Assembly (NCBI GenBank): GCA_024639145.1
Contig: JAHEIZ010000002.1
Span: forward strand, 62,001 to 126,000
Origin: Actinomycetes bacterium
Lineage (GTDB): Bacteria; Actinomycetota; Actinomycetes; S36-B12
Length of the DNA stretch: 64,000 nucleotides
Direction: 5' to 3'
Shown here: positions 1-64,000 of the stretch, in pieces
Position numbering within the stretch: position 1 is the stretch's first letter
How the letters are laid out: each line of letters begins with the position of its first letter
Position numbers and translations under genes: made by a program
Notes under the pieces: generated by a model
The model's database searches: none
Seen by the model: only the letters and a program-made list of their open reading frames with translations
What the model was told of the DNA's origin: nothing

Positions 1-1542
1 TCCGTCGAGTACATGGTGAATGCGCACACTGCCGATGCCATGGTCTGTATCTCCAACTGCGACAAGATCACGCCCGGCATGCTGATGGCTGCGATGCGCC
101 TGAACATCCCGACCGTCTTCGTCTCCGGCGGTCCGATGGAGGCCGGCAAGGTACAGTGGCATGGATCTGAGCGTGCGGTTGACCTCGTCGATGCCATGGT
201 CGAAGCCGCTGACTCCAAGAATTCCGATGCTGACGTGGCGGCCATGGAGCGATCGGCGTGCCCGACCTGCGGTTCGTGCTCGGGCATGTTCACTGCGAAC
301 TCGATGAACTGCCTGACCGAGGCACTCGGTCTCTCACTTCCGGGTAACGGCTCTGTGCTCGCCACTCATGCCGATCGCCGCGAGTTGTTCCTGAACGCCG
401 GCCGGCTCATCGTCGAGATCGCGAAGAAGTACTACGAGAACGACGATGCCTCGGTTCTCCCGCGTTCGATCGCGTCCTTCGATGCCTTCGAGAATGCGGT
501 TGCTCTCGATATTGCCATGGGTGGCTCGACCAACACGGTGCTGCATCTCCTCGCTGCCGCGCAGGAGGCGAAGGTCGAGTTCACGATGGCCGATATCGAT
601 CGCCTGTCGCACCAGATCCCGCATCTGTGCAAGGTGGCTCCGTCGATCCAGACCGTGCACATGGAAGATGTTCATCGCGCCGGTGGCGTGATGCGCATCC
701 TCGGCGAGCTCGATCGCGCCGGAAAGCTGCACACGCAGTTGCCCACGGTTCATTCGCCTTCCATGGCCGAGGCGCTGAAGAACTGGGATATCGCCCAGAC
801 CTCGAACCAGAAGGTCATCGACTTCTACCGCGCGGCACCCGGCGGCATCCCCACCCAGGTGGCCTTCTCTCAGGATCGTCGCTACGACTCGGTCGATACC
901 GATGCGAGTGAGGGCGTGATTCGCGATCTCGAGCATGCCTTCTCGCAGGACGGCGGCCTGGCGGTGCTCTACGGCAACCTCGCGGAAGACGGCTGCATCG
1001 TGAAGACCGCAGGCGTGGCCACCGAGTTGCTGACCTTCAGCGGCCCGGCTCGCGTCTTCCAGTCTCAGGACGAAGCAGTCGAGGGGATTCTCAACGACCG
1101 AGTCAAGGAAGGCGACTGCGTCGTCATCCGCTACGAAGGACCGCGCGGTGGCCCCGGCATGCAGGAGATGCTCTACCCGACTTCCTACATCAAGGCCAAG
1201 GGCCTGGGCAAGGCCTGCGCTCTCGTCACCGACGGTCGCTTCTCCGGCGGCACCTCCGGGCTGTCGATCGGCCACGTCTCCCCGGAAGCCGCGTCGGGCG
1301 GCACCATCGCACTCGTGGAGGAGGGCGACACCATCGTCATCGATATCCCGGCGCGCTCCATCCGGGTCGACATCCCCGATGCCGTGCTGGCCCGTCGCCG
1401 GGCGGCCATGGAGGCCCTGGGCAAGCAGGCTTACACCCCGATCGGCCGCGATCGCCAGGTGTCCGATGCCCTCAAGGCCTATGCCGCCATGGTGACCTCG
1501 GCCGATACCGGTGCCGTGCGCGACGTCTCCCGCCTGGGCTAG
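1..1542 (+). CDS. ilvD: Dihydroxy-acid dehydratase (5'-truncated by window edge)
   Basis: Dehydrates 2,3-dihydroxy-isovalerate and 2,3-dihydroxy-3-methylvalerate to the 2-oxo acids that give valine, leucine and isoleucine. The reading frame is open from base 1, so the N-terminus (about 100 residues by family length) lies outside the window. Visible family marks are the cysteine in [10 protein letters not shown] (the Fe-S ligand motif) and the later [11 protein letters not shown] stretch, plus [15 protein letters not shown] near the C-terminus. It is the first gene of the branched-chain cluster and is followed by a strong hairpin before the ilvB promoter, so it is probably transcribed separately from ilvBN. 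The identification is firm; which cluster type ([2Fe-2S] or [4Fe-4S]) it carries cannot be decided from this fragment. Confidence 0.96.
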
Positions 1543-1559
1543 CGCCCTCCATCCCCTGA

Positions 1560-1590
1560 ATTGGCCCTCGGCACCCTGCCGGGGGCCAAT
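1560..1590 (+). terminator. Hairpin terminator after ilvD, no U-tract
   Basis: A 14-bp stem (1560-1573 with 1577-1590, one G-T wobble) closes a 3-nt loop 17 bases after the ilvD stop. It is followed by GTCGTG and not by a T run, so it resembles the hairpin-only terminators proposed in actinobacteria. It insulates ilvD from the ilvB leader promoter just downstream. Confidence 0.6.
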
Positions 1591-1619
1591 GTCGTGTCCT
1601 GGCTCACGCCAATTAGGGG

Positions 1620-1648
1620 GTGACAGGAGTGATCGGGCTGGGTAAGGT
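1620..1648 (+). promoter_or_regulatory. Promoter of the ilvB leader
   Basis: GTGACA at 1620-1625 and TAAGGT at 1643-1648 are separated by exactly 17 bp, a good housekeeping-sigma promoter. The -10 box ends 7 nt before the GTG of the leader peptide, so transcription should start at or within a base or two of that codon, giving a leaderless leader-peptide mRNA. Confidence 0.65.
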
Positions 1649-1655
1649 TTGTCTC

Positions 1656-1694
1656 GTGGCAAAGCTTGTAGTAGTTACCGAGCGCGTGGGCTGA
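1656..1694 (+). CDS. ilvB leader peptide MAKLVVVTERVG (attenuator peptide)
   Basis: A 12-codon frame starting GTG and ending TGA encodes MAKLVVVTERVG. Four successive branched-chain codons (CTT GTA GTA GTT) followed by Thr match the LVVVT core of the ilvB leader peptide known in Corynebacterium glutamicum. It has no Shine-Dalgarno sequence but sits 7 nt after a -10 box, as expected for a leaderless peptide. Ribosome stalling at these codons when charged tRNA-Val or tRNA-Leu is scarce would change folding of the hairpins just downstream. Too short for ordinary gene finders. Confidence 0.8.
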   Translation: MAKLVVVTERVG

Positions 1695-1748
1695 TACGCA
1701 TACACCCCACGCGCGCCCTCCGTTACCCAGCCGGGTCGGGGGGTTTTT
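1682..1748 (+). promoter_or_regulatory. ilvB attenuator: hairpin plus intrinsic terminator
   Basis: The first hairpin pairs GCGCGTGGG (1682-1690, inside the end of the leader peptide) with CCCACGCGC (1706-1714); the leader stop codon lies in its loop. The terminator pairs 1716-1722 with 1737-1743, continues as ACCC/GGGT (1725-1728 with 1733-1736) after a two-base bulge, and is followed by five T (1744-1748). It lies 31 bases before the ilvB start. By analogy with Corynebacterium ilvBNC this is transcription attenuation. I did not find an unambiguous antiterminator pairing by eye. Confidence 0.75.
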
Positions 1749-1779
1749 CATTGAGTAGGCACGGCAGAAGAAGGAACTG

Positions 1780-3522
1780 ATGAGCGAGCAGATCACCGGG
1801 GCGCAGAGCCTGGTGCACTCCCTGGAGTCGGCAGGGGTGACCGACATCTTCGGCATTCCGGGCGGGGCAATCCTGCCCCTCTACGACCCCCTCATGGATT
1901 CGAGCCAGATTCGGCACATCCTCGTACGCCATGAGCAAGGTGCGGGGCATGCGGCCGAGGGCTATGCGTACACCAGCGGCAAGGTCGGCGTCTGCATGGC
2001 GACCTCGGGCCCAGGAGCCACCAACCTGGTAACCCCGATCGCCGACGCCAACATGGATTCGGTCCCGCTCGTGGCCATCACCGGTCAGGTCTCGTCCTCC
2101 TTCATCGGCACTGACGCATTCCAGGAGGCCGATATTCGCGGCATCACGATGCCGATTACCAAGCACAGCTTCCTTGTCACCAACCCCGACGAGATACCGC
2201 GCGCCATCGCCGAGGCCTTCCACCTGGCCTCGACCGGCCGCCCTGGCCCCGTGCTGGTCGACGTCTCCAAGGATGCCCTGCAGGCCATGACCACCTTCGA
2301 GTGGCCGACCAGCATCGACCTCCCGGGCTACCACCCGGTCACTCGACCGCATGCCAAGCAGGTGCGCGAGGCCGCACGAATGATCGTCGATGCCAAGGCA
2401 CCAGTGCTCTACGTCGGCGGCGGCGTGATCCGCGCCGGTGCCTCAGACTCGTTGCGCAAGCTCGCGGAGATCGCGGGTATTCCGGTGGTCACGACCTTGA
2501 TGGCACGCGGCGCCTTCCCTGATACGCACCCGCAGCACATGGGTATGCCCGGTATGCATGGTTCGGTCTCAGCAGTTGGTGCGCTGCAGAAGTCCGACCT
2601 GCTCATCACCTTGGGTGCGCGCTTCGATGACCGCGTCACGGGCAAGCTCTCGACCTTCGCGCCGAATGCGGCCGTCATTCATGCCGATATCGACCCCGCC
2701 GAGATCGGCAAGAACCGTCACGCCGACGTGCCGATCGTGGGCGATCTCTCCGAGATCATCCCCGAGCTCATCGTTGCACTCGAGGCAGAGTTCGAGGCGG
2801 GCCGTCGCGGTGACTACGGCGCCTGGTGGCAGCAGCTCACCCGCCTGAAGGAGACCTACCCACTCGGCTACGACCAGCCGTCCGACGGCTCCCTCTCACC
2901 GCAGTACGTCATCACTCGTCTCGGCGAGATCTCCGGCTCCGACTCGATCTTTGCCGCCGGCGTGGGCCAACACCAGATGTGGGCGGCGCAGTTCATCAAC
3001 TACGAGAAGCCCAATACCTGGATCAATTCCGGTGGCCTCGGCACGATGGGCTTCGCGGTTCCTGCGGCCATGGGTGCGAAGGTCGGGGCCCCCGACAAGA
3101 CTGTCTGGGCTGTTGATGGCGACGGCTGCTTCCAGATGACCAATCAGGAGCTCGTCACCTGCACAATCAACGAGATTCCCATCAAGGTCGCGCTGATGAA
3201 TAACTCGAGCCTGGGCATGGTGCGCCAGTGGCAGACCCTGTTTTATAACTCGCGTTACTCCAACACTGACCTGCACTCGTACCGCATTCCCGACTTCGTG
3301 AAACTGGCCGATGCCTACGGCTGCCACGGCCTGCGCTGCGAGTCACCCGATCAGGTTGACGCCACCATCGAGAAGGCGCTCAGCCTCAACGATGCACCGG
3401 TGGTCATCGACTTCATCGTTCACCGTGATGCGATGGTGTGGCCGATGGTCGCAGCCGGCGCGAGCAACGACGACATCCAGATTGCGCGCGACTTGGCGCC
3501 CGAGTGGGGAAGTGACGACTGA
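1780..3522 (+). CDS. ilvB: Acetolactate synthase, large (catalytic) subunit
   Basis: Catalyses condensation of pyruvate with pyruvate or 2-oxobutyrate, the first common step of valine, leucine and isoleucine synthesis. The 580-residue protein has the three-domain ThDP-enzyme layout: N-terminal Pyr domain with the [14 protein letters not shown] motif whose Glu activates ThDP, a middle FAD-binding domain, and the C-terminal metal/ThDP motif [12 protein letters not shown] near residue 450. Start ATG is preceded by AAGGA. It lies under the LVVV attenuator and its stop overlaps the ilvN start (TGATG), so the two subunits are translationally coupled. Confidence 0.97.
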
Positions 3523-4046
3523 TGTCCAGGCACACACTGTCAGTTTTGGTCGAGAACAAGCCGGGCGTGCTCGCGCGAGTGGCCTCGCTGTTCTCGCGCC
3601 GCGGATTCAACATCGAGTCCCTGGCTGTCGGCCCGACCGAGATCGCGGATATCTCGCGCATGACCATCGTGGTCAATGTCGAGGATTCCCCCCTCGAGCA
3701 GGTCACCAAGCAGCTCAACAAGCTCATCAACGTTCTCAAGATCGTCGAACTTGATCCGGAGTCCTCGGTGCAGCGCGAGATCATGCTGGTGAAGGTGCGC
3801 TCCGACAATGAGTCGCGCTCGAGCATCCTGGAGACCGTCCAGATGTTCCGCGCCAAGGTGGTCGACGTCGCACCCGATGCCCTGACCATCGAGGCCACCG
3901 GAAATCACGACAAGCTCATCGCACTGCTCAAGGTCCTCGAGCCCTTCGGGGTCAAGGAGCTCGTGCAATCCGGTCTCGTCGCGGTCGGCCGAGGAGCCCG
4001 GTCCATCACCGACCGTTCCGTGCGCCCGGCCGAGAAGGGGGCCTGA
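3522..4046 (+). CDS. ilvN: Acetolactate synthase, small (regulatory) subunit
   Basis: Regulatory partner of IlvB. The 174-residue length and the N-terminal ACT domain, beginning HTLSVLVENKPGVLARVASL, are typical; in the family this domain binds valine and gives feedback inhibition. A C-terminal domain follows from about residue 85. The start overlaps the ilvB stop by one base (TGATG). A short GC-rich hairpin follows before ilvC, which has its own strong ribosome binding site. Confidence 0.96.
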   Translation: MSRHTLSVLVENKPGVLARVASLFSRRGFNIESLAVGPTEIADISRMTIVVNVEDSPLEQVTKQLNKLINVLKIVELDPESSVQREIMLVKVRSDNESRSSILETVQMFRAKVVDVAPDALTIEATGNHDKLIALLKVLEPFGVKELVQSGLVAVGRGARSITDRSVRPAEKGA

Positions 4047-4074
4047 GCCCTCGGGCCAGGAGCCTGCCGATTCA

Positions 4075-4091
4075 CCCGCCCTCGGGGCGGG
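4075..4091 (+). other. Small GC hairpin between ilvN and ilvC
   Basis: CCCGCCC (4075-4081) pairs with GGGCGGG (4085-4091) around a TCG loop, with no T run after it. It could be a partial terminator or an RNA-processing stem that sets ilvBN against ilvC levels; the sequence alone does not decide. Confidence 0.4.
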
Positions 4092-4111
4092 CCGATACCC
4101 TCAACCCTTAG

Positions 4112-5173
<1,062 letters not shown>

Positions 5174-5180
5174 TACTCAC

Positions 5181-5213
5181 CGAAAGGCCCGCCGTGATCC
5201 GGCGGGCCTTTCG
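5181..5213 (+). terminator. Terminator after ilvC
   Basis: A perfect 14-bp stem (5181-5194 with 5200-5213) around a TGATC loop begins 8 bases after the ilvC stop. The 3' arm contains TTT. Because the stem begins CGAAAGG it may also work in the opposite direction. Confidence 0.85.
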
Positions 5214-5296
5214 CATGCTCGGGGTACCACCGCAGCGGGGGAGGTGACCTCGTTCACAGCCCCGCCTGCGCGGTGAGCGGCCCTCACAGCCCCCGA

Positions 5297-5302
5297 TAGG
5301 AT
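5297..5302 (+). promoter_or_regulatory. -10 box TAGGAT of leaderless serA
   Basis: TAGGAT lies 6 nt before the serA GTG, and no Shine-Dalgarno sequence precedes that codon. No good -35 box is visible. This fits leaderless transcription as seen for several other genes in the window. Confidence 0.5.
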
Positions 5303-5308
5303 CCTGGG

Positions 5309-6895
5309 GTGACCAAGCCCCGCGTACTCATTGCCGAAGAGCTCTCTCCCGCCACCGTCGAGGCCCTGGGCCCCGACTTCGAGATCGTGAACTGCGATGG
5401 CGCCAACCGCGCCGAGCTGCTTCCTGCGATCGCCGATGTCGACGCCATCCTCGTGCGCTCGGCGACCCAGGTCGATGCCGAGGCCATAGCCGCGGCCAAG
5501 AACCTGAAGGTCATCGCCCGCGCCGGTGTCGGTCTCGACAACGTCGATGTCAAGGCAGCCACCCAGGCCGGCGTCATGGTCGTCAATGCGCCGACTTCCA
5601 ACATCGTCTCCGCTGCCGAGCTGGCGGTAGCACTCCTCCTCGCCTCCGCGCGCAACGTAGTGCCCGCTGCCGCAGCGCTCGCCAATGGCGAGTGGAAGCG
5701 CTCGAAGTACACCGGCGTCGAGGTCGCTGACAAGGTCGTGGGTGTCGTGGGCCTCGGTCGCATCGGCGTGCTCGTCGCGCAGCGCCTCTCGGCATTCGGC
5801 GTCAAGCTCATCGCGTACGACCCCTACGTGCAGCCGGCCCGCGCCGCGCAGCTGGGCGTGCGCATGGTCAGCCTCGATGACCTCCTCGCCGAGGCCGACT
5901 TCATCACCGTGCACCTTCCCAAGACCCCCGAGACAGTGGGCCTGATCGGTGACGAGGCACTGCACAAGGTCAAGCCGACCGTGCACATCATCAACGCAGC
6001 GCGCGGTGGCATCGTTGACGAAGCCGCTCTGTACCAGGCACTCGTTGAGGGCCGCGTGGCCGGCGCCGGCCTTGACGTGTTCAACAAGGAGCCCTGCACC
6101 GACTCTCCGTTGTTCACCCTCGAGCAGGTCGTTGCCACCCCGCATCTGGGTGCCTCAACCGATGAGGCCCAGGAGAAGGCCGGTATCGCCGTGGCTCGCT
6201 CGGTGCGCCTCGCCCTCGCGGGTGAGCTCGTGCCCGATGCCGTCAATGTGCAGGGTGGCCAGCTTGCCCAGATCATCAAGCCGCTGTTGCCGCTGACTGA
6301 GCAGCTCGGTTCCATCGCCTGCGGCCTGGCCACCGACGCCGTCGTGCGTGTCGATGTGCAGGTGCTCGGTGAGGCAGCAGCCGAGGATGTCCGAGTGCTC
6401 GAGCTCTCGGCTCTCAAGGGTGTCTTTCAGGTGCTCGTCAATGACCCGGTCTCGTTCGTCAATGCTCCGGTGCTCGCGCAGCAGCGCGGTGTCGAGGTCG
6501 CACTGACCTCTGACACGGTCAGCCCCGATCACCGTTCGCTGGTGCGCGTCACGCTGACCCTGACCAACGGCAAGTCGGTCAGCGTTGCCGGCACTGTCGC
6601 GGGCCCGCGCAACATCGCCAAGCTGGTCGAGGTCGACGGTCATGATGTCGACGTCCAGGTCAGTGATCACCTGATCTTCCTGAACTACAGCGATCGCCCC
6701 GGCGTGGTCGGCACCATCGGCCAGAAGCTCGGCGAGGCCGGCATCAACATCGGCGGCATGCAGGTCAGCCCCGACAACGCCGGCTCGGCTCTCGTCGTGC
6801 TGACTGTCGACTCCGCGGTCGACAAGGCCACCCTCGAGGGCATCTCGACCGCCATTGGCGCGAACTGGGCGGAGTCGGTCGACCTCGTCGGCTAG
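5309..6895 (+). CDS. serA: D-3-phosphoglycerate dehydrogenase
   Basis: First committed step of serine synthesis: oxidises 3-phosphoglycerate to 3-phosphohydroxypyruvate with NAD+. The 528-residue length is the long actinobacterial/mycobacterial type: substrate and NAD domains (ARAGVGLDNVD, then GLGRIG near residue 150 and the catalytic-region HLPKTPETVGLIG), an intervening (ASB) domain at about 320-450 and a C-terminal ACT domain (LNYSDRPGVVGTIGQKLGEAG) that in the family binds serine. It stands alone between two terminators. Its placement next to ilv genes is common in actinobacteria. Confidence 0.96.
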   Translation: MTKPRVLIAEELSPATVEALGPDFEIVNCDGANRAELLPAIADVDAILVRSATQVDAEAIAAAKNLKVIARAGVGLDNVDVKAATQAGVMVVNAPTSNIVSAAELAVALLLASARNVVPAAAALANGEWKRSKYTGVEVADKVVGVVGLGRIGVLVAQRLSAFGVKLIAYDPYVQPARAAQLGVRMVSLDDLLAEADFITVHLPKTPETVGLIGDEALHKVKPTVHIINAARGGIVDEAALYQALVEGRVAGAGLDVFNKEPCTDSPLFTLEQVVATPHLGASTDEAQEKAGIAVARSVRLALAGELVPDAVNVQGGQLAQIIKPLLPLTEQLGSIACGLATDAVVRVDVQVLGEAAAEDVRVLELSALKGVFQVLVNDPVSFVNAPVLAQQRGVEVALTSDTVSPDHRSLVRVTLTLTNGKSVSVAGTVAGPRNIAKLVEVDGHDVDVQVSDHLIFLNYSDRPGVVGTIGQKLGEAGINIGGMQVSPDNAGSALVVLTVDSAVDKATLEGISTAIGANWAESVDLVG

Positions 6896-6911
6896 CAGAA
6901 CCTCACGCAGG

Positions 6912-6938
6912 AGCCCCGGTCATCGATCGGGGCTTTTG
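6912..6938 (+). terminator. Terminator after serA
   Basis: AGCCCCG (6912-6918) pairs with CGGGGCT (6928-6934), followed by TTT G. It is 16 bases past the serA stop. Confidence 0.8.
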
Positions 6939-6996
6939 CATGTCGGACGTTGTTCGCCCATAGGGGAGTGGGGCGCTCAGGACGGTTCGTGGGGGT

Positions 6997-7002
6997 TAAG
7001 GT
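6997..7002 (+). promoter_or_regulatory. -10 box TAAGGT before the ABC exporter genes
   Basis: TAAGGT ends 6 nt before the GTG at 7009. AAAGG at 7005-7009 is too close to act as a ribosome binding site, so this start is probably leaderless. Confidence 0.5.
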
Positions 7003-7008
7003 CGAAAG

Positions 7009-8742
7009 GTGAATGCGCTGCTGAGTCGATATCTTCGGCCGCACCGTCTCGTCCTTCTCCTGATCGCTTTCCTGCTGCTCATTCAAGTCGTAACAAATCT
7101 CTATCTCCCGAACCTGAATGCCGACATCATCAATCAGGGCGTGATCACCGGAGATATCGGCTACATCCTCCGCGCAGGCGGGGTCATGCTGCTCGTCTCG
7201 CTCATCCTGGGAATCTCCTCAGTGATCGCGGTCTATTTCAGTGCGCGAACCGCGATGCGACTCGGCCGCGATATTCGCGGAGACGTGTTCAGGCGCGTGG
7301 AGTCCCTTTCGCTGAGCCAAGTCAATGCGCTCGGCGTGCCCTCGCTTATTACGCGAAATACCAATGACGTGCAGCAGATCCAGATGCTCGTGATGACCGG
7401 TCTCACCATGATGGTGCTCGCACCGATCACGGCAGTGGGCGCGGTGATCATGGCCATTCGCGAGAACGCCCAGCTCTCGCTACTGCTGATCGTGATCATC
7501 CCACTCATGCTCGGCGTCATCTCCATCATGATCTTCAAGGCGATCCCGCTCTTCAAGGTGATGCAGGTCAAGATCGATCGAGTCAATCAGGTACTCAGGG
7601 AGAACCTGACCGGCATTCGCGTGGTGCGGGCATTCAATCGAACCCCGCTGGAGGAACTCCGGTTCGCCGAGGCGAATGCGAATCTCACTGACACGACCCT
7701 GAAGGTCACCCGCATCTTCGCGATGGTGCTTCCGATGCTGCTGCTCGTGATGAACCTGTCATCGGTGGCGGTGCTGTGGTTCGGCGGTCACCTCGTGGCT
7801 GATGGCTCGATGCCGATCGGCAACCTGACTGCCTTCCTCGCCTACATCATGCAAATTCTGTTCTCGGTGATGATGGCCGTGATGACCTTGATGATGGTGC
7901 CGAGAGCGGCTGCGTCGGCAGATCGCATCAACGAAGTGCTGAACACGGTTCCTGACATCGTTGATGCCGCGCATCAGCAGCGACCCGACGGTGAGCGGCT
8001 CGGTCACGTCGAATTCATCGACGTGGGCTTTCGATACCCGGGTGCTGAGGAGCCGATCCTTCGCGGGATCAATATCGAAATCCCTTCCGGCACTACGACC
8101 GCCATCATCGGTGGAACGGGTTCGGGCAAGACCACTGTGGTGAACCTGCTCCCGCGTCTCCTCGACGTCACTGAGGGTTCGGTTCGAATCGGTGGCATCG
8201 ACGTCCGTGACACCCCGCAGGAAGAATTGTGGGCCGCCTTCGGGCTCGTGCCTCAGAAGGCCTTCCTCTTCACGGGCACGGTCGCGAGCAATCTGCGCTT
8301 CGGTCTGCCTGAGGCAACCGACGATCAGATCTGGGAGGCATTGGAGATCGCCCAGGCCGCTGAATTCGTGCGAACGCTTCCGGAGGGTCTCGACTCGGTC
8401 GTTGAGCAGGGCGGTGCCAACTTCTCCGGTGGGCAGCGTCAGCGACTGGCCATCGCGCGAGCCCTCGTGCGACGCCCCGCCATCTACGTCTTCGATGACA
8501 GCTTCTCCGCTCTCGATTACGCCACGGATGCCCGGCTTCGCCGAGCGTTGCGCGACTGCGTTGAAGGGGCGACCGTGATCATCGTGGCGCAGCGCGTCGC
8601 CTCGATTACGACGGCCGATCAGATCCTGGTGATGGATGAAGGCGTGATCGTGGGTCGAGGTACCCACGACGAACTCCTGCTCTCCTGCGAGACCTATCGG
8701 GAGATCGTGGATTCCCAGGCCGAAGTGGGGGCTGTCTCATGA
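7009..8742 (+). CDS. ABC exporter half-transporter, degenerate-NBD subunit
   Basis: A 577-residue fused membrane/ATPase protein of the type-IV exporter family: six hydrophobic segments in residues 1-310, then an ATP-binding domain with Walker A GGTGSGKTT near residue 366, Q-loop VPQKAF, signature FSGGQRQR and Walker B ending VFDDSFSALD. The usual catalytic Glu after Walker B is Asp here, and the switch region reads VAQRVAS instead of having the usual His. This pattern is known for the weak site of heterodimeric exporters such as TM287/288 and BmrCD. The stop overlaps the next start (ATGA), so the partner is the following gene. The substrate is unknown. Confidence 0.9.
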   Translation: MNALLSRYLRPHRLVLLLIAFLLLIQVVTNLYLPNLNADIINQGVITGDIGYILRAGGVMLLVSLILGISSVIAVYFSARTAMRLGRDIRGDVFRRVESLSLSQVNALGVPSLITRNTNDVQQIQMLVMTGLTMMVLAPITAVGAVIMAIRENAQLSLLLIVIIPLMLGVISIMIFKAIPLFKVMQVKIDRVNQVLRENLTGIRVVRAFNRTPLEELRFAEANANLTDTTLKVTRIFAMVLPMLLLVMNLSSVAVLWFGGHLVADGSMPIGNLTAFLAYIMQILFSVMMAVMTLMMVPRAAASADRINEVLNTVPDIVDAAHQQRPDGERLGHVEFIDVGFRYPGAEEPILRGINIEIPSGTTTAIIGGTGSGKTTVVNLLPRLLDVTEGSVRIGGIDVRDTPQEELWAAFGLVPQKAFLFTGTVASNLRFGLPEATDDQIWEALEIAQAAEFVRTLPEGLDSVVEQGGANFSGGQRQRLAIARALVRRPAIYVFDDSFSALDYATDARLRRALRDCVEGATVIIVAQRVASITTADQILVMDEGVIVGRGTHDELLLSCETYREIVDSQAEVGAVS

Positions 8743-10694
8743 GCGTGCAGCGCCCGGGCCCGCCTCCTCCGCGTGGCCCGATGGGGGGCGGTCCGCCCGG
8801 CATGACCATGGTTCCGTCCGCGGAGAAGGCGAAGAACTTCCGGGGATCCCTTCGTCGGTTCTCGTCGCGGCTGCGGCCTGAACGTGGTGTTGCCGTGCTC
8901 GTCCTCGCCCTCGGAATTGCGAGTGTCTTTCTCACAGTTCTCGGTCCCAAGCTCTTAGGCAACGCCACGAACCTGATCTTCGACGGCGTGATGGGCGCGC
9001 AGATCCCGGCCGGGGTCACGCAAGCACAGGCCGTCGATCATCTACGCGCCACGGGTCAGACTCGTCAGGCCGACATGCTCGCGGCGATGACCGTCACCCC
9101 TGGTCAGGGCGTGGACTTCACCGCGCTCGCCCAGCTCCTGGCACTCGTCGCTGTCGTGTACTTTCTGGCCTCGGTTCTCTCGTGGGCCCAGAACTACCTG
9201 ATGGCGGGCGTCACCCAACGCACGATGTATCGGCTCCGCGAGGAGGTCGACGCCAAGCTAGGCCGACTGCCGCTGAGTTACTTCGATCGCACCTCACGTG
9301 GCGATCTCCTCAGTCGCGTGACCAACGACATCGACAACATCTCGATGACCCTGCAGCAAACCCTGACTCAGCTGGTGACCGCTGTGCTCACGGTGATCGG
9401 TGTGCTTGCGATGATGGTCTGGATCTCGCCGATCCTGGCGCTCATCTCAGTCCTCACGGTTCCGCTGTCGTTCCTGGTCACCATGGTCATCGCGAAGCGT
9501 TCGCGCCCGCACTTTGCCGCCCAGTGGAAGTCGACGGGCGAGCTCAACTCCATCGTCGAGGAGATGTTCTCCGGTCATGAGCTGGTGCGCGTGTACGGGC
9601 ATCGAGACCAGGCAATCTCCGATTTCGATCGCACGAACGAGGTGATGGCTGAGAGCAGCTTCAAGGCCCAATTTATCTCCGGCATCATCCAGCCGGCGCT
9701 GATGCTCATCTCGAATCTCAACTATGTCGCGATCGCTGTCTTCGGCGGTTTGCGAGTGGCGAGTGGCTCGATGTCGCTAGGTGACGTACAGGCCTTCATT
9801 CAGTACTCGCGTCAGTTCACGATGCCGATCACGCAGATTGCGGGAGTCGCCAATCTCCTGCAGTCGGGCGCTGCCTCGGCAGAGCGAGTATTCGAGCTCC
9901 TCGACGCCGACGATCAGGCTCCTGACTCAGACAAGCCGGTTCCGCTCGCCGATCCATCCGGACGCATCAGCTTCGAGAACGTGCGGTTCAGGTATCTCGA
10001 GGACACTCCGCTCATCGAGGACATGAGCCTCGAGGTACTCCCGGGCCAGACAATCGCGATCGTCGGCCCGACCGGTGCCGGCAAGACCACGCTGGTCAAC
10101 CTGCTCATGCGGTTCTACGAGATCCAGGCCGGTCGAATCCTTATCGACGGCATCGATACCCGTGACGCCACGCGAGCTGACGTGCGCCGATGCTTCGGCA
10201 TGGTGCTGCAGGACACCTGGCTTTTCGAGGGAACTATTTACGACAACATCGCCTACGGAGCCGATGCTCCGACGCCTGCCGATATCGAACGCGCCGCACG
10301 TGCATCCTTCGCCGAGCACTTCATTCGCACCCTGCCCGACGGCTTCGCCACCAAGCTCACCGAGCAGGCGGCGAACATCAGCGCCGGTGAACGCCAGCTG
10401 CTCACGATCGCGCGGGCCTTCCTCGCGGATCCGGCCGTGCTCATCCTTGATGAGGCCACCAGTTCAGTCGATACCCGTACCGAGGTGCTCATTCAGCGGG
10501 CCATGGCGCAATTGCGCAAGGGCCGAACGAGCTTCGTGATCGCCCACCGACTCTCGACCATTCGCAATGCCGACGTCATCGTCGTGATGCGTGACGGATC
10601 AATCGTCGAGCAGGGGGATCACGAGCAGCTCATGGCCGCCCACGGCTTCTACTACGACCTCTACCAGAGCCAGTTCGCTGAGAGCGCCGAATAG
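8739..10694 (+). CDS. ABC exporter half-transporter, canonical-NBD subunit
   Basis: The 651-residue partner of the preceding gene, starting inside its stop codon. It has a Pro/Gly-rich cytoplasmic N-terminus (residues 1-30), six membrane segments, an unusual roughly 50-residue insert between the first two segments (about 85-125), and an ATPase domain with Walker A GPTGAGKTT, signature ISAGERQ and a complete Walker B LILDEATSSVD followed by H-loop IAHRLST. It should carry the single competent ATP site of the heterodimer. It ends 17 bases before the convergent leuA gene. Multidrug or lipid export is possible but not shown. Confidence 0.9.
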   Translation: MSVQRPGPPPPRGPMGGGPPGMTMVPSAEKAKNFRGSLRRFSSRLRPERGVAVLVLALGIASVFLTVLGPKLLGNATNLIFDGVMGAQIPAGVTQAQAVDHLRATGQTRQADMLAAMTVTPGQGVDFTALAQLLALVAVVYFLASVLSWAQNYLMAGVTQRTMYRLREEVDAKLGRLPLSYFDRTSRGDLLSRVTNDIDNISMTLQQTLTQLVTAVLTVIGVLAMMVWISPILALISVLTVPLSFLVTMVIAKRSRPHFAAQWKSTGELNSIVEEMFSGHELVRVYGHRDQAISDFDRTNEVMAESSFKAQFISGIIQPALMLISNLNYVAIAVFGGLRVASGSMSLGDVQAFIQYSRQFTMPITQIAGVANLLQSGAASAERVFELLDADDQAPDSDKPVPLADPSGRISFENVRFRYLEDTPLIEDMSLEVLPGQTIAIVGPTGAGKTTLVNLLMRFYEIQAGRILIDGIDTRDATRADVRRCFGMVLQDTWLFEGTIYDNIAYGADAPTPADIERAARASFAEHFIRTLPDGFATKLTEQAANISAGERQLLTIARAFLADPAVLILDEATSSVDTRTEVLIQRAMAQLRKGRTSFVIAHRLSTIRNADVIVVMRDGSIVEQGDHEQLMAAHGFYYDLYQSQFAESAE

Positions 10695-10711
10695 CGCACC
10701 CTCGACGAGGT

Positions 10712-12466
<1,755 letters not shown>

Positions 12467-12469
12467 TTA

Positions 12470-12584
12470 CTCCTGCTGCTGGGGCTTATTCGTCTGGGGG
12501 AAACCGGCAACGACGAATCCCGCAGCGGGGAGGCCGGTGTTAGGCCCCGCTGCGGCAGCGAAGGAGGAGGCGCGCTGACGTCAT
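12470..12584 (-). promoter_or_regulatory. leuA leader RNA with two hairpins and complementary loops (LEU-type element)
   Basis: In the leader transcript, hairpin 1 is a perfect 11-bp stem (12545-12555 with 12520-12530), overlapping the last codons of the leader peptide. Hairpin 2 is a 7-bp stem (12512-12518 with 12488-12494). The loop of hairpin 1 contains ACCGGC (12533-12538 read on the minus strand) and the loop of hairpin 2 contains its complement GCCGGT (12503-12508), so the two loops can kiss. There is no T run, and the element ends right at the leuA ribosome binding site, which points to control of translation and not of transcript elongation. A conserved LEU pseudoknot is known upstream of leuA in actinobacteria. 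Confidence 0.7.
12540..12584 (-). CDS. leuA leader peptide MTSARLLLRCRSGA
   Basis: A 14-codon frame from ATG to TAA on the minus strand contains three successive Leu codons (CTC CTC CTT). It begins 121 bases before the leuA start, close behind a likely -10 box, and runs into the 5' arm of the first hairpin. The Leu run in front of the leucine-specific gene identifies it as a regulatory peptide. Confidence 0.75.
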   Translation of the reverse strand: MTSARLLLRCRSGA

Positions 12585-12593
12585 GGTGAGTTA

Positions 12594-12599
12594 AGGGTA
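12594..12599 (-). promoter_or_regulatory. -10 box TACCCT of the leuA leader
   Basis: Reading the minus strand, TACCCT lies 9 nt before the leader-peptide ATG. The start site would be within two or three bases of the ATG. No clear -35 box was found. Confidence 0.4.
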
Positions 12600-12666
12600 G
12601 CAGTGGCGCTCGCGCCTGGGGCGGTGACCTGCCTCACCCTTTTCCCTCGTGGCGGGAGGGCGTCGG

Positions 12667-12672
12667 TAGGGT
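12667..12672 (+). promoter_or_regulatory. -10 box TAGGGT of leaderless leuB
   Basis: TAGGGT ends 7 nt before the leuB ATG and there is no Shine-Dalgarno sequence, so leuB is probably translated from a leaderless mRNA. The spacing is identical to that of the ilvB and cimA leader peptides. Confidence 0.5.
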
Positions 12673-12679
12673 TCTGCTC

Positions 12680-13735
12680 ATGTCACGCACCCTGAATCTT
12701 GCCCTCATCCCCGGCGACGGAATCGGCACCGAGGTCGTTGCCGAGGCCATCAAGGTCCTCGAGGCGATCTCGCCCGCAGCCGGCCTGACCATCGCCACCA
12801 ATGAGTACGACCTGGGTGCCCGCCGGTACAACGCGACCGGTGAGTTGCTTCCCGATTCCGTGGTCGAGGAGCTCCGCGGCGCTGACGCGATCCTGCTCGG
12901 CGCCATCGGCGACCCGTCGGTGAAGTCGGGCATCCTCGAGCGCGGCGTGCTGCTGCCGCTGCGCTTCATCCTCGACCAGCACGTGAACCTGCGCCCCGTG
13001 CGCCTGTACCCCGGAGTGACTGGACCGCTCGCGGGCAAGGGTCCGGAGGACATCAACTTCGTGGTGTGCCGCGAGGGCACTGAGGGTCCGTACGTCGGTG
13101 CCGGCGGCACCGTGCGCAAGGGCACCGTTCATGAGGTGGCGACCGAGGTCAGTATCAACACGGAGTTCGGTGCCGAGCGCATCATTCGCGATGCCTTCGA
13201 GCGCGCCACCCGTCGCCGCAACAAGGTGACCCTGGTGCACAAGACCAACGTGCTGGTCTACGCAGGTGACCTGTGGCAGCGCACCTTCGACAAGGTGGCC
13301 GAGGAGTACCCGGGCGTGCAGACCGACTACCTGCATGTCGACGCGGCCTCGATGTTCTTCCTGACCAACCCCGAGCGCTTCGACGTCATCGTCACTGACA
13401 ACCTGTTCGGCGACATCATCACTGACATCGGTGCTGCGATCGTTGGCGGTATCGGCCTGGCTGCCTCGGGCAATATCGACCCGAGTCGCACCAATCCGAG
13501 CATGTTCGAGCCCGTTCACGGCTCGGCACCCGACATCGCCGGGCAGGGCAAGGCTGATCCCACCGCCACGGCACTCTCGCTGGCCATGCTGCTTGATCAC
13601 GTCGGAGCAACCGAGGCCTCTCAATGGGTCGAGGGCGCAGTGGCCAACGATCTCGCGACTCGCGGTACTGCCGTTCGCTCGACGAGCGAGATCGGCGACG
13701 CCATCGCGGCCGGTGCCGTCGCACTGTCCAAGTAA
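12680..13735 (+). CDS. leuB: 3-isopropylmalate dehydrogenase
   Basis: Oxidative decarboxylation of 3-isopropylmalate with NAD+ in leucine synthesis. The 351-residue protein starts [18 protein letters not shown], has the substrate-binding [10 protein letters not shown] motif near residue 130, the VHKTNVL lysine near 190, metal-ligand aspartates in the [11 protein letters not shown] segment near 240, and the cofactor loop [20 protein letters not shown]. It is followed 30 bases later by ilvE, which has its own ribosome binding site. No Leu attenuator or LtbR-like palindrome was seen in front of it, unlike leuA and leuC. Confidence 0.96.
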
Positions 13736-13765
13736 TCCGTTCACTCGCACTCGCAAGGAGTCCAG

Positions 13766-14884
13766 ATGACGCTCGACACCGGTACGGCACTGTGGCCGAT
13801 CGCACTCAACCCGTCATCGACCCCGAAGCCGGCTGCTGAGCGCGACGCGATCCTGGCTGACCCGGGCTTCGGTCGCTATTTCACCGACAACATGGTGCGT
13901 GCACGCTGGACCGCCGGTGAAGGATGGCACGATGCAGAGCTCGTGCCCTATGGCCCGATCACCCTGGATCCCGCGACCAATTTCATGCATTACGGCCAGG
14001 CGATATTCGAAGGCCTCAAGGCATACCGTCATGCCGATGGCAGCGTGAAGTCCTTCCGTCCGCTGCGCAACGCCGAGCGCTTCGCCGCCTCGGCTCGTCG
14101 TCTGGCGATGGCCGAGCTTCCCGAGGAGCTCTTCCTTGGTTCCGTGGAGGCCCTTGTGCGCCAGGAGCGCGACTGGGTGCCGGCCGGTCAAGAGAAGTCG
14201 CTCTACCTTCGCCCGTTCATGATCGCGACCGAGGTCGGCCTGGGCGTGCGCCCGGCCAATCAGTACGACTACTACCTGATTGCCTCGCCAGCGGGCGCCT
14301 ACTTCCCGCGCGGGGTCAAGCCCGTCAGCGTCTGGCTCTCCGATGATTACGTGCGTGCGGCCAAGGGCGGTACGGGCGAGGCCAAGTGCGCGGGCAACTA
14401 CGCCGCCTCCCTGATCGCTCAGGCCGAGGCAGCGCACCATGGCTGCGACCAGGTCGTGTGGCTCGATGCCACCGAGCATGCCTGGATCGAGGAAATGGGC
14501 GGCATGAACCTGTACTTCGTCTACGGCACGGGAGATTCGGCCCGCATCGTGACCCCTGAACTCACAGGCTCCCTGCTCCCTGGAATCACCCGATCCTCGC
14601 TGCTCCAGGTGGCCGAGGATCTCGGCATTCGGGCAGATGAGGGTCGCATCAGTGTCGATATGTGGCGCGAGGGCTGTGCCTCGGGGGAGATCACCGAGGT
14701 CTTCGCCTGTGGCACCGCAGCGGTCATTACCCCCGTGGGTGAAGTCAAGAGCCGGGAGAGCGGCGCCTGGGAGATCAACCGCGGCGAGTCCGGTGCTGTC
14801 ACCCTGGCGCTACGTCAGGCACTCCTGGACATCCAGACAGGGGCTAGCCCTGACACCCATAACTGGCTGCACGCGATCTGCTAA
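13766..14884 (+). CDS. ilvE: Branched-chain amino acid aminotransferase
   Basis: Last step of valine, leucine and isoleucine synthesis, transferring the amino group from glutamate to the 2-oxo acids. A 372-residue fold-type IV PLP enzyme of the long (BCAT-II like) class; the Schiff-base lysine is in [14 protein letters not shown] near residue 205 and the glutamate in the [11 protein letters not shown] segment is typical. AAGGAG precedes the ATG. It follows leuB and its 3' end overlaps the promoter of the cimA leader, so the two transcripts abut without a terminator. Confidence 0.95.
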
Positions 14885-14887
14885 CTT
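14882..14887 (+). promoter_or_regulatory. -10 box TAACTT of the cimA leader
   Basis: TAACTT overlaps the ilvE stop codon and ends 7 nt before the GTG of the leader peptide, the same geometry as in the ilvB leader. A -35 box at 17 bp is not convincing; it would lie inside ilvE. Confidence 0.5.
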
Positions 14888-14894
14888 AGTTCTC

Positions 14895-14921
14895 GTGACC
14901 AGCACCATCATCATTACGTAG
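14895..14921 (+). CDS. cimA leader peptide MTSTIIIT
   Basis: An eight-codon frame, GTG to TAG, contains three successive Ile codons (ATC ATC ATT) followed by Thr. It stands directly before a hairpin and an intrinsic terminator upstream of the gene for the isoleucine-specific step, so it is best read as an attenuator peptide sensing isoleucyl-tRNA. The IIIT core parallels VVVT in the ilvB leader of the same genome. Too short to be called by gene finders. Confidence 0.75.
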   Translation: MTSTIIIT

Positions 14922-14975
14922 CGCGTCGACTCACCTCGACGCGCAGCCTTCCGTACCCAAACGGGAGGCTTTTTC
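14921..14975 (+). promoter_or_regulatory. cimA attenuator: hairpin plus intrinsic terminator
   Basis: Hairpin 1 is a perfect 9-bp stem (14921-14929 with 14936-14944) that begins at the last base of the leader stop codon. The terminator is a 10-bp stem (14945-14954 with 14961-14970, one T-G pair) with an ACCCAA loop, and with the T closing the 3' arm it gives TTTTT at 14970-14974. The following CATTGAGTAG is the same as after the ilvB terminator. An antiterminator fold was not obvious by eye. Confidence 0.75.
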
Positions 14976-15005
14976 ATTGAGTAGAAGTAGCAGGGAAGAA
15001 GGATC

Positions 15006-16583
15006 ATGAGTCGCCCGGATGCATTCCATGTATATGACACGACGCTGCGCGACGGTGCCCAGCGCGAGGGCATTTCGTACTCCGTGGAGGACAAGCTCAA
15101 GGTCGCCCGGCTCCTCGACGAGTACGGAGTCGGCTTCATCGAGGGCGGCTGGCCCGGAGCCATGCCGAAGGACACCGAGTTCTTCGAGCGTGCTCGCAAG
15201 GAACTCACCCTGCAGAACGCGGAGCTGTGCGCATTCGGCGCCACTCGCAAGGCAGGCGTCAAGGTCACCGACGATCTCCAGGTGCGCGCGCTGCTCGACT
15301 CGCAGGCGCCGGTTGTCACCCTGGTTGCGAAGTCTGATGTGCGTCACGTGATTGAAGCGCTGAAGACTTCTCTCGACGAGAACGTCGACATGGTGACCGA
15401 CACGGTCGCGTACCTCGTGGGCGAAGGGCGCCGGGTGTTCGTCGACATGGAGCACTTCTTCGACGGCTACAAGCATGACCCCGACTACGGCGTGCGACTG
15501 CTGAAGGCAGCCGCTGAGGCAGGGGCCTCCGTCGGCGTGCTCTGCGATACCAACGGCGGAATGCTTCCGCATGGCATGTACGAGGTTGTCACCGATGTGC
15601 GCGAGCGCTCGGGTGTGCGCCTGGGAATTCACTGCCAGGACGACACCGGTTGCGCCATCGCCAATTCCGTCTCCGCGGTCGAGGCCGGCGTCACGCACGT
15701 GCAGGTCACGGCCAATGGCTATGGCGAGCGCACCGGCAATGCCGATCTCTTCGTCGTTGTCCCGAACCTCCAGCTCAAGCTCGGTATCGACTGCCTGCCC
15801 GAGGGTGCACTTCGCGAGACCGTGCGCATCTCGCACGCTCTGGCGGAGCTCGCCAACATTGCGCCGAACACGCATCAGCCCTATGCGGGGTGGGCCTCGT
15901 TCGCGCACAAGGCGGGTCTGCACGCATCGGCTCTCAAGGTGAATGCCGATCTGTACAACCACATCGATCCGGCGATCGTCGGCAATGACCAGGCCGTGCT
16001 CGTGACCGAGATGGCCGGCCGAGCCACTGTCGAACTCAAGAGCCGCGAGCTCGGATACGAAGTTGCTTCTGATCCCGCACTCGTCACCCGAGTCGTCGAG
16101 AAGGTCAAGGAGCTCGAGAACAAGGGGTGGAGCTTCGAGGCTGCCGACGCATCGTTCGAGCTGCTGCTTCGTGCTGAGAGCGGTCTCGAGCGCACATTCG
16201 AGGTCGAGTCGTGGCGCACGATTGTCGAGCAGCTGCCCGATGGCAGCGTGAAGAGCGAGGCGACCGTGAAGGTGCACCTCGGCGGTGAGCGGGTGATCTC
16301 CACATCCGAGGGCAACGGCCCGGTGAATGCCCTCGACAATGCCCTTCGCGGCGCAGTGCTGCAGCTGTACCCGAACCTGGCCCAGCTGCACCTGACCGAT
16401 TACAAGGTGCGCATCCTCGATGCCGGCTCCGGAACGGGTGCGGTGACTCGCGTGCTCGTGAGCACCACCAATGGGGAGGCCGACTGGACCACGGTCGGCG
16501 TGCACGAGAACGTCATTGCCGCCTCGTGGATGGCCTTGGAGGATGCCGTGAATTTCGGCTTACTCCAGTCCGCCAAGAAGTAG
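15006..16583 (+). CDS. cimA: (R)-citramalate synthase
   Basis: Condenses acetyl-CoA with pyruvate to citramalate, which LeuCD and LeuB convert to 2-oxobutyrate, a threonine-independent route to isoleucine. The 525 residues fit the CimA branch of the LeuA family: YDTTLRDGAQREGISYS at the N-terminus, FIEGGWPGAMPKD near residue 45 (typical for citramalate synthases), metal-binding HCQDDTGCAIANS near 210, and a C-terminal LeuA-type regulatory domain from about 395. An AAGAAGGA ribosome binding site precedes the ATG. Confusion with homocitrate synthase is unlikely given the length, motif and Ile-codon leader. Confidence 0.93.
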   Translation: MSRPDAFHVYDTTLRDGAQREGISYSVEDKLKVARLLDEYGVGFIEGGWPGAMPKDTEFFERARKELTLQNAELCAFGATRKAGVKVTDDLQVRALLDSQAPVVTLVAKSDVRHVIEALKTSLDENVDMVTDTVAYLVGEGRRVFVDMEHFFDGYKHDPDYGVRLLKAAAEAGASVGVLCDTNGGMLPHGMYEVVTDVRERSGVRLGIHCQDDTGCAIANSVSAVEAGVTHVQVTANGYGERTGNADLFVVVPNLQLKLGIDCLPEGALRETVRISHALAELANIAPNTHQPYAGWASFAHKAGLHASALKVNADLYNHIDPAIVGNDQAVLVTEMAGRATVELKSRELGYEVASDPALVTRVVEKVKELENKGWSFEAADASFELLLRAESGLERTFEVESWRTIVEQLPDGSVKSEATVKVHLGGERVISTSEGNGPVNALDNALRGAVLQLYPNLAQLHLTDYKVRILDAGSGTGAVTRVLVSTTNGEADWTTVGVHENVIAASWMALEDAVNFGLLQSAKK

Positions 16584-16610
16584 CGCACCAGGCCGGATTC
16601 GCGCCCTGCG

Positions 16611-16616
16611 TAGACT
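16611..16616 (+). promoter_or_regulatory. -10 box TAGACT before the FAH-family gene
   Basis: TAGACT ends 6 nt before the GTG at 16623, which lacks a Shine-Dalgarno sequence. A leaderless start is likely. Confidence 0.5.
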
Positions 16617-16622
16617 CACCGG

Positions 16623-17414
16623 GTGCGTATCTGCCGAGTTCTGATCAATGACGAGATCCTCTACGGGGTCGTCGAGGGTGTCTCCGAGACAGGCGACATC
16701 ACTGACGAGACCATGGTGGCCACCTTGCATGGCCACCCCTTTGGCGAGGTCTCGCCCACGGGCGATGTCTTCCCGCTGGTGCGAGCCAAGCTCCTCGCCC
16801 CGGTGATGCCGAGCAAGGTGATCGCCGTCGGTCTCAATTACGCCGATCACGTGAAGGAGTCCGGCAAGGAGATCCCGGCCGAGCCAATGATCTTCCTCAA
16901 GCCGAGTACCTCGATTATCGGCCCCGATGAGGCGATCGCACTTCCGTGGCAGTCGGAGCATGTCGATCACGAGGCAGAACTCGCCATCGTGATCGGGCGC
17001 TTTTGCCGCGATGTTCCGATCGAGCGCGTGCCCGAGGTCATCCTCGGATACACCTGTGCCAATGACGTCAGTGCCCGCGATCTCCAGAAGGCCGACGGCC
17101 AATGGGGTCGCGCCAAGGGCTTCGACACCTTCTGCCCTCTCGGCCCCTGGATCTCCACCGAGGTCGATCTCGATGACGCGCGCATTGCCTGCATCGTCGA
17201 CGGCGAGGTACGGCAGAACGGCGAGCTCGGCGACATGATCCGCAATGTGCCGGAACTCGTCAGCTGGATCAGTTCGGTCATGACCTTGCTGCCCGGTGAC
17301 GTGATCTTGACCGGCACCCCTGCCGGTGTGGGGCCCCTGAAGGCCGGGCAGGAAGTTGCCGTGGCGATCGAGGGCATTGGAATCCTGAGCAACCCGGTGG
17401 TGGATCGTGTCTGA
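16623..17414 (+). CDS. Fumarylacetoacetate hydrolase family protein
   Basis: A 263-residue protein with a short N-terminal domain (residues 1-60) and a C-terminal FAH fold from about 65: [17 protein letters not shown], the acidic metal-site pair in [10 protein letters not shown], the NDVSARDLQ motif, and the closing [14 protein letters not shown]. The family includes hydrolases, isomerases and oxaloacetate decarboxylases acting on acylpyruvates, so the substrate cannot be assigned. Its last 8 bases overlap the gltX start, so the two are co-transcribed; this FAH-gltX pair is common in actinobacteria. Confidence 0.88.
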
Positions 17415-18879
17415 CGTTCGTGTTCGTTTCTGTCCGTCGCCGACAGGCAATCCACATGTCGGTATGGTGCGCACCGCGCTGTTCAACTGGGCGTATGCGC
17501 GTCACACCGGCGGCACCTTCGTCTTCCGCATCGAGGACACCGACAGTGCGCGCGATAGCGAGGAGTCCTACGACGCACTCCTGAATGCTCTGCGTTGGCT
17601 TGGTCTTAATTGGGATGAAGGGCCCGAGGTCGGTGGCCCGTACGGCCCCTATCGTCAGTCCGAGCGCATGCACATCTATGCCGAGGTCGCCGGCAAGCTC
17701 AAGGACGCCGGTTTCGCGTACGAGTGCTACTGCACGCAGGAGGAGCTCGAGGATCGTCGTGAGCTCGCCAAGAAGGAAGGGCGCACGCCGGGTTACGAGG
17801 GCACGTGCCGCGATCTCTCTCCCGAGCAGAAGACTGCCTTCGTGGCGGAGGGTCGCGAAGCTGTCATTCGTTTCAGGATGCCTGATCGGGACTTCACCTG
17901 GGATGACCTCGTGCGTGGCGAGATCACCTTCGGCAAGGAGCACGTGCCCGACTACGTGCTCGTCCGCGCGAACGGTGACCCGCTCTACACCTTGGTTAAC
18001 CCCGTCGACGACGCGCTGATGCGCATCACGCACGTGCTTCGCGGTGAGGATCTCCTTTCCTCGACTCCGCGACAGATCGCGCTGTACCAGGCACTCGCCG
18101 CGATCGGCGTGAGTGACGGCACGACGCCGCGTTTCGGTCACCTTCCGTACGTCATGGGGGAGGGCAATCGCAAGCTCTCGAAGCGCGACCCCGAGTCATC
18201 GCTGCACATGTATCGCGACAACGGCTACCTGCCCGAAGGACTGCTCAACTACCTGGCGCTTCTCGGCTGGTCGATGGGCGATGACATCGAGTTCTTCTCC
18301 AAGCAGGAGATGGCTGATGCATTTGCTCTCGATCGGGTCAGTCCGAACCCTGCACGCTTCGACCTGAAGAAGTGCACGGCGATCAATGCCGACTGGATCC
18401 GCAAGCTCAGTGCCTCCGAGCTCATTGATCGCGTGATCCCGTTCCTGCAGGCAGCCGACCTCGTCGCGACGCCTCCGACTCCGGAGCAGATCCGCCTGCT
18501 TGAGCAGTCAGTGCCGCTCATCCACGAGCGCATGGACACCTTGACTCAGGCTGTCGAGAATCTGGCCTTCCTCTTCGTGCCCGAAGAGCGGTTCGCGCTC
18601 GACGAAGCGGATGCGGCAGGCATGCTCGGTGCCGAAGCCCAGCCCACGCTCGAGGCGACGATCGCTGCCCTGGAGCGCCTCGAGCCCTGGTCGACGGTGG
18701 CCATCGAGGCTGCTCTGCGATCTGCCCTGATCGAGGGCCTAGGGCTCAAGCCCAAGGTTGCCTTCGGCCCTGTTCGCGTGGCCATCACCGGCCGTCGCAT
18801 CTCACCGCCGCTGTTTGAATCGTTGGAGATCCTGGGGCGCGACGTGGCCCTGGCCAGGCTGCGTGCCGCCCGATCCTGA
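17407..18879 (+). CDS. gltX: Glutamyl-tRNA synthetase
   Basis: Charges tRNA-Glu with glutamate. A 490-residue class I synthetase with the HIGH-region motif [10 protein letters not shown] at residues 9-18 and the KMSKS-type [10 protein letters not shown] near residue 256; the alpha-helical anticodon-binding domain occupies the C-terminal 170 residues. The GTG start lies inside the end of the preceding gene. Immediately downstream are tRNA-Gln and tRNA-Glu genes. Most actinobacteria lack GlnRS, so this enzyme is probably non-discriminating, charging tRNA-Gln with Glu for later amidation by GatCAB; that is inference. Confidence 0.96.
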
Positions 18880-18886
18880 CACCGGA

Positions 18887-18915
18887 TTTTGCTCTCCTGG
18901 GGGAACGTCTATACT
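18887..18915 (+). promoter_or_regulatory. Promoter of the tRNA-Gln/tRNA-Glu pair
   Basis: TATACT at 18910-18915 is an excellent -10 box, with TTTTGC at 18887-18892, 17 bp upstream, as the likely -35. It lies just after gltX and 25 bases before tRNA-Gln. Confidence 0.6.
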
Positions 18916-18940
18916 TTTCCCCGCTGAGCAATCAGCGCCA

Positions 18941-19012
18941 TGGGGTATGGGGTAATTGGCAGCCCAAATGATTCTGATTCATTTAGTCTAGGTTCGAGTC
19001 CTGGTACCCCAG
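18941..19012 (+). tRNA. tRNA-Gln (anticodon CTG)
   Basis: Folds as a cloverleaf: acceptor TGGGGTA with TACCCCA, anticodon stem AATGA/TCATT holding loop TTCTGAT, and T-arm with TTCGAGT loop. The anticodon CTG reads CAG. The discriminator base is G and CCA is not encoded. Confidence 0.93.
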
Positions 19013-19097
19013 CGACGTTTGTGAGTAGCCGGATTTGATCCGTTCCTCGATAAGCGACATCATGCTCTGCGCAAGCAGCAGCATTGCTTGGTAGCGC

Positions 19098-19173
19098 GGC
19101 CCCGTTGTGTAGTGGCCTAGCACGCCGCCCTCTCAAGGCGGTAGCGCGGGTTCGAATCCCGTCGGGGCTACCA
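19098..19173 (+). tRNA. tRNA-Glu (anticodon CTC)
   Basis: Acceptor GGCCCCG pairs with CGGGGCT, the anticodon stem CCGCC/GGCGG holds loop CTCTCAA, and the T-loop is TTCGAAT. The anticodon CTC reads GAG. CCA is encoded at 19171-19173, unlike in the neighbouring tRNA-Gln. The 85-base gap between the two tRNAs (19013-19097) shows no gene. Confidence 0.94.
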
Positions 19174-19176
19174 AGG

Positions 19177-19204
19177 AAAGCCCCCCGTTCTCGGGGGGCT
19201 TTCG
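19177..19204 (+). terminator. Terminator after tRNA-Glu
   Basis: A perfect 11-bp stem (19177-19187 with 19192-19202) closes a TTCT loop; the 3' arm ends in TTT. It stands between the tRNAs and the convergent regulator gene and could serve both. Confidence 0.85.
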
Positions 19205-19215
19205 CATGTCCGAAG

Positions 19216-19920
19216 TCAGATGTTCTGGTGCGCGTCGGCGAATCGACGAGCCGCCGCAAGTAGCGAGGTGCGCTGGGAGGTAGTCGGGCGTCCAAGCCGA
19301 TCCACGGGGCCCGAAAGGCTCACAGCTCCGATGACCTCGCCGTGAACGTTCGTGGCCGGCACGCTCAAGGAGGCGACGCCGGGTTCCCGCTGAGCCAAGC
19401 TGTGCGCCCAGCCGCGTTCGCGCACCAGCGTGAGATCGGCGTCCGAATAGGCCGCATCGCGCAGAAAGCGTGCACGCTCCTCCGCGGGAATCCAGGCCAC
19501 CAGAACCTGGGCCGCTGAGCCCGCGGTCATTGTGAGCAGGGAGCCGACAGGCACCGTGTCGCGCAGGCCCGAGGGCGGCTCGGCTGCTGCGATGCACAGA
19601 CGCTCATCACCAGCACGGCGGTACACCTGGGCACTCACACCGTTCTCGTCACGCAGTGCGATGACTACCTCATCGGCCAGGGCTCGCAGGGAATCCACGG
19701 ACAGGGCCCAGCGCGAAGGGCGAGTGCCGATCATGAATCGACCGTCGGAATCCCGCTCTAGTAGTTGATGAGCCTCGAGTGCTAGGGCGAGGCGGTGGGC
19801 GGTGGGACGGGGGATGCCGGTGGCCTCGACGAGCTCGGCCAGTGAACGGGGTCTCTGGCTGATCGCATCGAGAAGTACCACGGTCTTGTCAATGACGCCG
19901 ACTCTGCTACTATTGTCCAC
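19216..19920 (-). CDS. IclR-family regulator, LtbR/NdgR type
   Basis: A 234-residue IclR protein: N-terminal winged helix (VGVIDKTVVLLDAISQRPRSLAELVEATGIPRPTAHRLALALE) and a C-terminal effector domain with the GAVSLSGPVDRL ending. I chose the GTG at 19920, giving MDNSSRVGVIDK as in LtbR/NdgR proteins; a longer frame would run into leuC regulatory DNA. It faces leuCD across about 65 bases. In Corynebacterium and Streptomyces such regulators control leuCD and other amino acid genes, so local control of leuCD and autoregulation are expected. No ribosome binding site is visible. Confidence 0.88.
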   Translation of the reverse strand: MDNSSRVGVIDKTVVLLDAISQRPRSLAELVEATGIPRPTAHRLALALEAHQLLERDSDGRFMIGTRPSRWALSVDSLRALADEVVIALRDENGVSAQVYRRAGDERLCIAAAEPPSGLRDTVPVGSLLTMTAGSAAQVLVAWIPAEERARFLRDAAYSDADLTLVRERGWAHSLAQREPGVASLSVPATNVHGEVIGAVSLSGPVDRLGRPTTSQRTSLLAAARRFADAHQNI

Positions 19921-19935
19921 AACGTGATACTGGTG

Positions 19936-19950
19936 TCTCATATAGTGAGA
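19936..19950. promoter_or_regulatory. Palindromic operator over the leuCD -10 box
   Basis: TCTCA (19936-19940) and TGAGA (19946-19950) form an inverted repeat with a 5-bp centre. The centre and right arm contain TATAGT (19941-19946), a good -10 box for leuC. A repressor bound here would block leuC, and possibly its own gene, whose start is 16 bp away. The adjacent IclR protein is the obvious candidate. Confidence 0.5.
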
Positions 19951-19984
19951 TGTCAAGACACACACTCGACTACCGGGAGAGTTC

Positions 19985-21394
19985 ATGGGACGCACATTGG
20001 CCGAGAAGGTCTGGGAGGCGCACGTCGTGCGCCAGGCCGAGGGCGAGCCTGACCTGCTCTACATCGACCTGCACCTCGTGCACGAAGTCACCAGCCCGCA
20101 GGCCTTCGACGGCCTGCGCTCAGCGGGGCGCCCGGTGCGTCGCCCGGATCTGACGCTGGCGACCGAGGATCACAACACTCCGACGATCGACATCGACAAG
20201 CCGATCGCCGATCCGATCTCGCGTGCGCAGCTCGAGGCACTGCGTGCCAACTGCGCAGAGTTCGGCGTTCCGATCTACTCGCTCGGCAATCCAGAGCAGG
20301 GAATCGTGCACGTCGTTGGCCCGCAGCTCGGCCTGACCCAGCCTGGCATGACCGTGGTCTGCGGCGACTCGCACACCTCCACCCACGGTGCGTTCGGCGC
20401 ACTCGCCTTCGGCATCGGCACGAGCGAGGTCGAGCATGTGCTCGCCACGCAGACTCTGCCGCTCAAGCCCTTCAAGACGATGGCCATCACGGTCGAAGGC
20501 GAGCTTCCCGTCGGCGTGACCGCCAAGGACGTCACCCTCGCGATCATCGCGAAGATCGGCACCGGTGGCGGTCAGGGCTACGTGCTCGAGTACCGCGGCT
20601 CGGCCATCCGTGGCCTGTCGATGGAAGGTCGCATGACCTTGTGCAACATGTCGATCGAGGCAGGCGCACGCGCAGGCATGGTCGCCCCCGACGAGACCAC
20701 CTTCGAGTACCTCAAGGGCCGCGATCATGCCCCGACCGGCGCTGACTGGGATGCGGCTGTCGAGTGGTGGAGCACGCTTCCGTCTGATGCAGATGCCGTC
20801 TACGACGCCGAGGTGTTCCTTGACGCCGCCACGCTGAGCCCATTCGTGACCTGGGGTACCAACCCGGGCCAGGGCCTGCCGCTGTCGGGCAACGTCCCCT
20901 CGCCTGCCGATGCGGTCGATGAGGTCGATCGCGTCGCGATCGAAGGTGCGCTCGCCTACATGGATCTCACCCCGGGCATGCCCCTGCGTGACATCAAGGT
21001 CGATACCGTCTTCGTCGGATCCTGCACGAACGGTCGTATCGAGGATCTGCGCGCGGTGGCTGACGTTCTCAAAGGACGTAAGGTCGCTCCGAGTGTGCGC
21101 ATGCTCGTCGTGCCGGGCTCGGTGCGCGTGAAGAAGCAGGCCGAGGCCGAGGGGCTCAACGTCATCATCAGCGAGGCCGGTGCCGAATGGCGCGAGGCGG
21201 GCTGCTCGATGTGCTTGGCGATGAACCCCGACAAGCTGAAGCCGGGGGAGCGCAGTGCCTCGACTTCTAACCGCAACTTCGAGGGTCGTCAGGGTCCAGG
21301 CGGGCGTACCCACCTGGTGTCACCGGCCGTCGCTGCCGCGACCGCCGTTACCGGCCACCTGGCCGCACCCGCCGACCTGGCTTCGGCCTCCTGA
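19985..21394 (+). CDS. leuC: 3-isopropylmalate dehydratase, large subunit
   Basis: Aconitase-family isomerase converting 2- to 3-isopropylmalate (and citramalate to 3-methylmalate for the CimA route). The 469 residues include [12 protein letters not shown], the [18 protein letters not shown] active-site loop, and cysteine ligands of the [4Fe-4S] cluster in SCTNGR (near residue 345) and CSMC (near 405). GGGAGAG precedes the ATG. It is 17 bases from leuD, forming a two-gene operon facing the IclR regulator. Confidence 0.97.
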
Positions 21395-21411
21395 TCCGGA
21401 AAGGAACTCAC

Positions 21412-21999
21412 ATGGAAGCCTTCGTGACTCACACCGGCACCGCAGCGCCCCTTCGTCGCAGCAATGTCGATACCGACCAGATCATCCCCGCTGAGTACCT
21501 CAAGCGCATCACTCGTCATGGGTTCGAGGACGGCCTGTTCTCGTCGTGGCGCAAGGATTCGGATTTCGTGCTCAACCGCTCCGAGTATCAGGGCGTGTCG
21601 ATTCTGGTGGCCGGTCCCGATTTCGGCACCGGTTCCTCGCGCGAGCATGCGGTCTGGGCCCTGCAAGATTTCGGATTCAAGGTCGTGATCTCCTCACGTT
21701 ATGCCGACATCTTCCGGGGTAACTCGGGCAAGGGCGGGCTGCTCACCGCTGTCGTCGACCAGTCACTGGTCGAGCAGATCTGGGAGCTCATCGAAGCCGA
21801 TCCGGCGACGCCGGTGACTGTCGATCTCGAGGCCCGCGAGGTGCGAGTCGGCGATCTTGTCGCTCCGTTCGAGGTCGATGACTACGTGCGTTGGCGCCTG
21901 ATGGCCGGTCTCGACGACATCGGCATCACCCTTCAGTATGCCGACGAGATCTCGGCCTTCGAGGCCACTCGACCTTCCTACAAGCCGACCACGAAGTAG
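21412..21999 (+). CDS. leuD: 3-isopropylmalate dehydratase, small subunit
   Basis: Swivelling-domain partner of LeuC. The 195 residues carry the family motifs [15 protein letters not shown] near the N-terminus, [17 protein letters not shown] at about 65, and [25 protein letters not shown] precedes the ATG. It ends the leuCD operon; a terminator hairpin follows 29 bases later. Confidence 0.97.
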
Positions 22000-22027
22000 G
22001 CCGTCACTAACGCACAAGCGTGATGAG

Positions 22028-22064
22028 AGCCCTTGCTGATTCCTGTTTATTGGCAAGGGCTTTC
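22028..22064 (+). terminator. Terminator after leuD
   Basis: AGCCCTTGC (22028-22036) pairs with GCAAGGGCT (22053-22061), followed by TTC. The 16-nt loop is large. Confidence 0.7.
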
Positions 22065-22100
22065 GCGGCGTGGCGCAACGGAATTCATCGGTAATCGGAT

Positions 22101-22106
22101 TAGATT
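22101..22106 (+). promoter_or_regulatory. Possible -10 box TAGATT of hup
   Basis: TAGATT lies 50 bases upstream of the hup start in an AT-richer stretch, giving a short 5' UTR. No good -35 element is seen. Confidence 0.35.
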
Positions 22107-22155
22107 CCCATTGTCGGCATCCGGCCGGCCTAATTACCCTCCGGAGGGGTTTTAA

Positions 22156-22593
22156 GTGAACAAGGCAGAACTCATTGACTCCGTGGCCGCACGTCTTGGC
22201 CACAGCAAGCGCGACGTCACCGCAATCGTCGACGCATTCATCGACGACACCAAGCGCGCCGTTGCCAAGGGCGAGAAGGTCGCGATCAGCGGCTTCGGCG
22301 TCTTCGAGGCACAGGCACGCAAGGCTCGCCTCGGCCGCAACCCGCGCACCGGCGAGACCGTGAAGATCAAGGCCACCAAGCTTCCCAAGTTCCGCCCGGG
22401 TGCCGAGTTCAAGGCAGTCGTGTCCGGCGCCAAGAAGGTTGCCGCCCCGGCAGCAGCCAAGAAGGCCGCTCCCGCTAAGAAGGCAGCAGCCAAGAAGGCC
22501 GCTCCCGCCAAGAAGGCCGTGGCTAAGAAGGCTCCCGCCAAGAAGGCAGCAGCCAAGAAGGTCGCGAAGAAGGCTCCCGCACGCAAGCGCTAG
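22156..22593 (+). CDS. hup: HU-family DNA-binding protein with Lys/Ala/Pro tail
   Basis: Nucleoid protein. Residues 1-90 are a standard HU domain ([28 protein letters not shown], the [25 protein letters not shown]-binding arm). Residues 95-145 are a histone-H1-like tail of [10 protein letters not shown]-type repeats, as in mycobacterial and Streptomyces HU proteins; the repeated codons make the DNA look repetitive at 22440-22590. GTG start with GGAGGGG 6-12 bases upstream. Monocistronic between two terminators. Abundant expression is expected. Confidence 0.95.
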
Positions 22594-22602
22594 TCATTTC
22601 CT

Positions 22603-22637
22603 AAGAAGGCGGTCACCCCTGGGGTGGCCGCCTTCTT
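22603..22637 (+). terminator. Long terminator hairpin after hup
   Basis: A nearly perfect inverted repeat of up to 17 bp per arm (one T-G pair) spans 22603-22637 with only a small central loop. It separates hup from the convergent small gene and may act on both strands. Confidence 0.75.
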
Positions 22638-22640
22638 GCT

Positions 22641-22823
22641 TTACGGGAGTCGAACTCCGTAGGGGTTCTCATCGGAGTCCAGGCTCACGATGAGTCGCTG
22701 TCCAGTGCGAAGATTGCGAAGTCCGGCCGCGAGCAGGAGTTCATTCGGCACTGTGATGCTGACGCCGTGCTCAGTGACGACTACTGCTGCATCACCGAGG
22801 TAGGCCTGAAACATCGTGATCAC
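22641..22823 (-). CDS. Small conserved-looking protein of unknown function, coupled to cofC
   Basis: A 60-residue frame read from GTG at 22823, whose first bases overlap the cofC stop (GTGA), with GGGAGG a few bases upstream inside cofC; an internal ATG three codons later is an alternative start. The protein (ITMFQAYLGDAAVVVTEH, then SITVPNELLLAAGL, ending RLIVSLDSDENPYGVRLP) is rich in beta-prone and charged segments, has no membrane segment or cysteine, and I do not recognise a family. Codon use with G/C third positions and the coupling to cofC support a real gene. Confidence 0.6.
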   Translation of the reverse strand: MITMFQAYLGDAAVVVTEHGVSITVPNELLLAAGLRNLRTGQRLIVSLDSDENPYGVRLP

Positions 22824-23446
22824 GGCTGCCTCCCGAGCACTTCGGTCGTATGTGCCCCTACGCCGATGCGCCGGGCATCCCACAGATCGGCCGGGGTATC
22901 GACGTCACGGCGGGCTCCGGCGAGCAGTGAGCGAGTCTCGCTAGGCACGTCGAGTGCGAGATCTACGTACCCTCCCGCTACATGCGCCGCTCGTGATCCG
23001 ACCCCGAAATGCGGATCCAGCTCGCGGGCGTCGCGGGCGAACAGCATTGCCGTCCCGGAGCCCTGAGTGTCGCTCAGCAGGCTGCGATCCCGCTCGCTGG
23101 CCAAGGCAAGCACGAAGTCCAGGGCGCCTGGAGTCAGGCAGGGGAGATCGCCTGCGAGGGCCGTGACTGGCCCTTGAACCACAGCCGCTCCATGGCGAAT
23201 CGCGGCATTGAGCCCGCCGCCCACGGGCTCGGGGCAGATGCTCACTCCCGAGGCATGCGTGATCACCTCAGGATCGTCGGTCACCACGATCACGTGGTGC
23301 ACGGAAATCGACTCGCGGCAGGCGTCGATGACGTCCAGGGCGAAGGCCAGCGCGAGCTCAGGTCGCTGCGGATCCTCGGCGCCGCCCAGTCGGGTCTTGG
23401 CGTCACCCAGGCGCTTCACCGGGATCACGGCAGTCCACGACTTCAT
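22820..23446 (-). CDS. cofC: Phospholactate/phosphoenolpyruvate guanylyltransferase (F420 biosynthesis)
   Basis: Makes the GDP- or GPP-linked phospholactate/PEP precursor that CofD joins to Fo in coenzyme F420 synthesis. Family marks are the N-terminal WTAVIPVKRLGDAKTRL, the VVTDDPEV and GGGLNAAIRHG segments and GDLPCLTPGAL. I start at the ATG at 23446 (MKSW), 208 residues; an in-frame ATG at 23464 would add six residues, and neither has a convincing ribosome binding site. It is divergent from plsC. No other F420 gene is in the window, so F420 use is inferred from this gene alone. Confidence 0.88.
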   Translation of the reverse strand: MKSWTAVIPVKRLGDAKTRLGGAEDPQRPELALAFALDVIDACRESISVHHVIVVTDDPEVITHASGVSICPEPVGGGLNAAIRHGAAVVQGPVTALAGDLPCLTPGALDFVLALASERDRSLLSDTQGSGTAMLFARDARELDPHFGVGSRAAHVAGGYVDLALDVPSETRSLLAGARRDVDTPADLWDARRIGVGAHTTEVLGRQP

Positions 23447-23503
23447 CTCCCCATCCAAGCCCATCGCAGGTCAGGAGCCGCATGGGCATGGAAGAGTAAG
23501 CGC

Positions 23504-24238
23504 ATGGCGAATCCGGGTCGCGTGCGCAGGCGCTGGCGCCTGGGCTTCTGGTTTCGCTTGGCAGCAGTGCTGCTCTGGCCCTTCCTGACCATCTTCACCA
23601 AGCGCGATTGGGAGGGCCAGGAGAACCTCGAGCAGGACGGCGGCGGCATCATCGTCGCGGCCAACCATCTCTCCTGGTTCGATCCGCTGTCCTTGTCGAA
23701 CCTGCTGTGGAACAACGACCGACCACCGCGATTCCTGGCCAAGGAGCCGTTATTTCGCATTCCCGTCGTCGGACGCATCATCAGTGGCGCGGGGCAGATC
23801 CCGGTCTACCGCGAGTCCACCGAGGCCGTCGCTGCCGTGCGCGATGCGATCACTGCTGTCGAGGCCGGCGAGTGCGTGGTCGTCTACCCCGAGGGCACGA
23901 TGACCAAGGATCCGAACCTGTGGGTCATGACCTTGAAGACTGGCGCCGCGCGAATTGCCCTCGCGACTCGCCGCCCGCTGATCCCCGTCGCTCAATGGGG
24001 TCCGCAGGAGGTCATGCCCGCCTATGTGAAGCGATTCCGGCTGCTTCCTCGCAAGACCATGATCATGCGAGTGGGTCCTGCGGTCGAACTGAGTGATCTG
24101 TACGACCGGCCGCTTGATGCCGATACATTGCGTATCGCGAGCCAGCGCATCTGGGAGGCCATCACTGCCCTCCTGGAGCAGGCCCGTGGCGAGGTCGCCC
24201 CGGCTGAGCCCTATCGATCGAACGGGAGTTCCGCATGA
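23504..24238 (+). CDS. plsC: 1-acylglycerol-3-phosphate acyltransferase
   Basis: Acylates lysophosphatidic acid to phosphatidic acid at the membrane. A 244-residue PlsC-domain protein with a basic N-terminus and hydrophobic LGFWFRLAAVLLWPFLTIF segment, the HX4D catalytic motif NHLSWFDP near residue 55, and YPEGTMTKD near 128. The chosen ATG at 23504 gives the basic-then-hydrophobic N-terminus; the open frame extends further upstream but only across cofC on the other strand. It overlaps gpsA (ATGA), linking two phospholipid-precursor genes. Confidence 0.92.
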   Translation: MANPGRVRRRWRLGFWFRLAAVLLWPFLTIFTKRDWEGQENLEQDGGGIIVAANHLSWFDPLSLSNLLWNNDRPPRFLAKEPLFRIPVVGRIISGAGQIPVYRESTEAVAAVRDAITAVEAGECVVVYPEGTMTKDPNLWVMTLKTGAARIALATRRPLIPVAQWGPQEVMPAYVKRFRLLPRKTMIMRVGPAVELSDLYDRPLDADTLRIASQRIWEAITALLEQARGEVAPAEPYRSNGSSA

Positions 24239-25242
24239 GTCGCGTGGCGATGATGGGAAGCGGCTCCTGGGGCACTGCCTTCGGCATGGTGCTCGCCGAT
24301 GCCGGCAGTGACGTGCGCATGTGGACCCGTCGCGCTGATATTGCCGCTGAGGTCAATGACCTACACCGCAATGAGATGTACCAGCCGGGTATCGCGCTGC
24401 CGACTTCGCTCACGGCCACCACTGATGCCGCACGCGCCCTTGAGGGTGCCGCGATTGTCGCGCTGGCCACCCCGGCTCAGAGCCTTCGCGAGAACCTCAC
24501 GGCGTGGTTGCCCTTCATCCCGGACGGTGCCGTGCTCGTGAGTCTCATGAAGGGTGTCGAACTCGGCACGACCAAGCGCATGAGTGAAGTGATCGCAGAG
24601 GTCACCGGAGCCGATGCCTCGCAGATTGCGGTGGTGTCCGGACCGAACCTTGCTCGCGAGATCGCCCAGCATCAGCCCACGGCGACCACGGTCTCGTGTG
24701 CTGACGAAGATGCTGCGATGCTCGTGCAGGAGGCCTGCACCACCGAATACTTCCGCCCCTATTGGACTACTGATGTCGTGGGAACCGAGATCGGCGGCGC
24801 CGTCAAGAACGTCATCGCGCTGGCGAACGGCATCGCGGTGGGGATGGGGCTGGGCGAGAATTCCCAGGCCTCGGTGATCACCCGCGGGCTCGCTGAAATG
24901 GCCCGGCTTGGTGTCGCACTCGGTGCGGATCCGCTGACCTTCCAGGGCCTGGCCGGCGTGGGCGATCTCGTCGCCACCTGCCAGTCGCCGCTCTCGCGCA
25001 ATCGCACTTTCGGCGAGAACCTCGGTCGCGGCATGAGCGTCCAGGAGACCATCGACATGACCCGCCAGACCTGTGAGGCCTTCAAGAGCTGCCAGCCGAT
25101 CTACGAACTCGCCCAGCGACACGGTGTTGAGATGCCGATCACCGAGAAGGTCGTGCAGGTCGTGCACCACGGGCTCAGCCCGCGCATGCTCGTCGCGTCA
25201 TTCATGTCACGCGATACCAAGCGCGAGACCGCCAGCGAGTAG
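24235..25242 (+). CDS. gpsA: Glycerol-3-phosphate dehydrogenase [NAD(P)+]
   Basis: Reduces dihydroxyacetone phosphate to sn-glycerol-3-phosphate, the backbone of phospholipids. The 335-residue protein has the GSGSWGTAFG nucleotide motif at residues 7-16, the VVSGPNLAREIA segment near 130, the catalytic-lysine region GGAVKNVIALANGIAVGMGLG near 190, and LAGVGDLVATCQSPLSRNRTFG near 240. It is translated in overlap with plsC, and ddlA follows 45 bases later with its own likely promoter. Confidence 0.96.
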   Translation: MSRVAMMGSGSWGTAFGMVLADAGSDVRMWTRRADIAAEVNDLHRNEMYQPGIALPTSLTATTDAARALEGAAIVALATPAQSLRENLTAWLPFIPDGAVLVSLMKGVELGTTKRMSEVIAEVTGADASQIAVVSGPNLAREIAQHQPTATTVSCADEDAAMLVQEACTTEYFRPYWTTDVVGTEIGGAVKNVIALANGIAVGMGLGENSQASVITRGLAEMARLGVALGADPLTFQGLAGVGDLVATCQSPLSRNRTFGENLGRGMSVQETIDMTRQTCEAFKSCQPIYELAQRHGVEMPITEKVVQVVHHGLSPRMLVASFMSRDTKRETASE

Positions 25243-25275
25243 CGCGCCCTCAGCCGGTCGAAGGGCTGCACCCGA

Positions 25276-25281
25276 TACGGT
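25276..25281 (+). promoter_or_regulatory. -10 box TACGGT of leaderless ddlA
   Basis: TACGGT ends 6 nt before the ddlA ATG, which has no Shine-Dalgarno sequence. This is the same arrangement as for serA and the FAH gene. Confidence 0.5.
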
Positions 25282-25287
25282 CTGAGC

Positions 25288-26364
25288 ATGTCCTCGCGCA
25301 CTCGCATTGCCGTCATCTACGGGGGTCGCAGCAGCGAGCACTCGATCTCGTGCATCAGTGCCGGTGCCATCAGGCGGGCACTCGATCCAGAGCGTTACGA
25401 GGTCGTGCCGATCGGCATCTCCCGAGATGGCGGCTGGTACCTGCAGCGCACGGATCCCCGTGAATTGCGCATCATCGATGGCGTGCTTCCCGAAGTAGTA
25501 CCGAATGACGAGCCCGTGACCTTTCACGCGGATCCCACCAAGATCGATGAATTGATCGGCAGCCTCGATGTCGTCTTCCCGGTTCTCCATGGCCCCTATG
25601 GCGAGGACGGCACCATCCAAGGGCTGTTCGAGCTCGCGGGGATTCCGTATGTCGGCTCAGGGGTCCTGTCGTCTGCCGTGGCGATGGACAAGGGCTACAT
25701 GAAGGCGTTGTTCGCTTCGGCTGGCCTGGGTGTCGGCCCGTATGCCGTCATCACTGATCATCAATGGCGCACCGATGAGGAAGGCTGTCGAGCGCGCATC
25801 GCCGCGCTGGGCTTTCCTCTCTTCGTGAAGCCGGCGCGTGCGGGCTCCTCGCAGGGCATTACGAAGGTGCATTCTGCTGACGAGCTCGATGCGGCTATCA
25901 GTGAGGCCCGTGAGCATGATCCGCGACTGGTGATCGAAGCCGGCATCGACGGAGTGCGGGAGATCGAATGCGCCGTGATGGTCGACGCCGATGGAGTGGT
26001 GCGAGCCAGTCGATGCGCCGAGATCATCGTGCGCCCCGGGCACGAGTTCTACGACTTCGCGGCGAAGTACCTGGAAGACGCTGCCGATCTCGTGGTGCCC
26101 GCAGACATTTCCGAATCGGTCGAAGCGCACATGCGCGAGCTCGCCGTCGTGGCCTTCGATGCGCTTGGCTGCGAGGGCCTGGCGCGAGTCGACTTCTTCT
26201 TGCTGCCGGATGGATCGGTGATCGTCAATGAGGTGAACACCATGCCCGGTTTCACGCCGATTTCCATGTTCCCGCGCATGTGGGATGTCTCGGGTATTGG
26301 ATACGAGCGCCTTGTTGACTCCCTGGTCGCCGATGCGCTGAGTCGCGGAACCGGGCTGCGCTGA
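25288..26364 (+). CDS. ddlA: D-alanine--D-alanine ligase
   Basis: Makes the D-Ala-D-Ala dipeptide for peptidoglycan. A 358-residue ATP-grasp enzyme: IAVIYGGRSSEHSISCISA at the N-terminus, HGPYGEDGTIQGLFELAGIPYVGSGV near residue 100, KPARAGSSQGITKV near 180, and the metal-site DGSVIVNEVNTMPGFTP near 310. ThiL follows one base after its stop. In Streptomyces and other actinobacteria the gpsA-ddlA-thiL order is the same. Confidence 0.96.
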   Translation: MSSRTRIAVIYGGRSSEHSISCISAGAIRRALDPERYEVVPIGISRDGGWYLQRTDPRELRIIDGVLPEVVPNDEPVTFHADPTKIDELIGSLDVVFPVLHGPYGEDGTIQGLFELAGIPYVGSGVLSSAVAMDKGYMKALFASAGLGVGPYAVITDHQWRTDEEGCRARIAALGFPLFVKPARAGSSQGITKVHSADELDAAISEAREHDPRLVIEAGIDGVREIECAVMVDADGVVRASRCAEIIVRPGHEFYDFAAKYLEDAADLVVPADISESVEAHMRELAVVAFDALGCEGLARVDFFLLPDGSVIVNEVNTMPGFTPISMFPRMWDVSGIGYERLVDSLVADALSRGTGLR

Positions 26365-26365
26365 C

Positions 26366-27325
26366 ATGGCCGCTGACGGAACTATCGGTGAGGTGGGGGA
26401 GTTCGGCCTCATCGAGCGACTGACACAAAGCCTTGCGGCCAATGCGCATGTGATCGTTGGCCCTGGTGATGACACCGCGATCGTCTCGGTGCCCGATGGT
26501 CGCGCACTCGTGACCGTCGACATCCTGGTGGAGGGTCGTCACTTCCGCCGTGACTGGTCGACGCCGGTCGACATCGGCCGCAAGGCAGCCGCTGCGAGCC
26601 TTGCCGATATCTCGGCGATGGGCGGCACTGCTACCTCGCTCGTCGTGGCCTTCGCTGCGCCCGCCGACCTTCCCGCCGCCTGGGCTATGCAATGCATGAG
26701 TGGGCTGGCTGAGGAGGCTGCTCTCGTCGGCGCCAGCATCGTCGGTGGCGACATCTCGGCATCTGACTCCATCGTCATCTCGGTCACGGCCCTCGGTGAT
26801 CTCGCCGAGGCCAAGCCTGTGCTGCGCTCAGGTGCGAAAGTGGGCGATCGCGTCGCCCTGGCAGGTCGCGTGGGTTGGTCAGCCGCCGGCCTTGCGGTGC
26901 TCTCACGCGGATTCAGGTCGCCCCGAGTGCTCGTGAATGCTCATCGATTCCCGGAGCCGCCCTATGCCGCCGGGCCGCTCGCAGCCAAGGGCGGAGCAAG
27001 CTCGATGATCGATGTGAGCGATGGGCTCATCGCCGATGCGCGCCACGTCGCCGAAGCATCAGGTGTTGTCATGTGCTTGTCGAGCACCTCGCTGGAGGTG
27101 CCCGAGGAGATGCGCGCGACTGCGGCCGCCTACAACGTGGATCCGCGACTGTGGCTGCTCACCGGGGGAGAGGACCATGCCCTGCTGGCGACTTTCTCAG
27201 GAAAAAAGAAGCTGCCTGCCGGGTTCACCGAGATCGGCGTGGTCGAAGCGGCGGGCGAGGATGGCCCGGGCGTCGTGGTCGATGGCATTCGTGACAACTC
27301 ACGCGGCGGGCACCGCCACTTCTAG
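26366..27325 (+). CDS. thiL: Thiamine-monophosphate kinase
   Basis: Phosphorylates thiamine monophosphate to the active cofactor thiamine diphosphate, which IlvB in this window also needs. The 319-residue protein belongs to the PurM/ThiL superfamily: GEFGLIERLTQ, the VGPGDDTAI metal/ATP motif near residue 33, SLADISAMGG near 75, VGGDISAS, and SMIDVSDGLIADARHVAEASG near 215. Convergent with rpmB. Confidence 0.95.
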   Translation: MAADGTIGEVGEFGLIERLTQSLAANAHVIVGPGDDTAIVSVPDGRALVTVDILVEGRHFRRDWSTPVDIGRKAAAASLADISAMGGTATSLVVAFAAPADLPAAWAMQCMSGLAEEAALVGASIVGGDISASDSIVISVTALGDLAEAKPVLRSGAKVGDRVALAGRVGWSAAGLAVLSRGFRSPRVLVNAHRFPEPPYAAGPLAAKGGASSMIDVSDGLIADARHVAEASGVVMCLSSTSLEVPEEMRATAAAYNVDPRLWLLTGGEDHALLATFSGKKKLPAGFTEIGVVEAAGEDGPGVVVDGIRDNSRGGHRHF

Positions 27326-27338
27326 CCGGGAAAAGCGA

Positions 27339-27364
27339 AGAGCGCGTGGTTTCCCACACGCTCT
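27339..27364 (-). terminator. Terminator of rpmB (minus strand)
   Basis: An 11-bp stem with one mismatch (27339-27349 with 27354-27364) and a 4-base loop. On the minus strand it is followed by TCGCTTTTC, so it mainly serves rpmB. Confidence 0.65.
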
Positions 27365-27382
27365 CCGAAGTGATGGTGCGAT

Positions 27383-27571
27383 CTAGCCGCGGACGACCTT
27401 GCCGGCCTTCAGGCACGAGGCGCAGACGTTCTGGCGCTTGGGGGTCTTGCCCACGAGTGTGCGCACGCGCTGGATGTTCGGGTTCCAGCGACGCTTGGTG
27501 CGGCGGTGGGAATGGGAGATCGAATGCCCGAAGCTGGGGCTCTTACCGCAGACATCGCAGACAGCAGCCAC
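27383..27571 (-). CDS. rpmB: Large-subunit ribosomal protein bL28, zinc-binding form
   Basis: 62-residue bL28 beginning [20 protein letters not shown], with [10 protein letters not shown] in the middle. Two CxxC pairs (CDVC and CASC) make it the C+ zinc-binding form, as distinct from the cysteine-free paralogue many actinobacteria express under zinc starvation. AAGGAG precedes the ATG. It is a single-gene unit divergent from the DAK2 gene. Confidence 0.95.
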
Positions 27572-27726
27572 GGTGCACTCCTTCGAAAGTTATATCGAGT
27601 CACCCGTTACCGGGGATCTGCCCCTCACGGGCAGCGCCTAAGACTAGCCGAGTCCCCGTGAGGAGCCCAAATCGAGGGTACGGTTTCGACAGCAGCGGCC
27701 TCCCCGGGCCGTCTCGAAGGGGTGAC
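27572..27726. other. Divergent intergenic region, rpmB / DAK2 gene
   Basis: 155 bases without a gene. On the plus strand TACGGT at 27679-27684 is a possible -10 box for the DAK2-recG unit, leaving a UTR of about 35 bases. On the minus strand an AT-rich GATATAACT segment at about 27589-27597 may be the rpmB -10 region. Confidence 0.35.
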
Positions 27727-29337
27727 ATGGCGGCGCGGGCCGATCTTGACTGCACGACCATCCAGGAGTGGGCCTATGCCGCCCTGGACGGTCTCGAGGA
27801 TGCCCGGTCCCGCATTGACAGCCTCAATGTCTTCCCCGTTCCCGACGGAGATACGGGTACGAATGTCTACCTGACCATGGAGGCGGCGTGCACGGCCGTC
27901 GATGCGGCCATCGCCGACGGACGAAGTCGCGCGGGGGCTGCTGCAGCCCTGGCTCGCGGGGCATTGCTGGGTGCCCGTGGAAATTCCGGCGTGATCTTGT
28001 CGCAGATCCTCAAAGGGACCGGTGACGTACTCGGAGATCTTCCCGAGGATCACCCGGTCGACGGCCCGGCAGTAGCCCGACTTCTGCGGCGCGGAGCAGA
28101 CCTGGCCTATGCCGCGGTGGCGCGCCCGGTGGAGGGCACGATTCTCACCGTCGCGCGAGCGGCGGCGGATGCCGCGCAGGAGGCCGTCGATGCCGGTGTC
28201 ACCGACACGGCGCAGGTGCTCACTCGTGCCGCCGAGAACGCCCGGCGGGCACTCGATCGCACGCCGGATCTACTCGAGTCCCTGCGCATGGCGGGTGTCG
28301 TCGATGCCGGTGGTCAGGCACTCGTGGTCGTACTCGATGCGCTTGCCGAGGTGGTGGAAGGCGTGCGTCGCCCTCGATCCATCGCAACGCGTGCGGTCGT
28401 GCAGCCGATTGAGGATCGCCGCGAGGTCGATTACACGGGCCCGGCCTACGAGGTGATGTTCCTCCTCGACGCCGACGAGTCCGCAATCCCCGACCTTCGC
28501 TCAAATCTCGACGTGCTGGGGGATTCGCTGGTGATCGTCGGAGGCGAGCGGCTCTGGAACGTGCACGTGCACGTCGACGATGCCGGTGCTGCGGTGGAAG
28601 CAGGCATGGCAGCAGGCCATCCGTATCGACTGCGCATCACCTACCTGCATTCCGAAGAGCACTCCGGTGAGACGGAGGTTCGATCGGTCATAGCCGTGGC
28701 GCACGGCATCGGAATTGCCGAGCTCCTGCGCGAGCAAGGCGTACACGTTGTAGTGGCGAAGCCGGGCCAACGGCCATCGACGTCGGAGATCCTCGAAGCC
28801 ATCGTGAACTCTCACTCGGGCGAGGCCATCGTGCTCCCGAGCGATGGCGATACGCGAGCAGTGGCCGAAATAGCAGCGACTCAGGCGCGGGGCGATGGGA
28901 TTCGAGTCTCGGTGATTCCGACACGCTCGGTCGTGCAAACCCTGGCTGCCGTGGCCGTGAGCGATCCTGATTCGCGCTTCGATGACGATGTCGTCTCCAT
29001 GACTCGTGCGGCCGGCGCTACGCACTACGGGGCCATCACCACGTCGGTACGCGAAGCGCTCACGTCAGCGGGTACGTGCCGACCCGGTGACATCCTCGGC
29101 TTGGTCGACGGCGACATTCGCTTCATCGGGCACGACAGCGATGCGACAGCGCGCGAGCTGATAGCCAGCATGCTTGCCGCGGGAGCCGAGCTGCTCACGC
29201 TTGTATACGGGGAGGGTGCATCTGAGTACATGCGCACGGTGATTCCCCGTTGGCTCGCCACCGACTATCCGCTCGTCGACGTCGTCGCACACGAGGGCGG
29301 ACAATCGCTGTGGCCGCTGATCATCGGCGTGGAGTGA
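27727..29337 (+). CDS. DAK2-domain protein, FakA/YloV type (fatty acid kinase ATP-binding subunit)
   Basis: A 536-residue protein with an N-terminal DhaL/DAK2 ATP-binding domain (SLNVFPVPDGDTGTNVYLTME near residue 40, ARGNSGVILSQILKG near 80) and a C-terminal FakA-type domain (YEVMFLLDADES, DSLVIVGGERLWNVHVHVD). In Firmicutes FakA phosphorylates fatty acids held by FakB (DegV family); no FakB is encoded here, so the role is inferred from domain order. The ATG at 27727 is chosen because the upstream frame lies antisense to rpmB. Overlaps recG by GTGA, a conserved actinobacterial pairing. Confidence 0.88.
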   Translation: MAARADLDCTTIQEWAYAALDGLEDARSRIDSLNVFPVPDGDTGTNVYLTMEAACTAVDAAIADGRSRAGAAAALARGALLGARGNSGVILSQILKGTGDVLGDLPEDHPVDGPAVARLLRRGADLAYAAVARPVEGTILTVARAAADAAQEAVDAGVTDTAQVLTRAAENARRALDRTPDLLESLRMAGVVDAGGQALVVVLDALAEVVEGVRRPRSIATRAVVQPIEDRREVDYTGPAYEVMFLLDADESAIPDLRSNLDVLGDSLVIVGGERLWNVHVHVDDAGAAVEAGMAAGHPYRLRITYLHSEEHSGETEVRSVIAVAHGIGIAELLREQGVHVVVAKPGQRPSTSEILEAIVNSHSGEAIVLPSDGDTRAVAEIAATQARGDGIRVSVIPTRSVVQTLAAVAVSDPDSRFDDDVVSMTRAAGATHYGAITTSVREALTSAGTCRPGDILGLVDGDIRFIGHDSDATARELIASMLAAGAELLTLVYGEGASEYMRTVIPRWLATDYPLVDVVAHEGGQSLWPLIIGVE

Positions 29338-31514
29338 TCGCGATTCTCGACACTAATCTCACGGGCGTTCTTGGCGGCAAGACGGCCAAGGCGTTGTCCA
29401 AGGCCTTCGGTATCGCCACCGTCGATGAACTCCTGCATCACTATCCGCGCCGGTATGCCGAGCGCGGAAAGCTCAGTGATCTCGCGAGCCTCAACAATGG
29501 CGAATCGGTCACCGTGCTTGCCGACATCGAGAGCGTGACGGTGCGCGCGATGCGAGCGCGTCGGGGCTCGATCCTCGAGGCGATCATCACCGACGGCAAA
29601 GGCCGGCTCTCGGTCACCTTCTTCAACCAGAAGTGGCGCGAGCGCGAGTTTCGCGCCGGGCGAAGCGGACTGTTCTCGGGCGAGATCTCCGACTACCGAG
29701 GCAAGCGGCAGCTCGCGCATCCGCAGTGCGTGCTCTTCCCCGATGGCATCGAGGATGACCCGGAGGCAACGGCCGCCTTCGCCGGCGCGATCATCCCGGT
29801 TTACCCAGCCAGCGGCTCGATCACCTCGTGGCAGATACAGGCTGCCGTGCGCATCGTGCTCGACACCCTGGGTGAGGTCGAGGATCCGATGCCCGTCGAG
29901 GTGCTCGAACGCCATGGTCTGGTTGATCGAGCAACCGCTCTTCGCATGATCCACCGCCCCGACTCGATGGCCGATGTCGAGGCAGCGCGCGCTCGGCTGA
30001 AGTTCGAGGAGGCCTTCTGCCTGCAGGCGATCTTGGCCCGGCGACGCGCGGAGTTCTCGTCGATGCCGGCGACGGCTCGCGAATCCGTGGGGGGCCCGCT
30101 CCTCACGGACTTCGATGCTCGTCTTCCCTTCACTCTCACCGCCGGGCAGGTGGCGATCGGCGAGGAGATCTTCTCTGACCTCGGGGCAACGCATCCGATG
30201 CATCGCCTCGTGCAGGGTGATGTCGGAAGCGGCAAGACTCTCGTGGCACTTCGCGCCATGCTTGCCGTTGTCGACTCGGGTGGCCAGGCTGCGCTCCTCG
30301 CACCGACTGAGGTCCTGGCAGTTCAGCATCACCGCTCGATCACGCGAATGCTGGGCGACCTCGCGCAGCGTGGGCAGTTCGGCGGGGCAGAGCACGGTAC
30401 TCGCGTCGCACTGCTCACGGGCTCGCAGCGCACGGCCACCCGACGCAAGGAACTCCTCGATGCGATCACCGGTGAGGCGGGGATCGTCGTCGGCACGCAC
30501 GCGCTACTTCAGGACAGCGTCGAGTTTCGTGATCTCGCATTCGTCGTCGTCGACGAGCAGCATCGCTTCGGAGTCGAGCAGCGCGCCGCCCTTGCCGCGA
30601 AGTCGCGAAATGGCACCAGGCCACACGTTCTGGTGATGACGGCGACGCCAATACCGCGCACGATCGCCATGACAGTCTTCGGTGACCTCGACATCTCCAC
30701 GCTGAGCGAGCTGCCGGCGGGGCGTAGCCCGATCACCACTCACGTGGTGCCGGTGAGCGAGAAGCCCTCGCATGCTGCTCGAGTCTGGGAGCGTGCCTCC
30801 GAGGAAGTCGCCAAGGGGCATCGAGTGTTCGTGGTGTGCCCGCGAATTGGCGATGGCGATGTTGGAGGGGATCTCGACGCCGAGGAGTCGCCGCTGAGTT
30901 CGGTCATCGAACTCGCCGAGCGCCTCCAGGGCGCAGAACTTGAGCATGTTCGAGTCGGAACACTTCACGGGCGCATGTCGCCGGAGGAGAAGGATGACAT
31001 CATGCGTCGCTTCGCGGATGTGAGCTTGCCCGATGGCATCGACGTCCTCGTGTCGACGACCGTAATCGAAGTCGGAGTCGACGTCCCGGATGCGACCTTG
31101 ATGGTGATCATGGATGCCGATCGATTCGGAATCTCTCAACTGCACCAGATGCGCGGCCGGGTAGGTCGCGGTGGGCTCCCCGGTCTGTGCTTACTCGTGA
31201 CTGCGGCCGAGACCGGCTCGCCGTCGCGCGAGCGATTGGCAGCCGTCGCGAGCACGGTTGATGGCTTCGAGTTGTCCCAGCTCGATCTCGAACTGCGTCG
31301 CGAGGGGGATGTGCTCGGTGCTGTGCAGTCCGGGCGTCGCAGTTCGCTGCGCCTGCTCGAGGTACTTCGCGATGAGGATGTCATCGCGAAGGCACGCGCT
31401 GATGCCGAACAGGTAATCGGGAATGATCCGACCCTGGCCGGACATCCGGCGCTGCGGAGTGCACTTGCTCGCCTCACGGCCGAGGAGAGCACCGACTATC
31501 TGGAGAAGGCATGA
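29334..31514 (+). CDS. recG: ATP-dependent DNA helicase RecG
   Basis: Remodels stalled replication forks and Holliday junctions. 726 residues from a GTG that overlaps the preceding stop (GTGA): N-terminal wedge/OB domain (residues 50-200), helicase domain with Walker A GDVGSGKT near 297 and DEQH box VVDEQHRFG near 405, MTATPIPRT, and the C-terminal helicase motifs QMRGRVGRGG. A longer frame starts 84 bases upstream but inside the preceding gene. Overlaps rsmD (ATGA). Confidence 0.96.
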   Translation: MIAILDTNLTGVLGGKTAKALSKAFGIATVDELLHHYPRRYAERGKLSDLASLNNGESVTVLADIESVTVRAMRARRGSILEAIITDGKGRLSVTFFNQKWREREFRAGRSGLFSGEISDYRGKRQLAHPQCVLFPDGIEDDPEATAAFAGAIIPVYPASGSITSWQIQAAVRIVLDTLGEVEDPMPVEVLERHGLVDRATALRMIHRPDSMADVEAARARLKFEEAFCLQAILARRRAEFSSMPATARESVGGPLLTDFDARLPFTLTAGQVAIGEEIFSDLGATHPMHRLVQGDVGSGKTLVALRAMLAVVDSGGQAALLAPTEVLAVQHHRSITRMLGDLAQRGQFGGAEHGTRVALLTGSQRTATRRKELLDAITGEAGIVVGTHALLQDSVEFRDLAFVVVDEQHRFGVEQRAALAAKSRNGTRPHVLVMTATPIPRTIAMTVFGDLDISTLSELPAGRSPITTHVVPVSEKPSHAARVWERASEEVAKGHRVFVVCPRIGDGDVGGDLDAEESPLSSVIELAERLQGAELEHVRVGTLHGRMSPEEKDDIMRRFADVSLPDGIDVLVSTTVIEVGVDVPDATLMVIMDADRFGISQLHQMRGRVGRGGLPGLCLLVTAAETGSPSRERLAAVASTVDGFELSQLDLELRREGDVLGAVQSGRRSSLRLLEVLRDEDVIAKARADAEQVIGNDPTLAGHPALRSALARLTAEESTDYLEKA

Positions 31515-32125
31515 CCCGGATCATCAGCGGCTCGGCACGAGGTCGCACGCTGAAGGTGCCGGCGAAGGGCACGCGCCCGACCTCGGATCGAGTGCGCGAG
31601 TCGCTGTTCTCGGTCCTGCAGTCGAGGTTGCTCGCGAATGGCCTGGACTGGGAGGACATCTGCGTCCTGGATCTTTACGCGGGCTCGGGCGCCTTGGGGC
31701 TCGAGGCGCTCAGTCGCGGTGCGCGCGAGGTCTGGCTAGTCGAAGCGAACCGAGCAGCTGCGGGAGTAGTCGCAGGAAACATCGAGACCCTCGGAATCGA
31801 AGGGGCGCACCTGCTGTGCGCTGACGCCACGATGGTGGCCAGGGCCCGCCCGGCCGGCGCGACGCCCGCCGACATCGTGCTGGCCGATCCGCCTTACGAA
31901 GTTGCCGGCATGGTGATCCGCAGACTTGTATCCGACCTGGTTCGGGCCGGCTGGCTTGCGGAGGAGGCTCAGGTGGTCATCGAGCGTCCTGCGCACGACA
32001 CGGATTCGCCCTTCCCCGAGGGGTGGGAGGCTCAGTCACGACGAATGGGGGACACCGTCCTTTGGTACGGTCGAGCCGTCGGCCAGGATGGCTCGACGGG
32101 CGAACTTTCGGCGGAAGGCTCCTGA
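31511..32125 (+). CDS. rsmD: 16S rRNA (guanine966-N2)-methyltransferase
   Basis: Methylates 16S rRNA during 30S assembly. 204 residues: ISGSARGRTLKVPAKGTRPTSDRVRES at the N-terminus, SAM-binding VLDLYAGSGALGLEALSRGA near 55, and the DPPY catalytic motif LADPPYEVAG near 123. The recG-rsmD-coaD order is conserved in actinobacteria, with 1-4 base junctions here. Confidence 0.94.
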   Translation: MTRIISGSARGRTLKVPAKGTRPTSDRVRESLFSVLQSRLLANGLDWEDICVLDLYAGSGALGLEALSRGAREVWLVEANRAAAGVVAGNIETLGIEGAHLLCADATMVARARPAGATPADIVLADPPYEVAGMVIRRLVSDLVRAGWLAEEAQVVIERPAHDTDSPFPEGWEAQSRRMGDTVLWYGRAVGQDGSTGELSAEGS

Positions 32126-32126
32126 C

Positions 32127-32615
32127 ATGCGCACAGCGGTATGCCCCGGGTCCTTCGACCCGGTGACCAATGGACACTTCGACGTCTTCGCCCGAGCCTC
32201 CGAGCTCGCCGATGAAGTGGTCGTCGCAGTGCTCATCAACAAGACCAAGTCGAGCCTGTTCACCGTCGAGGAACGCATCGAAATGCTCGAAGAGACCGTC
32301 GCTCCTCTCGGCAATGTGCGCATCGACTCCTTCCATGGCCTGCTTGTCGACTACTGCCGCGACCACGGCATCAAGGCAATCGTCAAGGGCCTGCGCGCGG
32401 TGAGCGACTTCGATTACGAGCTCCAGATGGCGCAGATGAACTATCGGCTTGCCGGTGTCGAGACCCTCTTCATCTCCACTAATCCGCTCTACAGCTACAT
32501 CTCCTCGAGCTTGATCAAGGAGGTCGCTACCTACGGGGGAGATGTCTCGGGCCTGCTGCCCGACCCCGTGTTGGAACGGCTCTCCGCCAAGATTTCGGCC
32601 ACACTAGGCAAGTAA
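32127..32615 (+). CDS. coaD: Phosphopantetheine adenylyltransferase
   Basis: Penultimate step of coenzyme A synthesis, adenylating 4'-phosphopantetheine. 162 residues with the nucleotidyltransferase motif CPGSFDPVTNGHFDVFARAS near the N-terminus, KGLRAVSDFDYELQMA near 90 and ISSSLIKEVA near 128. The ATG at 32127 follows the rsmD stop by one base; the open frame upstream is only rsmD out of phase. Confidence 0.96.
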   Translation: MRTAVCPGSFDPVTNGHFDVFARASELADEVVVAVLINKTKSSLFTVEERIEMLEETVAPLGNVRIDSFHGLLVDYCRDHGIKAIVKGLRAVSDFDYELQMAQMNYRLAGVETLFISTNPLYSYISSSLIKEVATYGGDVSGLLPDPVLERLSAKISATLGK

Positions 32616-32659
32616 TCCCTCGCGGGACTTCGCCGCAGGAGCTTTCTCAAAGGAGCAAC

Positions 32660-33193
32660 GTGGATATTCAAGAACGGCTCACCGAGCTCGGCGTGCTCGT
32701 CGAGGACGCCAAGTCGATGCCGCTGTCCGCGTCCTGCCTGGTCAATCGCGGCCAGGTACTCGACTTGATCGACGAGATTCGTCAGCTGCTCCCCGAGTCC
32801 GTGCACCGCGCCGATGAACTGCTGGCCGACCGTGAAGCCGTCGTGCAGGACGGTCGCCGTGAGGCAGACCGCTTGCTTGAGCGCGCACGCGCCGATGCCG
32901 ACCGCATGGTCTCCGAGCACGAGGTCTACCTCGCGGCCGTTGCAGAAGCCGATGCCCTGCGTCGTCAGGTCGCCACGGAGACCGCCCAGATGCGCCGCGA
33001 GACCGACGACTACATCGACGCCAAGCTGGCCACCTTCGAGATCACCCTGCACAAGACCCTGCAGACCGTCGATCGCGGTCGAGATCGCCTGCGTGCGCAA
33101 ATGTACGAGGAACTCGCTCCCGAGACAGTCGAGGTTGAAGGCGAGTTCTTCGAGGAAGGTCCGTCCGGCGATTTCTACGATGATCGCCGATGA
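32660..33193 (+). CDS. sepIVA: DivIVA-like septation protein, SepIVA type
   Basis: A 177-residue, highly charged, mostly coiled-coil protein (about residues 45-140) with no membrane segment. It matches the mycobacterial SepIVA protein in size, in coiled-coil character and in its position directly before the YceD gene and rnc. In mycobacteria SepIVA localises to the septum and affects division and envelope synthesis. GTG start with a strong AAAGGAG. It overlaps the next gene by ATGA. The family is assigned from composition and synteny. Confidence 0.75.
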   Translation: MDIQERLTELGVLVEDAKSMPLSASCLVNRGQVLDLIDEIRQLLPESVHRADELLADREAVVQDGRREADRLLERARADADRMVSEHEVYLAAVAEADALRRQVATETAQMRRETDDYIDAKLATFEITLHKTLQTVDRGRDRLRAQMYEELAPETVEVEGEFFEEGPSGDFYDDRR

Positions 33194-33777
33194 GCTCGCC
33201 AGGCCCTGACCCGCGAGACCCGCTGGTCCTCGACACCCGCGCCCTGCAGCTCCAGCGCCGCCCAGGCTCGATGATCTCCGTCGAGCGCGACGTGGCTGCT
33301 CCCGTTGACTGCGGCGTCGTGATGGCCCGCGTTGCCGCCGACTCTACGATCGAGCTCGATCTCCGCCTGGAATCGGTGATGGAAGGCGTCTGGCTCTCGG
33401 GTACGGCCGACATCGAGGTCGAGGGGGAGTGCGCACGCTGCCTGGAGCCCGTGGGCTGGGGCGAGACCCTGGAGATCGCCCAGATGTTCGAATACGCGGC
33501 CACGGACTCGCGCGGGGCGGTGATTGCGTCAGTCGAGGGCGATGAGGACGAAGCCCTGCCCGTGATCGTCGATGACCTCATCGACCTGACCGAGGTGCTG
33601 CGCGACGCCATCGTGCTGGCCCTGCCCCTTGCCCCCCTCTGCTCGGCCGACTGCCCGGGGCTATGCCCCGAATGCGGCATTGTGCTGGCCGAGGCCCCAG
33701 GCCACGCCCATGAGCAGATCGACCCCCGCTGGGCTGCACTCGGCGGGCTCGTGGGGCCTGACGAGAGCCAGCGGTAA
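33190..33777 (+). CDS. yceD: YceD/DUF177 family protein
   Basis: 195 residues with the family core: VEGECARCLEPVGWGETLEIAQMF, the acidic stretch EGDEDEALPVIVDDLIDLTEVLRDAIVLALP, and the cysteine cluster CSADCPGLCPECG near residue 150 that probably binds a metal. DUF177 proteins almost always precede rpmF; plant and bacterial members are implicated in 23S rRNA maturation. Start overlaps the sepIVA stop. Confidence 0.9.
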   Translation: MSSPGPDPRDPLVLDTRALQLQRRPGSMISVERDVAAPVDCGVVMARVAADSTIELDLRLESVMEGVWLSGTADIEVEGECARCLEPVGWGETLEIAQMFEYAATDSRGAVIASVEGDEDEALPVIVDDLIDLTEVLRDAIVLALPLAPLCSADCPGLCPECGIVLAEAPGHAHEQIDPRWAALGGLVGPDESQR

Positions 33778-33797
33778 GGGCACACCCCGCGAGGCCC

Positions 33798-33803
33798 TAC
33801 ACT
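33798..33803 (+). promoter_or_regulatory. Possible -10 box TACACT before rpmF
   Basis: TACACT lies 81 bases before the rpmF GTG, in the 107-base gap after yceD. It would give a separate transcript for rpmF-plsX-rnc-mutM. No strong -35 match. Confidence 0.35.
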
Positions 33804-33884
33804 TATGGGGCTCATCGGTCCTGCACTCACGCTGACCGTTCGCGAAGCAGAGACCTCAGCAGTACACACAGATTGGGATGAACC

Positions 33885-34058
33885 GTGGCCGTTCCGAAGA
33901 GGAAGACCTCACGCTCCAACACTCGCAGCCGTCGCTCGCAGTGGAAGACGAGCGCAGCAGCAATCGTGACCTGCGCAAACTGCCGCGAGAAGAAGCTGGC
34001 GCACACCGCATGCCCGACCTGCGGTACCTACGCCAAGCGTCGCGTTCTCGACGTCTGA
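33885..34058 (+). CDS. rpmF: Large-subunit ribosomal protein bL32, zinc-binding form
   Basis: A 57-residue protein (GTG start, TGA stop) beginning MAVPKRKTSRSNTRSRRSQW, the clear bL32 signature. Cysteine pairs CANC and CPTC mark the zinc-binding form. The expected neighbours (YceD before, PlsX after) confirm it. Short enough to be missed by length-limited gene calling. The plsX start is 4 bases after its stop. Confidence 0.95.
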   Translation: MAVPKRKTSRSNTRSRRSQWKTSAAAIVTCANCREKKLAHTACPTCGTYAKRRVLDV

Positions 34059-34062
34059 TCCG

Positions 34063-35046
34063 TTGAGCCGCGTCGCCGTTGATCTCCTCGGCGGTGACGG
34101 GGCTCCCGAGGTCGTGGCGGATGCCGTCCTGGCTGTCATTGACGAGCCCGGCATCGACCTCGTCCTCGTGGGTCCCAGGGTCGTAGCGACCGAACTCCTC
34201 ACCGCACGCGGAATTGATCCCGCGAGAGTCCGCATCCTCGATGCCGACTCAGTTGTTCCCATGGACGCCGACCCGCTGGCGCTCCTGCGCGAGTCCGACA
34301 CCTACAGCGTCTCGGTTGCTGCAGCAGCCGTGCGCGATGGCATTGCCGACGCCTGGGTGACCGTCGGGCATACCGGTGCTGCTGTTGCGGCTGCGGCCTT
34401 CACTCTTGGCCGCGTTCCTGGCATGACTCGCCCTGCACTCGCAGTGGTGCTGCCCGCGGCGTCCGGCCCCGTCGTGCTCGTCGATGCCGGTGCAGTACTC
34501 GATGCGACTGCCGACACACTTCTTCACTTCGCCCTCGCCGGCTGGTGCTACGCGCATGCACTCGACATTTCCGATCCGGTGATCGGCCTGCTCAGCATCG
34601 GAAGTGAGCCGGGCAAGGGCGACACCCTGAGATCGGTGACCGACTCACTTCTTCGTCAGATCCTTCCGGGCTTCGGCATGCGCTACGCCGGGCCCGTGGA
34701 AGGACATGATGTTTCTCGTGGTGAACGCGCGCAGGTCATCGTCACCGATGGTTTCACTGGCAATGTCCTGCTCAAGGGCATCGAGGGTGCCGTGACCTGG
34801 ACAGCCGCTCACCTCGGCGAGTCCTACGGCGACCCTGCGCCCGCGCGCAGATTCGTCACCCAGACCGCCACCGGAGACTTCGCCGGCGGCATGCTGCTCG
34901 GAGTCAACGGCGTGACCGTGATCGGCCATGGTGCCGGTTCGCCGGCCGAGATCGCTGCCTGCATCCGTCTCGCGGCACGAGTCGCCGAGCACGACATCGT
35001 GGCCGAGACGCAGGCGACTTTCTCCGCACTGGTGTCGAGCCCGTGA
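34063..35046 (+). CDS. plsX: Phosphate acyltransferase PlsX
   Basis: Converts acyl-ACP to acyl-phosphate, the first step of phospholipid synthesis with PlsY; PlsC is elsewhere in this window. 327 residues beginning with a TTG start ([17 protein letters not shown]), the family N-terminus, so no ATG or GTG alternative fits. Later motifs are [16 protein letters not shown] near residue 103 and [18 protein letters not shown] near 225. Overlaps rnc by GTGA. Confidence 0.93.
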
Positions 35047-35753
35047 CCGGCATCATCAAGCGCGATCAGGAACTCGCTGCACTCGAAGCGGATCTTCAGG
35101 TGCCCGTGCAACGCGCACTTCTTGATCAGGCCACGACTCACCGTTCCTACGCGTACGAACATGGCGGCCTCCCGGAGAACGAACGGCTGGAGTTCCTTGG
35201 CGACTCAGTGCTGGGCATCGTGATTACTGAGTGCCTGTACGCGAGGTTCCCCGATGTCGCCGAAGGTCAACTCGCCAAGCTGCGCGCTGCGGTGGTCAAT
35301 GCGCGTGCCTGCGCCGATGTCGCGCGCACGCTGGATCTCGGGCGCTACATGCTGCTCGGCCGTGGAGAGGAGGCCACCGGCGGACGGGACAAGTCCTCGA
35401 TCCTCGCCGATGCGATGGAGGCCGTCATCGGTGCGGTCTATCTCTCCTCGGGGCTCGATATCTCGCGCGAGTTCGTGCTGCGCATGTTCGGTCCGCTGAT
35501 CGAGTCATCATCCGAATTGGGTGCTGGCCTGGACTGGAAGACCTCGCTGCAGGAGGCGGCCGCCGATGCCGGTCTCGGAGTTCCCGAGTACCTCGTCACG
35601 GACCAAGGGCCCGATCATGAGAAGGAATTCCATGCGAAGGTTCGCCTGGGTGACCAGATCCTGGGCGAGGGGGTCGGTCGCTCGAAGAAGCTCGCCGAGC
35701 AACAAGCCGCCTCGCATGCCTACGCCACGCTGCGGGGGATCGCGGGTCACTGA
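35043..35753 (+). CDS. rnc: Ribonuclease III
   Basis: Cleaves double-stranded RNA in rRNA and mRNA processing. 236 residues: endonuclease domain with the signature [13 protein letters not shown] near residue 45 and [13 protein letters not shown] near 120, then a double-stranded-RNA-binding domain from about 160 ([14 protein letters not shown] ... [13 protein letters not shown]). The GTG start overlaps plsX and the stop overlaps mutM (TGATG). It is encoded near several predicted RNA hairpins but no target can be assigned. Confidence 0.96.
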
Positions 35754-36595
35754 TGCCCGAGCTTCCCGAGGTCGAGGTCGTGCGTCGCGGACTAGCAGAG
35801 CACGTGAGCACCCGCACGATTCGCAGCGTCGAGGTTCTGCACGTGCGCGCGGTGCGCAGGCAGGACGGTCCCTTGGATGCCGCGCTCATCGGTCGAACTG
35901 TGCGATGCGTGAGCCGTCGCGGAAAGTATCTCTGGCTTCCGCTCGATGACGGCACGGCTCTTGTCGCGCATCTCGGCATGAGTGGTCAGTTGCTCATGCA
36001 GCCGGCAGCTGCACCCGATGAGAAGCACCTTCGGGTGCGCATTCGCTTTGACGATGGCGGGCGAGAGTTACGTTTCGTCGATCAGCGCACCTTCGGTGGG
36101 CTGATGACCGCAGAGCTCGTGAGCGATGACCGGGGAGGTCGAGTGCCTGCAGAGATCGTGCACATCGCCCGTGATCCACTTGATCCCGACTTTGACGACG
36201 AGGCCTTCATCGACCGGCTGCGGGCGAAGGACACCGAGATCAAGCGAGCGCTTCTTGACCAGGCCCTTGTCTCGGGTATCGGCAATATCTATGCCGATGA
36301 GTCGCTCTGGCGCTCACGGCTTCACGGGCGCCGCGCCACGGGAGGTATCAGCCGAGCCAAGGCATCGGAGTTGCTCGGTCACGTACGCGACGTCATGACT
36401 GATGCGCTCGCACAAGGTGGAACGAGCTTCGACGCTCTCTACGTGAACGTCAATGGAGAGAGTGGCTACTTCGACAGATCCCTTGATGCCTACGGCCAGG
36501 AGGGGGAGCCCTGTCATCGCTGCGGCACGACCATTCGGCGTGAGCACTTCATGAATCGCTCGAGCTTCTTCTGCCCCAGGTGCCAGCGGCCATAG
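35753..36595 (+). CDS. mutM: Formamidopyrimidine-DNA glycosylase
   Basis: Removes oxidised purines such as 8-oxoguanine. 280 residues starting [13 protein letters not shown], the N-terminal Pro being the catalytic nucleophile after Met removal, with the H2TH region ([16 protein letters not shown]) near residue 170 and a C-terminal zinc finger CHRCG...CPRCQ at 249-279. Last gene of the rpmF-plsX-rnc-mutM run; in many actinobacteria smc follows closely, but here a 2.1-kb cassette intervenes. Confidence 0.95.
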
Positions 36596-36605
36596 CCGCT
36601 CCAGG

Positions 36606-36878
36606 TCAGGAGCCGAAGATGCTCAGGAGCTCGCCGATCCGATGATCGGCCTCGGCGGGATGGCGGAATCTCAGATCAGCCTGAACGCTGTACGCGTTGC
36701 GGCGCCCCACCTTGGTGGTCGAGACATAACCGGCCTGTTCAAGGTCGTGCAGGATGCCCTGGACTGAGCGTTCGGTGATGCCGACTGCTGACGCGATATC
36801 CCTGATCCGCGAGTCGGGGGTACCCGCCAGGTGGATCAGCACATGCGCGTGATTGGTCAGGAACGTCCACTGGGACAC
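36606..36878 (-). CDS. Small winged-helix transcriptional regulator
   Basis: A 90-residue protein with a single winged helix-turn-helix: IRDIASAVGITERSVQGILHDLEQAGYVS is the helix-turn-helix and TTKVGRRNAYSVQ the wing. There is no effector domain, so it may sense nothing itself or respond through dimerisation. The start is a GTG preceded by a strong AAGGAGGAG. It is divergent from the methyltransferase-transporter pair, with an inverted repeat between them, so it probably controls them and itself. Confidence 0.8.
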   Translation of the reverse strand: MSQWTFLTNHAHVLIHLAGTPDSRIRDIASAVGITERSVQGILHDLEQAGYVSTTKVGRRNAYSVQADLRFRHPAEADHRIGELLSIFGS

Positions 36879-36891
36879 GACTCCTCCTTCG

Positions 36892-36913
36892 TTCCTGAAA
36901 GTATATACAGGAA
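36892..36913. promoter_or_regulatory. Inverted-repeat operator in the divergent promoter region
   Basis: TTCCTG (36892-36897) and CAGGAA (36908-36913) form a perfect inverted repeat with a 10-bp AT-rich centre. It lies 13 bp from the regulator start and upstream of the methyltransferase -10 box. The spacing fits a dimeric winged-helix protein. The region is markedly more AT-rich than its surroundings. Confidence 0.5.
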
Positions 36914-36925
36914 AAGAAATACGTG

Positions 36926-36931
36926 TATTGT
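36926..36931 (+). promoter_or_regulatory. -10 box TATTGT of the leaderless methyltransferase gene
   Basis: TATTGT ends 7 nt before the ATG at 36939, with no ribosome binding site in between. No -35 consensus is present, which would fit dependence on an activator bound at the neighbouring inverted repeat. Confidence 0.5.
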
Positions 36932-36938
36932 TTATCCT

Positions 36939-37766
36939 ATGAACCTGGACGAGTACGAATCAGCCGTCGCGGCCGCGAGCCTGGACTCCACGATGCCCTA
37001 TCCGGCGAATCACTTCGCCTTCCGCCATGTCCTCGCGTGTCTGCCACCGGCAGGTGGGCTGTCCCTTGTCGAGATCGGCGTCGGGGCCGGGGGAGCGATT
37101 CCCCTCTTCGCGGGAGCGGGCTTCGCCTTCGCCGGTATCGATCGTGAGGCCCCGTGCGTCACGGTCAGCAAGAAGGCGCTGTGGGAGGCAGGACAGGATC
37201 CCGATCGCATCATCGTGGCCGACCTGGAGAGTCCCGAGTCGTGTGCAGCGCTTCCCGGCGCAGGCACCTTCGATGTGCTCATCGGAATGGGAGTTCTCCC
37301 GCATGTGACATCGGTCAGGCAGGGCGTGCTCGCTGCGGTCGACCTCGTGCGGCCTGGCGGTCACGTATTCCTCGAATTCCGTAATGCGCTGTTCTCCCTG
37401 GTCACCTTCAATCGCTACACCCAGGAATTCATCCGCGATCGGCTCCTGGCGGATGCCTCGGCAGATGTACTCGACGCGGTAGACGCCGAACTGAGTGAAC
37501 GACTCAATCTCGCCATTCCCTCGGGCGAGATTCATCCCGAGGCCTTCCATGTTCCCTTCGAGATCGAGGCTCTCGCACACGAGCTGGGCTTAGTGGACCC
37601 GCGCATCATTCCCTTCCACTTTCACGCCGGCATGCCGGCAATCGAGAATCGGGTGGCGCAGTCCTATCGACTCGATTCCATCGCTCTCGAGGACGACTCC
37701 TCCGGGTGGAAGGGGCTCTTCCTCGCCTCGGCATTCCTGCTTCATGTCCAACGGCCGCAGGAGTAG
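36939..37766 (+). CDS. Class I SAM-dependent methyltransferase, substrate unknown
   Basis: 275 residues with the SAM-binding motif I LVEIGVGAGGAIPLFAGAGF near residue 45, motif II acidic residue in FAGIDREAP, and post-motif FDVLIGMGVLPHV near 110 (a Ubi/COQ5-like small-molecule methyltransferase fold). The C-terminal third has no recognised domain. No membrane segments. The transporter gene follows 6 bases later, so they form one unit under the divergent winged-helix regulator. Confidence 0.8.
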   Translation: MNLDEYESAVAAASLDSTMPYPANHFAFRHVLACLPPAGGLSLVEIGVGAGGAIPLFAGAGFAFAGIDREAPCVTVSKKALWEAGQDPDRIIVADLESPESCAALPGAGTFDVLIGMGVLPHVTSVRQGVLAAVDLVRPGGHVFLEFRNALFSLVTFNRYTQEFIRDRLLADASADVLDAVDAELSERLNLAIPSGEIHPEAFHVPFEIEALAHELGLVDPRIIPFHFHAGMPAIENRVAQSYRLDSIALEDDSSGWKGLFLASAFLLHVQRPQE

Positions 37767-37772
37767 ACCTAC

Positions 37773-38735
37773 ATGGATATCTGGTCGCTGGCGCTGGGAA
37801 ACCTGCTGTCCATCCCGATCCTGTGCTTCGTGCTCGGGCTCGTGGCAACGCGTATCAAGTCGGATCTGCGCATCTCCGAGAGCGTGATGCGATTTCTCAC
37901 CTTCTACCTCCTCCTCGCCATCGGGATCAAGGGCGGTGTCTCCCTCCGCGGAGCGGAGCTCGCCGAGGTGGCCTGGCCGATCGTCGCGACTATCGCACTC
38001 GGCATCGTGCTTCCGATCGCGGCCTTCGGCGCATTGCGAATTCTGACCCCGCTGGGGCGGGTTGATCGAGGCGCGATCGCCGCTCACTATGGGTCGACTT
38101 CCCTTGTCACCTTCACCGCTGCGCTTGTCTTCCTGGAGGCCGCCGAGATCCTCGTCGAGGGCTATGTCGTGACCCTTCTGGCGATCATGGAGATCCCGGG
38201 GATCATCGTCGGCCTCATGCTCGCGAGCTCGCACGGACGACAGGTTCGACAGTTCGGGTCGACTGCGCGAGAGGTCCTGACCAGCCCGTCGATCGCCCTT
38301 CTCGTCGGTGGCGTTGTCATCGGAGCGGTAGCGGGGCCGGTGCGCTACTCCTCCGTCGCCCCGTTCTTCACCGACCTGTTCGTCGGGGTACTCAGCATCT
38401 TCCTTCTGCAGATGGGCATCACCGTGGCCAGCCGCCTTGGCGGATTCGTGAGTGCTGGCCCCGGACTTGCCGTGTTCGCGTTGGCCTTCCCGCTGGTGGC
38501 CGGCTCGGCGGGGGTCCTTGCGGGCACCTGGGCCGGACTGGGCCCCGGTGGTGCCACGATCCTGGGGGTGCTGTGTGCCAGCGCCTCGTACATCGCGGCA
38601 CCCGCGGCCGTTCGCCTCGCCCTGCCGAATGCTGACGAGGGGCTGGCAATCACCTGCAGCCTGGGCCTGACCTTTCCGCTCAACATGGTGGCGGGCATCC
38701 CCGCCCTGGCTGCCCTGGGTGAGGTGCTTGCCTGA
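37773..38735 (+). CDS. SbtA-family (sodium-dependent bicarbonate type) transporter
   Basis: 320 residues, about ten hydrophobic segments in two similar halves. Recognisable Sbt features are IKSDLRISESVMRFLTFYLLL, LAIGIKGGVSLRG near residue 50 and the serine-rich GSTSLVTFTAALVFLE near 110, where SbtA binds substrate and sodium. Cyanobacterial SbtA imports bicarbonate and is inhibited by the PII-like SbtB; no SbtB gene lies here, so the substrate is uncertain. It ends the accessory cassette before smc. Confidence 0.78.
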   Translation: MDIWSLALGNLLSIPILCFVLGLVATRIKSDLRISESVMRFLTFYLLLAIGIKGGVSLRGAELAEVAWPIVATIALGIVLPIAAFGALRILTPLGRVDRGAIAAHYGSTSLVTFTAALVFLEAAEILVEGYVVTLLAIMEIPGIIVGLMLASSHGRQVRQFGSTAREVLTSPSIALLVGGVVIGAVAGPVRYSSVAPFFTDLFVGVLSIFLLQMGITVASRLGGFVSAGPGLAVFALAFPLVAGSAGVLAGTWAGLGPGGATILGVLCASASYIAAPAAVRLALPNADEGLAITCSLGLTFPLNMVAGIPALAALGEVLA

Positions 38736-38806
38736 TGGCCGTCGCCTCAGGTGCGCGAGTGGTGTCGGTCTGGTGATTGCGGTCCGAATGGGACTGCCCT
38801 GGGAGA

Positions 38807-38812
38807 TAGGCT
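38807..38812 (+). promoter_or_regulatory. Possible -10 box TAGGCT of smc
   Basis: TAGGCT lies 51 bases before the smc GTG in the 128-base gap after the transporter. No terminator hairpin was recognised in the gap. Confidence 0.35.
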
Positions 38813-38863
38813 TGGTCCGATTCGTCCTCAGCGCCCTTCCCCGCGCCTGACCAGCGGAGAACC

Positions 38864-41800
38864 GTGCACCTCAAGAATTTGACCCTCAAGGGCTTCAAGT
38901 CCTTCGCCTCGGCCACGACCTTGCACTTCGAGCCGGGCGTGACCTGTGTCGTGGGCCCTAACGGCTCGGGCAAGTCCAATGTCGTCGATGCCCTCGCCTG
39001 GGTCATGGGCGAGCAGGGTGCCAAGAGCCTGCGCGGCGGCAAGATGGAAGACGTCATCTTCTCCGGCACCGCAGGTCGTGCGCCCCTGGGTCGCGCCGAG
39101 GTGTCCTTGACCATCGATAACTCCGATGGCGCCCTGCCGATCGAGTTCTCCGAGGTCACGATCTCCCGTGTGCTCTTCCGCAACGGCGGCTCCGAGTACT
39201 CGATCAACAATCAGCCCTGTCGCCTGCTCGACGTGCAGGAGCTCCTGAGCGACTCGGGTATCGGTCGCGAGATGCACGTGATCATCGGCCAGAACCGACT
39301 CACCTCGATCCTCGAGGCCACCCCCGAGGAGCGCCGCGGAATCATCGAGGAGGCGGCCGGTGTTCTCAAGCATCGTCGCCGTAAGGAGAAGGCGCTTCGC
39401 AAGCTCGATGCGATGGGTGCGAACCTGACTCGACTCGAGGATCTCACCACTGAGCTTCGTCGCCAGTTGAAGCCGTTGGGCCGGCAGGCTGAGGTCGCTC
39501 GTCGTGCAGTGGTCATCCAGACCGATGTGCGCGACTCGCGCCTGCGCCTGTTCGCCGATGATCTCGTCACCTTGCGCGATGCTCACGAGGCCGAGGTCGC
39601 CGACGAGACCGCACTTCGTGAGCGTCAGGCCGAGGTCGAGAGTTCACTTGCGACGCTCGTCGCGCGCGAGGGCGAACTTGAGCTGGTCGCCCAGACTGAT
39701 GCACCGCGACTGACCGCAGCCCAGGAGACCTGGTTCAAGCTCAGCGGACTGAGTGAGCGCTTCAACGGATTGGTTCAGCTCGGTGTCGAGCGCGTGCGCA
39801 ATCTGCAGCCCGAGGCGGAGGAAGAGGCCTCGGGTCGCGACCCCGAGCAGATCGAGGCCGAGGCTCGCTCACTGCGCGCACAGGAATTCGAGCTCGGCCG
39901 CGAGGTCGAGGCGGCGCGCCAGGCATTGTCCGAGGCGGAGGGTGCGCGTGCGGCTGCCGAGCAGGCAGCAGCGGCGGAAGAGCGTCGTGTCGCCGAGATC
40001 GAGCGTGCCGCCGCCGATCGCCGCGAAAGCCTGGCTCGCCTGACTGGCCAGGTCAATGCGGCCACGTCGCGTCTTGAGACCCGCAGCACTGAGATCGAGC
40101 GCCTGTCCGCATCGGTGGCGGAGGCCACCGATCGCGGTGAGACGGCGCAGCGCGAGTTCCACGCCATTGAGGTGCAGGTGGCCGGGCTCGATGAGGGCGA
40201 AGTGGGCCTTGATGAAGAGCATGAGGGTGCGCAGGCCGCTCTCGAACGCGCTGATGCGCGCGTCGAGGAACTTCGCACCCTTGAGTCAGTCAAGGAGCGC
40301 GAGCGCGCGGCCCTCAGTGCACGACTCGAGGCACTCGAGCTGGGTCTCTCGCGCAAGGATGCCGCATCAGTACTCGTCGCAGCTGCTGATCGTGTTCCGG
40401 GCGTACTTGGCTCACTCGCATCTCTGCTTCAGGTCGAGCACGGTGCCCAGGCTGCAGTAGCTGCCGCGCTCGGCGATGTTGCCGACTCGGTTGTCGTGCG
40501 CGGTGTTGACTCCGCAGTCGCATCCCTCGTGCTGCTCAAGGATCAAGATGCGGGCCGCGCTGCGCTCGTCATCGCTGATCCGGAACCCACGCCTGTGGCC
40601 AATCCCGGCGACGCACCCGCTGGTCGTTGGCTGCGCGATCTCGTGCGCTGCGACGATTCCCTGCGCCCGGCTGTCGATCGCCTCCTGTCCGGTCACGTTC
40701 TCGTGGCCGATGTCAACGCGGCTGCATCCGCGCACCGTGCTCATCCCTCACTGGTCTTCGTCACCGAGGCCGGCGACGTCTTCGGCAGCGGTGTCGTGCA
40801 TGGCGGATCGACAAGTGCTCCGAGTCTTCTCGAAGTTCAGGCGGCCTATGACGAGACGCGCGAGGAACTCGATGGCGTGACCTCTGCGCTCGAGCGTGCG
40901 CGCTTCGAGATGGTGGCAGCGCGTGATGCACAGGCGCAGGCGTCGGCTGCGGTCGAGTCGACACTGTCGCGACTTCATGAGTCCGATGCCCGAATGGCCG
41001 CGGTCGCCGAGCAGTTGGGTCAGCTCGGCCAGGTCGCACGCGCAGCACTTGCCGAGGCCGAGCGACTTTCCCTGGCACTCGATGCGGCACGTGCCGCTCT
41101 GGCTCAGGACGAAGCGACGCTGGGTGAGCTGCAGGGCCGGTTGAACCAGGCACACGAGGCTCCCGAGCCCGATACCGCCGACGACAACCGACTGGCCACG
41201 GCAGAGGCAGCAAAGGCTGCTCGTCAGCATGAAGTCGACTCGCGTCTAGCCCTGCGCACGGGTGAGGAGCGGGTCACTGCGATCGGGGCTCGCGCGGCCC
41301 AGCTCGAGCGTGCTGCCGAGGCCGAGCGCCAGGCACGCATTGCCGCGATAGAGCGCCGCGAACGCCGTGCGCGTGAGCTCGTGGTTGCCCAGGCAGTACT
41401 CGCCGGCGCGCGCATCGCGCTCTCACGCGTCGAGCGTTCCGTGGCAGCTGCTGCGTCTGAGCGTGCCGAGGGCGAAAGCGCCAAGAAGGAGCGCGACGCC
41501 ACGCTGGTCACCTTGCGCACTCAGATGCGCGAGCTTGCCACTGAGCTCGATCGCCTGAAGGACACCGTTCATCGTGATGAGGTCGCACGTGCCGAGCAGC
41601 GCATGCGTATCGAGGCACTTGAGGTCAAGGTGATGGAAGACTTCGGCATCGAGACCGAGATCCTGCTCGCCGAGTACGGGCCGAGCGTTCTCGTGCCGCC
41701 TAGTGCGGTCTCGCCGGGCGACGAGATTCCCGCCGATGCACCGGCTCCTGAGCCGTACCCGTTTGTGCGTGCCGAGCAGGAGAAGCGTCTCAAGGCCGCC

Positions 41801-42433
41801 GAGCGCGATCTCGCCCTGCTGGGCAAGGTCAATCCGCTCGCACTCGAGGAGTTCTCGGCCATGGAAGAGCGCCACCGCTTCCTCACCGAGCAGCTCGATG
41901 ACCTCAAGCGCACGCGTGATGATCTCCTCGACATCATCAAGGAGGTCGACTCCCGCGTCGAGCAGGTCTTCACCGAGGCGTATGCCGAAATTGAGCGTGA
42001 GTTCGAAGGTGTCTTCTCTCGACTGTTCCCAGGAGGCGAGGGTCGCCTGATCCTGACCGACCCGAACGACATGCTCAACACAGGCGTCGATGTCGAGGCC
42101 CGCCCGCCGGGCAAGAAGGTCAAGCGGCTGTCGCTGCTCTCCGGTGGCGAGCGCTCGCTGACCGCAGTGGCCTTTCTCGTCGCATTGTTCAAGGCACGTC
42201 CGAGCCCGTTCTACGTCCTCGATGAGGTCGAGGCCGCGCTTGACGATGTCAACCTCGGCCGCCTGATCGACATCATCGAAGAGCTTCGCGATAACTCGCA
42301 GCTCATCGTGATCACTCACCAAAAGCGCACCATGGAAATCGCCGACGCGCTCTATGGCGTCTCCATGCGCGGTGACGGTGTCACGCAGGTCATCGGTCAG
42401 CGCCTGCGCGAGACCGAGGCTGCCACCGCATGA
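38864..42433 (+). CDS. smc: Chromosome segregation protein SMC
   Basis: ATPase of the condensin-like complex with ScpA and ScpB that organises and segregates the chromosome. 1189 residues in the classic order: Walker A GPNGSGKSN near residue 33, long coiled coil, hinge at about 505-645, second coiled coil rich in Ala/Glu/Arg, then signature LLSGGERS near 1090 and Walker B FYVLDEVEAALDD. GTG start after a GCGGAG site. Overlaps ftsY (ATGA), the usual actinobacterial smc-ftsY pair. Confidence 0.97.
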   Translation: MHLKNLTLKGFKSFASATTLHFEPGVTCVVGPNGSGKSNVVDALAWVMGEQGAKSLRGGKMEDVIFSGTAGRAPLGRAEVSLTIDNSDGALPIEFSEVTISRVLFRNGGSEYSINNQPCRLLDVQELLSDSGIGREMHVIIGQNRLTSILEATPEERRGIIEEAAGVLKHRRRKEKALRKLDAMGANLTRLEDLTTELRRQLKPLGRQAEVARRAVVIQTDVRDSRLRLFADDLVTLRDAHEAEVADETALRERQAEVESSLATLVAREGELELVAQTDAPRLTAAQETWFKLSGLSERFNGLVQLGVERVRNLQPEAEEEASGRDPEQIEAEARSLRAQEFELGREVEAARQALSEAEGARAAAEQAAAAEERRVAEIERAAADRRESLARLTGQVNAATSRLETRSTEIERLSASVAEATDRGETAQREFHAIEVQVAGLDEGEVGLDEEHEGAQAALERADARVEELRTLESVKERERAALSARLEALELGLSRKDAASVLVAAADRVPGVLGSLASLLQVEHGAQAAVAAALGDVADSVVVRGVDSAVASLVLLKDQDAGRAALVIADPEPTPVANPGDAPAGRWLRDLVRCDDSLRPAVDRLLSGHVLVADVNAAASAHRAHPSLVFVTEAGDVFGSGVVHGGSTSAPSLLEVQAAYDETREELDGVTSALERARFEMVAARDAQAQASAAVESTLSRLHESDARMAAVAEQLGQLGQVARAALAEAERLSLALDAARAALAQDEATLGELQGRLNQAHEAPEPDTADDNRLATAEAAKAARQHEVDSRLALRTGEERVTAIGARAAQLERAAEAERQARIAAIERRERRARELVVAQAVLAGARIALSRVERSVAAAASERAEGESAKKERDATLVTLRTQMRELATELDRLKDTVHRDEVARAEQRMRIEALEVKVMEDFGIETEILLAEYGPSVLVPPSAVSPGDEIPADAPAPEPYPFVRAEQEKRLKAAERDLALLGKVNPLALEEFSAMEERHRFLTEQLDDLKRTRDDLLDIIKEVDSRVEQVFTEAYAEIEREFEGVFSRLFPGGEGRLILTDPNDMLNTGVDVEARPPGKKVKRLSLLSGGERSLTAVAFLVALFKARPSPFYVLDEVEAALDDVNLGRLIDIIEELRDNSQLIVITHQKRTMEIADALYGVSMRGDGVTQVIGQRLRETEAATA

Positions 42434-43641
42434 GCAACGGGCTCATCTATGCCGTCATAGCGATCATCCTGGTCGTGATCGCGGTCATCGCGATTGTCGT
42501 CATCACGCGAAGTCGTCGTCAGGTCTCCTCTCTGCCCAGTGCTCCCGTCGCTCGTGTCAGCGGTGGGGGAGTGCGCGATGACGACTCCCAGGCTCGGGCA
42601 CCGTCATTGGATTCCGCTGTCGCAACGGCCGTACTCGAGCCCGGTATCGCCGAAGTCGAGCTCCAGGCGGCGATCGAGGAAGCACTCGTCTCCGAGGCTG
42701 ATCTTGAGGAACTCGCAGGGATTGAGGTCCCCGAACCCTCGGCGGGTCGCCTGCAGCGCCTTCGCGCTCGACTTGCTCGATCCAATAATGCACTGGGCAA
42801 GGGCCTCCTTGCGCTGATGAGCCGTGACTCCATCGATGACGAGACCTGGGACGAAATCGAGGAGACCCTTCTCGTCGCTGACCTCGGTGTCGGTCCGACC
42901 ATGGAATTGGTGGATCGCCTTCGCACCCGCGTGCGAGTCGAGGGCACCGCAGATGTCGGTGCGATGCTTCGCGAGGAGCTTCTCGCCCTGGTCGACCCGA
43001 CCATGGATCGCACCGTCGTCACCGAGGTGCCCGGTCGGCCGGCAGTCGTTCTCGTCGTGGGCGTTAACGGCACGGGCAAGACCACGACCACCGGCAAGCT
43101 CGCCCGGCTCCTGGTGGCCGATGGCCGCACGGTGGTACTCGGTGCCGCTGACACCTTCCGTGCGGCAGCCGCCGATCAGCTCCAGACCTGGGGTGATCGC
43201 GTCGGTGCCGCAGTCGTCAGAGGCCCCGAAGGCGGCGATCCCGCTGCAGTGGCCTTCGATGCCGTCCAGATCGGTGCCGCCTCAGATGTCGACACAGTGG
43301 TGATCGATACAGCAGGGCGACTGCACACCAAGACCGGGCTGATGGACGAGCTCGGCAAGGTCAAGCGAGTGGTCGAGAAGCAGTCACCTGTCGACGAAGT
43401 CCTGCTCGTGCTCGATGCCACCACAGGTCAGAACGGGCTCACTCAGGCGAAGGTGTTCTCGGAGGTCGTCGAGGTCACCGGTATCGCCTTGACCAAGCTT
43501 GATGGCACGGCCAAAGGCGGCATCGTTGTGGCCGTGCAGCGTGAACTGGGCGTTCCCGTCAAGCTGGTCGGTCTGGGCGAGGGGCCTGATGACCTCGCCC
43601 CCTTCGATCCCGCGGCCTTCGTCGACGCCCTGCTTGCCTGA
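42430..43641 (+). CDS. ftsY: Signal recognition particle receptor FtsY
   Basis: Membrane receptor for the SRP; its partner Ffh is encoded 4 kb downstream. 403 residues: an N-terminal membrane segment (about residues 5-27), an acidic linker to about 100, the four-helix N domain, and the GTPase G domain with P-loop GVNGTGKTTTTGKL near 212, DTAGR and TKLDGTAKGG. The real N-terminal anchor is typical for actinobacterial FtsY, unlike the E. coli peripheral form. Confidence 0.96.
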   Translation: MSNGLIYAVIAIILVVIAVIAIVVITRSRRQVSSLPSAPVARVSGGGVRDDDSQARAPSLDSAVATAVLEPGIAEVELQAAIEEALVSEADLEELAGIEVPEPSAGRLQRLRARLARSNNALGKGLLALMSRDSIDDETWDEIEETLLVADLGVGPTMELVDRLRTRVRVEGTADVGAMLREELLALVDPTMDRTVVTEVPGRPAVVLVVGVNGTGKTTTTGKLARLLVADGRTVVLGAADTFRAAAADQLQTWGDRVGAAVVRGPEGGDPAAVAFDAVQIGAASDVDTVVIDTAGRLHTKTGLMDELGKVKRVVEKQSPVDEVLLVLDATTGQNGLTQAKVFSEVVEVTGIALTKLDGTAKGGIVVAVQRELGVPVKLVGLGEGPDDLAPFDPAAFVDALLA

Positions 43642-43652
43642 TCGGGCAATTC

Positions 43653-43668
43653 GTAACACTCTCGAAAC
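43653..43668. promoter_or_regulatory. GlnR-like box before amtB
   Basis: GTAAC-N6-GAAAC at 43653-43668 fits the actinobacterial GlnR consensus half-pair. A second GTAAC at 43695-43699, 42 bases later, lacks a good partner (CGTCG). The site is 109 bases upstream of amtB, which needs strong induction under nitrogen limitation. GlnR itself is not encoded in the window. Confidence 0.55.
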
Positions 43669-43776
43669 CACCCGACGCATTTCGTGATGCATCGGTAACA
43701 CGAGCCGTCGTCCGCGGAAATGCGTGTCGAACATTCTCTCTCCAGCGAGCAACACAAGCCTTGGAGGGAGACTCGC

Positions 43777-45078
43777 ATGGAATCCGCTCTCGATACGGGC
43801 AATACCGCGTGGGTGCTGACTAGCGCCGCGATGGTCTTGCTGATGATCCCGGGCCTCGCCTTCTTCTACGGAGGCATGGTCCGATCGAAGTCAGTACTCA
43901 ACATGCTCATGATGGTCATGGGCTCACTTTTCGTCGTCGGCATCCTGTGGGTGGCCTTCGGCTACTCGATCGCCTTCGGCACCGATGTCGGTGACAGCGG
44001 CCTGCTGGGCAGCATCACCGAGAATGCCTGGCTCACCAGCCTGATGGCGGATGCGCCTGACGCGTCGCTGCCGGCCATGGCCTTCGTTGCCTTCCAGGCG
44101 ATGTTCGCGTGCATCACCGTCGGCCTGATCGCCGGCGCGATTGCCGACCGCACGAAGTTCTCGGCGTGGCTGATCTTCGCCGGGCTGTGGGCGACGCTCG
44201 TCTATTTCCCGGTGGCTCACTGGGTATGGGCGGCAGGTGGCTGGATCTTCAAGCTCGGAGTCATCGACTTCGCCGGAGGAACCGCGGTGCACATCAACGC
44301 CGGTGCGGCAGGCCTCGCACTCGCGATCGTGATCGGTCGTCGCGTGGGCTGGAAGAAGAACCCGATGCGTCCGCACAACCTGACCTTGGTCATGATCGGC
44401 GCAGGGCTGTTGTGGTTCGGCTGGTTCGGCTTCAATGCCGGCTCGGCCCTCGCCGCGAACAATGCCGCCTCGGTGGTCTTCCTGAACACCTTCGTCGCTA
44501 CCTGCGCTGCCGGTATCGGCTGGCTTGTGGTCGAGAAGATCCGCGACGGTCATGCCACATCACTCGGCGCCGCCTCGGGAATCGTGGCCGGACTTGTGGC
44601 CATTACCCCGGCGTGCTCCGCGCTCAGCCCGATCGGCTCGATCATCCTGGGTGCCGTGGCCGGCGTGCTCTGTGCACTGGCCGTCGGACTGAAGTACAAG
44701 CTCGGCTATGACGATTCACTCGACGTCGTGGGTGTCCACCTCGTGGGCGGCCTCGTCGGCACCCTGGCCATCGGCTTCCTGGCCACCGACCTGGCCCCGG
44801 CCGGCGTCAACGGCCTGTTCTACGGAGGTGGCGCAGATCAGCTCGGAAAGCAGGCCATCGGCGCCTTCGCCGTGCTGTTCTACTCGCTGATCGTGGCCGG
44901 CCTGCTCGGCCTTCTTCTCAAGTACACGATCGGCATCCGAATCACCAAGGATGATGAGGTTGCGGGTATCGACCTCACCGAGCATGCAGAATCCGCTTAC
45001 GAACTCGGTGAGTCCGGCGGCGGCGGAGTATTCGCAGGCGTGGGTCACGCGGCCCGCGTCAAGACGGAGGTGGAATAA
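43777..45078 (+). CDS. amtB: Ammonium transporter
   Basis: 433-residue Amt-family channel with eleven predicted membrane segments: SAAMVLLMIPGLAFFYGGMVRSKSVL at the N-terminus, WVWAAGGWIFKLGVIDFAGGTAVHINAG near residue 150 and VVGVHLVGGLVGTLAIGF near 315 with the pore histidine. The ATG at 43777 has GGAGGGAG upstream and is preferred over an in-frame ATG 57 bases earlier. glnK follows directly (TAA ATG), so the PII protein that gates the channel is co-translated. Confidence 0.96.
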   Translation: MESALDTGNTAWVLTSAAMVLLMIPGLAFFYGGMVRSKSVLNMLMMVMGSLFVVGILWVAFGYSIAFGTDVGDSGLLGSITENAWLTSLMADAPDASLPAMAFVAFQAMFACITVGLIAGAIADRTKFSAWLIFAGLWATLVYFPVAHWVWAAGGWIFKLGVIDFAGGTAVHINAGAAGLALAIVIGRRVGWKKNPMRPHNLTLVMIGAGLLWFGWFGFNAGSALAANNAASVVFLNTFVATCAAGIGWLVVEKIRDGHATSLGAASGIVAGLVAITPACSALSPIGSIILGAVAGVLCALAVGLKYKLGYDDSLDVVGVHLVGGLVGTLAIGFLATDLAPAGVNGLFYGGGADQLGKQAIGAFAVLFYSLIVAGLLGLLLKYTIGIRITKDDEVAGIDLTEHAESAYELGESGGGGVFAGVGHAARVKTEVE

Positions 45079-45417
<339 letters not shown>

Positions 45418-47733
45418 ATGAGCGGTGATTTCACAGCCGCGCGAGGCGAGCTCATCCGTCGACCCGGGCCATTCGGCCCGGGTCGACGGACTGCGCTTAC
45501 CCGCCTGACCGATGACTGGCTGCGTGAGCTGTTCGCTGCAGCGGATGCCACGGCCGGTGCTGACATCGCGCTTGTCGCGGTGGGCGGTCATGGCAGGTCG
45601 GAACTCGCGCCCGGCAGTGACCTCGATCTGCTCTTGCTGCATCGCACTGACTCCCGTCGTGCGGCGCAGGTAGCCGACGCACTCTGGTATCCGATCTGGG
45701 ACTCCGGTGTCTCGCTCGATCACAGTGTGCGCACGGTGGCGGAGGCGCGAAGGCTCGCAAGCGAGGACGTCAAGGTGGTGCTCGGCTTGATGGATGCCCG
45801 GGTGATTGCCGGCCCTCCCGAGCTCGCTGAGCAGCTGAAGAAGGCTGTCTTCAGTGACTGGCGTGCGATGGCCAGCCGACGGCTCCCGGACCTACGTGAG
45901 CTTGTCGACAGTCGGCGCGAGCGCTTCGGTGAGCTCGCTCATGTGCTCGAGCCGGACCTCAAGGAGGCTTACGGAGGCCTGCGCGAGGCCACGGTGATCC
46001 GTGCGATCGCCGCGTCGTGGCTGACTGATATCCCGCATTCCTCCTGGCAGGCATCCATTGATTTCCTGCTCAATGCGCGCGACGCCCTGCACTGGGTCTC
46101 TGGCAGGAGCGGTGATGTCCTGCTACTGCAAGAGCAGGCCGCTGTTGCCGAGGCGCTAGGGCTCGAGTCCGATGATCATCTCCTTCGAGAGGTGTATGCC
46201 GCAGGCAGGTCCATTGCCTACGCCTCTGACACCACATGGCATCGCGTGACCCGCCTGACACGTCGGGCACCTCGCCTGTCATTCCGGCCGGTCAAGCGCA
46301 GTGGTGCGCCCGAGCGACTTCCGCTCGCAGACGGCGTGGTCGTGCAGGACGGAGAGGTCGTTCTCGCTGCGGATGCACGACCTGATCGTGATCCGACTCT
46401 CGTGCTTCGTGCTGCTGCGGCAGCAGCCCAGGCCGGCGTTCCTCTGGCGCAGCACACTGTTGATCGTCTAGCCCGCGAGTCGGCACCGATTCCCGTGCCC
46501 TGGCCGCGTTCAGGTCGCGAGGCCTTCGTCTCACTTCTTGGTGCCGGAGCGCCCACCATCACGGTGTGGGAAGCACTCGATCAGGTCGGGCTGATCTCAT
46601 CGCTCATCCCCGGCTGGGAGGTCATTCGTTCGGCCCCCCAGCGCAATGCCATTCATCGCTTCACTGTCGACCGTCACCTCGTGGAAACCGCGGTGCAGGC
46701 AAGTGCCTTGACCCGTAGTGTCGAACGCCCCGACCTCCTCCTTGTCTCTGCCCTGTTGCACGACATTGGGAAGGGGCGACCCGGAGACCACAGCGTCGTG
46801 GGCGCTGAGATCACTGGGCAGTTGTGCCCGATGCTCGGCTTCGACGCCGACGACACTGCCACGATCGTCGCGCTCGTCCGCCATCACCTCGTGCTGCCTG
46901 ACACCGCCACTCGGCGGGATCTCGATGATCCGGCAACCATCGCAACCGTGACCAGTGTGCTCGATTCGCATGACCTCCTCGACCTGATGAATGCACTAGT
47001 CGAAGCCGACTCGATGGCGACCGGCCCCGCCGCGTGGAGTGACTGGCGACGAAATCTCATCAATGACCTGGTCGCGCGCAGCCACGCCGCACTCGCGGGC
47101 ACGCCGCATCCCGAGCCCCCCGCGCTCACTCCTGAGCAACTCGCCCTAGCCGGAATGTCCGGCGTTCAGGTCACGATGGAGGATCTCGACGACGAATGCA
47201 CGCTGACCGTCGCCGCCCCCGATCGCGTCGGACTTCTCTCGCTCGTGGCAGGTGTGCTGTCCCTCCACCGATTGCAGGTGCGTGCTGCCAAGGTGACCAC
47301 GCTGGCTGACCGCGCACTTCAGGTCTGGACAGTGCGACCCCTGTACGGAGACCCGCCCCGAGTCGAGCAAGTCGCTGATGACATCAAGCGTGCGCTCGAG
47401 GGCACCTATGACATCGCTGAGAAGATCGCGAAGCGTGATGCGGCCTACGCCTCATCCGAGCGGATCGTGCATCCGCAGGCGCGAGTCGATATTGCGGTCG
47501 GCGCCAGCGACAGCACCACGGTTCTCGAGGTGCGTTCCCATGATGCTCCCGGACTGCTGCACCGGGTGACGGGTGCCGTGGCCTCAGCGGATGCGGCCAT
47601 TGTCGGGGCCAAGGTGGCCACCTTGGGCTCCGACGTCGTCGACGTCTTCTTCCTGGTAGATCGCCTGGGGGAGCCGCTCTCGGAAGACCATGCGGCGGCT
47701 GTGAAGGTCACGGTTCAGGCCGCCCTCGCGTAA
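45418..47733 (+). CDS. glnD: PII nucleotidyltransferase/hydrolase
   Basis: Modifies and demodifies PII according to glutamine level. 771 residues: nucleotidyltransferase motif GHGRSELAPGSDLDLLLLH near residue 57, a GlnD adaptor region, HD hydrolase motif LLVSALLHDIGKG near 440, and two C-terminal ACT domains from about 590 (VAAPDRVGLLSLVAGVLS) and 700 (VRSHDAPGLLHRVTGAVAS). It begins directly after the glnK stop, completing amtB-glnK-glnD. Confidence 0.95.
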   Translation: MSGDFTAARGELIRRPGPFGPGRRTALTRLTDDWLRELFAAADATAGADIALVAVGGHGRSELAPGSDLDLLLLHRTDSRRAAQVADALWYPIWDSGVSLDHSVRTVAEARRLASEDVKVVLGLMDARVIAGPPELAEQLKKAVFSDWRAMASRRLPDLRELVDSRRERFGELAHVLEPDLKEAYGGLREATVIRAIAASWLTDIPHSSWQASIDFLLNARDALHWVSGRSGDVLLLQEQAAVAEALGLESDDHLLREVYAAGRSIAYASDTTWHRVTRLTRRAPRLSFRPVKRSGAPERLPLADGVVVQDGEVVLAADARPDRDPTLVLRAAAAAAQAGVPLAQHTVDRLARESAPIPVPWPRSGREAFVSLLGAGAPTITVWEALDQVGLISSLIPGWEVIRSAPQRNAIHRFTVDRHLVETAVQASALTRSVERPDLLLVSALLHDIGKGRPGDHSVVGAEITGQLCPMLGFDADDTATIVALVRHHLVLPDTATRRDLDDPATIATVTSVLDSHDLLDLMNALVEADSMATGPAAWSDWRRNLINDLVARSHAALAGTPHPEPPALTPEQLALAGMSGVQVTMEDLDDECTLTVAAPDRVGLLSLVAGVLSLHRLQVRAAKVTTLADRALQVWTVRPLYGDPPRVEQVADDIKRALEGTYDIAEKIAKRDAAYASSERIVHPQARVDIAVGASDSTTVLEVRSHDAPGLLHRVTGAVASADAAIVGAKVATLGSDVVDVFFLVDRLGEPLSEDHAAAVKVTVQAALA

Positions 47734-47737
47734 CGAG

Positions 47738-47743
47738 TAGCCT
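47738..47743 (+). promoter_or_regulatory. -10 box TAGCCT of leaderless ffh
   Basis: TAGCCT ends 7 nt before the ffh GTG, just after the glnD stop; there is no Shine-Dalgarno sequence. ffh thus probably has its own leaderless transcript as well as read-through from glnD. Confidence 0.5.
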
Positions 47744-47750
47744 TAACGAC

Positions 47751-49298
47751 GTGTTCGCGAATCTCTCCGACCGGCTGGCGACGACCTTCAAGGGTCTGCG
47801 TGGCAAGGGTCGACTCTCCGAAGCCGATGTCGATGCCACGGTGCGCGAGATTCGCACGGCCCTCCTTGAGGCCGACGTCGCCCTGCCCGTCGTGCGCGAG
47901 TTCTGCGCAGCGGTCAAGGAGCGCGCGCTCGGGGTCGAGGTGTCAGGGGCGCTCAACCCGGCCCAGCAGGTCATCAAGATCGTGCATGAGGAGCTCGTCA
48001 CCGTTCTCGGCGGCGAAACCCGCACCCTTCGCCGGGCCAAGAACCCGCCGACGGTGATCCTGCTTGCCGGTCTGCAGGGTGCAGGAAAGACCACCCTGGC
48101 CGGCAAGCTGGCCCTCCAGCTCAAGGGCGAGGGTCACACGCCGCTACTTGTCGCGGCTGATCTCCAGCGTCCCAATGCCGTCGACCAGCTCACGGTCATC
48201 GCGGGGCAGGCAGGCGTAGCAATCTTCGCCCCCGAGCCTGGCAATGGCGTCGGTAACCCAGTCGAGGTCACCCGCCAGGCGAAGCAGTACGCCGAGCAGA
48301 AGCTTCACGACTACGTCATCGTCGATACCGCGGGCCGTCTTTCGATCGATGCCGAGCTGATGCAGCAACTGCGCGATGTGCGTGATGCCGCGCAGCCCGA
48401 CGACACCCTGCTGGTCATCGACGCCATGATCGGCCAGGATGCCGTGCGTACGGCCGAGGAGTTCCTCTCGGGCGTGGGCTTCGACGGTGTCGTGCTCACC
48501 AAGCTCGACGGCGATGCTCGCGGTGGCGCGGCGCTCTCGGTTAAGGGAGTCACCGGCCGACCGATCATGTTCGCATCCGTGGGCGAGAAGCTCACCGACT
48601 TCGAGGTGTTCCACCCCGATCGGATGGCGTCGCGCATCCTCGACATGGGCGACATGCTCACCCTCATCGAGCAGGCTGAGAAGGCGTTCGATGCCCAAGA
48701 GACCGAGCGCATGGCCGCGAAGATGTCCAAGGGCGAGGACTTCACCCTTGATGACTTCCTCAAGCAAATGCAGTCGATCAAGAAGATGGGCAGCCTCGGC
48801 AAGATCATGGGCATGCTGCCGGGCATGGGCGATATGAAGGCCCAGCTCGACCAGATCGACGATCGCGATATCGACCGCATTGCCGCCATCATCCAGTCGA
48901 TGACCCCGGCTGAGCGACATGACGTCAAGGTCCTCAACGGATCACGCCGGGCACGTATTGCCAAGGGTGCGGGTGTCACTGTGACCGAGGTCAACGGTCT
49001 CGTCGACCGATTCGTCCAGGCCCAGAAGATGATGAAGCAGATGGGCAAGGGTGGGGGAATGCCCGGGATGCCGGGAATGCCCGGCTTCGGCGGAGGCAGC
49101 AAAAAATCCAAGGGCAAGTCCTCGGCGCCCAAGGCCAAGAAGGGTCGTTCGGGTAATCCCGCCAAGCGGGCTATCGAAGAATCCGGGGCTCCCGTGGGAG
49201 GTGGCACCGGCTCCATGCTGGGCATCGGGGGCGACACCCCGGTCTTCGACCCGGCAGATCTCGAACTTCCGCCGGAGCTCAAGAACCTCCTGGGCTAG
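47751..49298 (+). CDS. ffh: Signal recognition particle protein Ffh
   Basis: SRP54 GTPase that binds signal sequences and SRP RNA. 515 residues: N domain (residues 1-90), G domain with P-loop GLQGAGKTT near 107, DTAGRL and TKLDGDARGG, and the methionine-rich M domain from about 300 (MGSLGKIMGMLPGMGDM). It has an unusual low-complexity tail after about 430: a Gly/Met/Pro segment (repeats of GMP), a basic Lys/Ser stretch and a conserved-looking acidic end DLELPPELKNLLG. Upstream of rpsP as in most actinobacteria. Confidence 0.96.
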   Translation: MFANLSDRLATTFKGLRGKGRLSEADVDATVREIRTALLEADVALPVVREFCAAVKERALGVEVSGALNPAQQVIKIVHEELVTVLGGETRTLRRAKNPPTVILLAGLQGAGKTTLAGKLALQLKGEGHTPLLVAADLQRPNAVDQLTVIAGQAGVAIFAPEPGNGVGNPVEVTRQAKQYAEQKLHDYVIVDTAGRLSIDAELMQQLRDVRDAAQPDDTLLVIDAMIGQDAVRTAEEFLSGVGFDGVVLTKLDGDARGGAALSVKGVTGRPIMFASVGEKLTDFEVFHPDRMASRILDMGDMLTLIEQAEKAFDAQETERMAAKMSKGEDFTLDDFLKQMQSIKKMGSLGKIMGMLPGMGDMKAQLDQIDDRDIDRIAAIIQSMTPAERHDVKVLNGSRRARIAKGAGVTVTEVNGLVDRFVQAQKMMKQMGKGGGMPGMPGMPGFGGGSKKSKGKSSAPKAKKGRSGNPAKRAIEESGAPVGGGTGSMLGIGGDTPVFDPADLELPPELKNLLG

Positions 49299-49374
49299 GT
49301 CTCGGCCTGCCTCCGAGGCGGTCCCATGAGGGCCGTGGTCACCGAGGCCCGCGGGATCTGGCAGAATAAGTGGG

Positions 49375-49402
49375 TCTTGCCGCCCGGTTGGCCCTCTATC
49401 CT
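49375..49402 (+). promoter_or_regulatory. Possible promoter of the rpsP operon
   Basis: TCTTGC at 49375-49380 and TATCCT at 49397-49402 (16-bp spacing) lie 94 bases before rpsP in the 197-base gap after ffh. The rest of this gap shows no gene. Confidence 0.4.
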
Positions 49403-49495
49403 TCCGACGCGGCAGTCCACAAGGTCTTCGTACGAGGCAGTGTCCCCACGCCGCTGAGTGCGCGTTCCGCCCCTAAAAACAGGAGAAAGCCCACC

Positions 49496-50050
49496 GTGGC
49501 CGTAAAGATCAAGCTCAAGCGCATCGGCAAGATCCATGCACCGCAGTACCGCATCGTGGTCGCTGATTCGCGCACCGCACGCAATGGCCGTGCCATCGAG
49601 GAGATCGGCATCTACCAGCCGATGTTCGACCCCAGCATCATCAAGGTCGACTCCGAGCGTGCGCAGTACTGGCTCGGCGTTGGCGCACAGCCGACCGAGG
49701 CCGTGACCGCCATTCTCAAGGTCACCGGTGACTGGCAGAAGTTCAAGGGCCTGCCGGGTGCCGAGGGCACGCTGCGCGTGGCCGAGCCCAAGGTGAGCAA
49801 GCTCATCACCTTCGAGGCCGCAGTCGCTGACGCCGCCAACGAGCCGAAGACTCCGGTCAAGAAGCCGAAGCCGGTTGTTGCCGAGGAGCCCACCACCGCT
49901 GAGATCGTCGCCGAGGCTGTGGCCGTCGAGGCCGTTGTCGAAGCCGCAGTTGCCGAGGAAGCCGCCGCAGAGGCAGTTGCTTCCGATGAGGCTGCAGTCG
50001 AGGCAATCGAGAACGCTGCCGAAGAGGCCGCCACCGAGGCTGCCGAATAA
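49496..50050 (+). CDS. rpsP: Small-subunit ribosomal protein bS16 with Ala/Glu/Val tail
   Basis: The first 80 or so residues are bS16 ([31 protein letters not shown]). The remaining hundred residues extend it to 184, ending in a low-complexity Ala/Glu/Val tail from about 120 on; long bS16 tails occur in actinobacteria. I use the GTG at 49496 with AGGAG 10-15 bases upstream, not the longer open frame. The stop overlaps khpA (TAATG). Confidence 0.95.
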
Positions 50051-50289
50051 TGCTCGAGGAGGCTCTGCGTCATCTGGTGCAGGGGATCGTCGATCATCCC
50101 GAGGACGTCACTGTCACGGAGAAGAACCAGCGTCGTGGCAAGTGCCTCGACGTTCGCGTGAATCCTGACGATATGGGCCGAGTCATCGGCCGCGCCGGAC
50201 GCACCGCATCAGCGCTGCGCACGGTGGTCACCGCACTGAACAACGGTCGCGGTGTCCGTATTGACTTCCTTGACGTCGCAGAGCGCTAG
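50050..50289 (+). CDS. khpA: KH-domain RNA-binding protein KhpA
   Basis: A 79-residue single KH domain protein with the GxxG loop as GRAG (VIGRAGRTASALRTVV). In Gram-positives KhpA pairs with KhpB and binds RNA, affecting cell size and division. Always between rpsP and rimM in actinobacteria, as here; the start overlaps the rpsP stop by one base. Confidence 0.93.
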   Translation: MLEEALRHLVQGIVDHPEDVTVTEKNQRRGKCLDVRVNPDDMGRVIGRAGRTASALRTVVTALNNGRGVRIDFLDVAER

Positions 50290-50295
50290 CCGCTG

Positions 50296-50802
50296 ATGCG
50301 CGTCGTCGTCGGACGCATCGGCCGTCCCCACGGGATACGTGGAGAAGTCACGGTCGAGCCGCGTACTGACGAACCTGAGGTGCGATTCGCCCCGGGTGCC
50401 GTGCTGCTCATTGATCATCCGCGCAAGACGCTGGTGGTCGAAAGCCTGCACTGGCACTCGGGGCGCATTCTCTTGGCCTTCGAGGGTGTCGAGACCCGTA
50501 ACGAGGCCGAGGAGCTCCGCAACGTGCTCCTCGAGGTAGAGCGCCGCGACGACGAGACACCCGAGGATCCCGACGAGTACTACGACAGTGCGCTCGTCGA
50601 CTGCGCCGTGCATCTGGCCGATGGTGCATCGATCGGCACAGTGGTCGATGTCATTCATCTTCCGAGTCAGGAGTTGCTCTCGGTCCAGACTCTCGACGGT
50701 CGCGAGGTGCTCATTCCGTTCGTGAGTGAGATCGTCCCGACTGTCGACATCAAGGCTCGTCGCATCACCGTCACCCCGCCGCCGGGCCTGCTGGACGACT
50801 GA
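50296..50802 (+). CDS. rimM: Ribosome maturation factor RimM
   Basis: Assists late 30S maturation through binding uS19. 168 residues: N-terminal RimM domain with [23 protein letters not shown] and a C-terminal PRC-barrel with STDEYY-type [12 protein letters not shown] and [14 protein letters not shown]. It overlaps trmD by one base (TGATG). Confidence 0.95.
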
Positions 50803-51512
50803 TGCGCATCGACATCGTCACGATCTTCCCTGACTATCTCGAGCCGCTTCGCCTGTCATTGGTCGGAAAGTCGATTGATGCTGGCGTGATCGACCTGCGG
50901 GTGCATGATCTGCGCGAGTTCACCCATGATCGTCACAACACCGTCGACGACACGCCGTATGGCGGTGGCCCCGGCATGGTGATGTCCCCGCAGCCGTGGG
51001 GTGAGGCGCTTGACTCCATTCGCGCGAGCGATCCTGCACTTTCTCCGCGCCTCGTGGTGCCGACTCCCTCGGGAACCTCGTTTACCCAGGCCGCAGCGCA
51101 GACCCTCTGCGCGCAAGCGTGGCTCGTCTTTGCCTGCGGGCGCTACGAAGGCATCGACTCTCGCGTCATGCGGCACTTCGCGGGTCGTGATGACTGGTCA
51201 GGAGTCAGTGAGCTCTCGATCGGTGACTACGTACTCGCGGGTGGCGAGGTAGCCGCCATGGTCATGGTGGAGGCGGTCGCGCGGTTGATTCCCGGAGTGC
51301 TGGGCAATCACGAGAGTGCGGTGGACGATTCCTTTGCGCCAGGCGCGATGGAGAGTTTGCTCGAGGGTCCGGTATTCACCAAGCCGCTCGAGTGGCGCGG
51401 CGAGACCGTGCCCGATGTGCTGCTCAGCGGCCATCATGCAAATGTCGCTGCGTGGCGCCGAGAGCAGGCGATTGAGCGCACCCGTGCCAATCGCCCTGAT
51501 CTGCTCAGCTGA
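50802..51512 (+). CDS. trmD: tRNA (guanine37-N1)-methyltransferase
   Basis: Makes m1G37 in tRNA, preventing frameshifts. 236-residue SPOUT knotted enzyme: [32 protein letters not shown] near residue 50, and the knot motif [11 protein letters not shown] with [11 protein letters not shown] near 110-145. Its last 8 bases overlap the 3' end of the convergent pgm gene. In most actinobacteria rplS would follow directly. Confidence 0.96.
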
Positions 51513-53148
51513 TCGCCGCAGTCACGATTTCCTGCGCCTCGGACTGGATCTCGGCGAGATGCTCAGGACTCATGAAGGACTCTGCGTAGATCTTGTAGAC
51601 GTCCTCAGTGCCTGACGGCCTCGCCGCGAACCATCCGTTCTCGCTCATCACCTTCAGACCGCCGATCGCTGCGTGATTACCGGGAGCCTCGGTCATCGTC
51701 GCGATGATGGCCTCACCCGCCAGCGATGTCGCGGTCACCTGGGCGGGGGAGAGTTTCGAGAGTGTTGCCTTCTGCTCGCGGGTGGCGACAGCATCAATGC
51801 GTGCATACGAAGGGTTGCCGAATCTCTCAGTGAGGTGCGCGTAATGCTGACTGGGCGACGAGCCGGTGACCGCGAGGATCTCGGAGGCCAGCAGGCAGGC
51901 GATGATGCCGTCCTTGTCGGTGCTCCATGCGCCGCCATCGAGGCGCAGGAACGATGCACCGGCCGACTCCTCGCCTCCGAAGGCGACCGAGCCGTCGAGC
52001 AGGCCCGGCACGTACCACTTGAACCCGACGGGAACCTCGAAGAGGGCGCGTCGATGGGAAGCGACTACCCGATCGATCATCGATGAGCTCACGACGGTCT
52101 TGCCGATAGCGGAGTCAGCTCGCCAGCCCGGTCGATGAGTGGCGAGGTAGTCAATGCAGGCCGACAAGTAGTGATTTGGATTCATGAGTCCGTAGTCGGA
52201 CGTGACGATCCCATGCCGGTCGGAGTCGGCGTCATTGCCGGTGGCGATGTCGAACTCTGCTCGGCGAGCGATCACCGGTGCCATCGTGTGCGGTGACGAG
52301 CAGTCCATGCGGATCTTGCCGTCCCAGTCCAGGTGCATGAAGCGCCAGGTGGGATCCGTGATCGGGTTCAGCACGGTCAGTTCGAGGCCGTAGGTCTCGG
52401 CGATTGCCGGCCAGTAGTTAACGCTTGCACCTCCGAGCGGATCAGCGCCGATGCGCACCCCGGCCGCGCGGATTGCGTCGAGATCGATCACATTCGGAAG
52501 GTCGTCGACATAGGTACGCAGATAGTCGTATCTCTGCGTCGTCGATGATGACAGTGCCTCGGTCAAAGCCGTGCGCTTGACCGCGCGCAGGCCGCCGGCA
52601 AGCAGGTCATTCGCATGAGCCTGGACAACCGACGTGATGTCGGTGCCCGCCGGCCCGCCATCCGGCGGGTTGTACTTGAAGCCTCCATCCCGCGGGGGAT
52701 TGTGGGAGGGCGTCACAACGATGCCATCGGCGCGGCTCGGCGAATCGGCCGGCAGGCTGCGATTGTGCACGAGAATCGCGTGCGAGATCGCGGGCGTGGG
52801 CGTGAATCCGTCGGCTGCATCGATCATGACGGTCACGTCATTGGCCGCCAGGACCTCCAGGGCGGTGGCCCAGGCCGGCTCGCTTAGCGCGTGGGGATCG
52901 CGGCCGATGAAGAGTGGGCCGCCGATTCCGACCGAGGCCCGGTAGTCGCAGATGGCCTGGGTGGTGGCTGCGATGTGATCCTCGTTGAAAGCTCGGTCGA
53001 AGGAGGATCCACGGTGACCGGAGGTACCAAAGGCCACCCGCTGCCCGATGTCCGCCGGATCGGGATGCAGTTCGTAGTACGCCGTGATCAGGGCCGGGAT
53101 GTCGATGAGGTCGGCTGCTGTGGCCGGTTGGCCGGCGCGCGGGTGCAT
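51505..53148 (-). CDS. pgm: Phosphoglucomutase (alpha-D-glucose phosphate-specific)
   Basis: Interconverts glucose-1-phosphate and glucose-6-phosphate for glycogen and sugar-nucleotide supply. 547 residues in the four-domain order: N-terminal [20 protein letters not shown], phosphoserine loop [22 protein letters not shown] near 150, metal-binding [10 protein letters not shown] near 300, sugar loop [12 protein letters not shown] near 395, and phosphate-binding [14 protein letters not shown] near 515. Reverse-strand insertion between trmD and rplS is an unusual place for it. Confidence 0.95.
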
Positions 53149-53374
53149 CGTGGGGCCTCCGTATGGCTGTCAGGCAGGGGTGCGGACGGGTCGATCGTGA
53201 GGGGATTCGGCCCTACGGCCAGGGTATGGCAGACTTGGCTGGCCCACGAGAGATTGGCGCTGCCTCTGCCATAGGGGAGAGCGTCATTCGTGGCGGAGCC
53301 TGGCTCCGAACCGCACGACCTTCGAACCCCACAACCGTGGGCGACCTATGGCGCCTGCAGGAAGCGATGACGCA
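53149..53374. other. Divergent intergenic region, pgm / rplS
   Basis: 226 bases without a supported gene. It holds the promoters of both genes, not clearly recognised; a short inverted repeat CGGAG-N5-CTCCG lies near 53305. pgm has GGAGG before its start. rplS may no longer be transcribed with trmD and would depend on a promoter here. Confidence 0.4.
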
Positions 53375-53737
53375 ATGAAGACTCTCGACTCAATCGACGC
53401 CGGCTCACTCCGCGACGACATTCCCGCATTCCGCGCCGGTGACACCGTCAAGGTGCACGTCAAGGTCATCGAAGGCAACAAGAGCCGCGTCCAGCTCTTC
53501 CAGGGCGTCTGCATCGCTCGACAGGGCTCGGGCCTGACCGAGACCTTCACGGTCCGCAAGGTGTCCTATGGCGTCGGCGTCGAGCGCATCTTCCCGCTGC
53601 ACACCCCCTCGGTCGAGAAGATCGAGCTGGTCAGCCGAGGTGACGTCCGTCGCGCCAAGCTCTACTACCTGCGCGAGCTCCGCGGCAAGAAGGCCAAGAT
53701 CCGCGAGCTCCGCGATACCCCGAAGGCGAACGCCTAG
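53375..53737 (+). CDS. rplS: Large-subunit ribosomal protein bL19
   Basis: 120 residues: [20 protein letters not shown] then [30 protein letters not shown] and the closing [18 protein letters not shown] are typical of bL19, which sits at the 30S-50S bridge. CAGGAAG precedes the ATG. It is separated from the trmD operon by pgm. A small ACCCG-TTTT-CGGGT hairpin (53742-53755) follows the stop. Confidence 0.96.
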
Positions 53738-53773
53738 TCTCACCCGTTTTCGGGTCGAGCGAATGTCTCTTTC

Positions 53774-54463
53774 ATGAGTGGCGGCAAGAAGTCGTCGTGG
53801 TGGGATATCCCCGTCACGCTGGCGATCGCCGTGGGTGTCGTTCTCCTCATCACGACCTTCGTCGTCAAGCCGTTCTCCATCCCCTCGGGGTCCATGGAGA
53901 ACACCCTTCTCGTCGGCGATCGCGTTCTCGTGAATCGCATGGTCTACCACTTCCGTGATGTCCAGCGTGGCGACGTCATCGTCTTCGATGGCACTGATTC
54001 CTTCGTTCCCGCCGGTGACAAGCCGCAGCGCAATCCGATCAGCGGTGCCTTCACCTGGGTAGGACAGTCACTTGGCCTGATTCAGCCCGACAGCACCGAT
54101 TTCATCAAGCGGGTCATCGGCACGGCGGGCGATCACGTGGTCTGCTGCGATGTCGACGGACGAATCACCGTCAACGGCGTTGCGCTTGATGAGACGTACC
54201 TGTATCCCGACGACGTCCCGAGCTTCGATGAATTCGATGTGACAGTGCCCGAGGGCAAGCTCTGGGTCATGGGTGATCACCGATCCAACTCGGCCGACTC
54301 GCGTTCTCACATGGGTGATCCGGGTGGCGGCTTCGTGCCGACCAGCAAGGTGATCGGTCGCGCCATGGTGGTGCTGTGGCCACCGAGTGAGTTCAAGGTG
54401 CTCGGCATCCCGCAGGAATTCGATGCGATCCCCGCTCCTGCCTCCACTGACTCCTCCGGGTGA
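53774..54463 (+). CDS. lepB: Type I signal peptidase (first of two)
   Basis: Cleaves signal peptides of exported proteins. 229 residues: short cytoplasmic N-terminus, one membrane segment (about 12-31), nucleophile Ser40 in IPSGSMENTL, general-base Lys112 in DFIKRVIG, and the MGDHRSNSADSR box near 165. 17 bases before a second lepB. The pair shares box order but differs in the N-terminus and insert regions. Confidence 0.93.
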   Translation: MSGGKKSSWWDIPVTLAIAVGVVLLITTFVVKPFSIPSGSMENTLLVGDRVLVNRMVYHFRDVQRGDVIVFDGTDSFVPAGDKPQRNPISGAFTWVGQSLGLIQPDSTDFIKRVIGTAGDHVVCCDVDGRITVNGVALDETYLYPDDVPSFDEFDVTVPEGKLWVMGDHRSNSADSRSHMGDPGGGFVPTSKVIGRAMVVLWPPSEFKVLGIPQEFDAIPAPASTDSSG

Positions 54464-54480
54464 TCTGACACCATCAGGAC

Positions 54481-55212
54481 ATGGCTGTCTCCGCACGTGA
54501 ACCGATCGGAGGCGCTCAGCCCCCCTTGGTCGATACGGGTCGGCGAAGTGCCCGAGGATGGCGAGCCATTCTCGAGACCATCGTCATCATCGTAATCGCA
54601 CTGGTGATTTCCGTCGTCGTGCGCGCCTTCCTCGTGCAGGCTTTCTACGTGCCCAGTGCCTCGATGGAGTCCACGCTGGTTCCCAGCGACCGCATCGTGG
54701 CGTCCAAGATCACGACACGGCTGTCCGGTCCACAGCGCGGCGAGATCATGGTGTTCCGGGATCCCGGTGGATGGCTGCCGGAGGCACCTGCGGCCGAGCC
54801 CGGCTGGCGAGGCGCGGTCAGATCCATGCTCACCTTCATTGGCCTGATGCCCAGTGACTCCGGACACGACCTGGTCAAGAGAGTGATCGGACTGCCTGGC
54901 GATCGAGTCGCCTGCTGTGATTCCGCGGGCCGGATCGTCCTCAATGGCGTGCCCCTCGAAGAGTCGTACGTGACCGGTTCCAGTGATCAGGTGCGATTCG
55001 ACATCACGGTTCCCGAAGGCGACATGTTCGTGATGGGAGACAATCGCGGAAACTCGCGCGACTCTCGCTACCACCTCGATGTGAACAGCGGCGGAGTGCC
55101 GATCAGTGACGCGGTTGGCAGGGTGATACTCCGCGTGTGGCCGCTTGATCGCCTGGGAGTCGAGACCATTCCCACAATCTTCGGTAATCCTGCACTCGCG
55201 GCGGGGCACTGA
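54481..55212 (+). CDS. lepB: Type I signal peptidase (second of two)
   Basis: 243-residue paralogue of the preceding gene, with a longer cytoplasmic N-terminus (about 28 residues), membrane segment at about 30-50, Ser61 in VPSASMESTL, lysine in LVKRVIGLPGD, and MGDNRGNSRDSRYH. Both carry a complete catalytic dyad, so both should be active. rnhB overlaps its stop (TGATG). Tandem signal peptidases at this locus are known in Streptomyces. Confidence 0.93.
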   Translation: MAVSAREPIGGAQPPLVDTGRRSARGWRAILETIVIIVIALVISVVVRAFLVQAFYVPSASMESTLVPSDRIVASKITTRLSGPQRGEIMVFRDPGGWLPEAPAAEPGWRGAVRSMLTFIGLMPSDSGHDLVKRVIGLPGDRVACCDSAGRIVLNGVPLEESYVTGSSDQVRFDITVPEGDMFVMGDNRGNSRDSRYHLDVNSGGVPISDAVGRVILRVWPLDRLGVETIPTIFGNPALAAGH

Positions 55213-55862
55213 TGCCCGCTGATCCCACGCTTGATCTCGAGCGTGAGCTCTTCGCTTCGGGTGTGCGAGTTCTCGCAAGTATCGACGAGGTCGGACGCGG
55301 AGCCATCGCCGGCCCGGTCACCGTTGGGGTGGTCGTCATCACGAAGGAGTGCGGCGAACCACCGTCCGGTGTCCGGGACTCCAAGCTGCTGTCTGCGGGC
55401 AGGCGGCTTGCGCTTGTCGAGCCGATCATCGGGTGGGTTACTGCGCATGCCATCGCGAGCGCCTCCAACGACGAGGTCGACGAATGGGGGATCGTAGGCG
55501 CCCTCCGGCTCGCAGGCACTCGAGCGCTCACTGCACTCGAGTCCGATGCGGTCGTTCCCGATCTCGTTCTTCTCGACGGCAGTCACGACTGGCTCACGAG
55601 CGACTCGCTCTTCGATGATCCCTCCGCATTCCGTGCTCCACCCGTACGCACTCAGGTCAAGGGCGATCTCACCTGCGCCTCGGTCGCCGCGGCGAGCGTG
55701 CTCGCCAAGGTGGATCGTGACTCGCAGATGACAGCACTCGATGCGCAATTTCCGGCATATGGATGGTCAGGAAACAAGGGCTACGGCTCGCCCGGGCATC
55801 AGCAGGCGATTCGCGAACTGGGCGTAACCCAGTTCCATCGTGTCTCCTGGAATATTCAGTAG
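55212..55862 (+). CDS. rnhB: Ribonuclease HII
   Basis: Removes ribonucleotides from DNA by cutting RNA-DNA hybrids. 216 residues with ASIDEVGRGAIAGPV near residue 20 (first catalytic Asp and Glu), DSKLLS near 57, LLDGSHDW near 117 and the KVDRDSQM segment near 165. Follows lepB by overlap. The DUF2469 gene that often stands between rnhB and yraN in actinobacteria is absent here. Confidence 0.95.
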   Translation: MPADPTLDLERELFASGVRVLASIDEVGRGAIAGPVTVGVVVITKECGEPPSGVRDSKLLSAGRRLALVEPIIGWVTAHAIASASNDEVDEWGIVGALRLAGTRALTALESDAVVPDLVLLDGSHDWLTSDSLFDDPSAFRAPPVRTQVKGDLTCASVAAASVLAKVDRDSQMTALDAQFPAYGWSGNKGYGSPGHQQAIRELGVTQFHRVSWNIQ

Positions 55863-55933
55863 TCGTCCACAGACGCCGGCAAGTGCTCGGTCGTCCACAC
55901 CCTCGCCCGGTGGCCTTCCCTCTCAACTCTCGT

Positions 55934-55953
55934 CCTGCGATCGTCCTCGCAGG
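55934..55953 (+). promoter_or_regulatory. Hairpin overlapping the yraN ribosome binding site
   Basis: CCTGCGA (55934-55940) pairs perfectly with TCGCAGG (55947-55953) around TCGTCC. The last three bases of the stem are the first three of the AGGAGG ribosome binding site (55951-55956). It may lower yraN translation or be a weak terminator for rnhB. Confidence 0.4.
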
Positions 55954-55960
55954 AGGTGCC

Positions 55961-56317
55961 ATGAAGGCAAAGGATGCGCTCGGCGCATGGGGCGAGACAC
56001 TCGCATGCGATCACCTGACCGCCCTCGGATGCATGATCGTGGATCGCAATTGGCGATGCGAGCTAGGTGAGATCGATATCGTCGCGCGCCACGAGTCAAC
56101 CCTGATTGTCTGCGAGGTGAAGACTCGAAGCTCACTTCGCCATGGGGAACCGATCGAAGCAGTGTCGGATCGAAAGGTGCGTCGCCTGCGCCGATTGGCC
56201 CTGTGCTGGCTCGACGCGCACGCGATCCATGCTCCCTTCATTCGTATCGACGCGATCGGGATCCTTCGCCGTCCTGATGGCACGACAAGTCTTCGGCATA
56301 TCACCGGGGTCGAGTGA
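55961..56317 (+). CDS. yraN: YraN family protein (UPF0102, nuclease-like fold)
   Basis: 118 residues of the YraN family: GAWGETLACDHLTALGCMIVDRNWRC, then the PD-(D/E)XK-like core GEIDIVARHESTLIVCEVKTR with Glu, Asp and ExK. The precise role is not settled; family members sit with comM and dprA as here. The ATG at 55961 with AGGAGG is chosen over a longer open frame that overlaps rnhB. comM starts one base after its stop. Confidence 0.9.
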   Translation: MKAKDALGAWGETLACDHLTALGCMIVDRNWRCELGEIDIVARHESTLIVCEVKTRSSLRHGEPIEAVSDRKVRRLRRLALCWLDAHAIHAPFIRIDAIGILRRPDGTTSLRHITGVE

Positions 56318-56318
56318 C

Positions 56319-57836
56319 ATGGCCACCGCTCATGCGTGGGGAATCGTGCTCAACGGCGTGATCGGTGAACGAGTGCGCATCGAGGTCGATATCTCCCAAG
56401 GCCTTCCTTCGGTGGGGGTGATCGGTCTTGCCGACACCACGATCGGGGAATCCCGCTGGCGGGTGAGATCGGCATTCGCGAACAGCGGTGCCCAGTGGCC
56501 GAGCGCGCGCATGACTATCGCGCTATCGCCCGCCGATCTGCCTAAGCAGGGGTCCGGCATCGATCTCGCGATCGCGGCAGCAGTCCTCGCCGCGAGTGGG
56601 CAGGCGCCGGTGCGCGATGACACGGCATTCATCGGTGAGCTCGGCCTTGATGGCTCAGTGCGTGGCGTGCGCGGCGCCATCGCGGCAGCTGCCGCCACGC
56701 GGCGCAGTGGTCTGACCACGTTGATGGTGAGTCGTGACAACGCGCGCGAGGTGTCGACCATTCCCGGGCTCACCGTGGTGATCGTGCGCGATCTCCTGCA
56801 CATGATCGATGTTCTGGCCGGTCGTGCAGAGCCGGGGCACCCGCCTGAGTTCCGGGGAGAAGCCGTAGCCGAGCCTGAGCCGGATCTCGCCGATGTCCGT
56901 GGGCATGCGTATGCGAGGTTTGCCCTCGAGGTCGCCGCGGCAGGAGGGCACCATCTGTCGATGCTAGGTGCCCCCGGGGTCGGGAAGACCTTGCTGGCTC
57001 GTCGCTTCCCCGGATTGCTGCCCGATCTCGGCGAAGGTGAGTCGATCGATGTCACGACCATCCGCTCACTGGCTGGCCGCCTGCCTGCGGGCGGCGGACT
57101 CGTCACCAGACCTCCGATTGCCGCCCCGCATCACTCGGCCACCCCGCCGGCGATGACAGGCACTGCGCGCGGCCGGCAGGTCACACCCGGTGTCTTGACC
57201 ATGGCCCATGGCGGCGTGCTCTTCATGGACGAAGCTCCTGAGTTCTCCAGGCCTGCGCTCGAGGCGCTGCGTGAGCCCCTCGAGACCGGAACGATCGTGA
57301 TCACTCGCTCGGCCGGCGTGATCGAGCTGCCCGCGCGTTTTCAACTCATCCTGGCGTCGAATCCGTGTCCATGCGGGCATGCAATCGGCAGGGGAGAACT
57401 GTGCACGTGCACATCCCTCACCCGGCGACGCTATGCCGAACGACTGTCAGGGCCGCTCATGGATCGAGTTGATGTCCGGGTTGTCGTGACACGGCCAACG
57501 GAGAGCGAGCTGCTCTCGCGCGCGGCAGGGGAGTCCAGTGCAAGTGTCGCCGCTCGCGTGGCGGAAGCGCGATCTCGCGCCGCGGCTCGGTTCAAGGACT
57601 GCGGGTGGGCGGTGAATTCATCGATACCCACACGTGCACTGCGCGAAGCGTTCGCGCCCACGAGCGAAGCCGTCGATCTCCTTCGCGCCGCGGAGCAAGG
57701 CACGTTGAGTCTTCGAGGGTCTGATCGAGTGCTTCGCGTGGCCTGGACCATCGCCGACTGCTTCGGAGCTGATCGCCCCGATGTCGATCATGTCTCGACC
57801 GCGCTGGGATTACGTGGCGAGCCGGTGTCTCGATGA
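56319..57836 (+). CDS. comM: Mg-chelatase-like helicase ComM (YifB)
   Basis: AAA+ branch-migration helicase helping natural transformation in Gram-negatives; its actinobacterial role is unproven. 505 residues: N-terminal S5-like domain (SVGVIGLADTTIGESRWRV), Lon-protease-like LSPADLPKQGSGIDLAIA, P-loop LGAPGVGKTLLA near 218, and the Walker B GGVLFMDEAPEF with C-terminal cysteine cluster NPCPCGHAIGRGELCTCT. Overlaps dprA (ATGA). Confidence 0.94.
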   Translation: MATAHAWGIVLNGVIGERVRIEVDISQGLPSVGVIGLADTTIGESRWRVRSAFANSGAQWPSARMTIALSPADLPKQGSGIDLAIAAAVLAASGQAPVRDDTAFIGELGLDGSVRGVRGAIAAAAATRRSGLTTLMVSRDNAREVSTIPGLTVVIVRDLLHMIDVLAGRAEPGHPPEFRGEAVAEPEPDLADVRGHAYARFALEVAAAGGHHLSMLGAPGVGKTLLARRFPGLLPDLGEGESIDVTTIRSLAGRLPAGGGLVTRPPIAAPHHSATPPAMTGTARGRQVTPGVLTMAHGGVLFMDEAPEFSRPALEALREPLETGTIVITRSAGVIELPARFQLILASNPCPCGHAIGRGELCTCTSLTRRRYAERLSGPLMDRVDVRVVVTRPTESELLSRAAGESSASVAARVAEARSRAAARFKDCGWAVNSSIPTRALREAFAPTSEAVDLLRAAEQGTLSLRGSDRVLRVAWTIADCFGADRPDVDHVSTALGLRGEPVSR

Positions 57837-58933
57837 CTGATGCGCACCGCGCGGCCTGCATTCAACTAGCGCACGTCGTCGAGCCGGCCGATGCTCGTAT
57901 CGGACGAATCGTGTCGAGGGAAGGAGAACTCGGTGCGATTCAGCACCTGTCCGAGTCGAATCCGTTGTTCGCCTCAAGGCTTGCTGCCACCAATGCTGAT
58001 GAAGCCGAGGCCAAGGCCGAGCGTCTGGGCATGCGCATCATCGTGCGTGATGAACCGGAATGGCCACGCCAACTCGATGACCTCGATGACACGCGCCCAT
58101 TCGCACTGTGGGTTCAAGGTGCTGCTCATCTGAGACTGGCTTGCGTGCGAAGTGTCGCGATCGTAGGTGCGCGTGCAGCCACGACCTATGGCCTATCGGT
58201 AGCTCGCGATTGGTCGGCTGAACTTGCGAGTGAGCACATTTCCATCGTCTCCGGTGCTGCCTTCGGCATCGATGCTGCTGCACATCGTGGTGCTCTGTCG
58301 GTTGACGGCCTCACGATCGCGGTACTTGCCAGCGGTGCGGATGTCGTCTATCCGCGTGCTCACGAGCAACTCATTGCGCGCATTGCTGACGAAGGCTTGG
58401 TGATCAGCGAGTCGCCGCTCGGTGAACCAGCTCGCAGACAGCGGTTCTTAAGTCGTAATCGAGTCATCGCAGCGCTCACCCAGGCCACGGTCGTGGTCGA
58501 GGCGGCGCTTCGCTCCGGGACTACCGCCACAGCCAATTCCGCGGCCCGCCTCAACCGGCATGTGCTTGCTGTGCCCGGACCGGTGACTTCGATGATGTCG
58601 GCCGGCTGTCACCATCTCGTTCGCGAGGGCGGCGCACTAATCGCAGGGGCATCAGATGATGTCCTCGAATGCCTGTTGCCGACCGACCAGGCGTTAGAGC
58701 TGTCAGTTCGTCGATCGCGCGTGACCCGCGAAGCCGTCACGGTTCCGGCAGATGCGCTGACCTCGGCGCAGGCTCGAATTCGAGATCTTCTTCCATCGTC
58801 CGGTGAAATCACTCTTGATGACCTTCACCACGCGAGTCACCTTTCCGTCCCCGAACTACTCTCGGCTTTGGGGGCATTGAGCTCAGCTGGCTTCGCCGCC
58901 GCCCAGGGCAGCGGTTGGGTGCGGCGCGCCTGA
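57833..58933 (+). CDS. dprA: DNA-processing protein DprA
   Basis: Loads RecA on incoming single-stranded DNA in transformation; also found in non-competent bacteria. 366 residues: N-terminal helical domain, Rossmann domain with VAIVGARAATTYG near 110 and SGAAFGIDAAAHRGAL near 142, the RFLSRNRVIAAL segment near 205, and a C-terminal winged helix (about 295-366). The three-gene yraN-comM-dprA set is complete. Confidence 0.94.
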   Translation: MTDAHRAACIQLAHVVEPADARIGRIVSREGELGAIQHLSESNPLFASRLAATNADEAEAKAERLGMRIIVRDEPEWPRQLDDLDDTRPFALWVQGAAHLRLACVRSVAIVGARAATTYGLSVARDWSAELASEHISIVSGAAFGIDAAAHRGALSVDGLTIAVLASGADVVYPRAHEQLIARIADEGLVISESPLGEPARRQRFLSRNRVIAALTQATVVVEAALRSGTTATANSAARLNRHVLAVPGPVTSMMSAGCHHLVREGGALIAGASDDVLECLLPTDQALELSVRRSRVTREAVTVPADALTSAQARIRDLLPSSGEITLDDLHHASHLSVPELLSALGALSSAGFAAAQGSGWVRRA

Positions 58934-58939
58934 GAGGCC

Positions 58940-59920
58940 GTGCACGTGCGGCCCTGCAAGCATGGAGGTGTGTCCGTCAAGCCCGCTGAAGAGTCGGCGC
59001 TGCCTGCAGCGCTAGCCGAAGCCTGCTCGCAATTCGAGACCTATCTCAGGGATGAGCGCGGCCGCAGTGCGCACACCGTGCGCGCCTACGTGGGTGATGC
59101 TCGATCCCTGTGTGAATTCGCCGCTGCGCGAGAGATCGAAAATCCTGAGGGCATCACGCTGGCGTTATTGCGTCATTGGCTGGCGACCTTGACCCGTGAT
59201 GGTCGTTCTCGAGCGACTGTCGCCCGGCGGGCCGCGTCTGTGCGGGCTTTCACCGCCTGGTGCACCAGGCGGGGTCTTATGGACTCCGATCCGGGAGAAC
59301 GGCTGGCAAGTCCCAAGGCGGGCACGCATCTCCCGATAGTTCTCGACCAGTCAGCGGCGGCCCGAGTGATGGACCATGCGGCCGTGGCAAGTGACGATGG
59401 TTCGCCGATTGCTACCCGAGATCGCGCGATACTCGAGTTGCTGTACGCGACGGGGATTCGCGTCTCCGAGCTGTGCGCGATCGACGTGCGCGATCTCGAT
59501 CTCGACAGGCGCACAGTTCGAGTCACGGGCAAGGGTGACAAGCAACGGGTCGTTCCGTTCGGGCTGCCTGCCTCCCGCGCGGTCAGCGACTGGCTGGCTC
59601 GCCGAGCGGAATTTGTCGGCAGTCGCAGTGGCCAGGCGGCCTTCCTTGGCGCACGTGGTGGCCGGATTGATCCGCGTACCGTGCGCGAGAGCGTGCATCG
59701 GCTTACCGAGCAAGCAGGGGTCGCGAGTGTCTCCCCGCATGCCTTGCGGCATAGCGCAGCGACACACGTGCTCGAGGGGGGTGCCGATCTTCGTGCGGTA
59801 CAGGAACTGCTCGGGCACTCGTCGCTAGCGACCACCCAGCGCTACACGCATGTATCAGTTGAACGCCTTCGCAGTACGTTCGTGCAAGCGCACCCTCGGT
59901 CGGTGAAGACCGACGACTAG
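58940..59920 (+). CDS. xerC: Tyrosine recombinase XerC family
   Basis: Site-specific recombinase for resolving chromosome dimers. 326 residues: N-terminal core-binding domain (about 30-115) and catalytic domain with Arg in TGIRVSELC near 172, Lys in GKGDKQR, HALRHSAATH near 270, LGHSS and Tyr in TQRYTHVS near 304. The GTG at 58940 gives a long N-terminus; a GTG at 58970 would begin SVKPAEE and is equally possible. It sits between dprA and rpsB, as XerC does in Firmicutes and actinobacteria; the dif site is not in the window. Its stop overlaps the convergent M23 gene by 3 bases. Confidence 0.9.
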   Translation: MHVRPCKHGGVSVKPAEESALPAALAEACSQFETYLRDERGRSAHTVRAYVGDARSLCEFAAAREIENPEGITLALLRHWLATLTRDGRSRATVARRAASVRAFTAWCTRRGLMDSDPGERLASPKAGTHLPIVLDQSAAARVMDHAAVASDDGSPIATRDRAILELLYATGIRVSELCAIDVRDLDLDRRTVRVTGKGDKQRVVPFGLPASRAVSDWLARRAEFVGSRSGQAAFLGARGGRIDPRTVRESVHRLTEQAGVASVSPHALRHSAATHVLEGGADLRAVQELLGHSSLATTQRYTHVSVERLRSTFVQAHPRSVKTDD

Positions 59921-60372
59921 GCAACGGGTTTGAGCACGACTCGCCCCGTGGCCAGAAATGGTCCGGGGTTCAGGTAGTGGCCGTTCTGCTTGATCCCCAG
60001 GTGCAGGCAGTGCGGAGTCCGGCCGCAGTGGCCGCCCTCGCCTGCCAAGGTGCCAAGTGGCTGGCCCGCCAGCACGAGCTCACCGGGGCTCACCTCGGGG
60101 AGTACCGGCTCATAGGTCACCCTGAGTCGTCCGAGATCGGGATCCTCGATCACGAGAACGACCACCGGCTTGCCGGCCACCGGACGGGCGAGCACCACCG
60201 TGCCGTCAGCGACGGCTCTGATCGAGGCTCCGGGCTCGGCCGCGAGATCGAGGCCCCGGTGCCCGGAACCGTAGGGCGCTGCCGGGCGGAATTCGGCCTG
60301 AACGCCGGTGAGTGGCACCGGCGGGACCCAGGCGGCAGTGGTCAGGAGGGGGAGGAGGGCCCAGAGAGTCAT
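59917..60372 (-). CDS. M23-family peptidase (LytM type), secreted
   Basis: 151 residues from the ATG at 60372, beginning [20 protein letters not shown], a probable signal peptide. The LytM domain has [12 protein letters not shown] (His and Asp zinc ligands), [18 protein letters not shown] and a second motif [10 protein letters not shown]. The upstream LytM helper motif is short, so it may be a minimal peptidoglycan endopeptidase. An in-frame TTG at 60420 would add 16 hydrophilic residues. An M23 gene divergent from rpsB is standard in actinobacteria. Confidence 0.82.
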
Positions 60373-60481
60373 CCGCCCACGATGGCCTGGATCGGGAGGG
60401 TGGATACGGGCACCGGACAAGCCTGGGGATCAGCCTCCGCCCTGGGGATAGCCGCTGGTCGGAGCGCCTGCCCCGACCCCC

Positions 60482-60674
60482 TAGACTGGGGGCATCCCAC
60501 CGGGCGTGCCCGGGGGAAATTCACAGGTCCGCAGCCGGCTCGCCGGATCGCAGGTCGCACGGTCCCACCATGGTGGGCGCGCCCCGCGAGGACCAAGGGG
60601 CAGGGCCACCCGGTCGCTGCCTTGAACCGATGCGCGTCGGGGTCAGCCCTGCGCGCCAGAAAGAAAGGGCCATC
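60482..60674 (+). promoter_or_regulatory. Long structured leader of rpsB
   Basis: A -10-like TAGACT at 60482-60487 precedes a leader of about 180 bases with several hairpins: the palindrome CCCACCATGGTGGG (60564-60577), GGCAG/CTGCC (60599-60621) and GCGCG/CGCGC with inner GGG/CCC (60632-60656), the last ending about 19 bases before the rpsB start. A structured leader before rpsB suggests autoregulation by uS2, known in gammaproteobacteria. This is a candidate only. Confidence 0.4.
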
Positions 60675-61496
60675 ATGGCCGTCGTCACCATGCGCCAGCT
60701 GCTCGAAAGCGGCGTTCACTTCGGGCACCAGACCCGTCGTTGGAACCCCAAGATGAAGCGATTCATCTTCACCGAGCGCAACGGCATCTACATCATCGAT
60801 CTGCAGCAGTCGCTGGGCTTCATTGACCGCGCCTACGAATTCGTGAAGGAGACCGTGGCTCACGGTGGATCCGTCATGTTCGTCGGCACCAAGAAGCAGG
60901 GCCAGGAAGCCATTGCCGAGCAGGCCACCCGCGTGGGCATGCCCTATGTCAATCACCGCTGGCTGGGCGGCATGCTCACCAACTTCTCGACCGTCCACAA
61001 GCGACTTCAGCGCCTCAAGGAGCTCGAGCTCATTGACTTCGACGACGTCGCGAAGTCCGGCCTGACCAAGAAGGAGCTCCTCGTCCTTCGCCGTGAGCGC
61101 GACAAGCTTGCCAAGACCCTCGGCGGTATCCGCGAGATGAGCAAGATTCCCAGCGCGATCTGGGTTGTCGACACCAAGAAGGAGCACATCGCCGTCGGCG
61201 AGGCGCGCAAGCTGGGCATCCCTGTCATTGCCGTCCTCGACACCAACTGTGATCCCGACGAGGTCGACTTCCCGATTCCGGGTAACGACGATGCAATCCG
61301 CTCGGTGGCGCTGCTCACCCGCGTGATCGCCGATGCAGTGGCCGAGGGCCTGATCGCCCGCGCCGGTCGCTCCACCGCAACCGAGGTTGTCGAGCCGCTG
61401 GCCGAGTGGGAGCGCGAGCTTCTTGCTGGTGCAGAGGCAGAGGTTGTCGCCGAGGCCATTGTCGAGGCCGTCGTCGAAGCCGCACCCGAAGCCTGA
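60675..61496 (+). CDS. rpsB: Small-subunit ribosomal protein uS2 with Ala/Glu/Val tail
   Basis: 273 residues: [51 protein letters not shown] and [18 protein letters not shown] are uS2 landmarks. A low-complexity tail from about 250 ([21 protein letters not shown] type) resembles the bS16 tail in this window. The ATG at 60675 follows AAAGG; a longer frame upstream is non-coding leader. Confidence 0.96.
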
Positions 61497-61532
61497 TCTC
61501 TTTTCACTTCTCTCTGGAGGAATAACACACTC

Positions 61533-62351
61533 ATGGCAACTATCGCTGCCGCTGATGTAAAGAAGCTCCGCGACGCAACGTCCGCGGGCATGATGGAGTG
61601 CAAGAAGGCTCTCGAGGAGTCCGGAGGCGACTTCGACAAGGCTGTCGAGATCCTTCGCATTTCCGGTGCAGCAAAGGCCGCCAAGCGCGGCGCGGAGCGC
61701 ACCGCCTCGAATGGCATCGTTGCCGCGAGTGGCAACACGCTGGTCGAGCTCCTCTGCGAGACCGACTTCGTGGCCAAGGGCGACGATTTCCAGGGCCTCG
61801 CAAACGCCGTTGCCGCTGCCGCGGCCGGCGTGGGTGCCAATGACGCAGCAGCCCTCGGTGATGTGACTATCGCCGACGGTCGCACCGTGAACGCGGCAAT
61901 CGCCGAGCTCGCGGGCGTTATCGGCGAGAAGCTCGAGCTCGGCCGGGTCGCTACTTTTGCGGCACCGACTGCGCTCTACCTGCACCGCCGCTCATCTGAC
62001 CTGCCCCCGCAGGTCGGTGTCATCGTCGAGTACACCGGCGACGAAGAGGCAGCTCGTGGCATTGCCATGCAGATTGCCGCTATGCGTCCGATGTACGTCA
62101 ACCGCGATCAGGTTCCGGCAGAGACTGTCGAGAACGAGCGCCGTATCGCCGAGGCGACGGCCAAGGAGGAGGGCAAGCCCGAGGCTGCCCTTCCGAAGAT
62201 CGTCGAAGGTCGCGTGAACAGCTACTTCAAGGACACCGTCCTGCTGGAGCAGCCGAGCGTGGTCGACAACAAGAAGTCGGTTGCTCAGGTTCTCGCTGAC
62301 GCGAATACGGCTGTCACGGGCTTCGCCCGTTTCGAGGCAGGCCAGGCTTAA
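61533..62351 (+). CDS. tsf: Elongation factor Ts
   Basis: Nucleotide exchange factor for EF-Tu. 272 residues: the N-terminal UBA-like [22 protein letters not shown], then [23 protein letters not shown]-type core and the coiled second half. Strong GGAGG upstream of the ATG. Its stop is 7 bases before a hairpin that encloses the pyrH start, so tsf translation may help open pyrH. Confidence 0.96.
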
Positions 62352-62357
62352 GGTCGA

Positions 62358-62416
62358 CTGAACGGCGCAGGAGGGAATTTCCAATGTCACCACACAGCTC
62401 CTCCGGCGCCGTTCAG
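62358..62416 (+). promoter_or_regulatory. Hairpin sequestering the pyrH ribosome binding site
   Basis: CTGAACGGCGC (62358-62368) pairs perfectly over 11 bp with 62406-62416; after one A-G mismatch the ribosome binding site GGAGG (62370-62374) pairs with CCTCC (62400-62404). The ATG at 62384 lies in the loop. The 3' arm lies inside the pyrH coding sequence, codons 6-11, so the N-terminal residues are constrained by this structure. It begins 7 bases after the tsf stop. No T run follows, so it is more likely to control translation or be cut by RNase III than to terminate. Confidence 0.75.
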
Positions 62417-63175
62417 CCGTCCCTGGACGGCACCATCGAGACATGGCCGAGTGCCCCCGAGGGTGGCTGGAGCCGCGTGCTCCTGAAGCTTTCGGGAGAG
62501 GCCTTCGCTGGCGGTGAAGGCCTGGGCATCGACCCGGATTTCGTCGGATCGATTGCCTCGCAGATTGCCGATGTCGTCCGCGGAGGCACCGAAGTGGCCG
62601 TCGTTATCGGCGGCGGCAATTACTTCCGCGGTGCTCAACTCGCCGAACGCGGTATCGACCGTGCGCGCGCCGACTACATGGGCATGCTCGGCACCGTCAT
62701 CAACTGCCTCGCCCTCCAGGACTTCTGCGAGAAGGCCGGAGTAGAGACGCGGGTGCAGACCGCGATCACCATGGGTCAAGTTGCCGAGCCCTACGTGCCG
62801 CGTCGAGCCATCCGGCATCTTGAGAAAGGCCGAGTCGTCATCTTCGGAGCCGGCCTGGGACAGCCGTACTTCTCCACCGACACCACCGCTGCGCAGCGCG
62901 CACTCGAGGTAGGTGCCGAGGTAGTTCTGATGGCCAAGGGCGTTGATGGTGTCTACGACGACGATCCCCGCACGAATCCGAATGCGCGGCGCTTCGACCA
63001 TCTAAGCCATGCCGAGGTGCTCTCGCGGGGCCTGAAGGTTGCCGATGCCACGGCTATCAGCCTGTGCCAAGACAACAAGCTTCCTATTGTGGTCTTCAAT
63101 CTTCTCGTCGAGGGCAACATCGCGCGCGCGGTGCGCGGCGAGACCATCGGCACACTCGTATCGACTGACAAGTAA
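62384..63175 (+). CDS. pyrH: Uridylate kinase
   Basis: Phosphorylates UMP to UDP for pyrimidine nucleotide synthesis. 263 residues: an N-terminal extension of about 28 residues (poorly conserved, rich in Ser and Pro) before the usual [11 protein letters not shown] start, then [32 protein letters not shown] near 70 and the substrate loop [23 protein letters not shown] near 135. No in-frame start downstream fits, so the extension is probably real. The hairpin covering its ribosome binding site is described separately. Confidence 0.95.
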
Positions 63176-63193
63176 AACCCGAGAGGACATCAC

Positions 63194-63760
63194 ATGAGCG
63201 ACGAGATCGACATGATCCTGCTGGACGCCGAGGAGAAGATGGACAAGGCGATCGGCGTCGCACGCGATGATTTCGCGACCATTCGTACCGGCCGCGCGAA
63301 CCCGGCGATGTTCAACAAGATCTTCGTGGAGTTCTACGACACCATGAACCCGCTCAACCAGATGGCCACGATCTCCACCCCTGAGCCGCGGATGCTGACC
63401 ATCAGTCCCTTCGACAAGGGCGCTTTCAATGCGATCGAGAAGGCACTTCGCGATAGCGACCTCGGAGTAAACCCGACCTCTGACGGCAACATCATTCGCG
63501 TTGCTCTTCCTCAGCTCACTGAGGAGCGTCGCAAGGAGTACGTGAAGCTGGCCAAGACCAAGGCCGAGGATTCCCGCATCTCCATTCGCAATATTCGTCG
63601 TCATGCCAAGGATCAGCTCGACAAGCTCCAGAAGGACGGCGACGCCGGCGAGGATGACGTCCGACGAGGCGAGAAGAGCCTTGACGAGCTCACGCACAAG
63701 CATGTCGAGCACATCGACGAGATCCTGAAGCACAAAGAAGCAGAACTGCTCGAGGTCTAG
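63194..63760 (+). CDS. frr: Ribosome recycling factor
   Basis: Splits post-termination ribosomes with EF-G. 188 residues, three-helix-bundle family: AEEKMDKAIGVARDDFATIRTGRANP, then LNQMATISTPEPRMLTISPFDK and the long C-terminal helix EERRKEYVKLAKTKAEDSR. 18 bases after pyrH; cdsA follows after two bases, as in most actinobacteria. Confidence 0.97.
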   Translation: MSDEIDMILLDAEEKMDKAIGVARDDFATIRTGRANPAMFNKIFVEFYDTMNPLNQMATISTPEPRMLTISPFDKGAFNAIEKALRDSDLGVNPTSDGNIIRVALPQLTEERRKEYVKLAKTKAEDSRISIRNIRRHAKDQLDKLQKDGDAGEDDVRRGEKSLDELTHKHVEHIDEILKHKEAELLEV

Positions 63761-63762
63761 GG

Positions 63763-64000
63763 ATGTCCGAGGCAGGCGGCAAGGCGAGTGAGAAACCCTC
63801 ACGCGCCGGACGCAACCTGCCTGCTGCTGTGGCCTCGGGGGTAATCCTGGGGGCGGTCGTCCTCGTCAGTCTCTTCACGGTCAAGTGGCTCTTCTGCGTC
63901 GTCGTCACCATCGCGCTTCTCGTCGCGGTTCACGAATTCGTCAGCGCCTTCGCGCATCGCGACATCCGCATTGCGCGCACGCCGCTGTATGTCGCGACCG
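63763..64000 (+). CDS. cdsA: Phosphatidate cytidylyltransferase (3'-truncated by window edge)
   Basis: The first 79 residues: a basic, Ser/Lys-rich N-terminus, then two hydrophobic segments (about residues 23-40 and 44-60). The catalytic CDP-alcohol region lies beyond the window. Identification rests on position after frr, on membrane character and on the actinobacterial order rpsB-tsf-pyrH-frr-cdsA. The product would make CDP-diacylglycerol from the phosphatidic acid formed by PlsC. Confidence 0.8.
   Translation, partial: MSEAGGKASEKPSRAGRNLPAAVASGVILGAVVLVSLFTVKWLFCVVVTIALLVAVHEFVSAFAHRDIRIARTPLYVAT

What the first reader, a model, noticed from the sequence alone, without database searches (positions are those of the whole stretch)
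1643..1779. ilvB and cimA leaders look like duplicated attenuators with switched codon specificity
Both have TAAnnT 7 nt before GTG, a core of three branched-chain codons then Thr (GTA GTA GTT ACC versus ATC ATC ATT ACG), a GCGCG-initiated hairpin, a terminator with an ACCC-containing inner segment, and then the same TTTTTCATTGAGTAG followed by GAAGAAGGA near the start codon. GTN and ATN codons differ at the first base, so a duplicated Val leader could have become an Ile leader by single-base changes. The 14.8-kb copy is at 14882-15005.
Basis: seen in the sequence. Interest (0 to 1): 0.72.

Follow-up and report, generated by a model that had tools for sequence, protein, structure and literature searches.

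The report
Shared leader switch before ilvB, cimA
Two branched-chain amino acid genes in this actinobacterium are preceded by the same compact RNA switch, read with valine codons at one gene and isoleucine codons at the other; the pair turns out to be present across the actinobacterial class, the isoleucine version seems undescribed, and neither shows the competing RNA fold that textbook switches of this kind need.

Summary
Both leaders are real and share one chassis: a -10 box 7 nt before GTG, a short ORF with cognate codons, a GC hairpin (P1), then a terminator with 0-1 nt between.

The local-duplication reading is not supported. In 85 genomes of the same family (14 genera) and 394 genomes of the class, ilvB carries the Val/Leu/Ile form and cimA the Ile form (40 of 44 further cimA loci, Streptomyces and Thermobifida included). 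Leaders group by gene (4 label changes; shuffled 40), so any duplication predates the class; convergence is not excluded. leuS carries a Leu version. The shared 15-mer's last five bases and the RBS match are not conserved even in the sister genome.

The codon-to-hairpin register is nearly fixed: P1 starts at the third base of a codon in 207 of 210 leaders, and the codons 8 and 5 nt before it are cognate in about 95%. No antiterminator was found: competing pairing is weaker than in shuffled RNA, while trpE leaders pass the same test. I propose that the ribosome acts by unwinding or sparing P1. How P1 affects the terminator is inferred.

ilvB leaders are known; I found no description of cimA leaders.

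The parts
1620..1625 (+). GTGACA, candidate -35 of the ilvB leader promoter
   Evidence: 17 nt before TAAGGT, read; inference only, not found by the consensus scan
1643..1648 (+). TAAGGT, -10 box of the ilvB leader, 7 nt before the start codon
   Evidence: a [TC]AnnnT box 6-8 nt before an in-frame start in 86/98 ilvB leaders versus 10.7 expected
1656..1694 (+). ilvB leader peptide ORF, MAKLVVVTERVG*; cognate codons GTA 1668, GTA 1671, GTT 1674
1682..1714 (+). P1 hairpin of the ilvB leader; first base is the third base of codon GAG; stop codon lies inside P1
   Evidence: folds; alignment A1
1715..1744 (+). intrinsic terminator of the ilvB leader, flush with P1
1744..1758 (+). T-run and tail TTTTTCATTGAGTAG; first 10 nt recur in relatives, the last 5 do not
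1780..3522 (+). ilvB, acetolactate synthase large subunit
   Evidence: TIGR00118 and NF005860
14882..14887 (+). TAACTT, -10 box of the cimA leader; its TAA is also the ilvE stop codon
   Evidence: box in 86/99 cimA leaders versus 10.9 expected
14895..14921 (+). cimA leader peptide ORF, MTSTIIIT*; cognate codons ATC 14907, ATC 14910, ATT 14913
14921..14944 (+). P1 hairpin of the cimA leader; first base is the G of the TAG stop codon
   Evidence: compensatory changes at 6 of 9 P1 pairs across the family
14945..14970 (+). intrinsic terminator of the cimA leader, flush with P1
14970..14984 (+). T-run and tail TTTTTCATTGAGTAG
15006..16583 (+). cimA, citramalate synthase
   Evidence: TIGR00977, 619.9 bits over a cut-off of 450

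Best explanation
Both are transcription attenuators built on one ancient actinobacterial chassis and tuned by codon choice: Val/Leu/Ile at ilvB, Ile at cimA (Leu at leuS and one leuA in other lineages). RNA polymerase starts at or near the GTG, so the ribosome loads on a leaderless ORF. The last two cognate codons end 8 and 5 nt before hairpin P1, so they are the last codons read before the ribosome must unwind P1. If cognate tRNA is short the ribosome waits in front of an intact P1; if not, it moves into P1 (the stop codon lies at its foot or inside it) and opens it. P1 touches the terminator (0-1 nt). [quoted passage not shown] Shown by sequence: chassis, register, stop position, adjacency, covariation, codon-gene match. 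Inferred: leaderless start, stalling, direction and steric nature of P1's effect.
For: Codon-gene match over some 200 leaders: codons -3 and -2 are Val at ilvB (94 and 84 of 99, the rest mostly Leu/Ile), Ile at cimA (97 of 102 each), Leu at leuS (9 of 9). P1's first base is the third base of a codon in 207/210. The stop codon lies at the foot of or inside P1 in all classified leaders. P1 pairing covaries. P1-terminator spacer is 0-2 nt, mostly 0 or 1. -10 boxes 6-8 nt before the start in 181/206 leaders, about 22 expected; ilvL and leuL2 of S. lividans are leaderless by RNA-seq (PMC8079986). In C. glutamicum ilvBNC an adjacent antiterminator hairpin meets the terminator base, and terminator mutants raise expression (PMC11857589). 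Identified genes behind R3 hits are almost all ilvB, cimA or leuS.
Against: No experiment on this genome. Equilibrium folding keeps the terminator intact (P about 0.95) whether the ribosome is absent, stalled or at the stop codon, so P1's effect cannot come from base-pair competition and rests on a steric argument. The C. glutamicum overlap of the two hairpins is absent here. Codon replacement in the S. coelicolor ilvB leader had no effect (reported in PMC1262725). By toeprint geometry (own knowledge) a ribosome with codon -2 in the A site might already cover the P1 foot, which would reverse P1's role.
Confidence: 0.55

Rival explanations
1. Same chassis, opposite sign: P1 helps the terminator (for example by keeping upstream RNA out of the way or by pausing polymerase), and a ribosome stalled at codon -2 covers the P1 foot and so prevents termination.
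For: The most invariant codons are -3 and -2, and a footprint of about 12 nt beyond the A site would reach the first 2-5 nt of P1, the nearly invariant GCGC foot.
Against: The stop codon always lies at or in P1, so non-starved ribosomes would disturb P1 too; stems at 5-9 nt from the A-site codon are usually tolerated by ribosomes (own knowledge of frameshift sites).
Confidence: 0.2
2. Classical trp-type attenuation with a competing antiterminator that the folding missed.
For: Attenuation is supported for C. glutamicum ilvBNC with terminator, antiterminator and antiantiterminator hairpins (PMC11857589).
Against: RNA left free by a stalled ribosome pairs with the terminator 5' arm more weakly than shuffled RNA in cimA (-4.1 vs -5.4), ilvB (-6.8 vs -8.2) and leuS (-5.8 vs -7.8), while trpE leaders of streptomycetes score -17.1 vs -10.4 in the same test. 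No leader has 3 bp of overlap between P1 and terminator.
Confidence: 0.1
3. On origin: the two leaders arose independently; the likeness comes from shared constraints (leaderless start, codon-hairpin spacing, GC-rich hairpins, terminator) and not from duplication.
For: cimA leaders resemble leuS leaders nearly as much as ilvB leaders; P1 columns alone do not separate genes (28 changes); within the family, leaders of the same genome are hardly closer than leaders across genera.
Against: trpE leaders, under similar constraints, give no hit with the shared model; the shared GCGCG foot, the flush terminator and the TTTTT[CT][AG]TT tail are not obvious necessities.
Confidence: 0.45

Closest known systems
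ilvB leader peptides with terminators in Actinobacteria (Seliverstov 2005, PMC1262725; ilvL of S. lividans, MRTRILVLGKRVG, PMC8079986)
   Same: Same gene, short ORF rich in Ile/Val/Leu codons overlapping hairpins, U-run terminator, leaderless in S. lividans. The window's ilvB leader is one of these.
   Different: The published accounts read here do not describe the fixed codon-hairpin register, the occurrence throughout this order, or a cimA counterpart.
leuS leader of Streptomyces (Seliverstov 2005; leuL2 MRAVRLLLSEPR, PMC8079986)
   Same: Leu codons at the same positions, P1, flush terminator; detected by the ilvB/cimA model in other families of the class.
   Different: Different gene and codons; PMC1262725 reports antiterminators for leuS, which the duplex test here did not find; not seen upstream of leuS in the relatives inspected.
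ilvB-II motif / three-hairpin attenuator of Corynebacterium (PMC10272879, PMC11857589)
   Same: ilvB gene, leaderless uORF, hairpin next to a terminator.
   Different: There antiterminator and terminator share a GCC trinucleotide; no such overlap in about 200 leaders tested here.
trpE attenuator of Streptomyces
   Same: Leaderless peptide with a run of cognate codons followed by Thr, hairpins, terminator.
   Different: Has a strong antiterminator and is not detected by the shared model.
LEU element before leuA in Actinobacteria (PMC1262725)
   Same: Leu-rich leader peptide in the same gene cluster (window, minus strand, start near 12584).
   Different: Described as a pseudoknot without a typical terminator.

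Membership tests
Actinobacterial ilvB leader peptide with terminator | Short ORF with Ile/Val/Leu codons upstream of ilvB | tested here: met
   Window 1656-1694 and all 14 genera of the family
Actinobacterial ilvB leader peptide with terminator | GC-rich terminator followed by a U-run between ORF and gene | tested here: met
Actinobacterial ilvB leader peptide with terminator | Leaderless transcript | tested here: inconclusive
   -10 box at the right spacing, far above shuffled; no transcript ends available
Classical ribosome-mediated attenuator (trp type) | Cognate codons in a leader ORF | tested here: met
   Codons and register conserved over the class; translation itself not testable here
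Classical ribosome-mediated attenuator (trp type) | Antiterminator mutually exclusive with the terminator | tested here: not met
   with trpE leaders as positive control
Classical ribosome-mediated attenuator (trp type) | Expression responds to the cognate amino acid | not testable with these tools
   Needs reporters
Corynebacterium three-hairpin ilvBNC attenuator | Antiterminator and terminator share a boundary trinucleotide | tested here: not met
   0 of about 200 leaders with 3 bp of overlap
Any Rfam 15 family | Score above the gathering threshold | tested here: not met
   only chance matches at E up to 10

The most novel reading that the evidence does not exclude
A distinct class of attenuator without an antiterminator, found across Actinomycetes: a leaderless ORF whose last two cognate codons sit at a fixed distance from a hairpin that touches the terminator, so that ribosome progress into that hairpin sets termination. 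The chassis is portable between genes by codon exchange (ilvB, cimA, leuS, occasionally leuA).
Probability: 0.4. Interest if true: 0.7.

Novelty: new variant of a known kind. Interest (0 to 1): 0.55.

Why it matters
Isoleucine control of citramalate synthase by a leader peptide appears to be undescribed in the open literature searched, yet it is present in most actinobacterial cimA loci examined, including Streptomyces. The fixed register and the missing antiterminator, shown beside trpE leaders that do have one, turn the long-unclear ilvB attenuation in Actinobacteria into a concrete, testable geometry. The chassis also offers a natural series of codon-specificity exchanges on one structure.

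Tried and rejected
Recent local duplication or gene conversion in this genome: rejected, since leaders of the same genome are barely closer than leaders across genera (full leader 14.1 vs 12.5, genus-permutation p 0.02; tail p 0.24; terminator p 0.89) and the shared AGTAG is absent in the sister genome. Antiterminator formed by P1's 3' arm, by its 5' arm or loop, or by the codon region: none found. A known Rfam family: none. A further leader of this design in the same genome: none above chance, and leuS of this genome has none. Two family hits of model R1 outside these genes (G010:C22, G001:C88) were spurious on inspection. P1-only and terminator-only trees: too few columns to place duplication events.

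Full report
Observation. The window is part of a 2.52-Mb draft genome; close relatives in a public collection are labelled Candidatus Nanopelagicales or uncultured Actinobacteria. NCBIfam assigns the genes as ilvD, ilvB, ilvN, ilvC, leuA, leuB, ilvE and cimA. The 15-mer TTTTTCATTGAGTAG occurs exactly only at these two places in the genome.

Relatives. I took the regions upstream of ilvB and cimA from 85 genomes of the family. Every genus has the ilvB leader. The cimA leader is found in nearly all; four of the twelve genomes of genus g12 lack it (G070, G072, G077, G078). In ilvB the conserved core is GTA GTN, one variable codon, then a codon whose last base opens P1. In cimA it is ATC/ATT ATT, one variable codon, TAG, with the G of TAG opening P1. 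In the outgroup families f5 and f7 several ilvB leaders also carry TAG at the P1 foot, and some cimA leaders read through it to a stop inside P1, so the stop position has moved between these two states in both genes.

Is the likeness more than chance? Covariance models from the family alignments (A1, A2) find each other's leader. R1 (ilvB) hits cimA at 37.2 bits, with the next site in the genome at 15.7. R2 (cimA) hits ilvB at 28.7. Across the family R1 gives 64 hits in 70 cimA loci (17-37 bits) and R2 59 hits in 70 ilvB loci. Without terminator and RBS the two leaders still align above shuffled sequence. The window pair is among the closest, but same-genome pairs are scarcely closer than pairs from different genera. 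This does not favour a local duplication.

How far does it reach? In the order (166 genomes, 7 families) R2 finds cimA leaders in families f2-f7 and ilvB leaders in f5-f7. A combined model R3 hits 333 of 389 good genomes of the class. Genes behind sampled hits: 24 cimA and 14 ilvB outside the family (one of these by codons only), 16 cimA and 24 ilvB in other families of order and class, then 11 cimA, 7 ilvB and one leuA-type gene with Leu codons. Third hits per genome were mostly leuS with Leu codons (17 of 20 by the LeuRS N-terminus, two confirmed by TIGR00396). Among 44 loci from named and uncultured Actinomycetes, 40 have a hit, which lies upstream of cimA; they include Streptomyces, Thermobifida fusca, Blastococcus, Modestobacter, Geodermatophilus and Actinophytocola.

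Tree. On a model-based alignment of 100 leaders the gene label needs 4 changes, the shuffled mean being 40; ilvB leaders are one side of a branch (SH-aLRT 93). With P1 columns alone the count is 28 and with the terminator and tail 18, so much of the signal lies in the codon region. The tree has no root and few columns. It supports old, gene-bound inheritance and does not say which leader came first.

Geometry. In 210 leaders P1's first base is the third base of a codon in 207. Codons -3 and -2 (8 and 5 nt before P1) are cognate in about 95%. Codon 0 is a stop in 84 of 102 cimA leaders and a sense codon in most ilvB leaders, whose stop then lies inside P1. A -10 box lies 6-8 nt before the start codon in 86/98 ilvB, 86/99 cimA and 9/9 leuS leaders, against 10.7, 10.9 and 0.6 expected. 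S. lividans RNA-seq shows leaderless transcripts for ilvL and leuL2 (PMC8079986).

Mechanism. P1 is a conserved structure: 6 of its 9 pairs in cimA show compensatory change, and two genomes replace GCGCGTCGAC by GCGAACTGAC with matching changes on the other side. P1 and terminator are separated by 0-2 nt, mostly 0 or 1. Folding with a ribosome mask leaves the terminator formed at about 0.95 on average in every state. The RNA left free by a stalled ribosome has less affinity for the terminator 5' arm than shuffled RNA, while trpE leaders of seven streptomycete loci show the expected antiterminator in the same test. The overlap of antiterminator and terminator reported for C. glutamicum (PMC11857589) is absent. 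This agrees with the 2005 remark that components of classical attenuators are often missing in Actinobacteria (PMC1262725). The remaining variable that ribosome position can set is P1 itself. With spacers of 8 and 5 nt the two invariant codons are the last that can be read before P1 must open; this uses general knowledge of ribosome-hairpin spacing and is an inference. I therefore propose P1 as the gate, with antitermination by steric conflict at the terminator base as the more likely sign; the opposite sign is kept as a rival.

Known or new. The ilvB leader belongs to a described kind (PMC1262725, PMC8079986). No Rfam 15 family matches either leader. Searches of the open literature found no cimA leader, and the eight leader peptides listed for S. 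lividans do not include one, although streptomycetes carry it. Subscription literature could not be searched, so a closed-access prediction may exist. Codon substitutions in the S. coelicolor ilvB leader were reported to have no effect (PMC1262725); this remains the strongest published evidence against codon sensing at ilvB.

Noticed in passing
window 12584 down to about 12464, minus strand: leuA is preceded by a Leu-rich leader ORF (MTSARLLLRCRSGA*) with a -10-like box just before its ATG, matching the known LEU element; so three branched-chain synthases in this cluster have leader peptides reading Val, Leu and Ile.
   Followed up: partly
L320-L326, L328-L336, L339: leuS leaders with Leu codons on the same chassis in several other families of the class; not seen upstream of leuS in the relatives of this genome that were inspected.
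   Followed up: yes
L356 (G207:C93): A 2-isopropylmalate synthase gene with a Leu-codon leader on the same chassis.
   Followed up: partly
L250, L252, L254, L256, L260 (family f19): cimA leaders there look like ilvB leaders of other families (up to 61 bits with the ilvB model), while the ilvB leaders of the same family (L251, L261) carry a different P1 and terminator.
   Followed up: partly
L337 and L338 (G314:C37, G247:C6): Ile-codon leaders with P1 and terminator whose downstream gene was not identified.
   Followed up: no
L327 (G450:C199): An additional acetolactate synthase gene with its own leader of this type in a genome with three hits.
   Followed up: no
L094, L096, L099, L101: Four genomes of genus g12 lack the cimA leader; cimA follows ilvE closely there.
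   Followed up: partly
window 1744-1753 and 14970-14979: A tail of the form TTTTT[CT][AG]TTG follows the terminator of both leaders in much of the class; its role is unknown.
   Followed up: partly
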